From Owenia fusiformis (Eukaryota > Annelida > Polychaeta > Sabellida > Oweniidae): a stretch of 64,000 bases of DNA. The stretch spans positions 30,250,926 through 30,314,925 of the forward strand of contig CAIIXF020000002.1 in NCBI GenBank assembly GCA_903813345.2. The letters are read 5' to 3'. Both the position numbers and the translations under genes were made by a program. Below, one piece after another: positions 1 to 64,000 of this stretch (its first letter is position 1; each line of letters opens with the position of its first letter). The notes under the pieces are model-generated. The model saw nothing but the letters and a program-made list of their open reading frames with translations, searched no databases and was not told the origin of the DNA.

Positions 1-1487
1 ATGGAAACCTTAATGGAGAATTGTAATTCTGCAGGTGTTGAAATTAAAAAGAAGCTGCTACTGGTTTAAATTCTAATCTTGAATTTCATTGATTTCTTTT
101 CATTTGTATATACCTGTACATGCAGGTTATTAATTCAACATGAATACTGTACTCCTGGTAATTTTCGTGTGCTACTTTATTTCACATTTTTCGCGAGTTT
201 TGGAAAATTTGCGAAATATATTAGCCATAAAATTCCTATAGTTCTAATTCCCGAAATATCAAATTGATTAGATAAAGAAGCTGAAAATTTTTTGAGAAGT
301 CATAAATCCGCAAAAATTAATAGCTGCAAAATTTTGAATAACTGAAACTCAGCGATAATTATAACTTTTATTGACATATTGTATCATTACATTAGTCACA
401 ACTACTCACTAAGACTAACTGAAAACTACTTCTACATTTACAAAATAATGTACAAAATTTCATATGCATATTGCAAGCATACAAGAGAGGCAGAATATTT
501 TTAAGTGTGATGTTCAAAATATGCTGACTATTCTAAATTGTTTAATGAGTGATATATAAATTTACCAAAATGTTGTTGTATGATTGTATTATCACTTGAA
601 ATTATATTTGTAAATAAATTATCACTATTCAGATCAAATATTGTTAATGTTTCAGATTGCTGAAAAATATTTGCCTATGTTGACATTGCTTTGTAAACCT
701 AAATGTACTAATTGCTAATCTATATTTTTATTGTCTAACTTTGTATATGGTTCTAATGCAAAATCTTTCTTGTGTTCTTAATTTGGGATATGTCAGAATG
801 TCTTTTTCCAATTTTCTACAAAAATATTCTTTAATTTCTTGTCAACCAATTTTACTAAGTGGTCTGTAATTTGACTTTGGTCATCCTGATCAAGTTGGGG
901 TCTTTGTTGGATTTATGCGTAACATTGCGATGATTAAAAGCCGCGAAATTTCAAAATCGCAAGAGTGTCAAATATTAGTTCGAGTACAGTATTGCAATAG
1001 ATGGGTAATATATCATATTGGGAAAGATATACAAGTGAAAATCATTAGAAATTCCTAAACCAAGTGATAAAATGAGGAATTCATTGGGTTATCAACATAT
1101 TATAGATACATGATGTATAATGTTTGATACCTATAAGCTGATAAGCAAAAACCAATCCCCATACAAGACAGTATTCACAATAATTCAGATACCAACAATT
1201 ATAAAACCCATGATGGCAGATGCTTGGCTTTAATTAACAAGTTATAAGATCTGAATGGACAGCATGTGTTTCATAATATATTACAATTGTAAATCAGATA
1301 TACACTTATTGAAGATACGGTATACATAGAAAAAAGGTGTACATTGTTCTAGTATTTAGCAATACACTTGAAAACCGATCTAAAACGTTGGACCTGGGAA
1401 AAACAACAGAATTGTTCAGAGAAAACTTTTTATTGGTATTTAATTTTTTTTATTTATGTTTGCATTAATTGTGTACATGTGTTATAG
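1..1487. other. Non-coding stretch, probably BRCA2 intron
   Basis: AT-rich sequence with no exon that I could match to the BRCA2 region expected just upstream of OB fold 3. A short open stretch at 1-66 ends at a stop and has no convincing splice donor. The acceptor at 1481-1487 shows that an upstream exon must exist, so this is most simply intron. Confidence 0.5.
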
Positions 1488-4400
1488 GTGCTGAGTATAT
1501 ATGAGTTGAGCCAAGGGAACATGTTTCCATACAATGAAGTAGATGTAGTTGGAGTTGTCATACATGTCACTGCAACATCTAGCTACACAAATAACAGGTA
1601 CATTTATATATACATACTGTATATTATATACATAATGTACATATATACATTGATATACCTATTATGTACATTAAGTCTGAAAATGACTATGTCAAAACAA
1701 AAAAATGTTAACAAAAACAGTAAAATATATATTAATAATTTTCGCATTAAATTGTTGTCAATCAGTGAACATTACATAAAGGACCATGTTTTTTACAGAA
1801 TGTTTTCAATAATTGGTTTACAAGAAAAAAACATTGTTGAATTAAGTTCACCATATCTATACCAATCCTTTTGTCAAAGTTGATCCTCACTTACGTTACC
1901 CTTTATTCCAGTGGTGGTGTGAGCACTCTACAGACAGTGTATCTAGCAGATACGGATCACCAGATACTAGCAGTCAAGGCCTGGGGTGGGCTTAAGGTAG
2001 GCACAATATAATGGCTTGTCCTAATGAGTAATGTAAATATTTTGGACATTTAAATGTACAGACTTGCATGATGAATTTAAAAAAGATCGTAGATTGAATA
2101 AATATGTAACTTTTAGTCAGCTTTTGTCAAGGGGGGAGTCAAAATTGGCCCAAAATCATAAGAGAAAAGCTACAAGATTTTGAAATAGTAATTGTGGGAA
2201 AATGTATGGCTGGCATACTTCCTAATCTAAATTGGATTAAATGTTTATAGGCCTATTCATTGGAGGAGATTCTGACCAATCACAGTGTCGTTGCTGCTAG
2301 CAACCTACAAATGAGAAAAGATTCGAAGAGTAGAGTGCCAACTGTCAGTATTACGGATCCCTCTTCATTTACTCGGAACCCACGAGGTGGACATCTCAAA
2401 AATGCCTTGAATAAATTAAAAGATGCATTAAAGGTACCAAATATTAATATTCTTGACTTATTTTATTTATTCATGAATTCATTCTGTTGTTATAGACGAA
2501 AATAAAGATATGGATACATGGATTTATAAGATATAAAATTGGCTAAAATACTGTAATTAATTGAAATAATTATTATATTTTGCATTATTTCTTGACAATT
2601 TCTTTTTCTTTCATAGGATATTCCAGCATTTGTTGAAAAGCTGCAGAACAAATTGCATCAGACAGTTTTTGACGGAAACTCAAACCTCATCACCCAGGGG
2701 TCAAGGCCAGCCACTCCAGCCTCAAGGTCAACTGCCCAAGGGTCAAGTTCAACCACTCCAAGGTCAAGGCCACCATGGGTGCAAATAACACCTCAGAGTA
2801 CATCTCTGCATAATCAGGTAAGTTTGAAGTTTTTAACCAACAGGTAGATCCTTATTCTAGCTGCATATATTGAACTTTGTGAATGTTACCAAAATTATCA
2901 CCAACAATAAGATCACTGTCCTTCCCTATTGTAACAGACACAGGGTGTTTTAAGCCATCAACATTATAGAAATGGTTCTCTGGTGTCCAAATGTGTACCC
3001 TATTGTTGAAGGAGTCAGCTATGAACCAATTATCTGCCCTGTCTATACATATACCATGTGGGAAGTAATACTGACGTGGCCCTCTTCCATATTCACCAAT
3101 TTTCGTTGCTCTCAAAACATTCCCAGATCTAGCAATAACTTCAACACTGTGGGAGTTCATATCAGATACTAAAATCTCTTCATTATTGCTGATGGCTAGG
3201 TAAAATGGCTGCATGTTGAGGTCAATGATGTTAACAGTTGCTCCAGTTGCCATATCAATGAAGTTCAGTGTGTTTGTCGCACAGTCTCCAAGTAGAAGTT
3301 CATTTTTGGATGTCGCTTGAATTCCCCACAATTGTTTCAATGTTGGAAATTCCATGTCTTTGAGATGAGTCCCATCTTTGGTAAAGAAGTGAACAGTGTT
3401 GGAGTTACTACTGGTAAAGACAAGCGTATGGTCCCTTATTATGGCTATTCTTCTTAAGCCTGTACCAAAGCTCTTGATGAGCTTAAACTTGGTATATATG
3501 TGGGCAGCACCAGCTTGGATAGTGAAGATATCATATTTTGTGAGAGCAACAATGTCTTCAATGCGCTTCTTAATTTTAAGCTTGAACTCTGTTGTTTTTC
3601 CCTTATGAATGCTTATGGTTGACTTGGCTGTATTTGTTGAAGGTTTACAGACTTCAGCTGTAGCATACAGGATCCCATCATCCATTGTCTGACTTTTGAC
3701 AATTACGATTTCGATTTTTTGGTCATATTTGAGATTAGTGTCACTTTGCCACTCTTTCAGTTTTGAATCAATTTCAGTTGTCATTGTTGCTAATTCTGTT
3801 TGATGCGTGTATTTCTTAATGATGTTCAGATTACTGATTGTGTTTTCAATGAGTTTTTTTTGCTGTTGAAGATGATCCAAATGTGTCTTTGTTTGTTCTT
3901 CACAATCACTCCCTTTTGTCTTCACATTCTGTATCAATTGTGTGTATTGATCTTTAATGGACTGAATGAGTTGTTTCATGTCCTCATTCAGCTCAGCCAC
4001 AGCCTCATTCGTCTCTTTGAGGATCTTGTCTTTATATTCAACAGTATCCCGAATGGCATTTTCATAGTCATCTACACGTGCATTTCCTTGTGTCAGAAGT
4101 ATTTCAATATTTTTAACATTATCGTCTGCTACTTTATTTATGTCTTTACATACATGTCCAGAATGATCACTGACATAACATATTGCACAAACTACACAGT
4201 CATCCATATCACAGTATACATTTACAGGAATACCATGCTTTGGGCAGAGGATTGTCTGATCTTTTATTCTTTCTAGGCTTCTTTCAAGAATGTCTTTCGT
4301 TGTATCACCTGTAATGAATGACAGAATCATTGTCTAAAAGATCCATATCTTGAACCATGGTTTTGGTGTTGTATAAATAACCTTGTTAAATTAGACAAAA

Positions 4401-7400
4401 TACATGTCTATAGTTTTTATTAGGTTTTATTAATTTCCAGATAAATCTCAAATTTTCAAAAAAAAATTCCTAAATTTGGTCAGCAAAATATTTAGTTTTA
4501 ACACATACATGTTCTCTATGTTCATGAATGTTGAAAATTGAAAATGTCAATTTGAAAGAATATTTTTATTTGGTCCTAAGTGTAAATAAAAAGACAAAAA
4601 TTACCTCTGAGAGACATTGTGGCATGTCCCTGTGCAAACTCATCGTGATAATTCTGACACTCGGCACATAGATTCTTCTTACAGTCAAAACACCTTATGA
4701 CAGCTTCCACATCTTTGCCATGTTTCACCTCGCAAGTCTTACATGTCGGTGTAGACTCCAAGGATGTTACCTGAGATATCTCAACTAGAGTCTTTATGAG
4801 AATGCTCTCACGAAGTTCATCTATATCCATGATCACATGTGTTTTCTCGCACTCGTGGCATTTTATCTTGCTCGTTGTTTCTTCATTTTCGTCTGCTTTC
4901 AGTTTGTCCAAGCATTTGTGACAGTATGTGTGTAAGCATGGTAGGGTTTTAGGGTTTTTGAAAACCTTAAAACAGATTTTACATGTTATTATGTCACTAA
5001 TACGTGTCTCCATGCTGAACTACATTATATTTTGTGCAAAAACAACATAATCAATTGGACTTTGGAACATAGAATTGATTCATACACAAGCTTTATTTAC
5101 ATTGCTATCAATTATTAGACTAAACTACCTAACTGTTTCAATACTGTGTTTGTGATTTTCTGTACAATTCATGTATTTATTTTAATACAGGATTTATCAC
5201 AATTGATAATGAGACTGAAGTGTATGAGTTCCGCTATTAAAGCACATTTGGGTCAGATTTTCCAAGCATGTGTAATACAGCATACAGCATTTTGAATAGT
5301 TTCTCTTCCAATGATAAGATTTAGATATTTTATTCTTGGGTTGTCAGTATGACATTAAACTTAATAAGAGTTGTACTGTAGACTAGCTTCTTCTTTAAAC
5401 ACAATTAATGTCATGTGATATACCCATCCTAAAAAAGGTATTTTACAAGTTACTTCAAGTTCAAATGATCTGTTGATTTGAGTTTGAAATTTGACCTTCA
5501 TCTGTAACAATTGTTACACTTTTGTAACCATTTGCAGGTGGTGACATTTTGTCATGTTAATGCCTTGTTTTTGTCATAATGGCAGTCAGAGACTACATAT
5601 GTAACAATTGTTACACTTCTGTAACCATTTACAGGTGGTGACATTTTGTCATGTTAATGCCTTGTTTTTGGCTCACACAGTGAGCCTATGGGATTGACCA
5701 GGCGTCCGTCCGTCCGTTGGTCCGTCCGTCCGTCCGTCCGTCCGTCCGTCCGTTGGTCCGTCCGTCCGTCCGTTGGTCCGTCCGTCCGTCCGTCCGTCCG
5801 TTGGTCCGTCCGTCCGTCCGTCCGTCCGTTGGTCCGTCCGTCAACATTGGCCGCACAAATTAAAACTGCTATTCGGATTGAGTCATATCCACATTAATTT
5901 TATGCATATCCATAATGCCTATTTGACCTATCATCGCCATTTCCCAAGTTCGTCCGGTTTCCGAGAAATTGCGGATTTTGACGTCAAAAAGTCAAATTTT
6001 CTGTAAATACTAGACACTTTGTTGAAGTAGAACTTTCAAATAACTTTTAGTAGTTGGTGTATATGCAACTTATGTCCTCTGAAGATTTCAAAGCTCTTGG
6101 AATTACGCTTTTTGGTGTTTACTCTATAAAATTTGAAAAAAAGTAGGACTTAGTCATTTTCAGGAAACTTTCTCATGTATAAAGTCAATGGCAGGTTTTG
6201 TGATTGACAAGATTCTCAAAGTTTGCCTTATACTTGATCATTTCCTGCAATAAATTACATCATTAATAGATTTAAGCATTCCCTACATATTTCTCAATAT
6301 ATGTCAGCATCAAATTTTTACCGTTTTTGAGATATTTGACGTCAAAAAACAGTAAAAATAAGTTATTTTTCAACTTGCTTCAATTTGACCAAATCTTTTT
6401 TTGAAAATCATCTACAAGTTGCCAGGAGTTCAAATCTGGCATTAGTTTTAGGATTTGACCTTTACTTGACCTTCAGTGACCTTCGAAAGGTCAAAAAAGT
6501 TGATTTTTCAAATTGATTTTTGGATGTAAATTTTGGTCAGCTTAATCACAAAAGACCTTACTGAGCTCTGAATAAGTAAAATTTTCAAGGTCAAAGGTCA
6601 TCAAACTAGGTCACACAACTATGCTATCTAAGTTTCTCAAAGTTCGAGACTACAAATCCAAATCAATATTTTTGTTTGAAAGTCAGGATATAAATTCCTC
6701 TGAAGGTTCCAACCTGTGTGAGCACAGGACCGTGGGTCCTTCATTATTTGTCATAATGGCAGTCAGGGACTACATATGTAACAATTGTTACACTTCTGTA
6801 ACCATTCGCAGGTGGTGACATTTTGTCATGTTAATGTCTTGTGCTTATTTTGACAAGATTTCCAATGAACCTCACAGTCGCAAACGAATCCATGCCAATA
6901 TATTGATTCTTTTCATTTCCATGTATCTATTTATTTGGTTTCTATTCCAGGATGAGGCTAAAGATGATTCCAAAAAGAGGCTCCAGGAATGGAAGGCCCA
7001 GAAGTTAGAGCGTTATGGTGTACCACCACCATTGGTTGGCCTCAACAGCCCTATCCCCAGTCATGTACGACAGGATTTCAAACCCCCTACTAAGCTAACA
7101 GGGACTCCTCCCCCTACTAAGCTAACAGGGACTCCTCCCCCTACTAAGCTAACAGGGACTCCTCCCCCTACTAAGCTAACAGGGACTCCTCCCCCTACTG
7201 AGCTAACAGGGACTCCTCCCCCTACTAAGCTAATGGGAACTCCTGGGCTAAAAACCAGGAATAAAGGTCCTGGTATAGAGTTTTCCCTTGTGACTACATC
7301 TGTGGAAGGTGACATTAAACACCATAAAGAGCAGGCACCTGTGAACAGGAGATTTATTCCCCTTAACCACAGTAAGCCAAGTGGTTTAACCAGAACTTCA

Positions 7401-7967
7401 AGTCCATATATCAGGACTAAAAGTCCTCTAACAATATCAACTAAAGATAGGATCAAAATTCCTGATTTATTGGATCAAGACAAAGAAGGATCAACCAAAT
7501 TAAATAACAGTGAAACAAGAGATAATGTGGATAATGTGTGTGATACAAAACAAACTAAAAGTGATACTAAACAAAAGACAAGTGAACCAAATGAAAATAA
7601 AAGTGAGTTCAAACACAACTCGGACATAACAAACAGATGCATGACAGACACATGTGATAATTTGGATGCAGAATGTGCTCATCAAAGTGAACCAGAACCA
7701 AGTGCAGCTGATATCAAACCAGTCAGAGAGAGCAAGTCTGTGAAAGATAAAGTGAAAACTGCTGATTCAGAAAATTCTGAAAATAATATAAAACCTCGTA
7801 AGATATCAAAACGACGTAGAAGTAGTCATGATAATGGTGTTAGTCAAGAGTATAGTCAAAGTAGTGTACATGATAGTCAAAGTAGTGTAAAGGATAGTCA
7901 AAGTAGTGCAGAGTCTAACCCAACTAGGAGAAAATCTCTTAGGTCATCAAAGAGAAAGAAGATTTAA
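1488..7967 (+). CDS. BRCA2: BRCA2 homologue, 3' part (OB fold 3 and C-terminal tail)
   Basis: BRCA2 loads RAD51 on resected DNA in homologous recombination in the nucleus. Five exons are visible: 1488-1597, 1912-1996, 2251-2433, 2617-2817 and 6951-7967. All have GT-AG borders and join in phase to 531 residues ending at TAA. Exons 1-3 match vertebrate OB fold 3: NEVDVVGVV aligns with SEVDLIGFV, VYLADTDHQILAVKAW with VYLSDECYNLLAIKFW, and VAASNLQMRKDSKS with IAASNLQWRPESKS. The last exon keeps the motif around human Ser3291 (KKR, PPP, NSP, then DFKPP). It then carries six PPTKLTGTP repeats (7083-7244), an acidic Ser/Asn-rich stretch, basic clusters KISKRRR and RRKSLRSSKRKK that could be nuclear localisation signals, and four SQ motifs. 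The 4.1 kb last intron hosts another gene. The 5' part of BRCA2 lies outside the window. Identity is firm; exact exon ends are inferred. Confidence 0.92.
2852..5013 (-). CDS. TRIM-family RING E3 ubiquitin ligase with NHL-like propeller
   Basis: Two exons, 5013-4605 and 4308-2852, separated by a 296 bp GT-AG intron, give 621 residues. The RING finger is complete: C11, C14, C26, H28, C31, C34, C52, C55. A first B-box spans about 91-130 (CKTC, CFDC, CAEC) and is interrupted from the second (about 158-190, CPKHG, CDMDDC, CAIC, HSGHVC) by the intron. A long coiled coil covers roughly 195-300. The C-terminal ~230 residues carry NHL/propeller signatures such as FPHGICIDRADNWFIADS and NNRVHIW. This RBCC-NHL layout is typical of the TRIM2/3/71-like ligases that are expanded in molluscs; substrate specificity usually lies in the propeller. 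It sits wholly inside the last intron of BRCA2 on the opposite strand. I cannot name an orthologue. The start codon begins the RING directly and has no upstream alternative that I prefer. Confidence 0.9.
4309..4604 (-). other. Intron of the nested TRIM gene
   Basis: The donor GTAA lies at 4604-4601 and the acceptor TTACAG ends at 4309 on the minus strand. The split glycine codon (G|GT) restores frame across the junction, and the two halves give contiguous B-box domains. Confidence 0.85.
5483..5670 (+). repeat. Tandem ~100 bp repeat units in BRCA2 intron, left part
   Basis: Two units share GTAACAATTGTTACACTT, then GTAACCATTTGCAGGTGGTG and TTTTGTCATGTTAATGCC. A third unit lies at 6750-6842, separated from these by the (TCCG)n element. 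The repeat is a plain non-coding tandem block. Confidence 0.75.
5671..6745. mobile_element. ~1.1 kb (TCCG)n-bearing repeat element inserted in tandem repeat
   Basis: The insert starts with a short palindrome (GGCTCACACAGTGAGCC), followed by a TCCG tetranucleotide tract at about 5699-5845. It then runs through AT-rich text with repeated AAGGTCAAA motifs and ends near GGACCGTGGGTCC. The uninterrupted junction is present at 5561-5585, so insertion can be read directly. TTTG flanks both ends and may be a 4 bp target duplication. No transposase is visible, so it is non-autonomous. Similar (CCGT)n elements are, to my knowledge, common in mollusc genomes. Confidence 0.65.
5699..5845 (+). repeat. TCCG/GGTCCG microsatellite tract
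   Basis: Runs of TCCG are broken at intervals by TTGG. All open frames across it are low-complexity artefacts. Confidence 0.95.
7083..7244 (+). repeat. BRCA2: 27 bp coding minisatellite in BRCA2 last exon (6 copies)
   Basis: Six in-frame 27 bp units encode PPTKLTGTP. Copy five has Glu for Lys and copy six has Met for Thr. Each unit carries one or two Thr-Pro steps. The copies are nearly identical, which implies recent expansion or homogenisation. Confidence 0.95.
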
Positions 7968-8640
7968 AAACTTTGGTCAGGCTAAGTTGCTAAATAATAT
8001 GTTTAACATGTCTTCTATCATCTTACCTCAGATACCTTAAAATCAAGTCCATGCTGCATTTATTGAAAATAACTGATTTTAAGAGTTTGGAAAATAGTGA
8101 TAGTGTCTCATCCCTTCGTTCCTTTTCAAATAGAGATAATTTATAAAACATATAATTTTATTACTTTAGTGTGACTTTACAGTTGTTTCCATTGACAGCA
8201 ATGTGATGCTTTACAATGTAGTGTAGATTTAGTCAAATATTTACTTTAAGAATGGTATTTCTTGCTAAAACTTTAAGAATTCAGTCCATATTCTTTTATA
8301 TCTCAGGTGGACGAACAAGCTCATTTTTCTAAATCAAAATTGCCTAATTAATACATACAGTTTTTTTTAAATATTAATTCAATGTTTACATAATAATTGA
8401 TACTTTTTAGGCTTATCTTGTAAATTGTACTCATTTAGGGCTGATGGTCAACACCCTGGAAAATATATTGTAATTCTATGTAATTCAGTTTACATGTTTA
8501 ACATAGCTCTGTTTACTGAACAGTTTTTGCCAATTTGTTTTGGTAACTTATCTCCAGTATTTTAATTTAAATTAAGTGATGTGTGATTATTTTTGAGGTC
8601 ATTTTTGTAAGGGAAATATAATTACATGTAATAAATGTTA
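7968..8640 (+). other. BRCA2 3' UTR and downstream spacer
   Basis: AT-rich sequence after the BRCA2 stop with no further open exon. An AATAAA-type signal occurs within GTAATAAATGTTA near 8630, but I cannot tell whether it is used. Confidence 0.4.
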
Positions 8641-8641
8641 T

Positions 8642-8930
8642 TATTATATCACTATCTAGCTAGCGACAGTATGATTGGTCAAAACCGGGTCACATGTCGT
8701 GGGATATCTGGCGATATTAAATGGCAATGCTAATCAGATAAGACAACCGTGAGATATCTAGCGATATCCCACGCTCCCGGGAATTTTCAAAGAATTTGTT
8801 TTCGTTCAGTGTAAATAATTTAGTTCAGTTTAAGTCAAAATGGCAGACGAACCAAGTAGATTCGTAAAAATATCTGAAGACTTAATGACTTAATAATATT
8901 AGAGATGTCTAGCTAGACAGTGATATAATA
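8642..8930. mobile_element. MITE with ~22 bp terminal inverted repeats
   Basis: The left end TATTATATCACTATCTAGCT is the inverse of the right end AGCTAGACAGTGATATAATA, with one or two mismatches. The internal sequence has a second palindrome (GGGATATCTGGCGATAT against ATATCTAGCGATATCCCAC). From 8840 a short open frame MADEPSRFVKISEDLMT ends after 17 codons. It looks like the start of a lost coding gene, so this may be a deletion derivative of a longer element. Confidence 0.65.
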
Positions 8931-8933
8931 AAA

Positions 8934-9070
8934 CAAATATTTCACTCTATTTTCGGTGAATACCTGTAGCACTTTCACAAGGTGATATTCCACTTGCCCT
9001 TCGGGCTTCGTGGAATATCACTTGTGAAAGATGTACAGGTATTCACCTCAATAGAGTGAAATATTTGTTC
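8934..9070. repeat. Long hairpin / foldback repeat
   Basis: An imperfect stem of about 60 bp: CAAATATTTCACTCTATT through GGTGATATTCCAC pairs with GTGGAATATCAC through AATAGAGTGAAATATTTG. The loop is about 15 bases and contains GCCCTTCGGGC, itself a mini-hairpin. It abuts the preceding MITE and may belong to the same element family. Confidence 0.8.
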
Positions 9071-10613
9071 ATTATTACATTTTCTTCATTATGCATGATA
9101 TAACAAACCGGATAAAATCACAGGGAACTTTTTACATATGTAATATGTGGACTGTAGAAACCATGAATGTAAAATTTATGTAAAAAACTCTCTGTGGATT
9201 TAATTCTCTGTAAGAGCTTTGTTTTCATTATTTTTGTAAGGGTATAGTGTCATTGAGTTGATAACATTCAAATCAGTAATAATATAAAGATTCCTGTCAA
9301 AGTATCAACTATGTATTAATTCATAACATGTAATTGCAAATTGTTCAGTTGAAAATTTTAGTTTTTAAGTTTTCGAGATTTTTTTTAAAAAGATGGTGCT
9401 ATGTAATTGTTTCAAATACATTTTGAAGCATGTTGAAATGCTTGTGAAGTTCGCTTTAATAAAACAGTTCAAAGTTAAGATATAAATAAACCTATAAATA
9501 TACCTAAACCTTCTCGTCAATTTATCTCGAAAAGTAAAGGAATTGTTTGAGTTGTTGTAGTTTAATTGTTTTTATCTGAAATTAAGTTTTTATATCTCGA
9601 CCTCTTATTCTGACAGCGTTTTATCTGTTCACTTAGCTCTATAAGTGAATATCTCAGCGAAATGTATCAGGTTATTACTTTCTCTTGCTATTAAACAAAC
9701 ACAAGAGGTTAGGGGGGGGGGTGTCCAAATATCAAATTAGTGGAAGGATGAAGTTAATTTCAGTTTTGGGAAGGCATGAATGCTCATTTCTCCAGTGAAG
9801 AATGTTGATCGATGTTTTGAAATTGTAATATAGATGGCGGGTTGGGGTATTAAACTCATAATTGAATTTAAATAATTTTTTTTATTTATAGAATTTTCAA
9901 CATTTGGAGACCATCCCTTAGAAAGTGTGTTGTTAAAAAAAGAAAAAAACAACAGTAAAACCTGTGTTTACACACAATTTATCAGCCAGGAGTGCATTAT
10001 TGTATCATTCTTTGTAATGAATATTCATGAATCCATTGATGTTACCATGGAAATCATGACTTCATAATAAGACAAAAATAGACTTATGAAATCCTAAATT
10101 TAAGAATGCTTGCAGCAATACATTCAAGATTATCACAATTGTTTACCAGCCATTTCTTGACTCTTATATATTTTCATTAATCTTTTTTCTGTACTTAATT
10201 TTCAAGAAAGTTCATCCCATCTTCACAAGCAAATTATGCTGAAGAATATTAACAATCTTTACTGCCATTTTGTTTCAGTCATCACTTGGTGTGTGAAATA
10301 AATTAAACACTCATGTTGGCATAACACTCAACCACTACAATAATACTAAATTAAAGGATTACCTTGTACATGTATTCAAAAAACGTTGATAAAGCCTGCT
10401 TCTAAAGAAGAGATAACAAAAAGTATATAAGTACACTAGTTATGACAAACTTTGGAAATTAAAAGTCCTTTTAGTATCTCGCGAAATTCCTTAGAATCTG
10501 GAAAACTGAAACAAAAAACCTATTAAACCACACCATACTTTAGATTCACCAGTTCACATAAACACGTTTTACTGTACTTGTATTCTCTAAACAAACTTGA
10601 CTTAAGAGGGAAG
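9071..10613. other. Spacer upstream of AGA
   Basis: AT-rich sequence with a run of G near 9712-9721 and no convincing exon. The AGA promoter must lie here, but I see no TATA box that I would defend. Confidence 0.4.
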
Positions 10614-13600
10614 ATGGACTTCAATTATCTGCTATATTCAATGTTATTATGTTCAATGTGTTGTGGTCTGACATTTGGACAGGGAAGTGTCCCTATTGTT
10701 TTAGCCACATGGGGATTTGCACAACAGCCAACTGACAAAGGTAACACTTATAATAATCATCTTTGAGATTTATAGTGCATTATTCTGTTATCACCAATTC
10801 AAAGTAGTGGTACTGAGTGTTATAGCAAACATTTTTGTGACTGGTATAATGGTATTCAATATCTGTATCTGTAACGTATTTTTACACTTTTGGGATCATG
10901 ACCTGGTGTTGCCATTTTGTTAATCCCTTGTGTTATATTACTATGATCAAAAACAAGATCAGCTATGGTCAAAAATATCAGCAATGATCAAAGACAAAAG
11001 ACCAACTCTGCAGCTAAGGTCGAAGACAAGGCCAGCTATGGTCGAAGAGAAGACCAACTCAAAATATAAGATCAGCTATGATCAAAGACTAGACCAGCTA
11101 TGATCGAAGATAAGATCAGCTACAGTCAAAGACAAGACCACCTATGTTCGAAGACAAGATCAGTTAAGATCATTTTGTCAAGTTAATGTCTTGTTTTATT
11201 ATGTCACCACCACTGCTGATGACATACAGTATTGTTATAGTCTCCAACTTATTTGTGGATAATGCTCAACTTTTGGCATTTTATTTTATATTTATGATTT
11301 TCTTTATTTCATAGCATGGGAGAAACTCCAAGCAAATAAAGGCCCCTTAGATGCAGTACAATCTGGTTGTGAATATTGTGAGTTCAACCACTGTGCCTCA
11401 TCAGTAGGTTATGCCAACAACTTTGATGAGAATGGGGAGACGACACTTGATGCAATGCTGATGGAGGGGTAAAGAGGCATTAGTATTATCATTTAAAGGA
11501 ATAAGAATGGATGGAGAGTGCTTTCCAAGAAATGTCCAAAATAGGTAGTATTGAAATACGTGACATCCCAATCTCATACAAACCCAAGTGGTTCAAAATA
11601 AATCATTTTCAGAAATCTGTATTTGTAAATTTTGCATCAGTTTTGGAAGTTGTGATTTTATAAATAGTGAGGAACCATATTTATGTTTTAGAAAGACACA
11701 TAAGGTTGGTGGTGTAGCTGCTATTAAGAGGGTAGTGAATGCTATAGGTGTTGCTAGGGCAGTAATGGATTACACAACACATACATTGCTTACAGGAGAG
11801 TCAGGTATATTGTATATGTATATGGCTCTATCATAGTTACACAATACAGTTGTGGATAGCTCTGTTGTAATGTGAAGCTACATTATTTTAGAGTTCAAAT
11901 GCAACATTATTCCAATATGTGTCTATTTCAGCCACCAATTTTGCCAGGGAGATGGGGTTCCCTGTGTTAGAGAAAGCCACATTAACCAATGCAACATAAT
12001 TCCAATATGTGTCTATTTCAGCCACCAGTTTTGCCAGGGAGATGGGGTTCCCTGTGTTAGACAAAGCCACATTAACCAATGCTACATTATTCCAATATGT
12101 GTCTATTTCAGCCACCAGTTTTGCCAGGGAGATGGGGTTCCCAGTGTTAGACAAAGCCACATTAACCAATGCAACATTATTCCAATATGTGTCTATTTCA
12201 GCCACCAGTTTTGCCAGGGAGATGGGGTTCCCAGTGTTAGACAAAGCCACATTTACCAATGCAACATTATTCCAATATGTGTCTATTTCAGCCACCAGTT
12301 TTGCCAGGGAGATGGGGTTCCCAGTGTTAGACAAAGCCACATTAACCAATGCTACATTATTCCAATATGAGTCTATTTCAGCCACCAGTTTTGCCAGGGA
12401 GATGGGGTTCCCAGTGTTAGACAAAGCCACATTAACCAATGCAACATTATTCCAATATGTGTCTATTTCAGCCACCAATTTTGCTAGGGAGATGGGGTTC
12501 CCAGTGTTAGAGAAAGCCACAATAACCAATGCTACATTATTCCAATATGAGTCTATTTCAGCCACCAGTTTTGCCAGGGAGATGGGATTCCCAGTGTTAG
12601 AGAAAACCACATTAACCAATGCAACATTATTCCAATATTTGAGGTGGAGATATAGGGACTGCCAACCTAACAATCGTAAAGTAAGTTCATAATCATAGGC
12701 AATAGAATCCAATTGTTCATGCCACCACTTAATATAACATCCATTCAGATTAAAGAAATATATGAGTTTTTATATGTTTATAAGGTTTAATTGATTTTAT
12801 TCTTTAAGTTACGGAGGATTATCTTTGAAATTGTGACGTAATATTTTGTAATTTATAGAATAAATGTGATATCCTAAAACTTTCCAAGGCTATCAGCTTA
12901 TTATCCCAACGAACGAAGTTCGGTAGGGATATAGTGAAGCCCTCCGTCCGTCCGTCCGTCAGTCAGTCTGTCAGTCCGTCAGTCCAGGGGCCGTGTATGG
13001 GGGGTCAGGAAAACAGAAATTTTCGCTAATTTTTAGATCTCTCTGAAGTATAGCTTTATTATACTCAAATGAAAGGCAATTAAGAGTAGATTGCAAATAT
13101 TGTATTTTTTTTCTGATTCGAGCCTCGTAAAATTCAAAATGGCCGTCTAATGTACGATTTCGCAATAATTTTTCGATCCCTTCAAAGTATGGCTAGATTA
13201 TACTCAAATTGAAGGATTTGTGGAGTAGATCACAATTATGGTATTATTTTTCAGATTTGTACCTCAGAAAATTCAAAATGGCTGCTTAGCAGAAATTCGC
13301 AATTCTAAAATCTAATTTTTTCAATTTTAACCAAAGTAATGAGTATAATTGATTGGAATTCGGTAATTGATATTTTGTTCGTTGGGATTTGCTACTCCGC
13401 GGAGTTGCCATTATCTAGTTCCCCTTTTCATAGTACCCATCTCCACTCTCACTGCACTCACTCCTGGAGATGGTTAATATCCACTCATGGATAAAAATTA
13501 CGTTCCTCAAAAATTGTAGGATGTCCTGTATACATAGATACATATAAAAATTCTCATACAATCTTTTCCATGAAATAAATTGAATATTATCTTCTTGAAT

Positions 13601-16574
13601 TTACAATTCAGAATGTGAAGAACAAGTGTTTGTGTGGCCCTTATTCTCCTTTAGACAGTGTTGAAGAACATTCCCCCAATGAACTTACTACCTGGAAAGA
13701 CTTGATATTGCTCAAGAAACTAGCAGGAGATGCCTCAATGGAGAATCTGGATGATCATGATACATTAGGTTAGGTTGCAATAGATTATTTTACATTGATT
13801 AAAAGGGGTTTAAGTAATAGGGGTCGGAAAATGGCAGCAAAAATTTATTTTGCCAGATAGACTAGTCATAAAAATTGAAGAATTATCCATATATGAAGTC
13901 AGAGTTGTTGTACATATAAACTTGTACATAACTATACCTCAGTTGATATTATACATGATACAATGCATTATGCCTTTTTTATGGTGTCCATTAAGTCTCT
14001 ACAATTGCAATACAAAGTCTCTAACCCTTGTAAAGAGACTTTTTAGGTCTCTACAATTGCAATACAAAGTCTCTAACCCTTGCGAAGAGACTTTTTTAGT
14101 CTGTACAATTATAATACAAAGTCTCTAGCCCTTGTAAAGAGACTTTCTAAGTCTCTACAATTACAATACAAAAGCTCTAACCCTTGTAAAGAGACTTTGA
14201 AGTCTCTTTGCAATTATAATACAACGTCTCTAATCCTTGTATACACCACAGTGGCGTAGCGTGGGTATTTTTGAGTGTACGCCACGAGGGAGCGAAGCGA
14301 ACGATCTTTGAGGGGGGTTCGGGGGTGGGTCCTCCCCCAAGAAAATTTGAAAATGAGATTGCAGTTGAAGCGTTCTGGGGCGTTTTAAAATACGAAATTC
14401 CGACGAAATGGACTAATGACATTTAAATTATTGGTCATTTTATCCATTTTTAAAGTGTGAGGCAATTCAATCTAAAAATCAACTTTTCTCTAAATTTTGA
14501 GAGTATGCCATGGCGTTTTATGCGTATATGACGCTACGCCATTGCACCAGCCTCAGGGGACTAATAATAAGAATGATCGACCCATCCAAATTGAGTTTTT
14601 TAAAAGTTTTAAAATAAACAAGGCAAAGAACAGTCTATATATATTCATGGATTTGGCTTCACACCAGTTCTTGATAAAATCACCATGTTTAATATTTGTC
14701 AACACCACCTTTTTATTGACTGTGTTCGGCGGTCTGTGTCTGTGACAAATAGCAGGTGGTGACATTTTGCATACCTTGTTATATTTTGATTTGAAGGTGT
14801 ATTGGCTATTGATGCTAAAGGTGATATTGCAGCAGGAGTGACCACCAATGGGATGAGACGTAAAGTGCCAGGGTATGTGTGCCTATTAACACCCCCCCCC
14901 CCTCTTTAATCAAGGGGGTTGTTCAATAGATATTAACACACAAATGCTCTATAACTTTCATTTTAATCAATGAATCAATTTGATATTTTCAGTGATTGAA
15001 GGTTGTGTCCATACTGCCCAAATTCTTATGAGTATTTTGCATTATTTTCATGTATTTTGCACACAGATGCCACTTCTGTGGGCAACATACGATACAACCC
15101 AACTAAATAGATTATGAAATATAACATAATACAAATTATTAAGGGATGGTGTCCAAATGTCAACAATAGTTGAAAAGCCAAGTTAATTTTGTTATGATTT
15201 AACTACCACCCCCCCCCCTCCAGCCCCCTTTCGCTTTTATAAAGAAAGTTGATTTACACACATTCCTGCGGCAAAAAATCATGATTTACAGTAACAACAA
15301 TCATCATTTACCCTTCCAATGTAATAAAATTTAAGTTTTCAATAACTACATGTACTTGCATTTTAACACCATTGCTCATTTTGTATTTCATTGTAGAAGA
15401 GTAGGCGATTCCCCAATCCCAGGTTCAGGGGCATATGTGGATAATGATATAGGGGGCGCTGTGTGTACTGGTGATGGAGATATCATGATGAGATTTCTAC
15501 CCAGGTAAAATAATTGGTACCAAATAAATCACCTCTCACAAACCTGTTTGCATTTTTTATGTGGCGTTAAACCTTTTGAGTTTATGTGAAGAGAATATAT
15601 TCCTACATGTAATTATCGTATGATCTGTAAAATGAAGCCTTCTGATTGGTCAGTTCTTGTGCTGTACTAATCTGTATTGCTACTGAGATTGTCCCAATTG
15701 ATCATCTCCGTCGCAATACAGAAAATATTGGTACGGAGGGAACAATCTCAGTAGCAATACAGAGGATCACACGATAAAAACGTTGTATGATTACAACTTA
15801 TTTTCTGACATGTTACAGTTACCATGCAGTTCAGATGTTACAGTTTGGATTGACGCCCACCCAGGCAGGACACGATGCCATGCTCAGAATCTTGAAAGTT
15901 TATCCTTTCTTCTCAGGGGCCTGTATTGTTGTCAATAAACAGGGAGAACATGGTGAGAAAACAATACAAGGAACACATTCCATAAATGAGTCAACTCTTA
16001 TTACCCTGCCATTGATATACTCATAACATTTTTGATCATTGATATACTCATAATATTGCTATACTCAATGGTGTACTCATAATATTGGTCTACTCATTGA
16101 TGTACTTATGATATTGATATACTCATTGATGTACTATTGGTGTACTCATTGGTATTTATAATATTGGTAACTCATTGATGTGCTCATAATATTGGTGTAC
16201 TCATTGATAGACTCATAATATTGGTCTACTCATTGATATACTCATAATATTGGTCTACTCATTGATGTACTCATAATATTGATGTACTCATTAATGTACT
16301 CATAATATTGGTGTACTCATTGATTCTTAGGTGAACATCTCTCATTGTGTAATAACTCATTTACAGATCCCTGCTACCTATTATGTTACACCCACCCATC
16401 AGAGGACAATCTGTAAACTTAACTGTTCAAAAAATATTTTGACCTTTTTCAGGAGCAGGGTGTACTATGGCTCGGTTCCCTATGTATGTGAGGACCAGTA
16501 ACATGGATAGTGCCACACTTTTGAGAGTAAACTGTACAATACCTGAGACACCATATTTTAATATAAAGACTTAG
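10614..16574 (+). CDS. AGA: N(4)-(beta-N-acetylglucosaminyl)-L-asparaginase (aspartylglucosaminidase)
   Basis: This lysosomal N-terminal-nucleophile hydrolase cleaves the GlcNAc-Asn bond of N-glycoproteins. Nine exons in phase give 369 residues: 10614-10740, 11315-11468, 11692-11804, 12562-12680, 13612-13768, 14797-14872, 15397-15504, 15819-15952, 16453-16574. The start gives a hydrophobic signal peptide followed by [10 protein letters not shown]. Conserved blocks are [50 protein letters not shown] with the self-cleavage and catalytic threonine (residue 222, codon 13762-13764), [16 protein letters not shown] and [17 protein letters not shown]. The human protein has 346 residues. The model uses the last of eight tandem acceptors for exon 4; upstream acceptors at 12022, 12112, 12202, 12292, 12382 and 12472 would add 30 residues each in frame. 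The acceptor at 11932 leads to a stop. The catalytic machinery looks intact. Confidence 0.95.
10940..11180 (+). repeat. Degenerate ~25-30 bp minisatellite in AGA intron 1
   Basis: Repeated GATCAGCTATGGTCAAAGAC-like units with much variation. Non-coding. Confidence 0.7.
11893..12639 (+). repeat. AGA: 90 bp tandem array duplicating the AGA exon 4 splice acceptor (8 copies)
   Basis: Each 90 bp unit is 13 nt of intron end (GTGTCTATTTCAG or GAGTCTATTTCAG) plus 77 nt of exon beginning CCACCAGTTTTGCC. Acceptor-adjacent exon starts fall at 11932, 12022, 12112, 12202, 12292, 12382, 12472 and 12562. Because 90 is a multiple of three, copies 2-8 stay open in the AGA frame; copy 1 contains TAA. Copies are nearly identical. 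The last copy runs into the conserved exon end (RDCQPN). Confidence 0.97.
12905..13420. mobile_element. (CCGT)n-bearing repeat element in AGA intron 4
   Basis: The element begins near ATCCCAACGAACGAAGTTCG, has a short CCGT/CAGT tract at 12945-12985, then repeated CAAAATGGC and TATACTCAAAT motifs. It ends near TTCGTTGGGATTTGCTACTC, an approximate inverse of the start. A reverse-oriented relative lies at about 37400-37985. Non-autonomous, no coding content. Confidence 0.6.
13990..14245 (+). repeat. ~60 bp tandem repeat in AGA intron 5 (4-5 copies)
   Basis: Units contain TCTCTACAATTGCAATACAA then GTCTCTAACCCTTGTAAAGA. Open frames here are by-products of the repeat. Confidence 0.85.
14251..14544. 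mobile_element. Short TIR element with GTGGCGTAGCG ends
   Basis: The left end AGTGGCGTAGCG is inverted at the right end CGCTACGCCATT. CACCA occurs just outside both ends and may be the remnant of a target duplication. The end motif resembles hAT-type non-autonomous elements; that assignment is inference. Confidence 0.55.
15610..15780. repeat. Hairpin-forming element in AGA intron 7
   Basis: TGTATTGCTACTGAGATTGT is inverted as ACAATCTCAGTAGCAATACA about 60 bp later. Outer flanks also pair (TCGTATGATC against GATCACACGA). Probably a small foldback or MITE. Confidence 0.7.
16015..16330 (+). repeat. Short-period minisatellite in AGA intron 8
   Basis: Repeated ACTCATAATATTGGT and CTACTCATTGATGT units in variable order over about 300 bp. 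Non-coding. Confidence 0.9.
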
Positions 16575-16885
16575 GGCAACTTTGTAAATGAGGACCAGTA
16601 AAATGAATAGTGCCACACTTTTAAGAGTAAACTGTACAATACCCGAGACACCATATTTTAATATAAAGACTTAGGGCAACTTTGTAAATGAGGACCAGTA
16701 ACATGAATAGTGCCACACTTTTGAGAGTAAACTGTACAATACCCGAGACACCATATTTTAATATAAAGACTTAGGGATACTATGTATATGAGGACAAGTA
16801 ACATGAATAGTGCTACACTTTGAGAGTAAACTGTAAATACCTGAGACACAGTCTTTTGATATAAAGACATAGGGCTACCCTGCAT
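16481..16885 (+). repeat. AGA: 100 bp tandem array copying the end of AGA (4 copies)
   Basis: The unit covers the last ~85 nt of coding sequence, the stop codon and the first 3' UTR bases. Its AGGACCAGTA anchor recurs at 16491, 16591, 16691 and (as AGGACAAGTA) 16791. Only the first copy is coding; the rest form the 3' UTR. The period of 100 is not a multiple of three. The last copy is most diverged. Confidence 0.95.
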
Positions 16886-18095
16886 AATAAGTCACATAGT
16901 ATATAATGCAGCTGTCACACTTAGGACACGTGAGCTCACCGTTTGCCCCCATGTGGATACTTTGGGGCAGATGGCGGAGCAGGGTGATAGGTTTGCAAAA
17001 CAAATAGTCTTACACATGTATCCCCCATCATACTAAATACAAAAATTAAGTTAAGAATATCATTTAATGTCCAACACTAGCCATACGGTGGCGAACGGCG
17101 ACCTCATGCGGCTAATATGACAGCTACTAAGCGAGAACCAATGAAATGGACTATGGGTTACCTTTTCACTGCCTGATTCCCCATTCTTTGACAGAAAGAT
17201 CTGGAGTCCTCATGTATTACAGGGCCCTTATTTAAGTGTGGAACAATAACATGCATGGTGAACTGTGCAATACTTGAATCCTATTGTTTGATAAAAAATA
17301 CCCCTGTATAATTAGACCCCTTTGTATGGGAAATCCACCAACATGAATTGTGTCTTTCTTGAGTGTAACCTATAATATCCCATTGTTCTATACCTCTGTG
17401 TATGTGAAAACTCAACTTGACAATTAAAAAACATTTGAAAAAATGTAAAAGTTTTCATATCCAAGTTATGTTCAAAATTACAAAAGACCAGTTTGTCTGC
17501 ATCTGGGCTCCAAGATTATACGAGGAGTTGTTGTAAAGTTCTCTTAATAACTCTATAATCTATTTATTCTGTTACAATGGCAACCATTTCATATCTAATA
17601 TATCTGTTATAGTATAACAATTGTGGGGTTAATACAAAATTCTATGCTGCCCATTCTCGGAAAATTTCAATAGAATTCAAATATAGTTAAGAGATAATAT
17701 GAGAACTTTATGATCACCTCTCGTATGTTGATAATTCGACTCTTTCACCCTCAATAAGTTGTGGTACAAGTGGCAACTATATGTTTTATACTTAATAATA
17801 AATAACGCAAAGTATTTTATATATTTTAAGAATCGTTTATTTCATGCTACAAATGACTGCATATATACATAAATAAAGAAATATATATTATGATATTAAA
17901 TATTTAACTTGTATAAATAATCTGATAATGTTGCTCATAATTTGATGTTACTCATTCGTTGTTTGGGGTTGTTTTCTCTATGAATATCCAACAAGCCCCA
18001 CAATTCAAAACTTGATATCATTCGAAAAACAATGGTCTGTGTCAACGTTTTTGTAAACTAGCCACATAATATAATGTTGCCACACACATAACGTA
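16886..18095. other. Spacer between convergent AGA and MFSD12 genes
   Basis: AT-rich. An AATAAA at 17797-17802 on the + strand could serve AGA, but this cannot be confirmed. No exon seen. Confidence 0.4.
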
Positions 18096-18450
18096 ACAAG
18101 TTTAATGGACAAGCAGTTTTTCAGGAATATTGATAACAAGATTTATGAAAAAACGGCAGATTTATTAAGAATTCAAAATGGCCACCATATAATAAGCCAG
18201 CATACTCAAAGCATAATTATTATATTTTGGCACTTGTCTGCTCTTGCATCTGTAAATATTTCAAGTTTAATGAACAAGCAGTTTTCCGGAAATATTGATT
18301 ACACGATTTATGAAAAAACTTCAAAATGGCAGATTTATTAAGAATTCAAAATGGCCACCATATAATAAGCCAGCATACCCAAAACATAATTATTATATTT
18401 TGGCACTTGTCTGCTCTTGCATCTGTAAATATTTCAAGTTGAATGGATGA
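18096..18450 (+). repeat. Two-copy ~170 bp tandem duplication
   Basis: TATTAAGAATTCAAAATGGC and CACTTGTCTGCTCTTGCATC occur twice in direct order, with a few changes. It lies in the spacer between the 3' ends of AGA and MFSD12. Confidence 0.85.
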
Positions 18451-18664
18451 GTGGTTTTCCTGGAAAACGTAACCATGCACAATCTTGATTTAGTACTGAA
18501 ATAGATACAGCCCAGAAAACAGTTAGCAAGTACATTTCACAACTGGCAACATTATATAGCAAGAATTACAGCAAACACGATATAATTTGAACAATCCAAC
18601 ACTACAACGACATTTCAATTGTTGTCGTCGATATCACTAGAATATCGGCCACTCTCCTCGCAGT

Positions 18665-21600
18665 TCATTCACTTATTTGCCGATGAAATATCGAGTTGGA
18701 ACATCTTGATCTAATCTTCGCAGGAAAAATGCAGCACCAGTCAAGGCAATTTTCTGTAAATTAATAATTATGGGGTAGAAAAATAAGGAATACAATTTAT
18801 ATACAGTAGTCCCCAATGAGAAACTGTCACCATTTCAAGTGCAGCCAAAGACATACCAGGATACATATTCTTCTGAAGAAACAGGATTACTTTAATCAAA
18901 ACGTGAGATAATATTTCAAGTAAAACGTTTTAATTACTAAATTGTAACATTATTGTTTTCAATGAGTAATCCTGAAATTAAACCGCATACACATGTATGT
19001 TCATACCTTTTACATTTAGTTTTCCAATGGTAAATGGCAGCAATGTAATTAATACTATTAATGCCAAAACAGCGCAACCTCCAGGCACCAAGCATAGTAT
19101 ATTCTTATAGTACCACTCACAAGCAGTACAGCATGCCACAAGGTCCCTGGAAATATTAAAATACTTTAAACTATAAATTAGTCACAGGCTGGTATCGAAA
19201 GATTTGTCCGCTGTGACGGAGCATGCTATTTTTCATAAAAACACTAAGAATGCTTCACGATTTATTTTTTAACTCATATGTTTCGTTATATCAAAGATAA
19301 TTACTTACTCCATGCAATGGATATATCATTTTCGTGTAACCTTCACTTCTGTTTGAAGTCCAATAAAGCTAGGAGTAAAATCTATTGAAAACGGCGCAAG
19401 AGTATCAAACTCTAAAATGTACCATTTCTTTTTTAACTTTTTAATGGCATGATATAGTGACACGATAATATTAACATATGTTTTAAGCATAACGCTGAAT
19501 GTATTAATGAGATGCATTGAAGTCTTTTTAATTTTTTTATAAAAAATAATATTAATATTTTTTGTCCGCTGTGACGGAGCATTTTCACAGTTCACATTTG
19601 CAACTGCTCCGTTACAGCGGACAAAAAATTAAACATTTTTTTTATAAAAGAATTAAAAAGACAAAATACATCAACATCTCATTTATACCTCCATAGTTAT
19701 GCTGAAACCATGTGTAAATATTATCGTGTCACTATATCGTGCCATTAGAAAGTTAAAGAAGAAATGGTACATTTTGAAGTATGATACTCCGGCGCCATTT
19801 TGTCCATAAGCTACAAGCTTGAACAATTAAGATCAACTGCCATGAATTGGGCCATGAATGATATTTACGTTATCAAATATTATACAGGGTGGGCCCAAAA
19901 AAAACAAAACACAAGTTTAAAGATGAATATTTTATGATAAATGTTAATTCATACAATGCCATGTTTTATATATCATTTTAAAGCTGAACAATATGACACT
20001 ATCCGATTCAAAACCTTTCTTTTCTTGTGGTGTAAGAGGCTAAAATGGATGCCAGGGATGTCATGAGCGACCAAAAATTTAAAAAATGAAAATTCCTAAT
20101 TTTCCTCCACATTGTTGTCACAGCTGCACTCAAAATTCATTCAATTAATCTAAAAGTAATACACAATTGATAATTAAAAAGATATAAGTATTACTGGTGA
20201 ATTTTACACTAAACTTGTATAAATGTATCTCTTTTGAAGGTGCCAATAAATCAATTTTCCACCATTTCCACAATTATGGAAATCTGCAGTGAATAATTAT
20301 TTGGTCGCTCATGACGCCCCAGGTGTCAATTTTAGCCACAATTTTAACTCCACAGGTAAACAAAAGTTCAGATGATGTCATATTGTTAGAAAATGATTTA
20401 TATCTTTAAAATTATATACGTATATAATTCATGACCTGGTTTAACATATCATATGACATTCATCTTTTAGTTCGAACTTGTGTATTGGGTTTTTGGCCCA
20501 CCTTATTTTATAAAAAATGATGGTAATTTTGAAGTTCAAAAAATTTCTTCTTGAGTAGAGCCCCTAGATATCAGTTTATAAAGTTTGGTGGGTGAATGAA
20601 TGGATGGATTGATGGATGGATAGACAAATCATGGGCTTCCAATTAGTTTAAAGCCCATGGACGAATGGACGGCTTTTCTATATCCATACGATTAGTTTTT
20701 GCAGCAGATATTTGAAAAAAACGGATGTTTTTGAGGTAGATTTAAAAAAAAGCAGTGGTTTTACTGTGAATTTCTGAAAAAACTGTAGTTTTTGCGGTAG
20801 AATTTGAATGGTCGGTGCTGCAGTAGGTTCTTTTACAGTAGATTTTTCAAAAATGGAAAGGATTGGTATCGATATTGAGAACTGAATTCAACAATGTTTT
20901 TCTCTTAAACCAATCATTGAAAACATTCTGTTAAAAAAACGGTATTTTATGTAATGTTGACTGATTGACAACAATTTAATGCGAAAACTATTTAGAAATA
21001 TTTTATGTAACTGTTTTTGTTAACATTTTTTGTTTTTTAGTGCAATTGTTTTTGCTCCTTTCTACCAATTCTTGAGAATGAAATAAAATGTCTTTCCGAA
21101 CCTTGTTGGAACAAAATCGCATATACAACATGTTTTTAGACCTCTCAATAATATAGTTATACAAAGGAATTTTGGGTTGATTTTAAAAAAGTATTCAAAA
21201 AATTAAAACAAAATCCCCCCAAAATGGATAAAAATCAAGATAAACCTTTTATTTCATTAACAAGATACTTTTTTAAAATCAACCAAAACTTCCTTTGTAC
21301 AATTACAATATTGAGAGACCTAAACATGTTGTGTTTATGTCGTTTTGTTCCAATGAGGTTCGGAAAGATGTTTCATTTCACTCTGGAAACATGATACCAA
21401 GAATATAATATTGGTTTACAAAACAAGTGTTTGCGGTGTTTTGTAAACCAATATAGATGAAAGTATATATATTTTTTTCAAATAATATTGTTACCATCCA
21501 GAAGATGACCATTAAATTGACGATGTGTTAAATTTTCAGATTTTTTTTAATGACTGGTTTAAGAGAAACGTGTGTTCAAAAAGTTCTCCATATCGATACC

Positions 21601-24600
21601 ACTCCTTTTAACGTTAAATTTTCAAAAAACGGGAGTTTTTACGGTACTAAATGCTTGTTTGTGTCTCATGGGTTGTGAATTAGGTTGCGTCCGATTGATT
21701 TATGATGGTTTGATGTTAGGTTGTGGCTCATTATGTTGTATTAATTCAACAGTTCGTTGCGTGATTTACTGGGTTTGGTTTATTATTGGGTTGTGTCCGA
21801 TTGGGTTGTGTTATTTTGACAGTCGATTGTGCTTTGGTTGTCATTTATCTGTTTGTGCTTGATGTGTATGATGAATGGCTGTGCGTAAAGGTGTTTTGGT
21901 TGTGTTAGATTGACAGTCGATCGTGTTTTGGTGGTCATTTATCTTGTTTTATCTGGTTGTGTTATGTTAGTTTGGTATATCCAGTTGTTCCAAATTGCTT
22001 AATGTTAATTTGACAATGAGGTGTGTTATGTGTGGATTGTGTTATGCTGGTTGGGGTTTTGCAGAATTGAGTAGCTATCGGGTTGTGACCGATTATGTTG
22101 TGTGATTTATGTTATCTCAAGTTTTAGAACGTAACTTGTTGGTTATCACCGTTTTGTTGTGTTTTGGCTCAGTTTTTACATTATAAAAGATTTATACATT
22201 TTCCTGGACGCGAAACTGAAAGAAGTGTAATTCTGATAATCAAGATCACAGACTTTGGATTTATTTACTTATTTCAACAAGACCAGTTCATCCAAGCTAA
22301 TTACGCCATGGCAACCTTGTTGGCTGCTCGAGTGTGTCAACCGCGCCAGTTTGTTGCTAGTGCACCACAGGAGTTCGATTGAAATAATTTCTTATTTAAT
22401 AACGGTAGATTTTAGTAGAAAAACGGGACGGGAGATTTTAGGGGAGAATACGGTACGGTAGTTTGTTATTTTTTACGGAAACACAAAAATTGTATGATAG
22501 ATTCCCCTCGAAGACGGGACGTTGGCAGGTCTGAGACCAATAAACACTTAATTTTCTTACCCACATGGGTGCATCTTCTGTATTAGTAGCACCGCTACTC
22601 CATTTGACAGTTTATCTGTGAAACTCATAGTTCCATATACGAAAGCCCCACTTCCCTGAAATGTACACAAAGATTTATATATTATTATATCCATAGCTAC
22701 AAGAATTTGAGGTGAATTTAAGGGTTTCAATGAAAGGAATCACACAAAAACATAGACACGGACGATTTTTGTCTTGAAAAAAACACAATATCTAACCCTT
22801 CTATCACACCAAACTAGTTCTCACTACGTTCTAGAAAACGGGCTTCAACTGTGTACGAACGGACTGGACGTAGAACCTCGAACGGGTAGGTCCTCAAGAA
22901 CTTAGAACATGCTCAAAATGTTCTCTTGGTCTCACGTTCTACGATTAGAACGAGTGACAACCTACTAACGACGATGTTTCGTACTACGAACGGAACTGTC
23001 GTACTTCAATCCTACTAGGGACGTTTTTACAACGAGTTAAACTGTCTGAGGACGTATTGAGAACGAGGTAGAACTAATTGCAAACGGGTTAAAACTGATT
23101 AAGAACGTATTTATCAACGTGTTAGCAAAAATATAGCTATCACACCAAGCAAGTTGCCACTGCGTTCTTCAAAACTGGTTTTAAACTGTGTGCGAACGGA
23201 ATGAACGTAGCTACAACGTTCTCCAGTCTGTTTACGAACTTCATGGACTTTCCCGGACGGGGAATGTGATCTAGAATTTTGAATCGACTCAAAATTCGAT
23301 GGCAACCATACCGTTCTGTAATCAGGTCATGATGACCTTCTAGACTAAGGGACGCGTTATACGACGTTGCACACCGACGTGGTGCGACCTGAACGAACTG
23401 CGAATGAGATGGACGTATTGAAGACTGTTTATGAACGAAGTAGCTAATTATTTTAGACATATTTCCCGACCACAGCCAGATTGAGCCCGTTTTACGACGT
23501 TTTCGTAGGACTGGCAAGAACGGGTAAGAACTAGTTTGGTGTGATAGGGGGGTAACTTACAGTGTTCTCCCCGATAAGATCAGCCGTCATGGAGAGAGAT
23601 GTGACAAGGATTATTGATCCTCCGGCCCCCAGAAATGCAGCAGGGGCGAACACTATCAGATTAACCTGTTTCTGAAGGAATGAGAATCCCACACAGCCCC
23701 CTACCGTACAGATAACCCCCAGCATATAGGCACCCTGAAATACATAGAGGTTATTTAATGGGAGGTTTTTGATACAGGATATATCTGAGGGAAATACAAT
23801 ATATCCACTCGAGAGACCATAGGGACCGAGGGTTGATATATTGTATTCACCGAAGGATATATCCTGTATCAAAAATCGAGCATTTAATAATTGATTTATA
23901 GCCTTAGTAGATTATGAGGATTAAGTGTGCATTGAATGTTATATAGAACCTAATGTAATTATTGCAAATGATAATAACAATCAAAAAATGAATATTTTAT
24001 CTCAATTTGAAGTTCTTAACATTTATTGTTTTTTTAAACTCAACAGCTTTTAATATTTTACAGTATATGAAATTAATATCACTCCAATATAGTCAAAAAG
24101 CAACAAACGAAATTCCCAGGGATTGCTGATAAGCGGGTCACATGATATATATATTTCCATCTTATATTTCCCGCTTAGCTCAGTTGGAGATATACAGGGC
24201 GTATTAAAAAAACGCAACAAGAAGTTATCCAGTAAAATCACAAAACCAGTGTTGACTACATCAATTTAATTCAATGTACCATAAAGCCACGTCTCTCCTC
24301 TTTGCAATGGTATGTCATTCATTCACATGTGGTAATGATTGGGTGAGAAATCCTTCCATTTGCACAGTGGGTCAAAATAGGCCCTGCTCCAAGTTTTAGA
24401 TATTGCAAAAATCAGTACAAGGGCTAAGTGCCAATGGAAGTTCCCCTGACTTGAATTGTTGTGACTTTTTCTTTTGGAGCTATCTCAGGAGCATCTGTGC
24501 TCACAATTCCTCCACCAGATATTGCAAAACTTCGAGAAAAAATTGCCCATGGGCTGCTTTTCTCTGATTTAACCCACAGATGACTCAGGGCTGAACCATG

Positions 24601-27600
24601 CATAACATGGACAGATGAGCGCATCTTTATGTGCAAGGAAGTGGTGGCAATTTGGAGGGGATATAGGATGTATTCTTGCAAGAGTATGAGTATGAACACT
24701 TTATACTGTCTCTGCCACACCTGTCACACCTCCTTCAAATAGCCCCTATGTCACTTGTACTGACTTTTGCAATGTTTAAAACTTAAGTCCGAGCTGAATT
24801 TTACCCCACTTTGCAAAATTAATGATTTTTCGGACAGTCATGACTCCCTGTGAATGAATGATATTCCATTGCAAAGAGGAGTAATTTTGCTTTTTGGTAC
24901 ATTGAATGAAAAGGATGCAGTCAGCATTGGTTTTATGTTTTCTTGCAATGTTGCATAGCGCTCCGTACACTGATTTTTGCGATGTTTATAACTTGGTCCC
25001 AAGCTAATTTTGGCCCACTTTGCAAATGGAATGATTACTCGCCCAACCATGACCAAATATCAATGAATGATATATCATTGTAAAGAGGAGACATGTGGCT
25101 TTATTGTTCATTGAATGAAATCAATGCTGTTATCACTGGTTTTGTGCTTTTCCGAGATAACATTCTGTTGCGTTTTTTTTTATACGCACTGTATATATCA
25201 CCCGCTCACCTCAGATATCGATTATATTCCCATATGTTATTTACCTATAACACTACTAAGTAAAGGATAAAATTGTATACATGATATTGTATTATTTTTG
25301 AAAGATCCATGACATAAGTTCATTCCTTTACCTGTTTAATTACTATCCAGTATCCACAGTCTTGATATGAACTATGTATATTTCAATTTTCGAATTTATA
25401 TGTAACATCAATTTCACAAATGTTTTTTTCTGAGATTCACGAAGATTTAAGAAATATTCTTGTGAAAGTCAAAGAGTACTATATGTTAGCTATTTCAGAT
25501 AATCATGCAAGAATTGGGATGGTTTCCCTTATTATGAATAAAATAGATACTATACCTTCGACCCGACTACGTAATTAACAGGCTTCATGAGGAACGAAGA
25601 GATAAACCCGCTGATATATACAATCAGTGGTACAATGGCGATGTAATGTTTCTTCAAGCTTAGCGTGTATGTAAGGTACATAGGCAAGTAGATTTGGGAT
25701 ATATTCACTACCAGTCTTGTAAACATGTAGAGAAGACCGATCTGAAATAAAGAATATGATGAATTAATACAAATTCCAGCCACCTTCCTCTAGCTACATC
25801 TAACCCTACTATCACACCAAACTAGTTCTCACTACGTTCTCGAAAACGGGCTTAAACTGTGCACGAACGGATTTGACGTACTATGAACCCACTAAGAACT
25901 TACTCACTTCGAGAGCCATGTTAGATTTTGAAACTTATGGCTCTCAAACGGAGAAGTGAACAGCTGATCAATAGTGACCTTTGAAATTGAATTAAGTCGA
26001 TCCGCGGCTTACTTTTGGTCTCTAACTGTGTCTTACATCAGTATCATCAATCCGTGTAAGTATTGGAGCGCTGGAGTACTTCTTTTTCGATCAAGACTTG
26101 TAAATTGTTCATCGAGTTAAAGTTTTACAGACCTATTTCCAATATGGCGGTTTGCTAGGTGCGAGATACGCAACGAACGAAATGAATTTTGAGAATTAGT
26201 TAGGTTCGGACAACCTCCGGAGATTTACGAAAATGTCCGAGCAGAAACCGCCATATTGGAATTTGGCAGTAAAACGATTCACTCGACTAACGAATTACAA
26301 GTCTTGATCGAAAAAGAAGTACTCCAGCGCTCCAATACTTACACGGATTGATGATACTGATGTAAGACACAGTTAGAGACCAAAAGTAAGCCGCGGATCG
26401 ACTTAATTCGATTTCAAAGGTCACGATCATTGAGCTGTCCAAATGCTCCGTGGGAAAGCTATTATATCAAAATCCAAATAGCTTTCGCAGGAAGTAACTA
26501 AGAACCGTTTGGGATTTGTTTACAAACTTCATAAAACTACTCGAACGAGTAGGTCCTCGAGAACTTAGAGCATGTTCAACATTTTCTGGTGATCGTCACG
26601 TACGAGTGACAACGTACTTAAGACGACCTGGACATACTACGAACGGAAGTGTCGTACTTCAATCGTACTAGGGACGTGTTATGACGTTGTGTAGGCAGGC
26701 GTAAATTGCAGCCGTGAGTACCCCAATCAGGAAAATAAGGGATTAAAAATGCGTAATGCACGGATTAGGGACACGACACGATGTCTACTATTTTAGAACG
26801 AGTTCAACCGTATGGAAATTTGGTGGATAATTCAGTTACATATAAGGACGTATTGAGAACGAGGTACAACTTGTCAACTGGTTTAAACTGATTAAGGACG
26901 TCATATAACTACTTGGATACATTGTGTAGACGAGACGAATGCACAATTTAACCCGATCTTAACTTAATACCGACGTACTGCAGACGGAATAAAGACGAGG
27001 TGAACGTATTAAAAACTGCTTATAAACAATTTAACAAAAATAGCTATCACACCAGAACAAGTTGTCACTGCGTTCTTCAAAACGTTGCCGAATCGGTTTC
27101 AAATTGTGTGCGAACTGAATGAACGTAGCTACAACGTTCTAGGGTCTGTTTACGAACTTCATGAACTTTAATTTCCCGGACGGGGAATGTGATTTAGAAT
27201 TTTGAATCGATTCAAAATTCGATGGCGACCATACCGTTCTGTAATCAGGTCATGATGACCTTTTAGACTAAGGAACTCGTTATACGACGTTGACACCGAC
27301 GTGGTGCGACCTGAACGAAGTTGCAAATAAGATGGACGTATTGAAGACTGTTTAATGAACGAAGTAGCTAATTATTTTAGACATATTTCCCGACCACAGC
27401 CAGATTGGGCCTGTTTTACGATGTTTTCGTAGGACTGGCAAGAACGAGGAAGAACTAGTTTGGTGTGATAGGGGGGTTAAAATGAATTTTGAAGAAATTT
27501 GGGTGGAGACTTTTTGCATTTTTCGAAAATGAGGACAACATCTGGAGAGAGCTAGCACCCTCGTCGACCACCCCCCCCCAGCCCAAAAAACAACTAAAAA

Positions 27601-30600
27601 ACAATTACAATGGAACTCAAGCAGTTATTTGATACCTGGTATAATTGTCGCTGTTTGAGCCAATCTGTAACTGTTAAACACTTTCTGACTTTTAGCTGTC
27701 CATTAATGAAAGGTATTTTCTCCTCATCAGTATCCTCAAAGGCAGAATATGAGCTCCGAGGCGTATGAGGCTCCTTATCTTCTTCAGATCCCTCATGATT
27801 GTGTTCCTTAACCCCAATATGAAAGATAATGCTAAATACTGCACCCAGTCCTACCACAACAAATGTGATATCCTGAAAAGCATCAGAAATTATAATTATA
27901 ATTTGAAATTGCAGCTATAACACAGCGTAAACAGCATTCATTCAATATTGATAAGCGAGATGACCTATCAATAAAAATTACACTTGTATTTTGAAAGTTG
28001 AAAGGTTTCTTTGTGATTTTATACAAATGTGAAACATTAAATGAAAATGTGCTACCTCTAAACAAGCGGTGTGGGTATCCTTAAAGTGACAAATATCCGC
28101 AACGCTTGTTTAGAGGTAGGTCATATCCGATAAATGTTTTAAATTTTTTAATTCACACAGAAATGACTTTCAAAATGCAAAAATATTTTTTTATCGAGAG
28201 GTCATGGCGACCATCAATACTGAATATAAGAGTTTAAACGGTTTATTAAAGCGGCAATTTCGAATTATTTGCTTTGGAGAAAGGATGAATTCTTAGTGTG
28301 TCATTAAGGAATGAAGTATATACAACTATGGACACATTTCCCCTTTATTAGATGTCCTATACAAATGGGTTAATATAATTGAGCACCCAACGTGCCTTAG
28401 TTTATGAAATATCACAAATTCAAAAATGACCGTTAAAGTCTGTACCGTGTTCTCAGTAATGGCGGATATTTTTTTATTTTATTTATTTATTATTGCTACT
28501 AACTCGATAAAACGCCTGGGCTGGCTTGAACTGTCTAATATGGTCCTAGCCAGGATAATTATATCAGTTCCTGTCAGATTAATACGGGGAGCTGTTTCTA
28601 CCGCAGGTTTATGCCCTATGGTGTCTGTGTGAGATAATAGAATAGGTGAAAGTACACATCCCCGTTTAAGGCCAGATTCAACTCCGAACCATTATTCACT
28701 GACAAAATTCCAAATATAACTTTGTTTTTGACACATGCATATACATTTTCAATACACGCCTGGCCTGACCCTGGATTTCTTTCTTTCAGAGAGATATGAA
28801 AATATATTTCACGATCAATAACGTCGAAAGCTTTAGATATGGAACAGAGGGTAAGAATCCAAATATTTAGCAGCTACAGTTTTTAAAAAATCCACTAGAG
28901 TTTTTAAAGAACCTACCGCAGAAGCTGGCATTTTTCAGTTTTCAGAATCTACTGCAAAAGCTACAGTTTTTGAAAAATCTACCTCAAATACTACTGCTTT
29001 TCAAAAATCTATCGTAAAAACTACCCTTTTTCTAAAATTTACCGCAAAAACTGCTGCTATTTTTAAAGGAATACTTTTAAAAAAAATCTTCGCACTTCGC
29101 AACTACCGTTCTATCTAAAATTAACTCTAAAACAACCGTTTTTCAAATCGACTGCATAAACTACCATTTTTCTAAAACTCCCGCAAAATACATGTTTCTC
29201 CCGCATCTTAAAAAAATACCAGAAAAACTATCGGATTTGGGAAAAAATCGATCGCAAAAGTACCGAAATTAAAAAATATACAGGCATAAAAATTTGATTG
29301 AACTGGCTATGATTATTGACTTACTCTGAATTTTGATGTGTCTTGGCTGGACAAGGTGCCCTTTACGTCCACAACATCATTAGCATTGTCTGTTTGGTGG
29401 ATGCCCAACATCAACCATGTGATGAGATAAACCAACAGGTTTGAGATCACAGTGAATGCATACCTACAAACATACTCCGGAACTATAAAAATTACATCAT
29501 AACACATAGATGGCATAAAGTTTAGTGGATTGGACTACAACGTAAAGTGAGACAGTTTGAAAAGGTAAGGTATTTGAAGCAAGAATTCTAACTTAGGCAA
29601 ATGCCTCTACTGTCTTTGTACAGGTACAGGCCTGAGTAAAATGGGTCACATCACTTGCTTCCGCTGTCATAGTAAGCATATTCAGATATCACATGAAAGC
29701 CCCAAAATATCGAAAGTTGAAAAAAGACATGCATAAATGTACTAGTATATGATAGTAAACATTTAATCTATATGTATAATATATATCACATTTAATCTTT
29801 AAAAAATTCTAATACCCTACCTAATTGCACTCTCCTGTGAGTTAGAGGTCAGATCTGGTATGAGAGAGAGATGGAATATTTGTGTTGATGCCCATCCAAA
29901 TTGGAAAATGACAACAAAGAAATGATCATACCCTACCTTATTGCATTTAGTTCAACTCTCTCCTGTGAGTTAGAGGTCAGATCTAGTATGAGAGAGAGAT
30001 GGAATATTTGTGTTGATGCCCATCCAAATTGGAAAATGACAACAAAGAAATGATCATACCCTACCTTATTGCATTTAGTTCAACTCTCTCCTGTGAGTTA
30101 GAGGTCAGATCTGGTATGAGAGAGAGATGGAATATTTGTGTTGATGCCCATCCAAATTGGAAAATGACAACAAAGAAATGATCATACCCTACCTTATTGC
30201 ATTTAGTTCAACTCTCTCCTGTGAGTTAGAGGTCAGATCTAGTATGAGAGAGAGTTGTGTTGATGCCCATCCAAATTGGAAAATGACAACAAAGAAATGA
30301 TCATACCCTACCTTATTGCATTTAGTTCAACTCTCTCCTGTGAGTTAGAGGTCAGATCTGGTATGAGAGAGAGATGGGATATTTGTGTTGATGCCCATCC
30401 AAATTGGAAAATGACAACAAAGGGGGAGTAATAAATAAACTGGGCCCACTTGGCGGAATGTTCACACGAAATACACGCATTGAAGAGGAATGGGAAGCTG
30501 CAGATACAACAAATTGTACCTGCAAATACAATGAAAAAAACATAATCTGCAAGTACAATAAAAATAAAATTGAGATGTAACATATTGCACCTGAAAGTGA

Positions 30601-31688
30601 AATGAAAATATATATAAGATACAATATATTTGCAAGTACAATCGAAATGTACATAAGGTAAAAAATAACCTCCAAGTACAACGGTAATAAACATAAGATA
30701 CAACATATTGTACCTGCAAGCATGGAAGATGGAAATATACATACGATACAAAATATATGTATCAACAACTACAATGAAACTATACATAAAATGCAACAGA
30801 TTTTACCTGCATGTAGATTGAAAATATAACATAAAAACAATAGATTGTACTAACTCGAAAATATACATGTGCATAAGTTTGTGATCTCATCAATCAAGGG
30901 CATCATGGCGTAGAGTGCAGTGTTTGTTAGTTGAAGAGTTGCATAATGGCATGATAATGTAATCTGATCTCATTAATTGTCCATTAAGATCACAATAACT
31001 GTATCGTACCTAATGTTTTTTCTAGATCATGTGAACGATGCGCTAATTGCTTGTTCAAAGGGTTATTGAATAAGAATTTTTATTTGATCTCATCAACTAC
31101 CCGTTAACATCATAATTACTGTACCTAATGTTTTTTTGTAGAGTATGTCAACTATTTGCTAATTGTTTGAAAGGGTTATTGGATAAGAATTTTAATTTGA
31201 TCTCATCAATTTTCCATTAACATCGTAAATACTGTACCTAATGTTTTATTCTAGAGAATGTCAACTACAGGGTGGTATATGTCAATTGTTTGAAAGGGTT
31301 ATTGGATATGAATTTCAATTTGATCTCATCAACTGCCCATTAACATCGTCATTATGGTACCTAAGGTTTTTTCTAGGGCATAGCTACTTCGTTGAATAGG
31401 ATATAATATCTCACCAAGCAAATGCCAACTTTTTCTTTTCCCATATCCGCAAAATCCATTTGTTCTATCTGACTCGAATCCGATAAATGGTGTAAAAACT
31501 GCATCACTGACTTGTCCAATCAACATCAAGTTCCCAGCAAGGACATTGTTAAATCCGATAACAAAATGAAGGTACACAAGTAGGTAACTGAACCACATTG
31601 ATGCGAGGAGGTCGTTTAACACGTGGCCGACACCATACGACAACTTTGTCACCCATGGTAGCTTTTGTGACCTTTGATCACTCATCAT
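18665..31688 (-). CDS. MFSD12: MFSD12, lysosomal/melanosomal major facilitator transporter
   Basis: MFSD12 is a 12-helix MFS protein needed for cysteine import into lysosomes and melanosomes. Nine minus-strand exons, all GT-AG and in phase, give 513 residues (human 480): 31688-31415, 30519-30312, 29463-29325, 27872-27636, 25741-25556, 23734-23561, 22655-22561, 19146-19007, 18753-18665. Matches to the human protein run throughout: [124 protein letters not shown] and [21 protein letters not shown] charged loop after helix 6 ([12 protein letters not shown]) is typical. The first ATG of MMSDQRS is chosen because it places the conserved block where expected. Introns carry many transposons; exon 6 is hemmed in by two. 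Confidence 0.95.
19380..19800. repeat. Large imperfect palindrome in MFSD12 intron
   Basis: Arms of about 200 bp meet near 19595. TGTCCGCTGTGACGGAGCA at the centre-left is inverted as TGCTCCGTTACAGCGGACA. Outer parts pair too (GGTACCATT-like CCATTTCTTTTTTAACTT against AAGTTAAAGAAGAAATGG). A solo TTGTCCGCTGTGACGGAGC copy lies at 19204. Foldback-type element, no coding sequence. Confidence 0.85.
19884..20508. mobile_element. Mariner-like MITE, TIR CAGGGTGGGCCCAAAAA
   Basis: The left end ACAGGGTGGGCCCAAAAA followed by ACAAGTTTAAAGATGAAT is inverted at the right as ATTCATCTTTTAGTTCGAAC then TTTTTGGCCCACCTTA. TA dinucleotides flank. No transposase; about 620 bp. Confidence 0.75.
20690..20855 (+). 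repeat. Degenerate ~36 bp minisatellite
   Basis: Units of the kind TTTTTGCGGTAGAATTT with a variable A-rich spacer. An opposite-strand relative lies at 28860-29270. Confidence 0.6.
20856..21610. repeat. ~750 bp palindromic foldback element
   Basis: Arms of roughly 330 bp meet near 21230. Paired anchors: GGTATCGATATTGAGAAC against GTTCTCCATATCGATACC, TCTTTCCGAACCTTGTTGGA against TCCAATGAGGTTCGGAAAGA, and TTTTTAGACCTCTCAATA against TATTGAGAGACCTAAA. Non-coding, within the MFSD12 intron between exons 8 and 7. Confidence 0.85.
21640..22170 (+). repeat. Degenerate GGTTGTG-rich repeat tract
   Basis: GGTTGTGTCCGATTGGGTTG-like and GACAGTCGATTGTG-like blocks recur with variable spacing. Old minisatellite; open frames in it are artefacts. 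Confidence 0.55.
22795..23550. mobile_element. TIR element (CTATCACACCAAACTAGTTC ends), copy 1
   Basis: The left TIR CTATCACACCAAACTAGTTC is inverted at the right end GAACTAGTTTGGTGTGATAG, followed by GGGGGG. The interior holds a degenerate second copy of the end motif (CTATCACACCAAGCAAGTTG at about 23138) and GAACG/ACGT-rich text. It ends about 8 nt inside the intron from the splice donor of MFSD12 exon 6. No transposase. Ends with CCC and possible TTAA/TAA flanks hint at a piggyBac-type relation, but this is unproven. Confidence 0.8.
23760..23881. mobile_element. 122 bp palindromic MITE with 7 bp target duplication
   Basis: Left arm GAGGTTTTTGATACAGGATA pairs with TATCCTGTATCAAAAATCGA at the right. 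The loop holds CTCGAGAGACCATAGGGACC. ATTTAAT flanks both sides exactly (23753-23759 and 23882-23888). It sits about 20 nt upstream of the splice acceptor of MFSD12 exon 6. Confidence 0.85.
24196..25193 (+). mobile_element. Decayed Tc1/mariner element with transposase remnant
   Basis: The TIR ACAGGGCGTATTAAAAAAAC followed by GCAACA is inverted at the right as TGTTGCGTTTTTTTTTATAC then GCACTGT, with TA on both sides. Subterminal inverted repeats extend about 200 bp (CTCCTCTTTGCAATG against CATTGTAAAGAGGAG). In the middle the + strand reads [20 protein letters not shown], like the block around the last catalytic Asp of mariner-type transposases, then breaks up with several stops. The rest of the transposase is missing. 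It lies in MFSD12 intron 5. Confidence 0.75.
25803..27475. mobile_element. TIR element (CTATCACACCAAACTAGTTC ends), copy 2 with nested foldback
   Basis: Same ends and interior as copy 1, including the internal CTATCACACCAGAACAAGTT motif near 27044, but about 900 bp longer. The extra length is mostly a nested foldback at 25905-26460. Same orientation as copy 1. Located in MFSD12 intron 4. Confidence 0.8.
25905..26460. mobile_element. Foldback element nested in TIR element copy 2
   Basis: Two ~190 bp arms: AAGTCGATCCGCGGCTTACT through GTACTTCTTTTTCGATCAAG, inverted as CTTGATCGAAAAAGAAGTAC through AGTAAGCCGCGGATCGACTT. The pairing is close to perfect. A central spacer of about 90 bp contains CCAATATGGCGGTTT, paired with AAACCGCCATATTGG. 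Its arms are more alike than other foldbacks here, so it is probably young. Confidence 0.85.
28052..28119. repeat. Short hairpin (ACCTCTAAACAAGCG arms)
   Basis: ACCTCTAAACAAGCG pairs perfectly with CGCTTGTTTAGAGGT across about 35 nt. Within MFSD12 intron 3. Confidence 0.8.
28470..28860 (-). mobile_element. LINE reverse transcriptase fragment
   Basis: On the minus strand, [19 protein letters not shown] matches the RT block FxKAFDxVDRxxL, and [18 protein letters not shown] matches GLxQGCVLSPLLF. The two lie in different frames, so the coding sequence is broken by at least one frameshift. No ends are recognisable. The clade is uncertain. Confidence 0.75.
28861..29270 (-). repeat. Degenerate ~36 bp minisatellite
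   Basis: Repeats of the CTACAGTTTTTGAAAAATCT kind, opposite in orientation to those at 20690-20855. Non-coding, in MFSD12 intron 3. Confidence 0.65.
29811..30440 (-). repeat. MFSD12: 128 bp tandem array duplicating the MFSD12 exon 2 splice donor (5 copies)
   Basis: Each unit is the last 107 nt of exon 2 plus the first 21 nt of its intron (GTAGGGTATGATC). The anchor TCTCCTGTGA falls at 29831, 29959, 30087, 30215 and 30334. One interval is 119 because of a 9 bp deletion. The copy at 30312-30440 is part of the true exon; four follow in the intron, each with its own AAG|GTAGGG donor. Reading past the first donor meets TAG at once. Confidence 0.95.
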
Positions 31689-31974
31689 GGGTTTCAATCT
31701 CAATGATCTTAAAAGAAGCTACTCACACCAAGCTTCCTGTAAACAGAAAACAGACGTTAATACTAAGTAGAAAATAACCTCCTAACCATAAATTCCATCG
31801 TTTTATATGAAAAATGGTATGGTACATATAGTTTTAAAAAAAATAAGGAAAGCAATATAACATTAGATTCCTGGAGAATGGTGGTAGGTTGACAAGTCTG
31901 TAAAAATATTTGTAGACCTTCAAAGACATTTAACCATATGATTCTGAGAATATAGACCAGCGTTTTTTTTCTTG

Positions 31975-32280
31975 TTCAACGCAGCAGAAGTAATACGAAA
32001 CCTCAAACATATCAATAAAGAAGACGTGACTGCCAATAAATCCTAAATAGTACGAGGAGTATGTGGTGTCTTTTGGACATCGCTGATATGTATAGCAAGA
32101 GATGGAGATTTGAGTTCCATCCGGGAAAATGTGTAGTTCTTAGGTTTGGTCCAAACAAAAATGTTATTTGTGAATGCAAATTAGGAGGTGAAATTCTTTA
32201 AATAGAAAGAGCTGTTTCAGATGTTGGCATACCTTTAGGCAAAAGTTCAGATCACGCATCAAATTTGATAAAACCACTCG
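31975..32280 (+). mobile_element. LINE reverse transcriptase fragment
   Basis: The + strand reads DIADMYSKRWRFEFHPGKCV, then VLRFGPNK and, after a stop, AVSDVGIPLGKSSDHAS. This resembles the region of non-LTR RTs after the YADD box. 5' and 3' ends are missing. It abuts the partial exon 2 copy. Confidence 0.65.
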
Positions 32281-32309
32281 GATGGCTAGTATCTGTTAAA
32301 GCGCGAATC

Positions 32310-32545
32310 GATGTACAATGTTCACATGTAATACACGCATTGAAGAGGTATGGAAAGCTGCAGATACAACAAATTGTACCTGCAAAAACAATGAAAAAAC
32401 ATAATATACAACATATTATATCTGCAAGTACAATAAAAATTAAACATGAGATGTAACATATTGTACCTGAAAGTGAAATGAAAATATGTATAAGATACAA
32501 CATACCTGCAAGTATGATCAAAATGTACATAAGGTACAAAAAGGA
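32310..32545 (-). pseudogene. Partial duplicate of MFSD12 exon 2 with its acceptor
   Basis: About 62 nt of exon 2 start plus ~175 bp of adjoining intron are repeated, diverged by several substitutions and small indels from 30460-30700. The minus strand reads [20 protein letters not shown] with an intact CAG acceptor, then leaves homology. It lies upstream of MFSD12 exon 1, so it could only act as a stray 5' exon. Probably non-functional. Confidence 0.8.
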
Positions 32546-32949
32546 GGAAGTCGACATGGACATCTATGAAGTTCAGAGGAAGAAAATATGGAATTTTATA
32601 ACTCTGAGAGGAATAATACATGGAAACTTCCAATTTTGAGAGGAAATTGACATGGAAAAAATGCTCAAAAAGGGGGTCTTTGGCGCGGCACATAGGTATT
32701 AAGAGGTATATTGGAATGAACCCCCCGGGACAGAACGTCAGACTTTTGTCAGCAATAACCCATGGCAAAATTACAACGTCGGAGAAACGTTTTCTTTACA
32801 TCATATTTCAACTCTCACTCTCAATTACCACGTTAAGTTCATCTGTGTGAGCCAACATATGCCTGTGCCTCCACCGATCAGTATTTAAAGTTACCACAAC
32901 TCGAGGCATACATGTATATTCGTTATATATTTAACATTTACTTCACGTC

Positions 32950-35105
32950 ACAAATTAAACGAATTTGTTGAGACCACAACGTCTTTGTCACGTTCTTTTT
33001 CACATACATGTATATGTATTTTTCACGTTTAAACCCCGTTTCGTCAACGTCAAAATTAACTGTTTCGACAACGTTGCAAATAAACCAATTTCGTGAGGAC
33101 ATAGCGTCTTTTTGTAACGTTTCCTGCACTTACAAATATTTTTTTACATTTCAATTGAAAACACGTTTCGACAACGTTGAAATTAACCGTTTGCACTACG
33201 TTGAAAATGAACCATTTTGGTCAGAAAATGACGTCTTTGTAACGTGTGTTACAATTACAAATATTTTTCACATTCAAACCATGTTTTGACAACGTTACAA
33301 TTAGCCATTTTCACTACGTGGCAAATGAACCAATTTGGTGGGAAAACAAGGACTTTGTAACGTTTCCTAGACTTACAATTATCTTTCACATTTAAAACAC
33401 GTTACGACAACGTCAAATTTTACTGTTTATATTACGTAGCAAATGTAACAATTTGGTGAGAACTGCAACGTCTTTGTAACGTTTTCTACACTTACAAATA
33501 TCTTTCACATTTAAAACACGTACGTTACGACAACGTCAAATTTTACCGTTTACATTACGTAGCAAATGTACCAAATTTGGTGAGAACGCAACGTCTTTGT
33601 AACGTTTTTTACACTTACAAATATCTTTCACATTTAGAACACGTTACGACGACATCAAATTTTACCGTTTATATTACGTAGCAAATGAAACAATTTGGTG
33701 AGAAGTGCAACGTCTTTGTAACGTTTTCTACACTTACAAATATCTTTCACATTTAAAACACGTTACGACAACGTCAAATTTTACCGTTTACATTACGTAG
33801 CAAATGTACCAAATTTGGTGAGAACACAACGTATTTGTAACGTTTTTTACACTTACAAATATCTTTCACATTTAGAACACGTTACGACAACATCAAATTT
33901 TACCGTTTATATTACGTAGCAAATGAAACAATTTGGTGAGAAGTGCAACGTCTTTGTAACGTTTTCTACACTTAGAAATATCTTTCACGTTTAAAACACG
34001 TTACGACAACGTCAAATTTTACCGTTTACATTACGTAGCAAATGTACCAAATTTGGTGAGAACACAACGTCTTTGTAAAGTTTTCTACACTTACAAATAT
34101 CTTTCACATTTAAAACACGTTACGACAACGTCAAATTTTACCGTTTATATTACGTAGCAAATGAAACAATTTGGTGAGAACTGCAACGTCTTTGTAATGT
34201 TTCCTGCACTTACAAATATTTTACACATTTAAAAAACGTTACGACAACGTTAAATTTTACCGTTTATATTACGTAGCAAATGAAACAATTTGGTGAGAAG
34301 TGCAACGTCTTTGTAACGTTTTTTACACTTACAAATATCTTTCACGTTTAAAACACGTTACGACAACGTCAAATTTTACCGTTTACATTACGTAGCAAAT
34401 GTACCAAATTTGGTGAGAACACAACGTCTTTGTAACGTTTTCTACACTTACAAATATCTTTCACATTTAAAACACGTTACGACAACGTCAAATTTTACCG
34501 TTTATATTACGTAGCAAATGAAACAATTTGGTGAGAAGTGCAACGTCTTTGTAACGTTCTCTACACTTACAAATATCTTTCACGTTTAAAACACGTTACG
34601 ACAACGTCAAATTTTACCGTATACATTACGTAGCAAATGTACCAAATTTGGTGAGAACACAACGTCTTTGTAACGTTTTCTACACTTACAAATATCTTTC
34701 ACATTTAAAAAACGTTACGACAACGTCAAATTTTACCGTTTATATTACGTAGCAAATGAAACAATTTGGTGAGAACTGCAACGTCTTTGTAATGTTTCCT
34801 GCACTTACAAATATTTTACACATTTAAAAAACGTTACGACAACGTTAAATTTTAACGTTTATATTACGTTGCAAATGAACCAAACTGGTAAAAAGTCAAC
34901 GTCATTGTTACGTTTTTCACACCAGCACAAATTTCGAACTTCACTAACACATTACTACAACGTCATTTTTTAACCATCCACCGACGTTTTGCTGAATGTC
35001 ACAATTTTACGTTACTTTGACGTTTATATAACGGAAATATACAACGTCTCCAGTGAACTTATATACCACATATGAGTGACGTTACATGGACGTCACTGTT
35101 TGCTG
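32950..35105 (+). repeat. Dimeric ~119 bp satellite-like array (about 17 units)
   Basis: Units carry ACGTCTTTGTAACGTTTTCT, CACGTTACGACAACGTCAAA and ATTACGTAGCAAATG. Two versions alternate: A with TGTACCAAATTTGGTGAGAA and B with TGAAACAATTTGGTGAGAA, giving a ~238 bp dimer. One B-B break occurs near 34190-34310. A ~594 bp second-level duplication is marked by TTTCCTGCACTTACAAATAT at about 34200 and 34795. Outer units are most diverged. The right end reads GACGTCACTGTTTGCTGGGA. Rich in ACGT and CpG. Confidence 0.95.
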
Positions 35106-35179
35106 GGAAGTACTGTGGAAATAAACATAAGATATTAGTGATAATGCAATCTCTCAGATAAGCCTTAATTAAGCTGTTT

Positions 35180-36330
35180 CCTCCTGTTCATCCTCCAATT
35201 GTTTTGATGAGTTTAAATGATAAAATACATATTCCTGCATACGTTTTCACTTGTTGAGCACTTGTCAACATTACCATTTACTTATTATTGAGGGATTTAA
35301 CAGGGGTCCACAAAAAATGAAAAATATTCGATTTTGATATTTTTGAAGTTTACAACAGATTATCTACTTATGAATCGGTTTTTTGGGATGGTTATAAGCA
35401 TGACATATTGATTTTATCTGTTTAATTGAACATAAAATCACCTGTCTGACTATATTTTGCATTTAAAATGATTAAAATTAATTGTTCCGTTTAGTTCACT
35501 TTCTTTTATTGTCATCTTGTTTTTGTTGATCCGCCAATTGTTTTGATATGTTTAAATGATAAAACATATATTCCTACATACGTTTTCACATGTTGAGCAC
35601 TTGTCAACATTACCATTTACTTATTATTGAGGGGTTTGACAGGGGTCCACAAAAATACAAATATTAGATTTTGGTATTTTTGAAGTCGGCTTTTGGAAAG
35701 TTTACTAGTATAACAAATTGATTTTATCTCGATGTACATTAGATGTTCAAGAGACCAATAAACTTATTTATTATTTATTGAGGGGTTTAACAGGGGTTCA
35801 CAAAAAAATATAAAAAATATAAGATTTTGATATTTTTGAAGTTTTTTTGGAAAGGTTATTAATATTAGTATGCCATATTGATTTTATCTGTTTAATTGAA
35901 ACTAAGATCGTCTGTTTGACTATATTTTGCATTCAAAATGATAAAAAATAATGGTTCCATTTAGTTCACTTTCTTTTAACATCATCTTGTTTTTCGTTGA
36001 TCTGCGTTGTTAATGATATGTTTAAATGATAAAACATATATTCCTACATACGTTTTCACCCGTTGAGAACCTGTCAACATTACCGTTTACTTATCATTGA
36101 GGGGTTTAACAGAGGTCCATAATAATGAAAAATATTAGATATTGACACTTTCGAAGTTAACAACGAATTTTCCACTTATGAATCGGCTTTTGGAAAGGTC
36201 ATTAGCATGACATATTGATTTTATATTTTTAATTGAAAATAATATCTTCTGTCTGACTATATTTTGCATTCAACATGATTAAAAATAATGGTTCCATTTA
36301 GTTCACTTTCTTTGAACACTGTTTTTGAAT
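35180..36330 (+). repeat. ~340-470 bp direct repeats (3 copies plus fragment)
   Basis: ATATTCCTACATACGTTTTC, GTCAACATTACCATTTACTT and CATATTGATTTTATCTG recur at about 35230, 35565 and 36040. A partial extra block occurs near 35760. A fourth fragment (CCTACATACGTTTTCACC) resumes at 36751, after the inserted elements at 36336-36733. Non-coding. Confidence 0.85.
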
Positions 36331-36335
36331 TGTTT

Positions 36336-36597
36336 CTGCCTTTATCCTATGCCAAGTGGAGTTTTAGGGTGATAATTTGGTAAGATATATCCCGTATCCT
36401 GATTTTGAGGTTTCCATATCCAGAACCTCCATATCTCCCGCTTCGGTGCATATCTTCCCGCTCCCGGTGCATATCTCCCTGCTTCCGGTAATGCAATAAA
36501 AGGACTTAGCATATGAATGATTTGTTTATTTTTACACCTTGTACTATTGAAATGGCCATATGCCCCTGACAACTCTACTTGGTATAGGATAAAGCAG
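36336..36597. mobile_element. Small TIR element, ends CTGCCTTTATCCTATGCCAA
   Basis: The left end is inverted at the right as TTGGTATAGGATAAAGCAG, about 22 of 25 positions pairing. The interior has short palindromic CATATCTCCC motifs. It interrupts the ~340 bp repeat array. Confidence 0.7.
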
Positions 36598-36601
36598 TTA
36601 T

Positions 36602-36733
36602 GTACGGTCGGTTTGGATATTGGGTTCATCCCTCGTGAGATATGCACATCTACCCTCGGTCCCTACGGTCCCTCAGGTAGATATGCATACCTCCCTCTGG
36701 ATAAACCCCATATCCAAAACCTCTCAGTACATA
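36602..36733. repeat. Palindromic element with CTCGGTCCCTACGGTCCC loop
   Basis: GGTTTGGATATTGGGTTCATC pairs loosely with GATAAACCCCATATCCAAAACC. The loop is the approximate inverse of the loop in the 23760-23881 MITE (GGGACCGAG against CTCGGTCCC), so the two probably share a family. Confidence 0.6.
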
Positions 36734-37399
36734 ACCCTTATATATTCCTACATACGTTTTCACCTGTTGAGCACTGAAACTGAGCACTGTTTACATTTTT
36801 AAACCTTGGAAAAAGCATTTGATCACATATAATATTGCATTTAAATCATAATCAAAGATGAGTTGGGAATTTATTCCCACTATTTATAAAAATGGATTTA
36901 ACATCAATAAAGCATACGATATGATGTTGGGTGAAAGGATATATGATTTTTGCGATACGGGCTTTACAAGCATCTCGACAAGCAAATAACTTTAGTAATA
37001 GAAAAGCCTTTACCCTGATTATTTTATTTAGTAGAAAATAGACTGTCCTATGAGGCAATGCTAGAACCCAAACTTTCTCTTGAAATTAATAAATACCGTC
37101 TCGCCCAATATTTTTTTCTGGAATAGGTATTCTGCCATTATCAGCTGCTGATCATCAATATTTTGGCTTAATATTGCCCGCAGAAATGACGTTATTAGAA
37201 TTATTGCTCAGGTCGATATAGTAACAAATGCCACCTAAACTAGCATTAATTCCACCAAAACATGCCCCGCAAGGTGGTAATAATAGTAACTGATCCGACA
37301 ACTATCCACAAAATATTCTTTTATATATATTTTTGAATTAATCTTGAATTAAATCTTCAATAAATGAAAATCTGAACCACTTTAAGATATTCAAAAAAT

Positions 37400-37985
37400 T
37401 CAACGTGCCATGTTTATAGTATTCACATATCAGAGATGATCAAAATCGCTCCACAACTTTTCGAGTTATAGTAAAATATGTTAAAATGGCGGCTATGTTT
37501 AAAATGGCCGCCTTCTCCCAAAAGTGTCATTAGACAGTGTGCCATGCTTATAGTATTCACATACCAAATATGAACGAAATCACTCCACTACTTTTCGAGT
37601 TACAGCAAAAATCGTAAAATAAAGTAAAGGCAACCATTTTTCAAGATGGCTGCCATGTGCTTCTTTAATATCTGCATTTCTAGCTTTATTAATGTCCTAT
37701 ATCATTTTTTTCATTTAAAAGATATTGCTATTACAGTTTTACATATTGCACCTAAATAACTGTAAAATCGGCACCAAAATGGCCGCTATTTTTAAATGAG
37801 TGGCCATTTTGAAAATCGGCTTTCGAGCAGAACTTCTACCCCCACAGGGTATATGTGTACAAAATATGAACAAAATTGGACCAACAGTATTTGAGTTATT
37901 GCCCGAACGGACGTACGTACGTACGGACGGACAGACGGAAGGACGTATATCCCTCCGAACTTCGTTCAATACAATTAGATAACTA
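37400..37985. mobile_element. Reverse-oriented (CGGA)n-bearing repeat element
   Basis: Repeated AAAATGGC(C/G)GC and TTTTCGAGTTA motifs lead to a GTACGTACGGACGGACAGAC tract at 37910-37940. It ends in TATATCCCTCCGAACTTCGT, the inverse of the start of the 12905-13420 element. Non-autonomous. Confidence 0.6.
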
Positions 37986-38914
37986 TTTAAAATTAATTCA
38001 AATTGTTAGGACATGATACTAAGCTTATAAAGTAAAAATTTGATTAGTTACACCAATCATTGTGATTTTAGAGCCCATTGTTATTTCATTCTACAGTTTA
38101 AATTGTATAAATCTTCTTAATATCAACGTATTTATAATAGTCTACACTTATTTAATGCCTGTTTATAATGATACCGAACATTACTGTAATATTGAAATCA
38201 TATAAGTAATAAAGATCCCAAAGTGGAGGTCAATGTCCCCTCCCCCCATTTGTGACGTGGCGTTATACGAATTAGGTTGAAGACATCAGGATGAAACCTG
38301 TTTTCATGATTAATACACCCCAATGATGTAATTTAATCGTAAAACTGTACTAGCTTGTCATCTAAGAACTATCCGGAAAAATACTTAATATTTGTAAAAT
38401 AGACCCCTGCTGAAATCGTTCATAAATGAAGTTCTGTAACTTTGTATGGTGCTCAAAAATTCATAAATGGTCAATGTCATAATCCTAACTAAAAAAAGCA
38501 AATTAAAAACATAAGCCTGTAACAATAAGCTTAAAAAAAATTATCTTGTGTTTGATGAGTTATACCCCCTACTGTGAACATGGATTCCATTTTGATCTAA
38601 TTTTTCAGTTGAAATTTTACATTATGCTCTTGACATATAATAATTCATGCTTTTTGTACTTATTCATTATCTATTCACAAGAAATCTTTTAAAACGATTA
38701 TTTCTTAAAAAAATGGACCCCTGCTCAAATCTCAAATAAATGATAAACGGTAATATTGTGTGATCCTCAACAAGCAATACCATATTCAGTGATATTTTAT
38801 CTATCAATATAATCTATAAAAATGATTGGAACTTGAACAGGAGGTAATTTCCAAATATTTGTCAATTCCTTTATCACTAATATGATTAGATCGCCTTATG
38901 TTCACCTGGTTCAT

Positions 38915-39330
38915 TTTATCGTTACCTGAACAGTGTATTCATAAACTGGTAAGACACCACTTAAATTGGTATGGAAGGGAAAAGTCATGCATGTTCCTTT
39001 GGTTCTTGATGGTCATGAACCAAATTGGTCTAATGAAACCTATATGAATGCAGTAATTCCCCAGGGATCTATCTTAGTACCCCTTTTGTTCCGTTTATAT
39101 ATTAATGACCTTGCCGATGAAACTAGTAACACATGTTTCTTTTTTCTGATGCACGATTCCTCTATTTTTGCCCCTATAACTCCACTAATACCATTAAAAT
39201 GGCAACTTTGTAATATGATTTGATTGATATATATAACTGGTCAGAAAGATGGCACGTGCAATCCCCTATCCAATAACTATAACACTTAGATGTACATTAT
39301 TTGCCAAAAATGCTTGATACTAACCAAAGA
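38915..39330 (+). mobile_element. LINE reverse transcriptase fragment
   Basis: The + strand shows VIPQGSILVPLLFRLYINDL, the VPQGSxLGPLLFxxYINDL block of non-LTR reverse transcriptases. The catalytic YADD-type block that should follow reads FLMHDSSIF, so the first catalytic Asp is replaced. Then comes MKWQLCN-like text after a frame slip. Both ends are lost. Confidence 0.85.
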
Positions 39331-39773
39331 AGTTCGATATAAATGTATCAAAAATCAAGTAAAACTCTGTAAAACTCTGTATATAGTCTATTTGATTACA
39401 ATGATATGTGATTGAAATTTTCAGATCTAGCTCACAATTGAACAAATGAATAATCAGTACACTAGAGATGTTTTGCAAGAATCCCATCATCCCTGAAAAT
39501 TTCAACCCAATTAGTCCCCCATTAATGGGTTAATTGCCTGGAGATGTGTAGACAAGAAGATAAGTTATATCAGAAAGTATTTACAGGTAGCTACCAACAC
39601 CCTGCATTTCATCCCAACTGATGACAAATATATTTGCACTCTAGATCAAGTTTGCATTTAATCAGAAACTTACTTTCTGAATTAAAGCCAGCTTATATAT
39701 CTATTCACTCCTTATAATTATTTGGTTTTTGATTTGAATTCCATTGTTGTTCAGTTAAGATGTGTAATAGCTG

Positions 39774-40267
39774 TTATTATGCACCTCATTAAAATACTCA
39801 AATCTGATTGGTTAAGAGCTGCAGGGTCTATTGCCATACGTGGCAGCAAGATCTCGTTCTATCCAGTATTGAAGCAACGAGATCTCCAACCATCCCGTAT
39901 ACCAGAATACCTATCCTCGAAAAAATAATTTCGACGAGTCCAATTGTCGATGACGTCATTTTCTTAGAATCTCTTCCATGTTGAATTTGAGACGAATGCG
40001 AGGGAGAAATGATTTGCGTGATATGAGAGAAGGGGATTTCTATTCAATTTCCTGTGATTAACTGACAAAAAGTAGGTGGCGCTAGATAAGGGATCGGCCG
40101 AATTATTATATATGGAGGGAATACTTAAGAATAAGGCCAAATGAGAGAATAAATGGGATTTTTGATTGTCGAACACCAGGGTTTTTAGAGTAAGTTATAG
40201 GCTTGGCTACTGTTTTAGTAGACCCATTCTTTAAAATAAAGTATTTCTCAAGGGAGGTGCATAATAA
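39774..40267. mobile_element. MITE with TTATTATGCACCTC terminal inverted repeats
   Basis: TTATTATGCACCTC at the left is perfectly inverted as GAGGTGCATAATAA at the right, 494 bp in all. Inside are an ATTGGTTAAGAGCTGC motif and a GATCTCGTT/AACGAGATC palindrome. No coding sequence is recognised. Confidence 0.75.
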
Positions 40268-40607
40268 AATAAATACTGGATGACCATGAGGTGGATATGC
40301 CAGAATACCTATCCTCGAAAAGAAATACTATGATGCACTATATGTGCTAATTCATTGACCTTTAACCATGCAGTATGTACTAGCTTGCACAAAATTCATT
40401 TAATTTAATCCTTTTTCTAAGATCACTAGAACATTCCAAAGGTATCTATAAATAATCAGTAGTACAATACCTTACACGTGCTTTGTAAATTAGCAATGCT
40501 ATGATGGCCATTTCAGCATAACTCCTTTGTTCTTTCCTACTACAAAATTTCTGCTCTAACTAATTTTTAGTTTGAATTTTTTAACCCATGATGCATTGGT
40601 ACTTCCT

Positions 40608-40880
40608 GCTGTGAGAGGGCTGTGAGAACGCTGTGAGAGCGCTTCCACAAACTGTGGCTAAGAGAGCATGTCGCTGTAATTGATCCAGCCTTTTAATTAC
40701 TATCACATCCCTCTCGCAGCGATGGATGGAAATAGAATGCTGTGACAGCGCTCTCACAGCGTTCTCACAGCGTATGGATGGGAGAGGATTGTTGCTGAAA
40801 TTGATTCAGCCATCATTTTAAGCCTATATACTGTCACAGCGCTGCGACAGCGCTGTCACAGCGCTGTCGCAGTAATTATT
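40608..40880. repeat. GC-rich CTGTGACAGCGCT palindromic tract
   Basis: Multiple CTGTGAGAGCGCT/AGCGCTGTCACAG motifs in both orientations, densest at 40835-40870. It stands out from AT-rich surroundings and can fold on itself many ways. Probably the ends of small palindromic elements. Confidence 0.8.
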
Positions 40881-43340
40881 TTCCGTAAGGGTACAGGTAT
40901 AGGTTTTACCAAAATAAAGGATCTTCTCAGCAAAAATTGTGGTTTCCATGACAACCATGAATGACAGACCATTGAAGCTTTACATACTACCTCAGAATGA
41001 TCTCATCAACTACCAATAAATCGATCAATAATTATTATGATGATAGAAGATCAATTGAATGAATTTTTCTGTTATATGGTACACCAGCAAGACGCGTCGA
41101 CATTAATATACTCAGCCTCAGTGAAATATTTATTGGGAAGTGCGCAGCCACCACCCAGGCCTCTATTATGTGAATATTCCAATCTTTCAACATGTGTAAC
41201 TTCGATCGTATGTTTTTTGATTGTATTCTTATTTGGCTAATAATGCTCTTTGAGCTTAGCCCAAATGTCACTGTAATGTTTTACCATGCGTGTAGATGAA
41301 TGCTTAATTTGTTATTTGTTTTATTGGACTTATATCTCGATGTACCTTAAATTTTGAGAACACTAAAAAATCATGAAAAATGTAAGCCATCCGATCGCTT
41401 TTGAATACTAATGAGGGTCACCGCTTATGAATATCTTGGGAAAATTTCTGCTTATATCGGCAAGATTTGACATTTCATAACAGGAATCTGGACATAACAA
41501 GTGACAAAGAAATGCATGACCTATTTAAAAGAGCAAACACGAACCAAATGTATGCAAAAATATGATGCGTTACCTTGAAAAAACAGCTTTTGAAATTGCA
41601 GTTTTTGAACTTTTTTAGAGATAATTTCAAGTTCAGTTTTTTTTACGTTTCCTTATTTTCCTATCATCTTACTCATATCTCATCAAAGTATTGTTTTTAT
41701 TAATTTTCTATAGCTTGGACACTTTTCTTTATGTCAAGAATAAAAATGTGACAACATTCTGATTTTTATTATATAAAGTTAGGTTTAATTGGCATGTTGT
41801 GAGAAATGTTAAAAATGCCGAAAAATCAGGGTTTTAGTAAGCAAAATGGAATTACGTTATGATGATGGTTTTATTGTGCATTTCACGACTAAACAAAATG
41901 AGGTTAGAATGATTCGTGAATGGCAGAACAAGTTTCAGAAATGCATAATCGTGTCATGTAAAGTAATGAGACTTATTAAATACTCCATCTTTTGGTATAT
42001 CAGTGTTGTTATCTCCGTTTAAAAAATAATGATTTCACAAAATGTACAAAATGTATGTCCATCCACAAAAAGTAAATTCTAGAATAAATACACTTCAAAT
42101 ACATTGACATGATTTATATTATGAATTCAACATTGCCTATTCATACTATTATATTACTAAATATACGTGTTACATCTAGCTTACCAATCACTGCAATTCA
42201 GTTGTATAATGCTGATTTAATTCAATGTTTTTTTAGACACGTGTTGGAATATCTATCCAACTTGCCCTTACAACTTAAACACTGCAGGTAGATGGCGTAA
42301 TGACTAATTTTAGGCTGCGTAATGGCTATAGATTGACTACTGTATATTTCAATAGGGCTTCAAGTCAATCATTTTCTTTAAAAACAAAAACAAATATTTT
42401 TTGAGTTCATACAATTTTATAAACCATGGTTCACTGAAATATCAGCAATTTATCCAGGCGTGTACATATGAGAATACTTTTATATACTATTTAAAGGTAT
42501 TGGAGCTAAGAAATAAAGTTTTAATATGGCTTTTTAACGTGCGTAATAATAGTTGATAGGGCACAATAAATAGTTTGCAAACATATTTTACTGCGTCATC
42601 ACAGTTTAATTAAATATACTGTTCTCGTTGCAGAAATGTTTGAAAACACATCCTCTTACTTAATAGATATCATGAAATCTGTAACCCGAACCCATCAATT
42701 CGCATTGGTACATATTTTCTTGGTAATTATAGTGTTTAGCGTGAATAAGACTACATGAACATTTCGTGTCATGTAACACATTTAATATTTAACTACCATG
42801 ACAGGTTAAATTGATATTCATCATTCTTTAAAATTATAGATTTTAAGTAATCTAGGGATCAATCTGAACATTTAAAAACCCTGAGAACTCTTTATTATTT
42901 TTCAAAAATTTGGAATCACGTGAAATGACTTAAAGTACTGCACTAGATAATCCTGTACACAGACAATATAATTCGAAAGGATTCGGCGTCGAATCTGTGT
43001 CGAAACGGTGTCGAAATTCTGATTTCATTTCGTGGGTGGTCTCAGGAAAGTGATTAAACAGTTGAAGCGACGGTTATGTCCGCCATTTGTGACAACGGTA
43101 TCTGACTTTACCGTTATCAGGCTATTCCGATGTGAAGTGACCTTCTCTCTCAGAAAATACTTGAAGTCATGTCATATTGCAATCAATATACGTGTACTTC
43201 CAACACGATGCGCAAAGTGGGTGGCCAAAGTCATCATAACTTGAACTAAAAAAATGTAAAATGTGTGACATAAAATGTTAATAATAATAGATACCTTGTT
43301 TTGTAAAACACAGGGTATATGAAGAATTTTCATATAATAT
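40881..43340. other. Gene-free AT-rich stretch
   Basis: No exon with splice support, no recognised domain and no clear repeat seen by eye. Confidence 0.35.
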
Positions 43341-43341
43341 A

Positions 43342-43385
43342 CGAGGGGTGATCCAAAAGTCTTGGACACCCCGCTCTAACTTTGC
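43342..43385 (+). mobile_element. Possible solo mariner end
   Basis: TACGAGGGGTGATCCAAAAG resembles mariner terminal repeats. I could not find its inverted partner nearby. Confidence 0.35.
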
Positions 43386-43829
43386 TATTTTCTAATATAA
43401 TTACATGAAAATTTCAGATAATAAAGATCAACATCTTAACAACTTTGTGTATAAGTTTTACAGAAATTAATATATTTTAGCTTTTTAGCTATTTCGCTTT
43501 TAGAATCATCCTTCATTCAAAGGACTTCATTTATAACTCAACTATGGAAAGAAGTGAAATACCCTTGGACCAAGGATGTTTAGAATTGTAGAACATGCTC
43601 TTGTGCGATCTCCACTTTAGGATGGTTTTGTTATTTTGTCATGTGAAGTTTTTTTTAATAGTACATCACAAGAATAAAGTCAGCAAATATCTTCATAAAA
43701 TTAGGGTGACATGAGCATTTCATTTGGGTTGAAAGGGTTTTCAAATCAATTAATTTCTATTAAATGACAAGTGTGCATTTAAACAGATAGAATTACAATA
43801 GAAGAATGTGTGTTAAACATCAAAAACTT

Positions 43830-44500
43830 TTGAAAACCAAATACATCATTACACTGGTTGCCTCTGGGAACTAATAACAGATCTTATTCACAACATAAGA
43901 GACAAATTATAACTTCGGTCAAATGATGACATTTTAGAATTTAATGAGAAAAGAATTGAGTTATATTATATTAAGAAACTAATAACAGGTCTTATTCACA
44001 ATATAAAAGACAAATTATAACATCCGTTTAATGAAAAAATTATAATATTTTGTAAATGGTGACATTTTGCAATTTAATGAGAAAAGTTTAGTTCATTCAG
44101 AGTTAAGTTATTGTATTATATTAAGGAAGATAAGTATAAGGTTGATTTTTATATTGAAGAAAAATGTTGTGAATCTATTTCTCATCATGTTATTGCGTGT
44201 CTTACTGCACGTATTAAATACCTTCTGAACTTGAGTTACACCTCTACAAACAGGACAACTCATCCCAGAGGCAAGCCATCCCATGTTACATTTTTCATAT
44301 AATAATACTACATCATTACCGCTTGCCTCTAGCAACTAATAACAGATCTTATTCACAACATAAGAGACAAATTATAACTTCGGTCAAATGATAACATTTT
44401 AGAATTTAATGAGAAAAGAATTGAGTTATATCATATTAAGAAACTAATAACAGGTCTTATTCACAATATAAAAGACAAATATTAACATCCGTTTAATGAT
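43830..44500 (+). repeat. ~170 bp direct repeat pair and dispersed repeat
   Basis: The segment from AACAGATCTTATTCACAACA through ATCCGTTTAATGA occurs at 43878-44035 and again at 44338-44500 with few changes. The text between (44100-44220) recurs at 50290-50430, and parts recur at 54330-54420. Non-coding dispersed family. Confidence 0.85.
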
Positions 44501-45359
44501 GACACAACGGGAAACACTATTTTGTAAGCACTACTAAGAAAGAATACTTTATGTGTTATCAATAAGTAATAACCACGACTAACTACTAATTCTCAGGAAT
44601 AAAAAGTTCACTCTATTGAGAGATAGATAGAGTTTATCCTTGGACCAGTTACGTCTTATCCGTGTGTCATATGACTACTGACAGTGTTAATTAACTAAGT
44701 AAAGTATTCCAATTAAAAAGTGTTGTATGTTTGCATGCAGCAAGCGTTTAATAATTCTTCGCATATATAATATTGTCCATAAAAGAGTCTGATATATAAT
44801 ATTGTCCATAAAAGATCGGTCTGATAATTACAAGTAACTCATGTTTATTTTAAAACTATTCTTTACGAATTTATGATAAGTGTATAATGTTCAATGCTCG
44901 CCAGATATGGGGGTAACCAAGATATAATAATACATACAAATCGCAGTCAGTGATTGTTCTCAACACTCACCCCTCCCCCTTCCTGACATGAACTATTTTG
45001 TAAAACCATTGACAGTGTGGAAAGGATTCTTACACTCGAGTGTCAAGGGGGGGGGGCAGTTATAAAAATTTTCAAAACTGCTCAACATGGTGAAAACTTC
45101 ACGTTTTTAAAGAATGCTTGCCCGGCGAGTGGTTTGCTCTGGATTGCGAGAGAACAAAAACTTTGAATTAGGATTTTTCCTAATACTATCATTAATCTAT
45201 ACAACTTTTTAAACCGTCTCTGATTACATATCATGCCAATTAATACCATTATTGTGTTGACAGGATTAAATATGATATCTATGGAATTATAATTTAATGA
45301 ACTCAATAGTCTAAATGATAATAAGTTCATAATTTAGTCTTGGCTGACTAGTCTTGCAT

Positions 45360-45690
45360 CATCAGAGTTGGATTGCAAACACCTCCCTAAATCAAATAAT
45401 TTAAATTTACAAATTTACTAGTGTACGGGGTGGGGAAACAAGTCTCCATCCAACCACTAAAGTTTAAAAGGAAGACTATAGTGTCCCGTGAATTCATTAT
45501 AATTATCTTAGACAATAGTGAAGCGGTACAATCATGGGAGTGTTAATTAATCGGAATGCAAGTTTGATTTAAAATAACTCCTTTGGATCAAATATTTAAA
45601 TTCTACTAGAATGCGGGGAGTGGAAACAAGTTTCCATTCAAGCACTAAATATCAAAAGAAAGATTTCAGTACCCCTTAACTTCACTCCCG
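45360..45690 (+). repeat. Diverged tandem duplication, ~190 bp period
   Basis: GGGGTGGGGAAACAAGTCTC and GGGGAGTGGAAACAAGTTTC mark two related units with similar flanks. Non-coding. Confidence 0.6.
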
Positions 45691-46968
45691 GACTTCACTA
45701 TTCACCACACCCCCCCCCCCCCAGATGCAGGCATAGACATTGACAAGGTGAGGGGATTTAAATATAAAAATAGTCTTGTTTTTGGCTCCGACTTAAATAT
45801 TTTGGCACTGTTTAACGAAGCCGGTTTAAGGAATGAGAGGCAGAAATAATTCCTAGAAATATGATGGCCTGTCTTTACTGTAATCAAGATGCTACCTAAT
45901 CGCAGTTATTTTGGGATATTGCTCGAGCTTGAATAACAAATTAAAGGCATGTTCTTATTTCTGTATTTAGTCCTTTGATTGTGTATTAAGTTGAGCTGCA
46001 CGCCAAACGTTAAGATTGTTAAAACGCTTAAAATAAAACTTTATTCCTCTCAATTTACATAAATGTGAAACAGATTAGATTCGAATCTCAGTCACACCAG
46101 CCACTGGTCAAAGGAAGTACAAATATCTATATTAATCAAATGTCTGAGAATTTGATAACTGTCTGGGATCCAATGTTAATTTTATTGAATCAAACTAAGA
46201 AAAGTATAAAGATGAATTTTAAACGTTTAGAGGGAAAAGTCAAATATGCATTGTAACCCTAAAAATAATTCATTAAAGTGTCGTACACATTTCATAACAT
46301 TTATATAAATAAAACAAATAAAGCACAACCCTAATGCCCTAATGAATTCATATCGGCGCTAAACGGCCTCTGCAATAAAAACGCATCGAAGCAGGGAATG
46401 CTTGGGAAATTCTTCCGAGACTGACTTTTGTTATTTCAAAATTGAAATATGCCTAATTCCTATGAAATAATCAAATAACCACGCGATCTTTTTCCCTGGG
46501 TTTTACTCTATTTTAGATTTACTAGAAAAATGTTTATATGATGATTGCGTTTGCTTCTCACGAGTTCATTGAAAAGTTCAGTCGTAAAACTTTAGAGATC
46601 AAAAGACTAATTAGGCACTTGATTGCGAAAGTTTGATTGCATTTCGATTGCCGGGATTTTACAAACGTATTGTTTAAGTAGCGATCGTGTTCTTGGGATC
46701 TTGATAACTTCCTATTTTAAGTTTTGGGTTGAAAGCAATGAGTATGTCGGACTTTCTCAAGTCCATATAATGTAACAATATCCCTTTATATTAGTCCAAT
46801 CGGAATTTGCATGAACATACCAGTTTTTTTTATTGCAAAAAGAACTGTAATTAATAGCCTACATAAAAGCATCATGATAAATAAAACATAAAAGCCTATT
46901 TTTATCAAAATCCATAAATCCTCACCATATAAATATAGTTTTATTGATGACCAAAAACAGATATCAAG

Positions 46969-47148
46969 GGCGTAGCCAGCTTTCAGTCAGGGGGGAGGGG
47001 TGCGATCGCCAAAAAGATTTCGGTTTTCAGTCAGGAGGGTATGATTGTGGCATTTTAATGCTCCTTTCTTCTTCTTTCTCAGCGTTTTATTTTTATTGTT
47101 ATGGGGGAGGTTGCTATCGCACCCCCCCTCCTGGCTACGCCTATGGAT
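46969..47148. mobile_element. Short TIR element, GGGCGTAGCCAG ends, copy 1
   Basis: GGGCGTAGCCAG at the left pairs with CTGGCTACGCC at the right, with subterminal GGTGCGATCGCC against GCTATCGCACCCC. GATAT flanks both sides, possibly a target duplication. hAT-like ends by resemblance only. Confidence 0.65.
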
Positions 47149-47829
47149 ATTTTGGCAACTTTCACGTTTACCCCGCCCCCTAATAATTTTTGCACCCCCT
47201 CTAAATATCAGACCCGTCAGGCGTTGAGGCATGGATCAGAATATCCTGACTCCCAAGCTGTGCGACTTCTGGCAACCGCTACACCTATATTCCCGGGGAA
47301 ACGCTTTTAAAAAAATTGTCAAATATGGTCGTGTGTGGGCAAACACGGAGGAGGAGGAGAGGGATGCGTGCATTGCGTGCGACCCTTCATCAGTTGTGTA
47401 CCTTATTTTTGTATGAATCTCTTCCGAATAGTTATGCTAGAGGGGTTCTGATATTTATTTCTGTTTTCAAATGAAATAGTTTCACCCTTGCCCGACTGAC
47501 TTGTAGATAATGCACGAATCAAATAGCATGGAGATCAGATAATCAGATTGATTCGTATTTTCGCAATCAGATGAATTAACTTATTGTTTTTTCTGATTAA
47601 AAAGCGGTTTGAAGCTACTTTTACAGGATTTGTAAATTCGCAATCAGACTGGCTTATTTTAATATTTAGTCAGTGCAAGAGTAGGGGACTATAAATGTAC
47701 AAAATTGTTTTGATTTCGACACTAACTGAATAATTTATCACAATTGTTAAATACGCAAACAGAAACGGGTTTAAAAATGAGAATAGAGGCAAAAAGTCTA
47801 GACATAAAAAGTAATTAAAACCCGGGAAT

Positions 47830-48490
47830 TAAAAGCAATTTTAGACTTAGATGATCTCTTCTGTAATCAAGGTGATGTTGGTACACTTCCGCCGTTAGAA
47901 AAACAAAGACTAAGACAAAGACTATATAGCAATTAATCCTTTTGTAATCATTAAATGTTAGATTCTTATTATTTTGTTGGACAATGTTCAGACTTCTGAC
48001 CAAGATTAAATCATTTATGTTTGTATTTAAAAAATAGTATTTCAATCAGACAGACGTGCTAATGAGTTCGAAAAATACATTTGTCCATTTCCTCTCAAGA
48101 AGTTTTCAAAGGTAATCAAGTCGATTTGTTTCAGTGTTTAGCATTGTTTTTCATAACTTGACGCTTCCATGAACATAATGACTTTGAAATTAGTTTTTAT
48201 AATTTTAGCTTTTATACGGACATGCTTATTGTATATTTCTATATGAACGTTGTAGTTATGTGATGTAACATCGCCCCCCCCCCAAATTACAGGTATACAC
48301 ATTTTGATCGGAATGCATTAACTTGCAATTAAAAGCAATTTTAATTTTAATCTCTTATGTAATTTAGGTGATGTTGGTACACTTCCGCATTTAAGAAAAC
48401 AAAGACTAAGACAAAGAGAACTAAGCAATTAATCCGTTTGTTATCATTAAATTTTAGATTCTTATTTTTTGATTGGACAATATTAAGACT
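47830..48490 (+). repeat. Direct repeat pair (~170 bp, ~500 bp apart)
   Basis: GGTGATGTTGGTACACTTCC and AAAACAAAGACTAAGACAAA occur at 47868-47915 and 48368-48415, with matching flanks to about 48000 and 48490. In both copies the + frame reads GDVGTLP, then RLRQR, and ends at TAA in the same place. Confidence 0.8.
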
Positions 48491-48882
48491 TCTGTCTCCG
48501 ATTGTTATGCAGGTATGTGTATACAATCATGTGAACAACATTATCGTAGAAACTCCCATCTTCATTCTCATAATGTCTTACAGCTATTTCGCAAATTACA
48601 TAATCCTAAACAACATATGGACATAACGATAATATCACTGAGCGAAAAGAACGGTGGAACAAATTAGATTAAGATATTTTCTTTTTCAAATGCACAAAGG
48701 GCAACAGTTGAAGAACAAAAGTTAAAGGCGTTTTGAAATAGATCGTGCTTTTATATGATCCCCTCTATAATACCCTACCCTTTGCATTTGTTCGACTTCA
48801 CTTCTTAAATGAAAGTTTCGTCTTCTCGTAGTTTATAATTAGACTCTGCACGCAGCGTAATAGTGCCCCTATTATCCATGTT

Positions 48883-49098
48883 CAGGGGCGTAGCCAACTT
48901 TCAGTCGGGGGGGGGGGTGCGATCGCCAAAAAACAATAACGGTTTTCAGTCGGGGGAGGGGGTTGCGATCGTGGCAAAAGCAAGCCAAAAGATGCAACTT
49001 CCTTCAAAGTTGAGCTTGAAGCTTCTATCTCTTCTTCTATTTCTTGGTTCTATTTTATTGGTTATGCACCGCAACCCCCCCCCCCTGGCTACGCCTAT
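48883..49098. mobile_element. Short TIR element, GGGCGTAGCCA ends, copy 2
   Basis: Same family as 46969-47148: GGGGCGTAGCCAACTTTCAG at the left, CTGGCTACGCCTATG at the right, with the same GGTGCGATCGCC subterminal block. The interior differs. No clear target duplication. Confidence 0.65.
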
Positions 49099-49099
49099 G

Positions 49100-50215
49100 C
49101 CTGTCGAGAGACAAAAAGAGAAGCGAAAAGACTGTTAAAACAAGTACTTCCAATAAATACTTTTACAGTTATATGTGTTTATCAACGACCCTACTTGTCA
49201 AATTAATATAATTAATAGAAACGAAAACTAAATTCTTTCATTACGCGAAAACATCTTCTAGAATATTTATTTTTCTATCCGATATACAACTGATATTGAT
49301 ATCTTTCCCCGGACAATGTACTGTGTTATCTCATGATCCGTTGACATCATCAACAATTTGATTTACCACAAGAGAGTAACCAACATTCCTTAATTAAAAA
49401 GTTGACATTTCTTGAATTTTATAGCAAAAACACTATGACACAATAACATCGAAGCAAAATCAAAACATGGTGTGGAAATAAAAGGCATACAAAATGGCCA
49501 TTAAAATGAAATTCTTGTTCATAAAAGTATCAACTTTATTACATTGGACGCAAATACAAAGTATAGAATAAATAAAAATAACGTCTTCCCAGAGATTACA
49601 ATACGGATCAGTAAGTCAACAAATCTAACTGTTAAATAAACAAACTTAGCCCATGTCTGCAATTGTTCGTCTGCTGGTCAGAACTCGGTATCCTCTTCGG
49701 ATAATCAATTTCTGTGACTACTGATGTCTTAAATAATTCATAAAGACGACATTGTCCTTAAATAAGGATCTTTAATCTACAAACTGTAAATAAATAGCCT
49801 GAGTCCGGGATTGTAGACAACAACATTGATACCTTGCTGTCCTCTGTTAAATCACGAAACCAGTTTCCCTTAAATTTTTTACTAAGAGACTTATACATGC
49901 ATAAGTTATCTATAAAATTATTTTTCTTTAAATATTAAATGTCGTCTAAGTTTGTTTTAATGATTAGTCTTCATCTAGATTCATTAATCATCACGATATA
50001 TACATATTATGTAATAGACCTATCATATCACGTCCGTAGTTACAAAGCCAACTACATATTAATGTAATAGAATAAGACTCAATAATTAAAAAAATAAACC
50101 TCAGTATTCGGGCCTAAAAAACACAGATAAGTGTATCAATACCAACGGGTAAGCTCAAATAACCTTCCAGATAAGTGTATCAATAATCAAGGATTGCGAG
50201 TACTAAGGACCAGGT
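49100..50215. other. Gene-free AT-rich stretch
   Basis: No supported exon, RNA gene or repeat seen. Confidence 0.35.
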
Positions 50216-50824
50216 AAGATGGTTGTAACATTGGTATTGCTAGTTATTAAACACGATTTTGTCTTGTGTGACATTTTGGAATTTAAAGAGTAAAGTTTAG
50301 TTTCTTCAGAGTTAAGTTATTATATTATATTAAGAAAGATAAGTATACGGTTGATTTTAATATTCAAAATAATGCTGTGAATCTATTTCTCATCGTGTTA
50401 TTGCATGTTTTACTGCACGTATCAAAGAACATAACCTATCGCCAAGATTTGAAAAATGGTGCCTCTTATTTTTTAAATATGTCAAAGATGTTCACTATAA
50501 CAGTTTTACTCGGGTTTTGTGTATATTTGGCAATTTGAACTCGAGTTGGGTTCTGAACTCGAGTTATACCCGGGGGGGGGGGGGGATTTCCCAAAGATGA
50601 CCTTTCATATTGACACTTTCGAAAACAATTTTTTACAAATTTGCCATTGAACTGAATCTCCCAATGTTCGCTGTAGTTTTAAGAGTATTCACTACAAAGT
50701 AATCACTTTTTTCAAAATCATCCGCCGATCGAAAGCATATTTGACCTTGAAAGGTCATCGAAGGTCAAATCCTAGATATTAAGTCTGAGTTGAACTTCTG
50801 AAAACTTGTAGATGATTTAAAACA

Positions 50825-53080
50825 ATTGAAGTCTAAACAGTATTTCGTCGCGTGAGAATAACTTTGTACTAACTGCCATTTTCAAAAAAATTGAGATAGA
50901 CATGGAATTTTACTATTTGAAACACAGGCTTTCATCTCAGATACATGCCCCATCTCAATTCCCTTTGATTAAGTTAGAATTCAGTGTGAAATTGTACCAT
51001 CTCCAGACAAACAGCTTATTTCTAATTTCAAATTGTCATATCTGATATCAACTGTTTCAACCAATCAACTGTCTAAGAATTGGTCATGTGACTTACAAAA
51101 CTTGGTGTTATAACAATCTTATATTAAAACGAAGTATGCCAATATGCATGTTATTGTATCTAGAATGAAATAATGTTTTGTAACACAATACCATGCCAGT
51201 TTGCATGCCTGGCCTTTCATGTTTTAGTTTTAGAACTATTACAAGTAGATCAAAAAAATAAAATGATACAGTATGTGTAATCCCATGCATATTCAAATTA
51301 TATGCCCTCAATTACTCTTTGTATTATGGATGCTCATTGGATTATTCATGGCCACATGATATGAAATAGAATTACTAATTTCCTCGAAAACCTAAATCCT
51401 CGCTACCAGGGAAGATGAAAAGTACAAATGACCAGTTAATTAGATCATGTTAGCAGTCAAAAGTACCCTTTATCTTCCCTGCTACCAGGTCTTATAGGGG
51501 TTTGAATGGCCAAATGCAATAGAAATGCATATACGAAGCTGTCATCATTAAATGTTGAAAATGAAAGACTACTTATTTGTTTCTTCAAATAGAGTACATA
51601 ATAATAGGTTATATACTAGATATAGTAATCAAAACAAATAGTAACTGTCATATTTTGCACTACATTGCTCAAAGGCAATCACTGTCTGTATACTATTGAA
51701 ATCTCTTTCAAAATGATGTTTTATAGTTTGTGGAAAAAAGCTAACTTGATCTATTTAAACTAGCTTTAACTTTTACTGACCATACACTATATCAATAAGG
51801 AGTTATCTTTATGTTAGTATAGTCCCTTAAACACTTATTTTATTTTCTCTTCATCTGATTTACTTTGCGCTTTTCACTGAACATCTGTGATCTTTTTAGT
51901 TATTTACTAGTATGTTTTTCAGATTTGTCCTTTCTTTTGCATTTTTGGGATCATTGTTTTTAGATCATCTACATTTTATTTTGGAAAAGTAACAAATTGG
52001 TTCAATTTCTTTACAAAGAGCCACTCTTAGTCTCCACTTCTACAATTGCTTCAATTCCCAATTGTACTCCACAGAGTAGCAAACAACAGAAAATGAATGG
52101 ATAATGATAGCTGCATCCCAATGAACAAAATGTGATTACCTAAATCGAGGTTTCATCACTTTCATTAATCTAAAATGAATTAGAATTTATTTTTCTATTT
52201 TCAAATTTCTTCCATGTGCATGTAATAAAAATTGGTTATGTCTTAGGCCCTAAGGATCTGAAATCTGCTGGTCAAAATGGAATTCCGGTCCAGTTGCAAT
52301 GTTATTCTTCTATACCCAGTGAAAAAATCAACTGGTCTGTATCAAAAATAACCTGATAATGACCAGCGGACCGGCCCTTAGGGGCTACATTGTAATGTGC
52401 TGGGAGGTTTAGGCTACAGGGTTTATACCGAGGGAAATATGTGGGGGACCGTATTGGCATCATTGGTTTCAATGCATTGTACTTCTGCCTTAGTTTCAAA
52501 GGCAATAAATTCTTTTTGAGGGGTGTCATGAGATTCCAAAATTAAGAAATAATTGTACTTATTTGAGAAATTGATTTTAAAGTTTTATAAATTGAATTTT
52601 CTTTATTTTATTAAATAATATTCTTTGGTTTTTGAAGACTTTTTTACAAAGCAAAACATTATTTTTCATTCTAGATACAATAACATGCATATTGGCATAC
52701 TTTGTTTTAATATAAGATTGTTATAACTCCAAGTTTTGCAAGTCACATGACCAATTCTTAGAGAGTTGATTGGTTGAAACAGTTGATATCAGATATGACA
52801 ATTTGAAATTAGAAATAAGCTGTTATTCCGGTGGGAAATTGTATCAACTCCATTTCCATAGTTTTAAAAAGGATCTTGTAAATTGTTTCAAGGTATGATA
52901 TTTCATATAAGATATCTCTAGGGTGAGACCAGGTGACATGCAAAAAATCAAGTTTCACATAGCAATACTAAGTAAGATACAGACTTCTAAACTTTCAAAC
53001 CTTGATTTCTCAGTTCCGTAAAAATGTGAGATAGTACAAAGTTATTCTCATGCGACGATTTGTTAAATTATTGGAAGTTG
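50825..53080. mobile_element. ~2.2 kb element with long imperfect inverted arms
   Basis: The left arm (50825-51190) and right arm (52655-53080) pair: GGTCATGTGACTTACAAAAC against GTTTTGCAAGTCACATGACC, GCCAATATGCATGTTATTGT against ACAATAACATGCATATTGGC, and GTGAGAATAACTTTGTACTA against TAGTACAAAGTTATTCTCAT. The ~1.5 kb centre shows no coding content. Confidence 0.85.
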
Positions 53081-53324
53081 CAAGAATTTGTTACAGACGC
53101 CAACCACCAACCGCGAACCACCGACCGCCAATCGCCGTCACAAAAAACTGAGACCATAACAATATGTTACTACTTTTTTTGGTGGTGACATAATTAGTCG
53201 ATGCCTTAGAGGATTGGTGGATGCCTGGCCTTCTTGGCCTTCTCGTTCAATAATATGATAAGGCTTTTATTTCACATATTGTTTTTTATATTTTCTTTAA
53301 GTCCCAAAAACAACATATTACAAT

Positions 53325-53690
53325 AATGTTTTCAATGAAAGTATGTCAGTGTTTCTGTAAAAATATGCAACATCGCATGTTTAACTCCACTTGTCGAACC
53401 CCCGCTTAGATCAAATGACCCAGTCTGCATTTCTATGTATCAAACAAACTCCTTTTTATCCATATTCATCAAAATGAATAGGCTTGGAACACATGAGGGA
53501 TTGATTGTAAATTGAATTAAAACACATGCATAATAGCAAACTATTATGTCATAACATTTTGGGTAAACGTAGAAGATGTACATTATTTCTGAGCCCTTTT
53601 TAGATAGTTTAAAGGATCCCTTTAGGGTTTCAGGCTCCCAAACCTAAGACCCTGGGATCAATATATCAAAATAATCAAAACACTACCTAC
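53325..53690 (+). repeat. Direct repeat, left copy (partner at 58800-59100)
   Basis: GCATGTTTAACTCCACTTGT, CTTGGAACACATG and CACTGGGATCGAT-like CCCTGGGATCAAT occur in the same order and orientation as in 58800-59100. Diverged by many substitutions and indels. Confidence 0.75.
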
Positions 53691-53896
53691 ATCATAGATG
53701 GGCAGGGTTGGCCTTTGTGCTATTGTATAATTTGAAGAACATAAATATTTGGCAATGAAATAATATTCTCAAGGTTTTTGTATGGGAGTCACGGGTGTAT
53801 ATAATTATAGTTTTCTAAGCATTTTTACGAAATAGCAAGAATATCCCCAAGATGATATATCCATTGCAGGTAGAAGATAATCACATGGTGTGAGGT

Positions 53897-54195
53897 ACAG
53901 GGTGTTAAAAAACGCAACCCAAAGAAATCGCAATATCTTGAAAAATACTGGTTCAATTATGTTCATTTTTTTCAGGAAAGAAAGAAAAGACTGTGTTTAT
54001 ATAGCTCCTGTAGATGATTAGTTGTAAAACATGATGTCTTGGACACCTGCTCAAAATACATTAGTATTAGAAAATACGAAAAACACGAATGGAAAATTGC
54101 TATATCTTTGAAAATACTGAAAATTTCTTTTCTGAAAAAATGAACACGATTGGATTAGTATTTTCCAAGATATAGCATAGTGATTCATCAGAATA
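53897..54195. mobile_element. MITE with mariner-like ACAGGGTGTTAAAAAACGCA end
   Basis: The left end resembles that of the 24196-25193 element. Subterminal CAATATCTTGAAAAATACTG pairs with TAGTATTTTCCAAGATATAG at the right. The right terminus itself is not clear. Confidence 0.55.
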
Positions 54196-54454
54196 GAATA
54201 CAATAAAAAGATGTCACTGTACGTTATACAATTACGAGTTTTGAAAACCAAATACATCATGACACTGTTTGACTGGAAATTGCAGCTCTAATTCACAAAA
54301 AGTGAGACAATGATTTTAACATCTTTCAAATGGAGACATTTTGGAATTTAATGAGAAAGGTTTAATTCATTCGGATTTCAGTATTGTATTTTTATAAAGG
54401 GAGATAAGTTTACGGACATTGTGCCTTCCTCAAAGATTCTTATTAGATCAATAG

Positions 54455-57400
54455 ACAGGTTCCAATTCTAATAATTCAAGTTTTTGAGGCATTTTTTAGA
54501 AAAAGCAACAGACCTATTTTTACTCGATCAGTTTTTCATGCTGATAAAGATATTAAAAGATGACAGGTCAACGGGGTGGTCACGACACTGAATTTTGGCA
54601 TTTTTACCCCCCTAGGAAAATATTCTTGGGGGTACTATGAAACTAGTTCATAACTCAAAGGATATATGAGCTATTGTTCATACATTGCTTGTACAAATAT
54701 GAATACTATCCTAAAGTTATAGGTTGATACCCTTATTGGTCTCAGAAAAAATACAATAAACAGGAAAAAGATACGCAATTTTTGTCTTGCCAATTTTATA
54801 TTTGTAGCTTCAAGCAAAATATGACAGCTTTAACAGCTCATAGTAGTATTCTAAAAACATTTCCAAGCTATGTGCGGTATTGTAATACATCTTTTTTAGT
54901 TATGAAGTACTATTTTGTAATTTTAATATGACTTTATAGTGCCCTACCCCTGGAAAATTGAAGAAAGTGGATGTGGTGAATTTTAGCATTAAGTTAGAAA
55001 CATGTATTGATAGACACCAAATCAATAAATTCATACCATCATCAAATGTTAGGTGACATTCTAATTCATTTATTACTAGAATATAGGACTTAAGATATTT
55101 TATATGTAAGTTTTCAATTTAGTACATGTATCATAATGAAATCTAGTGTAATCACATACTAGAGTGGACATTGACATAAAGTCCAAACATTAGAATCATC
55201 AATTGATCTCATTTGAGCAACTAGACTATGGTGGTCATCATGCACAAGTAATGTACTACAATGCCCCATATACTGGGGCACGAGTCATTTGAGCCATATA
55301 TACCTCCTGGTATATACCTTTACAACCCATTCAGAAGGGTCATTTACAATGTGCAAAACATGGCAAAAATTCCGTAAAACTGTTAGTTCTCATCATCTGA
55401 CAATATAGCAGAGTCCTCATAACCCATGATGCATCACATCCAGATGTTAGAAAAGTAGCTAAGAATCTTTTTTATTAACCAAAGATGACTTTCCCAGCGA
55501 TGGTGCCTCACACTTGTATAACTTAGTGTAACTTATTTATTATTATTTGGGAGAAGTTGAACATTTCCCTCTTTTTACACTTTGAATTTTAAACAACATT
55601 ACCAATTAATAATACATTGTGGATCTTTTGGGAGATATTATATTTGAGATTGTAAGAAATACATTGGTAGGTCAACTGTACATGTTGCTTTCAATTTTGT
55701 TTACTCTACATAGCTCTGATTCTGCATTTAAATACCAAGACTTCAGTTTACTTCAACTGTCATGACTAAAGCAGTTGATAGTATTTACATAATAATGTTA
55801 TAAAGGAGCATGTAGGTTATCGCAAACAACTTCAGACAATGGTCCTTTTTAATGAGATTTTAGGAGATCTGCATTTTTAACCATTAAAAACTAATGTTTT
55901 CTTCCATCTGATGGCATATTTGAATTCTGTGAGTTATTCTCTATCAAAAAACTTTGATTTGCACTGTTATTTACCATTATTCAAATTCTAATGATTTTCT
56001 GGTTGTCTAAAAAAGGTCGGGCTAAATCCCCATTGACACAATGCTTACAAGGATCACAATTTTAATGTGAAATCACAATCCACATGTCAATAAGATCATA
56101 TAGTTACATTCCAATGATGTTTTAAGTTGATCCAAATGGAATTACTTCTTAAATCAAGAAATTAAGTGACTCTGGCAATACATTTACATGTATTCTAGCC
56201 CTACCCAAGCTCTACCAATACCCATGATGCCATCTATTTTTCATTTATATGGAAAAAGGTAAATTCTAACTTGAATTATGAATATTTTCTGACCATGAAC
56301 ATGGGTATATCTTTTAGATCTATTCATTATCTTCAAGAAAAGTAAATATAATCATGATTAATCAGACCTTAGTGATATTAAAGGGAATGGCCAAATCAAC
56401 ATACTTTTTACTAAAAATGATGACCTAGATTTACCAAAGATGCAACCTTTAATTATATTGTTGAATGCAAAATTAGAATATGCTTTGAGACATTTTCTAT
56501 TTCTTAAGAGGAAAAGTGGATTGCTCCAGGGAGCAAAATGAACTGAAACCAATGGATAGCATGAATTTTTTCAAAGGGGAAATAACATGGGGAACACTAA
56601 TCTTAGGGGAATTCAGTTTCTTTTCAAGAGCTATTTGATACATTAAAATAAAGAACAGTAATGCATTAAACATTGTTAAAATGATTGCATTTTTGGTGAA
56701 AATGAGGTCAACAACTTTGAAAAAATATATTGATGGGTTGATTGCTAGTGAAATATCTCCGAGTCTGATTGACTTTATTATCCTTGATACATGTACCTGT
56801 CTTCATGGTCAGGAAATAGTCATAATCAAAGATATAACTGTCTGAAATTGTTTGTGATAACTTACCTGAACCTTTGCAGGTCAAATCAGGAGTGACACAA
56901 TTTATATCCACCAAATTTTTGACATGTCTTCAAATACGATAGTATTTTCTTCATAAGATAGAGTGTCACTTGTTAAATTTATTGATTGACCTGAGATCGT
57001 ATCATATCTTTATGACATAGAAGCGAAATAGCCATATTTAACTTTAATGAATGTTGTTTGCCACTTTTCGACAATTTCGTCAAAATCTGGGGTATTTGGG
57101 GGAGGGGTACAATTAGGTTAAAAAATTCACCTGATTCAGACTATCCTTAAATGAGCACTGATTCATCCGAGAGCATAACTTTTCCAAAATATGTTAGTGT
57201 TATTTTTGGACCACTCACATTAATGTTTCGTCTAATTTTCCCTCAGAGTTTCCTCATCATTGTCCAAATCTTAGGCCATATTTGTTGAGATATATGAATG
57301 TTCATTATTAAAATCTTGCCTTCCTTTGCAGTTGGAGAAGATTGGGCATTAGGTGTTATAAGTCCCAGACCACGATAAATAAAAAAAAATAACAACAAAA

Positions 57401-58615
57401 TGACATAGAACTGATAAACGTTTTCTCTTGTGCGTGTCAGCCATGGTCTACCAAATTAATTGCTATTCAGTGGGAAGAAACTCATTTTTCAGTTTCCATT
57501 TTAATTTCCTGACAAATAGAGCGATCATCCCAGCATTTTTTCTATGATCTATGTGTCGCCATAGCAACTTCTGTTTTAGAGAACAATAGAAAAGATTACT
57601 TTACCATAATTTTAATCATCCCACATTGTAGACATATTTAGAATTAAAAATATAAGAGAATGACAAAACCTCTTAAAACACATTTCTTAGGTAACAAATA
57701 GTGTGGTATTTTTGTTACTATGGCAACAGAGTTTTTTCTTTTTGTCATTTTTGTCATACAGATTACCTATCATACCAGGACCAAATCCTGAAAATTGAAA
57801 ATTTGAATTCAGTATCTTCATTAGTATCTTAGATATATAGGTTTCTTATAGTATCCCCTGCAGATTTTATCGGAGTATAAGGAAAATGCTCTGAAGAGGG
57901 ATGCCCAAGGATGCCACTTAACAGTTCTGGTGTTTTTGAGGTCCCAACCCTCTATTAATGGGAATAGTTAACCATTGTAAAGCTACTCATGGTTAACTGA
58001 CAGAATTGATTGTATCTTCAACTAAGAAGTCAATAAAATGTTAAAACCAGAAGAAAACCACACCAACTTTCTTCTACTTACCAGGGGTAGGGCACTATCA
58101 AGTCATATTAAAATTACAAAATAGTACTTCATCACTATAATAGATGTATTACAATATCACACATAGCTTGGGAATGTTGTTAGAATACTACTTTGAGCTG
58201 TTAAAGTTATCATATTTTGCTTGAAGCTACAAATATAAAATAAGCAAGAAAAAAATGACAAAAATTGCATATTTTTTTCTAATTAATTGTATTTTTCCGA
58301 AACCAACAAAGATATCAACCTATAACTTTAGGATAGTATTCATCTCTGTACTAACAACGTATGCTGTAGAACTCAGAACAATAGTTTATATATCCTTTGA
58401 GTTATGAACTAATATTATAGTACCCCCTAAGATAATTTCCTAGGGGGGTGAAAACGCTAAAATGCAGTGTCGTGACCACCCCGTTGAGCTGTCATCTTTT
58501 AATATCTTTATCAGCATGAAAAACTGATCCAGAAAAAATAGGTCTGTTGCTTTTTCTAAAAAATGCCTCAAAAACTCTTTCCCTTGAGATATTCTGAAAT
58601 TGGAACCTGTCTACA
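54455..58615. mobile_element. ~4.2 kb structure with ~550 bp inverted arms
   Basis: Left arm 54455-54990 pairs with right arm 58055-58615: ACAGGTTCCAATTCTAAT against TTCTGAAATTGGAACCTGTC, GCAACAGACCTATTTTTAC against AAAAAATAGGTCTGTTGC, GGGGTGGTCACGACACTG against CAGTGTCGTGACCACCCC, and AGTGCCCTACCCCTGG against CCAGGGGTAGGGCACT. The 3 kb centre (55.0-58.0 kb) is AT-rich with no domain or long open frame I can recognise. The family is unknown. Confidence 0.85.
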
Positions 58616-58799
58616 ATGTGAGAATGAAATCCGTATATTCTGAAAAGACATTTTTTAAGAGAAACTTGATCATAGTTTATTATTTTCATTACTTTGATCG
58701 TTAATGGGATAGATAAATATTTCAAATGAAAGTTGTTATGGAACATTCCCATTCAGCTATAAAAAGTCTTTACAGTTGAATAGGATTCTCTTCTGGCAC

Positions 58800-59100
58800 A
58801 TCTTCAAAGACAGTATGTCTGTAATTTAGTATGTAACATTGCATGTTTAACTCCACTTGTCAAACTGCCACTTGGTACACAAGACTGGCTGCATTGTTTC
58901 CCCTTTTATCAATACTTATCAAAAAGAAAATTAAAAAGGCTTAGAACACGTGCTGGATGCAAACAAAAGCATGTTAGCAAACTATCATGTTGAAGATATA
59001 TTTCTGAGTCATTATTTAATAGTACATTTATTACAGTATCCCTTTAGGCTCTCTGGCCCCCCTACTTAAAAGACACTGGGATCGATGTAACTAAAATAAT
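58800..59100 (+). repeat. Direct repeat, right copy (partner at 53325-53690)
   Basis: See the left copy. The pair lies outside the two ends of the 4.2 kb inverted structure in direct orientation. Confidence 0.75.
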
Positions 59101-59746
59101 AAAAAGACCATCCACAACCGTTGTGTTAATGTATAATCTAAATAGCTTATTTTTTTCTTTCGGCGTTTTACAATCTTATCCGCCATTGTCATGTCAAACA
59201 AGGAGGATTGGCTCCATGGGTTCCGACTCGATATTTCCAATCTCCAAGCAATTAGTTCAGTGCTGATTTCGACGGCAAAGTTCGCACGAATGAACTGCAA
59301 GAAGGGCCGAAATCCTATCAAACTTTATCTTGAGCGATATTAACAACGAAAATGTCGTTATTGTCTGACATTATAACTGGCTATAAATGCATAATCAGAG
59401 ATTCATAAGATTTTAAATATCTTGATCACTTCTTTTGTGTTTTGAATTTTTGTTTGGAAATAGGAACAAAACTCGCGATTCAAATTCTAGGTCACGTTGA
59501 CCTCGATTTGACCTTTGCGACTTAGTGTTATAAAAAAGGTTGCACACATTTGGGTTAAAACATGGGCTTTCAACTAGAATAATTGAAAGCCTATGGGTTA
59601 AAAGCCATATCGTTTGCCCAAAATGTATAACTGGTATTTTGAATGTGCACCCTTTGCGAAGATGTCGCACCAATTTCGAATGGTATGTGGCAAAGACGAG
59701 CCACGACGACAAGTTGACCTTTTCTGACCAGCTTAGCTGTCATATA

Positions 59747-61473
59747 CACTCCCCTCCATGAGTTTGGCAACCTTTTTTCCCCATTGAACTACGTGTTAAA
59801 GCCTCTTTACGTTTGAATTTTTATTTACTTAACCGGCGATGAAATAACTTATAATATTGATGGAAACGTAACTTGACTTTATTTCCAATACCTCCAAATT
59901 TTCTCAATTTTTTTCCTTTTTGGAATTTTTGAAAATCGTCATTCCCATGTAATCCAATGGGAAATGGAGGGTTCGGGGCAAATCAGAAATCAGGATATCT
60001 TTTCAGTAAAAGATTCAGCAAAAAATATTTTTATATAGAAAATTGAATTGTCTAACTTTTTTTAACACTATGTGTTTAGTTTATTTGATGAATATTAAAG
60101 TTACAGCGCTTCAAAGTCAGTTTTGAAAATAATTTTTCGCCTCCTGTGTTATTTCAATGGGAGAGGTCTTTTGGAAAACAATTTTGACTTTAAAGCCCTT
60201 TAACTTTGTTGAACCTGAAGAAACATATCAAGTTTTTTTTTTTTTTTTTTTTTAATATTTTTTTTATTGAATCAAACATAAAATAATACATTAAACAAGG
60301 CAATGATAAAATATTAAACCACTTTCACACCACCTCCATTCATTCAGACATTCGCAACAGTCATACCCAGAAGTTCTGGTATATACATAAACATGGTATT
60401 TTCAAATTGAGTCACGTCCAAGTTGGGATTTACCTCATTAAATTGTTTTGCATATATATAATATTTGATTGCTAGTGATAGCCTGTTTAGCAAAGTGTTT
60501 TCATTATTTACAGATCTTCCGAACACCATATCATGGGCATTAAAATTAAGATTTACATTGAATAATTTCCCCAAATTCTCTTTAATAGCTTTCAAAAAAA
60601 TCTGAACCCGCCTACATTCCCAAAACTTGTGCTTTAAAGTGTCTCTTAATGGACAGTAACTACATCTAGCATCCTGTTTAATTCCTATCTGCGTTAAGTA
60701 AGCATTTGTGGTACAAATACCATGTAGAATCTTAAATTGAAGTTGTCGAATTTTATTTTGTTTCGTGCAGCTATAAGCCATTTTAAAATAATCTATTCTT
60801 CCTAACTCACGATCATGTTCATTTTTATATAGTGGTTCCAAATATTTGTTTCTATTTAATATTTTTTGAATTGACTTCACTGTTAAACCATTCAATGACA
60901 CTGGTTTTTCGCCAAGTGTTAAATGCACAAGATCCGTTTGTAGGCTCGGTTCAAAAACTGAAGTTAAGTCTCGCTTCAATAAACGTTTCCACTCCTTCGG
61001 TACAGCTGATATTATGGCATAATAATCAATAAAATTAATTTGTACGTTGTATTTTGCCTTAAAATCATAATACTGTAAAAAATGTCCCTGGTCACTTAGT
61101 TTTTGTTAAATAAAGTTAGCAAATTCAATTGCCTGCCTAACTCGTATTTTTGCAAGGACTCGGATGGATCGATATTCTGTCTTTTGACTTGCGGCAAACC
61201 TACAATTTCCCATTGGTTAACATGGGAATGTCGATTTTCAAAATTTCATCAAATGCATCATCAATTTTCGACCTATTGTAATTGAGGAAATTTTTTTAGA
61301 AAATTTGGAGGTATTGGAAATAAAGTCAAGTTACGTTTCCATCAATATTATAAGTTATTTCATCGCCGGTTAAGTAAATAAAAATTAAAAGAAAAAGAAA
61401 AATAAAAAGGTAAAGAGGCGTTAACACGTAGTTCAATGGGGAAAAAAGGTTGCCAAACTTATGGAGGGGAGTG
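59747..61473. mobile_element. Tc1-like TIR element (CACTCCCCTCCATGAGTTTG ends)
   Basis: Near-identical inverted arms of about 190 bp: CACTCCCCTCCATGAGTTTG at the left and CAAACTTATGGAGGGGAGTG at the right, with long inner pairing such as CCAATACCTCCAAATTTTCT. TA lies on both sides. AGCTTAGCTG occurs just outside both ends. No transposase; the middle is occupied by an L1-like fragment. Confidence 0.8.
60231..61110 (-). mobile_element. 5'-truncated L1-like LINE, end of ORF2
   Basis: The minus strand is open from about 61110 to a stop at 60344, with LSDQGHFLQYYDF, NFIDYYAIISAVPKEWKRLL, then the zf-RVT-like block KIRQLQFKILHG, CSYCPLRDTLKHKFWECRRV. This is the region after the RT domain in L1/Tx1-type ORF2. 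The T-run at 60231-60253 on the + strand is its poly(A) tail, so the 3' end is intact while the endonuclease and RT are gone. It is nested in the Tc1-like element. Confidence 0.85.
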
Positions 61474-62609
61474 TAGCTTAGCTGAGTGCATATAGTCATT
61501 TTTCTTCATAAATTATAACCCATTTCTCGTTATCTAGATTTCTAAAAATTCAAAATTCAGTCAATGATATCATATTTGAAATCTTCATGTAAAATTACAT
61601 CTACTTTTGTTTTAATTTTTTAATGTGACTTCTTGGTCGGGGAGATTCCCCATAGACCCTATGCTATAAAATCACAAAAAGTGAAATATCTTTGCTTGTA
61701 TTGGACTGATAACTTTTACTGGACATCTTTTAAGTTCTATAGCTAACATAATACATGTACATTTAAGCGTAATGTGAAAATTGAAAATTGGAATTGGATT
61801 TTTAATACCCTACCTATGCTATCTGCCTCGAATTAGCCATCTGGTGGTGAAACTGGTAACTACATGTACCTATTCGCATCAGGGTTTTTCTGATCGCCGG
61901 TAAATATGCACTTTGCATTGGATATGAATTATTAATTATTTACATGTATGAAAAAATAAAAAATCCGTTTACATAAACCTTTGTATGCGTCGTCAATCGT
62001 AATTTATTGCGGTGAATTCAAATAGTTTATTTAAACTACTGTTTTATCTTTACGATGCGTTTGATTACATTGAAAACTAACGGCATGCATAGTTTAATAT
62101 CTTCCCTCCAAGACAGCATAGAATCTGAAATATTCATCACCTTGTGTTATAGAAATACGAATTAAAATATGATAGGCTACTTATCTTTTTTTGGTTTCTG
62201 GTTGTCGTGGCTCGTCTTTGCCAGTACTAAAATCATTGAAATTACATTTTAAAAGAAGGAAGGACTCCCAGGGTTCCAACTTGATACTCTGCCTTATATG
62301 AGCACTGTGGAGTCTTTGCGCAATTACAAAACTCGGAATTTATCAACAGCCGTCATTTTTTCACTTCAGAATTTGACTCGCGAGTTTTTGTCTTATTTTC
62401 AAATAAAAGATTCAAAACATACAAGAAGTGGTCAAGCTACATGTATCACTTTAACTCTTTTGGATATCAGATTATGAATTTATAGCCAATTATAATGTCA
62501 GACAACAACTACAACATTTTTAGCGTTGTCTTCAAGGTCATTAGAACATCGACCATTCTCTTCTCTTCTCTCTCGTAGAAATCAACACCGAATTAATTGT
62601 TAAAAGTTT

Positions 62610-63540
62610 ATAAGTAATTAAACTTAATTTAAAGTAACTAAAATTTGTTTAACAACTATTAGTTACGTAATGTTACGTAATCTTAATAAAGTTCTACTTG
62701 ACCCAAACAGAAGATTGGTTTTGTACTTTATTCTATATTAGTTACAGAGGGGTTAATTAACTTGTTATGTAAATACCGTACTTTTATAATTGTCATTTGT
62801 GAATCAATTTAACTAGAGATTAAAAATTAATATTGAGTTGAAATTCTTCCTTGATTTGTTTCATGTGAAATGGAAGCCATTGGATTGAGCATCCATCTTG
62901 AAAATCTCATCTTTAGAAGAGTCCCATGTCCCTAAAGCACCAGGTTATAAAATGTGAACCATATCCGTCAACTGGTATTTCGACCGGACACTTGAACGAA
63001 GGGAAGTTACATCAGAAGTAAGGTTACATCGTTTCTCTCGATATCCAAGTACATTAGGAGCAAAACCGAAGTGAGATTACATTCGATACTGTTCGTAATG
63101 TACCTGGAAATAAGTTGATGGCGGACATTTTGAAAAAACTGGCTGATATAAATATAGAAATGCATACCTATTTTGTTATCTTACGTAATTTCATAAGCTA
63201 TCGGTAAACACTCATAAAGTAACATCATACTATTCGAAGCGATTAGAAATTTTACATACATTAAATTTTGCGCCTGCGTTAGCAGCATGCATTCACATGT
63301 ATCAATATACTGTATAAAAGAATATGAATTGAATGTTACCGCCAAACAGGTTTTTCTTTGTATATGCGTGCGTTACTTTCTTCTAATGTGACCAATCAGA
63401 GACGATGGTCTCTCTTTAGAAATTTCAATTGGGAAATATGGTCATCTCTGAACCCTGGGATATTCCATCCTCTAAAAACTAATTAGCATTTTTACTGTGA
63501 GCGAGTCTACTTCGAAGTTTGTAAAGAAGCGAGTTATGAA
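62610..63540. other. Gene-free stretch before putative promoter
   Basis: AT-rich, no exon seen. Several TTACGTAA motifs occur (near 62660-62680 and 63180), possibly chance in this composition. Confidence 0.35.
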
Positions 63541-63547
63541 ACTTGAG

Positions 63548-63554
63548 TATAAAT
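63548..63554 (+). promoter_or_regulatory. TATA-like box of a putative gene
   Basis: GAGTATAAATCC places a TATAAAT about 130 bp before a Kozak-like ATG. Transcription would start near 63580, at the beginning of a less AT-rich leader. Confidence 0.4.
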
Positions 63555-63678
63555 CCTGATAGACCAGATTACGTTTAGTAGGAGACTCAGGAGCTCAGAT
63601 TTCGGTTGATTCAGATGCCAGGGGACTTGTAGAAGATCGTACCAAACACCAGTCGAGTAATAACTGAAAGAAAGCACA

Positions 63679-63701
63679 ATGGCCTGTCCTTACCGAGATG
63701 C
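63679..63701 (+). CDS. Putative first coding exon of an unidentified gene
   Basis: GCACAATGG is a fair start context. The frame reads MACPYRDA and meets a consensus donor GC|GTGAGTAT at 63702. A TATA-like site lies ~130 bp upstream. The exon is too short to identify. The rest of the gene would lie beyond the window's end. It could be chance. Confidence 0.4.
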
Positions 63702-64000
63702 GTGAGTATAATTAGATTTTTTAAAAGGCACATATCTACTTTTTAAATCTAATTGGTAGCTGGTGAAAAGGTTAATGGTTCGAATCCCATGACTGACCAC
63801 TTTCCCTGATTCTCATCCGTATTCGCACATACCTACGTAGATGCAAAATGGTACATGTAGTCGCGAGTAATAAGCTTACTGTTTTACAAATACTGTACAG
63901 CTAATAGCTATATCAATAGGCGTTTTAGGAAAAATGACGATTTATTAGAAAAAATGATTTGTATAGTTCTTCAACACACAAAAAGCTAGAAACTACAATA

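Follow-up and report, generated by a model that had tools for sequence, protein, structure and literature searches.

A tandem array of splice acceptors at AGA exon 4 in Owenia fusiformis and its probable origin as a boundary-spanning minisatellite

When one exon is preceded by a row of near-identical splice acceptors, are these alternatives among which the gene chooses, or copies of a repeat whose unit happens to include a splice site? The question is raised by an aspartylglucosaminidase (AGA) gene of the annelid Owenia fusiformis, located within the 64,000-nt stretch of genomic DNA analyzed here (the window). We favor the second answer, at a probability of about 0.8: the array at exon 4 would be a "mirage," a minisatellite with a 90-bp unit that by accident takes in the exon's 3' splice site.

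The exon 4 array and its acceptors

Splicing in silico verified the exon joins, GT/AG borders, and open frame of the AGA gene model. Its product matches the Pfam family Asparaginase_2 (E 1.5e-73), and the first 285 residues align with human AGA (1apy_A; E 8.7e-43). The gene and its array are laid out as follows, in window coordinates.

10614–16574, plus strand: AGA (aspartylglucosaminidase) gene, nine coding exons, 369 codons via acceptor 8
10614–10740, plus strand: exon 1
11315–11468, plus strand: exon 2
11692–11804, plus strand: exon 3
11898–12638, plus strand: eight-unit 90-bp array across the intron 3/exon 4 boundary (TRF, unit alignment)
11932–12021, plus strand: copy 1, downstream of the first acceptor, with TAA in the AGA frame
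12022–12561, plus strand: copies 2–7, one acceptor apiece, no stop in the AGA frame, 30 residues per copy
12562–12680 (119 nt), plus strand: exon 4 proper, from acceptor 8, ending at GTAAGT; product without inserted block
13612–13768, plus strand: exon 5
14797–14872, plus strand: exon 6
15397–15504, plus strand: exon 7
15819–15952, plus strand: exon 8
16453–16574, plus strand: exon 9, whose stop ends at 16574

A sequence-only reading of this locus had claimed eight tandem acceptors 90 bp apart, which TRF and the acceptor positions confirmed, and a unit in which 13 nt of terminal intron precede 77 nt of exon, which the unit alignment bore out. The tandem units are near-identical (TRF period 90, 8.2 copies, 96% matches, score 1356), and the AGA alignment, together with the exon joins, fixes the authentic boundary that they span. 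The first exon bases of acceptors 1 to 8 are 11932, 12022, 12112, 12202, 12292, 12382, 12472, and 12562, which packs eight near-identical acceptors into 631 nt. All eight units carry the splice signal TCTATTTCAG, with CC as the first exon bases. As had also been claimed, acceptors 6 and 8 differ from the rest, reading GAGTCTATTTCAG where the other six read GTGTCTATTTCAG, with GAG in place of GTG. The repeat begins 34 nt upstream of acceptor 1, leaving 21 nt of exon-derived sequence before the first intron end.

The AGA identity, phase, and reading frames given by the same reading were likewise correct. Spliced to exon 3, acceptor 1 meets a TAA in its first block; acceptors 2–8 are open and add 6 to 0 blocks of 30 residues, respectively. 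Chance is excluded as the origin of the array, because none of five dinucleotide shuffles of the window contained an array with a period of at least 25.

The copies bear a pattern of concerted evolution, with a homogenized interior and diverged edges. Copies 3 and 6 are identical across 90 nt, and copies 2–6 share 96.0%–100% among themselves over 75 nt. The most diverged are copies 1, 7, and 8, whose similarity to other copies over the same length is 93.3%–94.7%, 92.0%–94.7%, and 92.0%–96.0%, respectively. When the complete assembly was searched at the DNA level, with scoring confined to the best candidates, the array was placed at a single site, and no second allele was seen among these candidates.

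The gene's own acceptor and the weight of the open frame

Two comparisons bear on which of the eight acceptors belongs to the gene. The product of acceptor 8 differs in length from human AGA by two residues at the exon 4 block, with no block-sized insert. In a paralogue on C2 at 1.308 Mb (L020), exon 4 is matched once, and TRF shows no array over the matched exon. Because human AGA aligns without an insert and the paralogous exon is single and array-free, we take acceptor 8 as the putative ancestral boundary and copies 1–7 as probable additions on the intron side. The last acceptor is most likely the only one normally used.

Local motifs do not favor acceptor 8. It has GAG rather than GTG in its tract, which makes the tract slightly poorer, and a branch-point-like motif (yTnAy) at −37 is kept at acceptors 2–7 and absent at acceptors 1 and 8. 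We surveyed this motif at −15 to −50 in the other acceptors of three AGA genes; 20 acceptors were attempted and two were dropped, as no AG was found, with paralogue acceptors placed by a simple rule. Because just 10 of these 18 carry the motif, it is not a requirement, and its absence does not disqualify acceptor 8. Intron 3 would measure 127 nt with acceptor 1, the shortest form, versus 757 nt with acceptor 8, which in turn gives the shortest exon 4 (119 nt). Under intron definition, acceptor 1, with the shortest intron, might be preferred, and minor use of acceptors 2–7 is possible.

Seven acceptors in one open frame invite an isoform interpretation, but the open frame is weak evidence for isoforms. 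The 77 exonic nt of each unit are open by origin, and a unit length divisible by three is expected about one time in three. We estimate that about four further stop-free codons then suffice, and that such a frame would open by chance roughly one time in four. Moreover, the minus strand is also open across the whole array, from 11888 to 12769, spanning every copy, which further weakens the AGA frame as evidence; another plus frame is open from 11876 to 12370, about five copies. The 11 distinct changes among units, a small number, comprise four synonymous, six replacing, and one stop (expected synonymous fraction 0.23–0.28), near the expectation for sequence without coding constraint. Two consecutive units, searched as one block, had no match among Pfam families at E values up to 0.01.

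Given just the repeat and no alignment, AF2 returned an all-beta model, which we read as a predicted beta-solenoid; the mean pLDDT of the five models was 89.9 (the best), 81.7, 80.0, 78.4, and 41.9. AF2 is reported to tend toward confident but unrealistic beta-solenoids for perfect repeats (PMC11795689). Given this tendency, the model is likely an artifact, and we set it aside rather than count it for a coding block.

Boundary arrays at other exons

Duplicated exon edges of this type recur at other genes of the genome. We identified three further splice-boundary arrays, along with a second array in AGA itself that runs from its last coding exon into the 3' flank.

L021:4793–6167 (C2, about 30.008–30.010 Mb), minus strand: 15-acceptor array at exon 6 of an AGA paralogue, unit 90 or 89 bp
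29830–30422 of the window, minus strand: donor array at an MFS_2-like exon (TRF), 128-bp unit, one of them shorter
L074 (C6:9937900–9939300), minus strand: 11-acceptor array at an ABC-transporter-like exon, unit 114–115 bp
16489–16875 of the window, plus strand: second AGA array, from the last coding exon into the 3' flank (TRF), 100-bp unit, 3.9 copies

The array in the second AGA paralogue (L021, C2 at 30.006 Mb) sits at another exon and is independent of the exon 4 array. Fourteen of its 15 acceptors lead to a stop; the last alone is open, and it reads AAG rather than CAG. The MFS_2-like exon spans about 30519–30312 on the minus strand, its start placed by eye, and is followed by five GTAGGG donors (after 30312, 30193, 30065, 29937, and 29821), of which the first alone leaves the exon open, the other four leading to a stop. 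The gene, which we take to be MFSD12, has a Pfam MFS_2 match (E 2.6e-5) that at 23.4 bits lies below the cut-off of 27, and its product matched no PDB chain at E values up to 0.01. On C6, the exon is read as that of a probable ABC transporter from its sequence and its position beside an ABC_tran match; 10 of the 11 acceptors lead to a stop, the last is open, and the first has diverged.

Among the four splice-boundary arrays, the one at AGA exon 4 is thus alone in staying open, and the other three give an open product from the exon-proximal site only. The second AGA array copies the C-terminal codons along with the stop codon and a portion of the 3' flank. Counting this last-exon case, all five arrays extend outward from the exon edge and leave one intact copy beside the exon.

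How common such arrays are can be gauged from family searches (L002–L019 and L046–L070), in which none of 43 exon loci, a small and non-independent sample with several loci from the same genes, carried an array of period at least 25 over the matched exon. One of the 43 (L046) has a boundary array in its flank. With no exon overlain and one flank array, the rate per exon appears low or moderate. As to how the four splice-boundary arrays came to light, the window accounts for two, and another was met in a gene selected because it is a paralogue.

Other repeats were seen in passing. Beyond the first exon of the MFS_2-like gene, at 33149–34916, a 119-bp unit recurs about 15 times with 88% similarity, and at 7083–7244 a 27-bp unit is present six times at 96% similarity, which would be a nine-residue repeat if coding. 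Nine 10-kb stretches yielded two arrays that by eye resemble repeats of whole exons of cysteine-rich domains (L029:3422–5065, 285 bp, 5.8 copies; L034:2225–3214, 201 bp, 4.9 copies) and that are not counted among the boundary arrays.

Some gene content bears on the host. Three matches to Eryth_link_C, a family of annelid hemoglobin linkers, exceed the cut-off and fall within 15 kb of one another on C6, and the PDB entry "Hemoglobin linker 1" is matched weakly (E 0.0025). GC content is 33%–37% in nine 10-kb stretches, lower than in amphioxus; with the linker matches, this speaks against amphioxus, a host that the mirage literature would suggest. Searches for COX1 and hemerythrin gave no match. 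The hemerythrin result leans against an annelid, though genes split among short exons can escape such a search. A GFP-family search was blank, but it was blank in its controls as well and carries little weight. A tektin comparison showed an animal tektin-2, best matched to 8snb, a sea urchin structure.

Origin, alternatives, and known systems

In the origin we propose, the exon 4 array would have expanded through replication slippage or unequal crossing-over, a mode suggested by the inner copies being most alike and the edge copies most diverged. It would have been tolerated because no signal is missing from the exon-adjacent copy, which lets the extra copies pass as intron. Exon 4 would be defined from its donor at 12680, with the spliceosome mainly joining exon 3 to acceptor 8. 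Leaky splicing to acceptors 2–7 may yield occasional longer proteins, and splicing to acceptor 1 a decay-prone transcript, in both cases without a selected function; copy number probably varies between individuals. More generally, duplications probably occur in many places, and those at exon edges would persist because their extra copies are readable as intron or untranslated sequence.

The contrasting proposal is a functional, tunable ladder, in which choice among acceptors 2–8 is regulated to insert 0 to 6 extra 30-residue blocks, copy number sets the spread of isoforms, and acceptor 1 serves as an off switch that sends transcripts to decay. Its attractions are the seven acceptors in frame and open and the yTnAy motif retained at six of them, and were it true, the locus would be a rare mirage turned coding. 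We consider it very unlikely given the roughly one-in-four chance of the frame, the lack of any sign of constraint in the few changes among units, the lack of a Pfam match for the block at the threshold above, and three companion arrays for which such a ladder is impossible. Of the isoform series first put forward for this locus, then, the in-frame acceptors stand, but an AGA that aligns through acceptor 8 without an insert and sister arrays that are closed speak against the series itself; neither the series nor the non-productive switch proposed for acceptor 1 gained support beyond the open frame and the branch-point-like motifs.

A less elaborate proposal is that acceptors are used by chance according to their strength, lowering AGA output and making copy number an unselected expression variant. 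So many near-identical acceptors within 631 nt, with branch-point-like motifs favoring 2–7, would lend themselves to such leakage. We nonetheless judge it unlikely, since the amphioxus globin and Adh3 cases are reported to be regularly spliced (PMC3087553) and since the paralogue with 15 acceptors should suffer more, although most of its coding exons remain recognizable by tblastn (query residues 42–331 of 369). Least probable, and only barely credible to us, is that the true locus has one or few copies and the array is an assembly artifact: tandem arrays are difficult to assemble, but private substitutions distinguish the copies, which argues against simple duplication during assembly, and comparable arrays occur at other genes.

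Arrays of this kind are a natural experiment in how splicing settles on a single site when 5 to 15 near-identical ones are present. Gene predictors could call false isoforms at them.

Known systems resemble the AGA array to different degrees. As with NAGNAG tandem acceptors, neighboring acceptors compete within one exon. NAGNAG acceptors lie a few nucleotides apart and do not stem from a repeat array. Variable internal tandem repeats also occur where exons meet introns in human segmental duplications and are described as altering gene structure (PMC2812944); these too are minisatellite expansions at an exon-intron border that are able to alter splicing, but they concern recent primate paralogues, have transcript support, and average 30 bp per unit (PMC2812944). 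Among annelids, the portions considered here of a report on earthworm intronic minisatellites do not describe boundary arrays (PMC12783039), and a literature search, with subscription papers thinly covered, found no annelid boundary mirage among the titles and abstract openings listed.

The closest parallel is found in amphioxus, where mirages are described as tandem repeats spanning exon-intron boundaries in Adh3, the globins BflGb6 and BflGb9, and troponin C; PGBD5 holds similar repeats (PMC3087553, PMC3902484). The BflGb6 mirage has six and three units in two haplotypes (PMC3087553). Regular splicing is reported to be undisturbed by these repeats (PMC3087553, PMC3902484), as RT-PCR indicated (PMC3087553), and mirages have been proposed to be general in cephalochordates and to give rise to new introns (PMC3087553). 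The amphioxus work covered haplotype variation and splicing, whereas the AGA array is described here at the level of genomic sequence. The two also differ in the genes affected, in the host, an annelid rather than a cephalochordate, and in the AGA unit being divisible by three and open. They share boundary-spanning units, which in many cases repeat the splice site, on acceptor as well as donor sides, and inner copies that are homogenized to the exclusion of edge copies (PMC3087553, PMC3902484). The kind of array is therefore a known one, and the annelid lineage looks new for it; two splice-boundary arrays in 64 kb, plus two from a small, partly chosen sample, suggest that the process extends more widely than lancelets.
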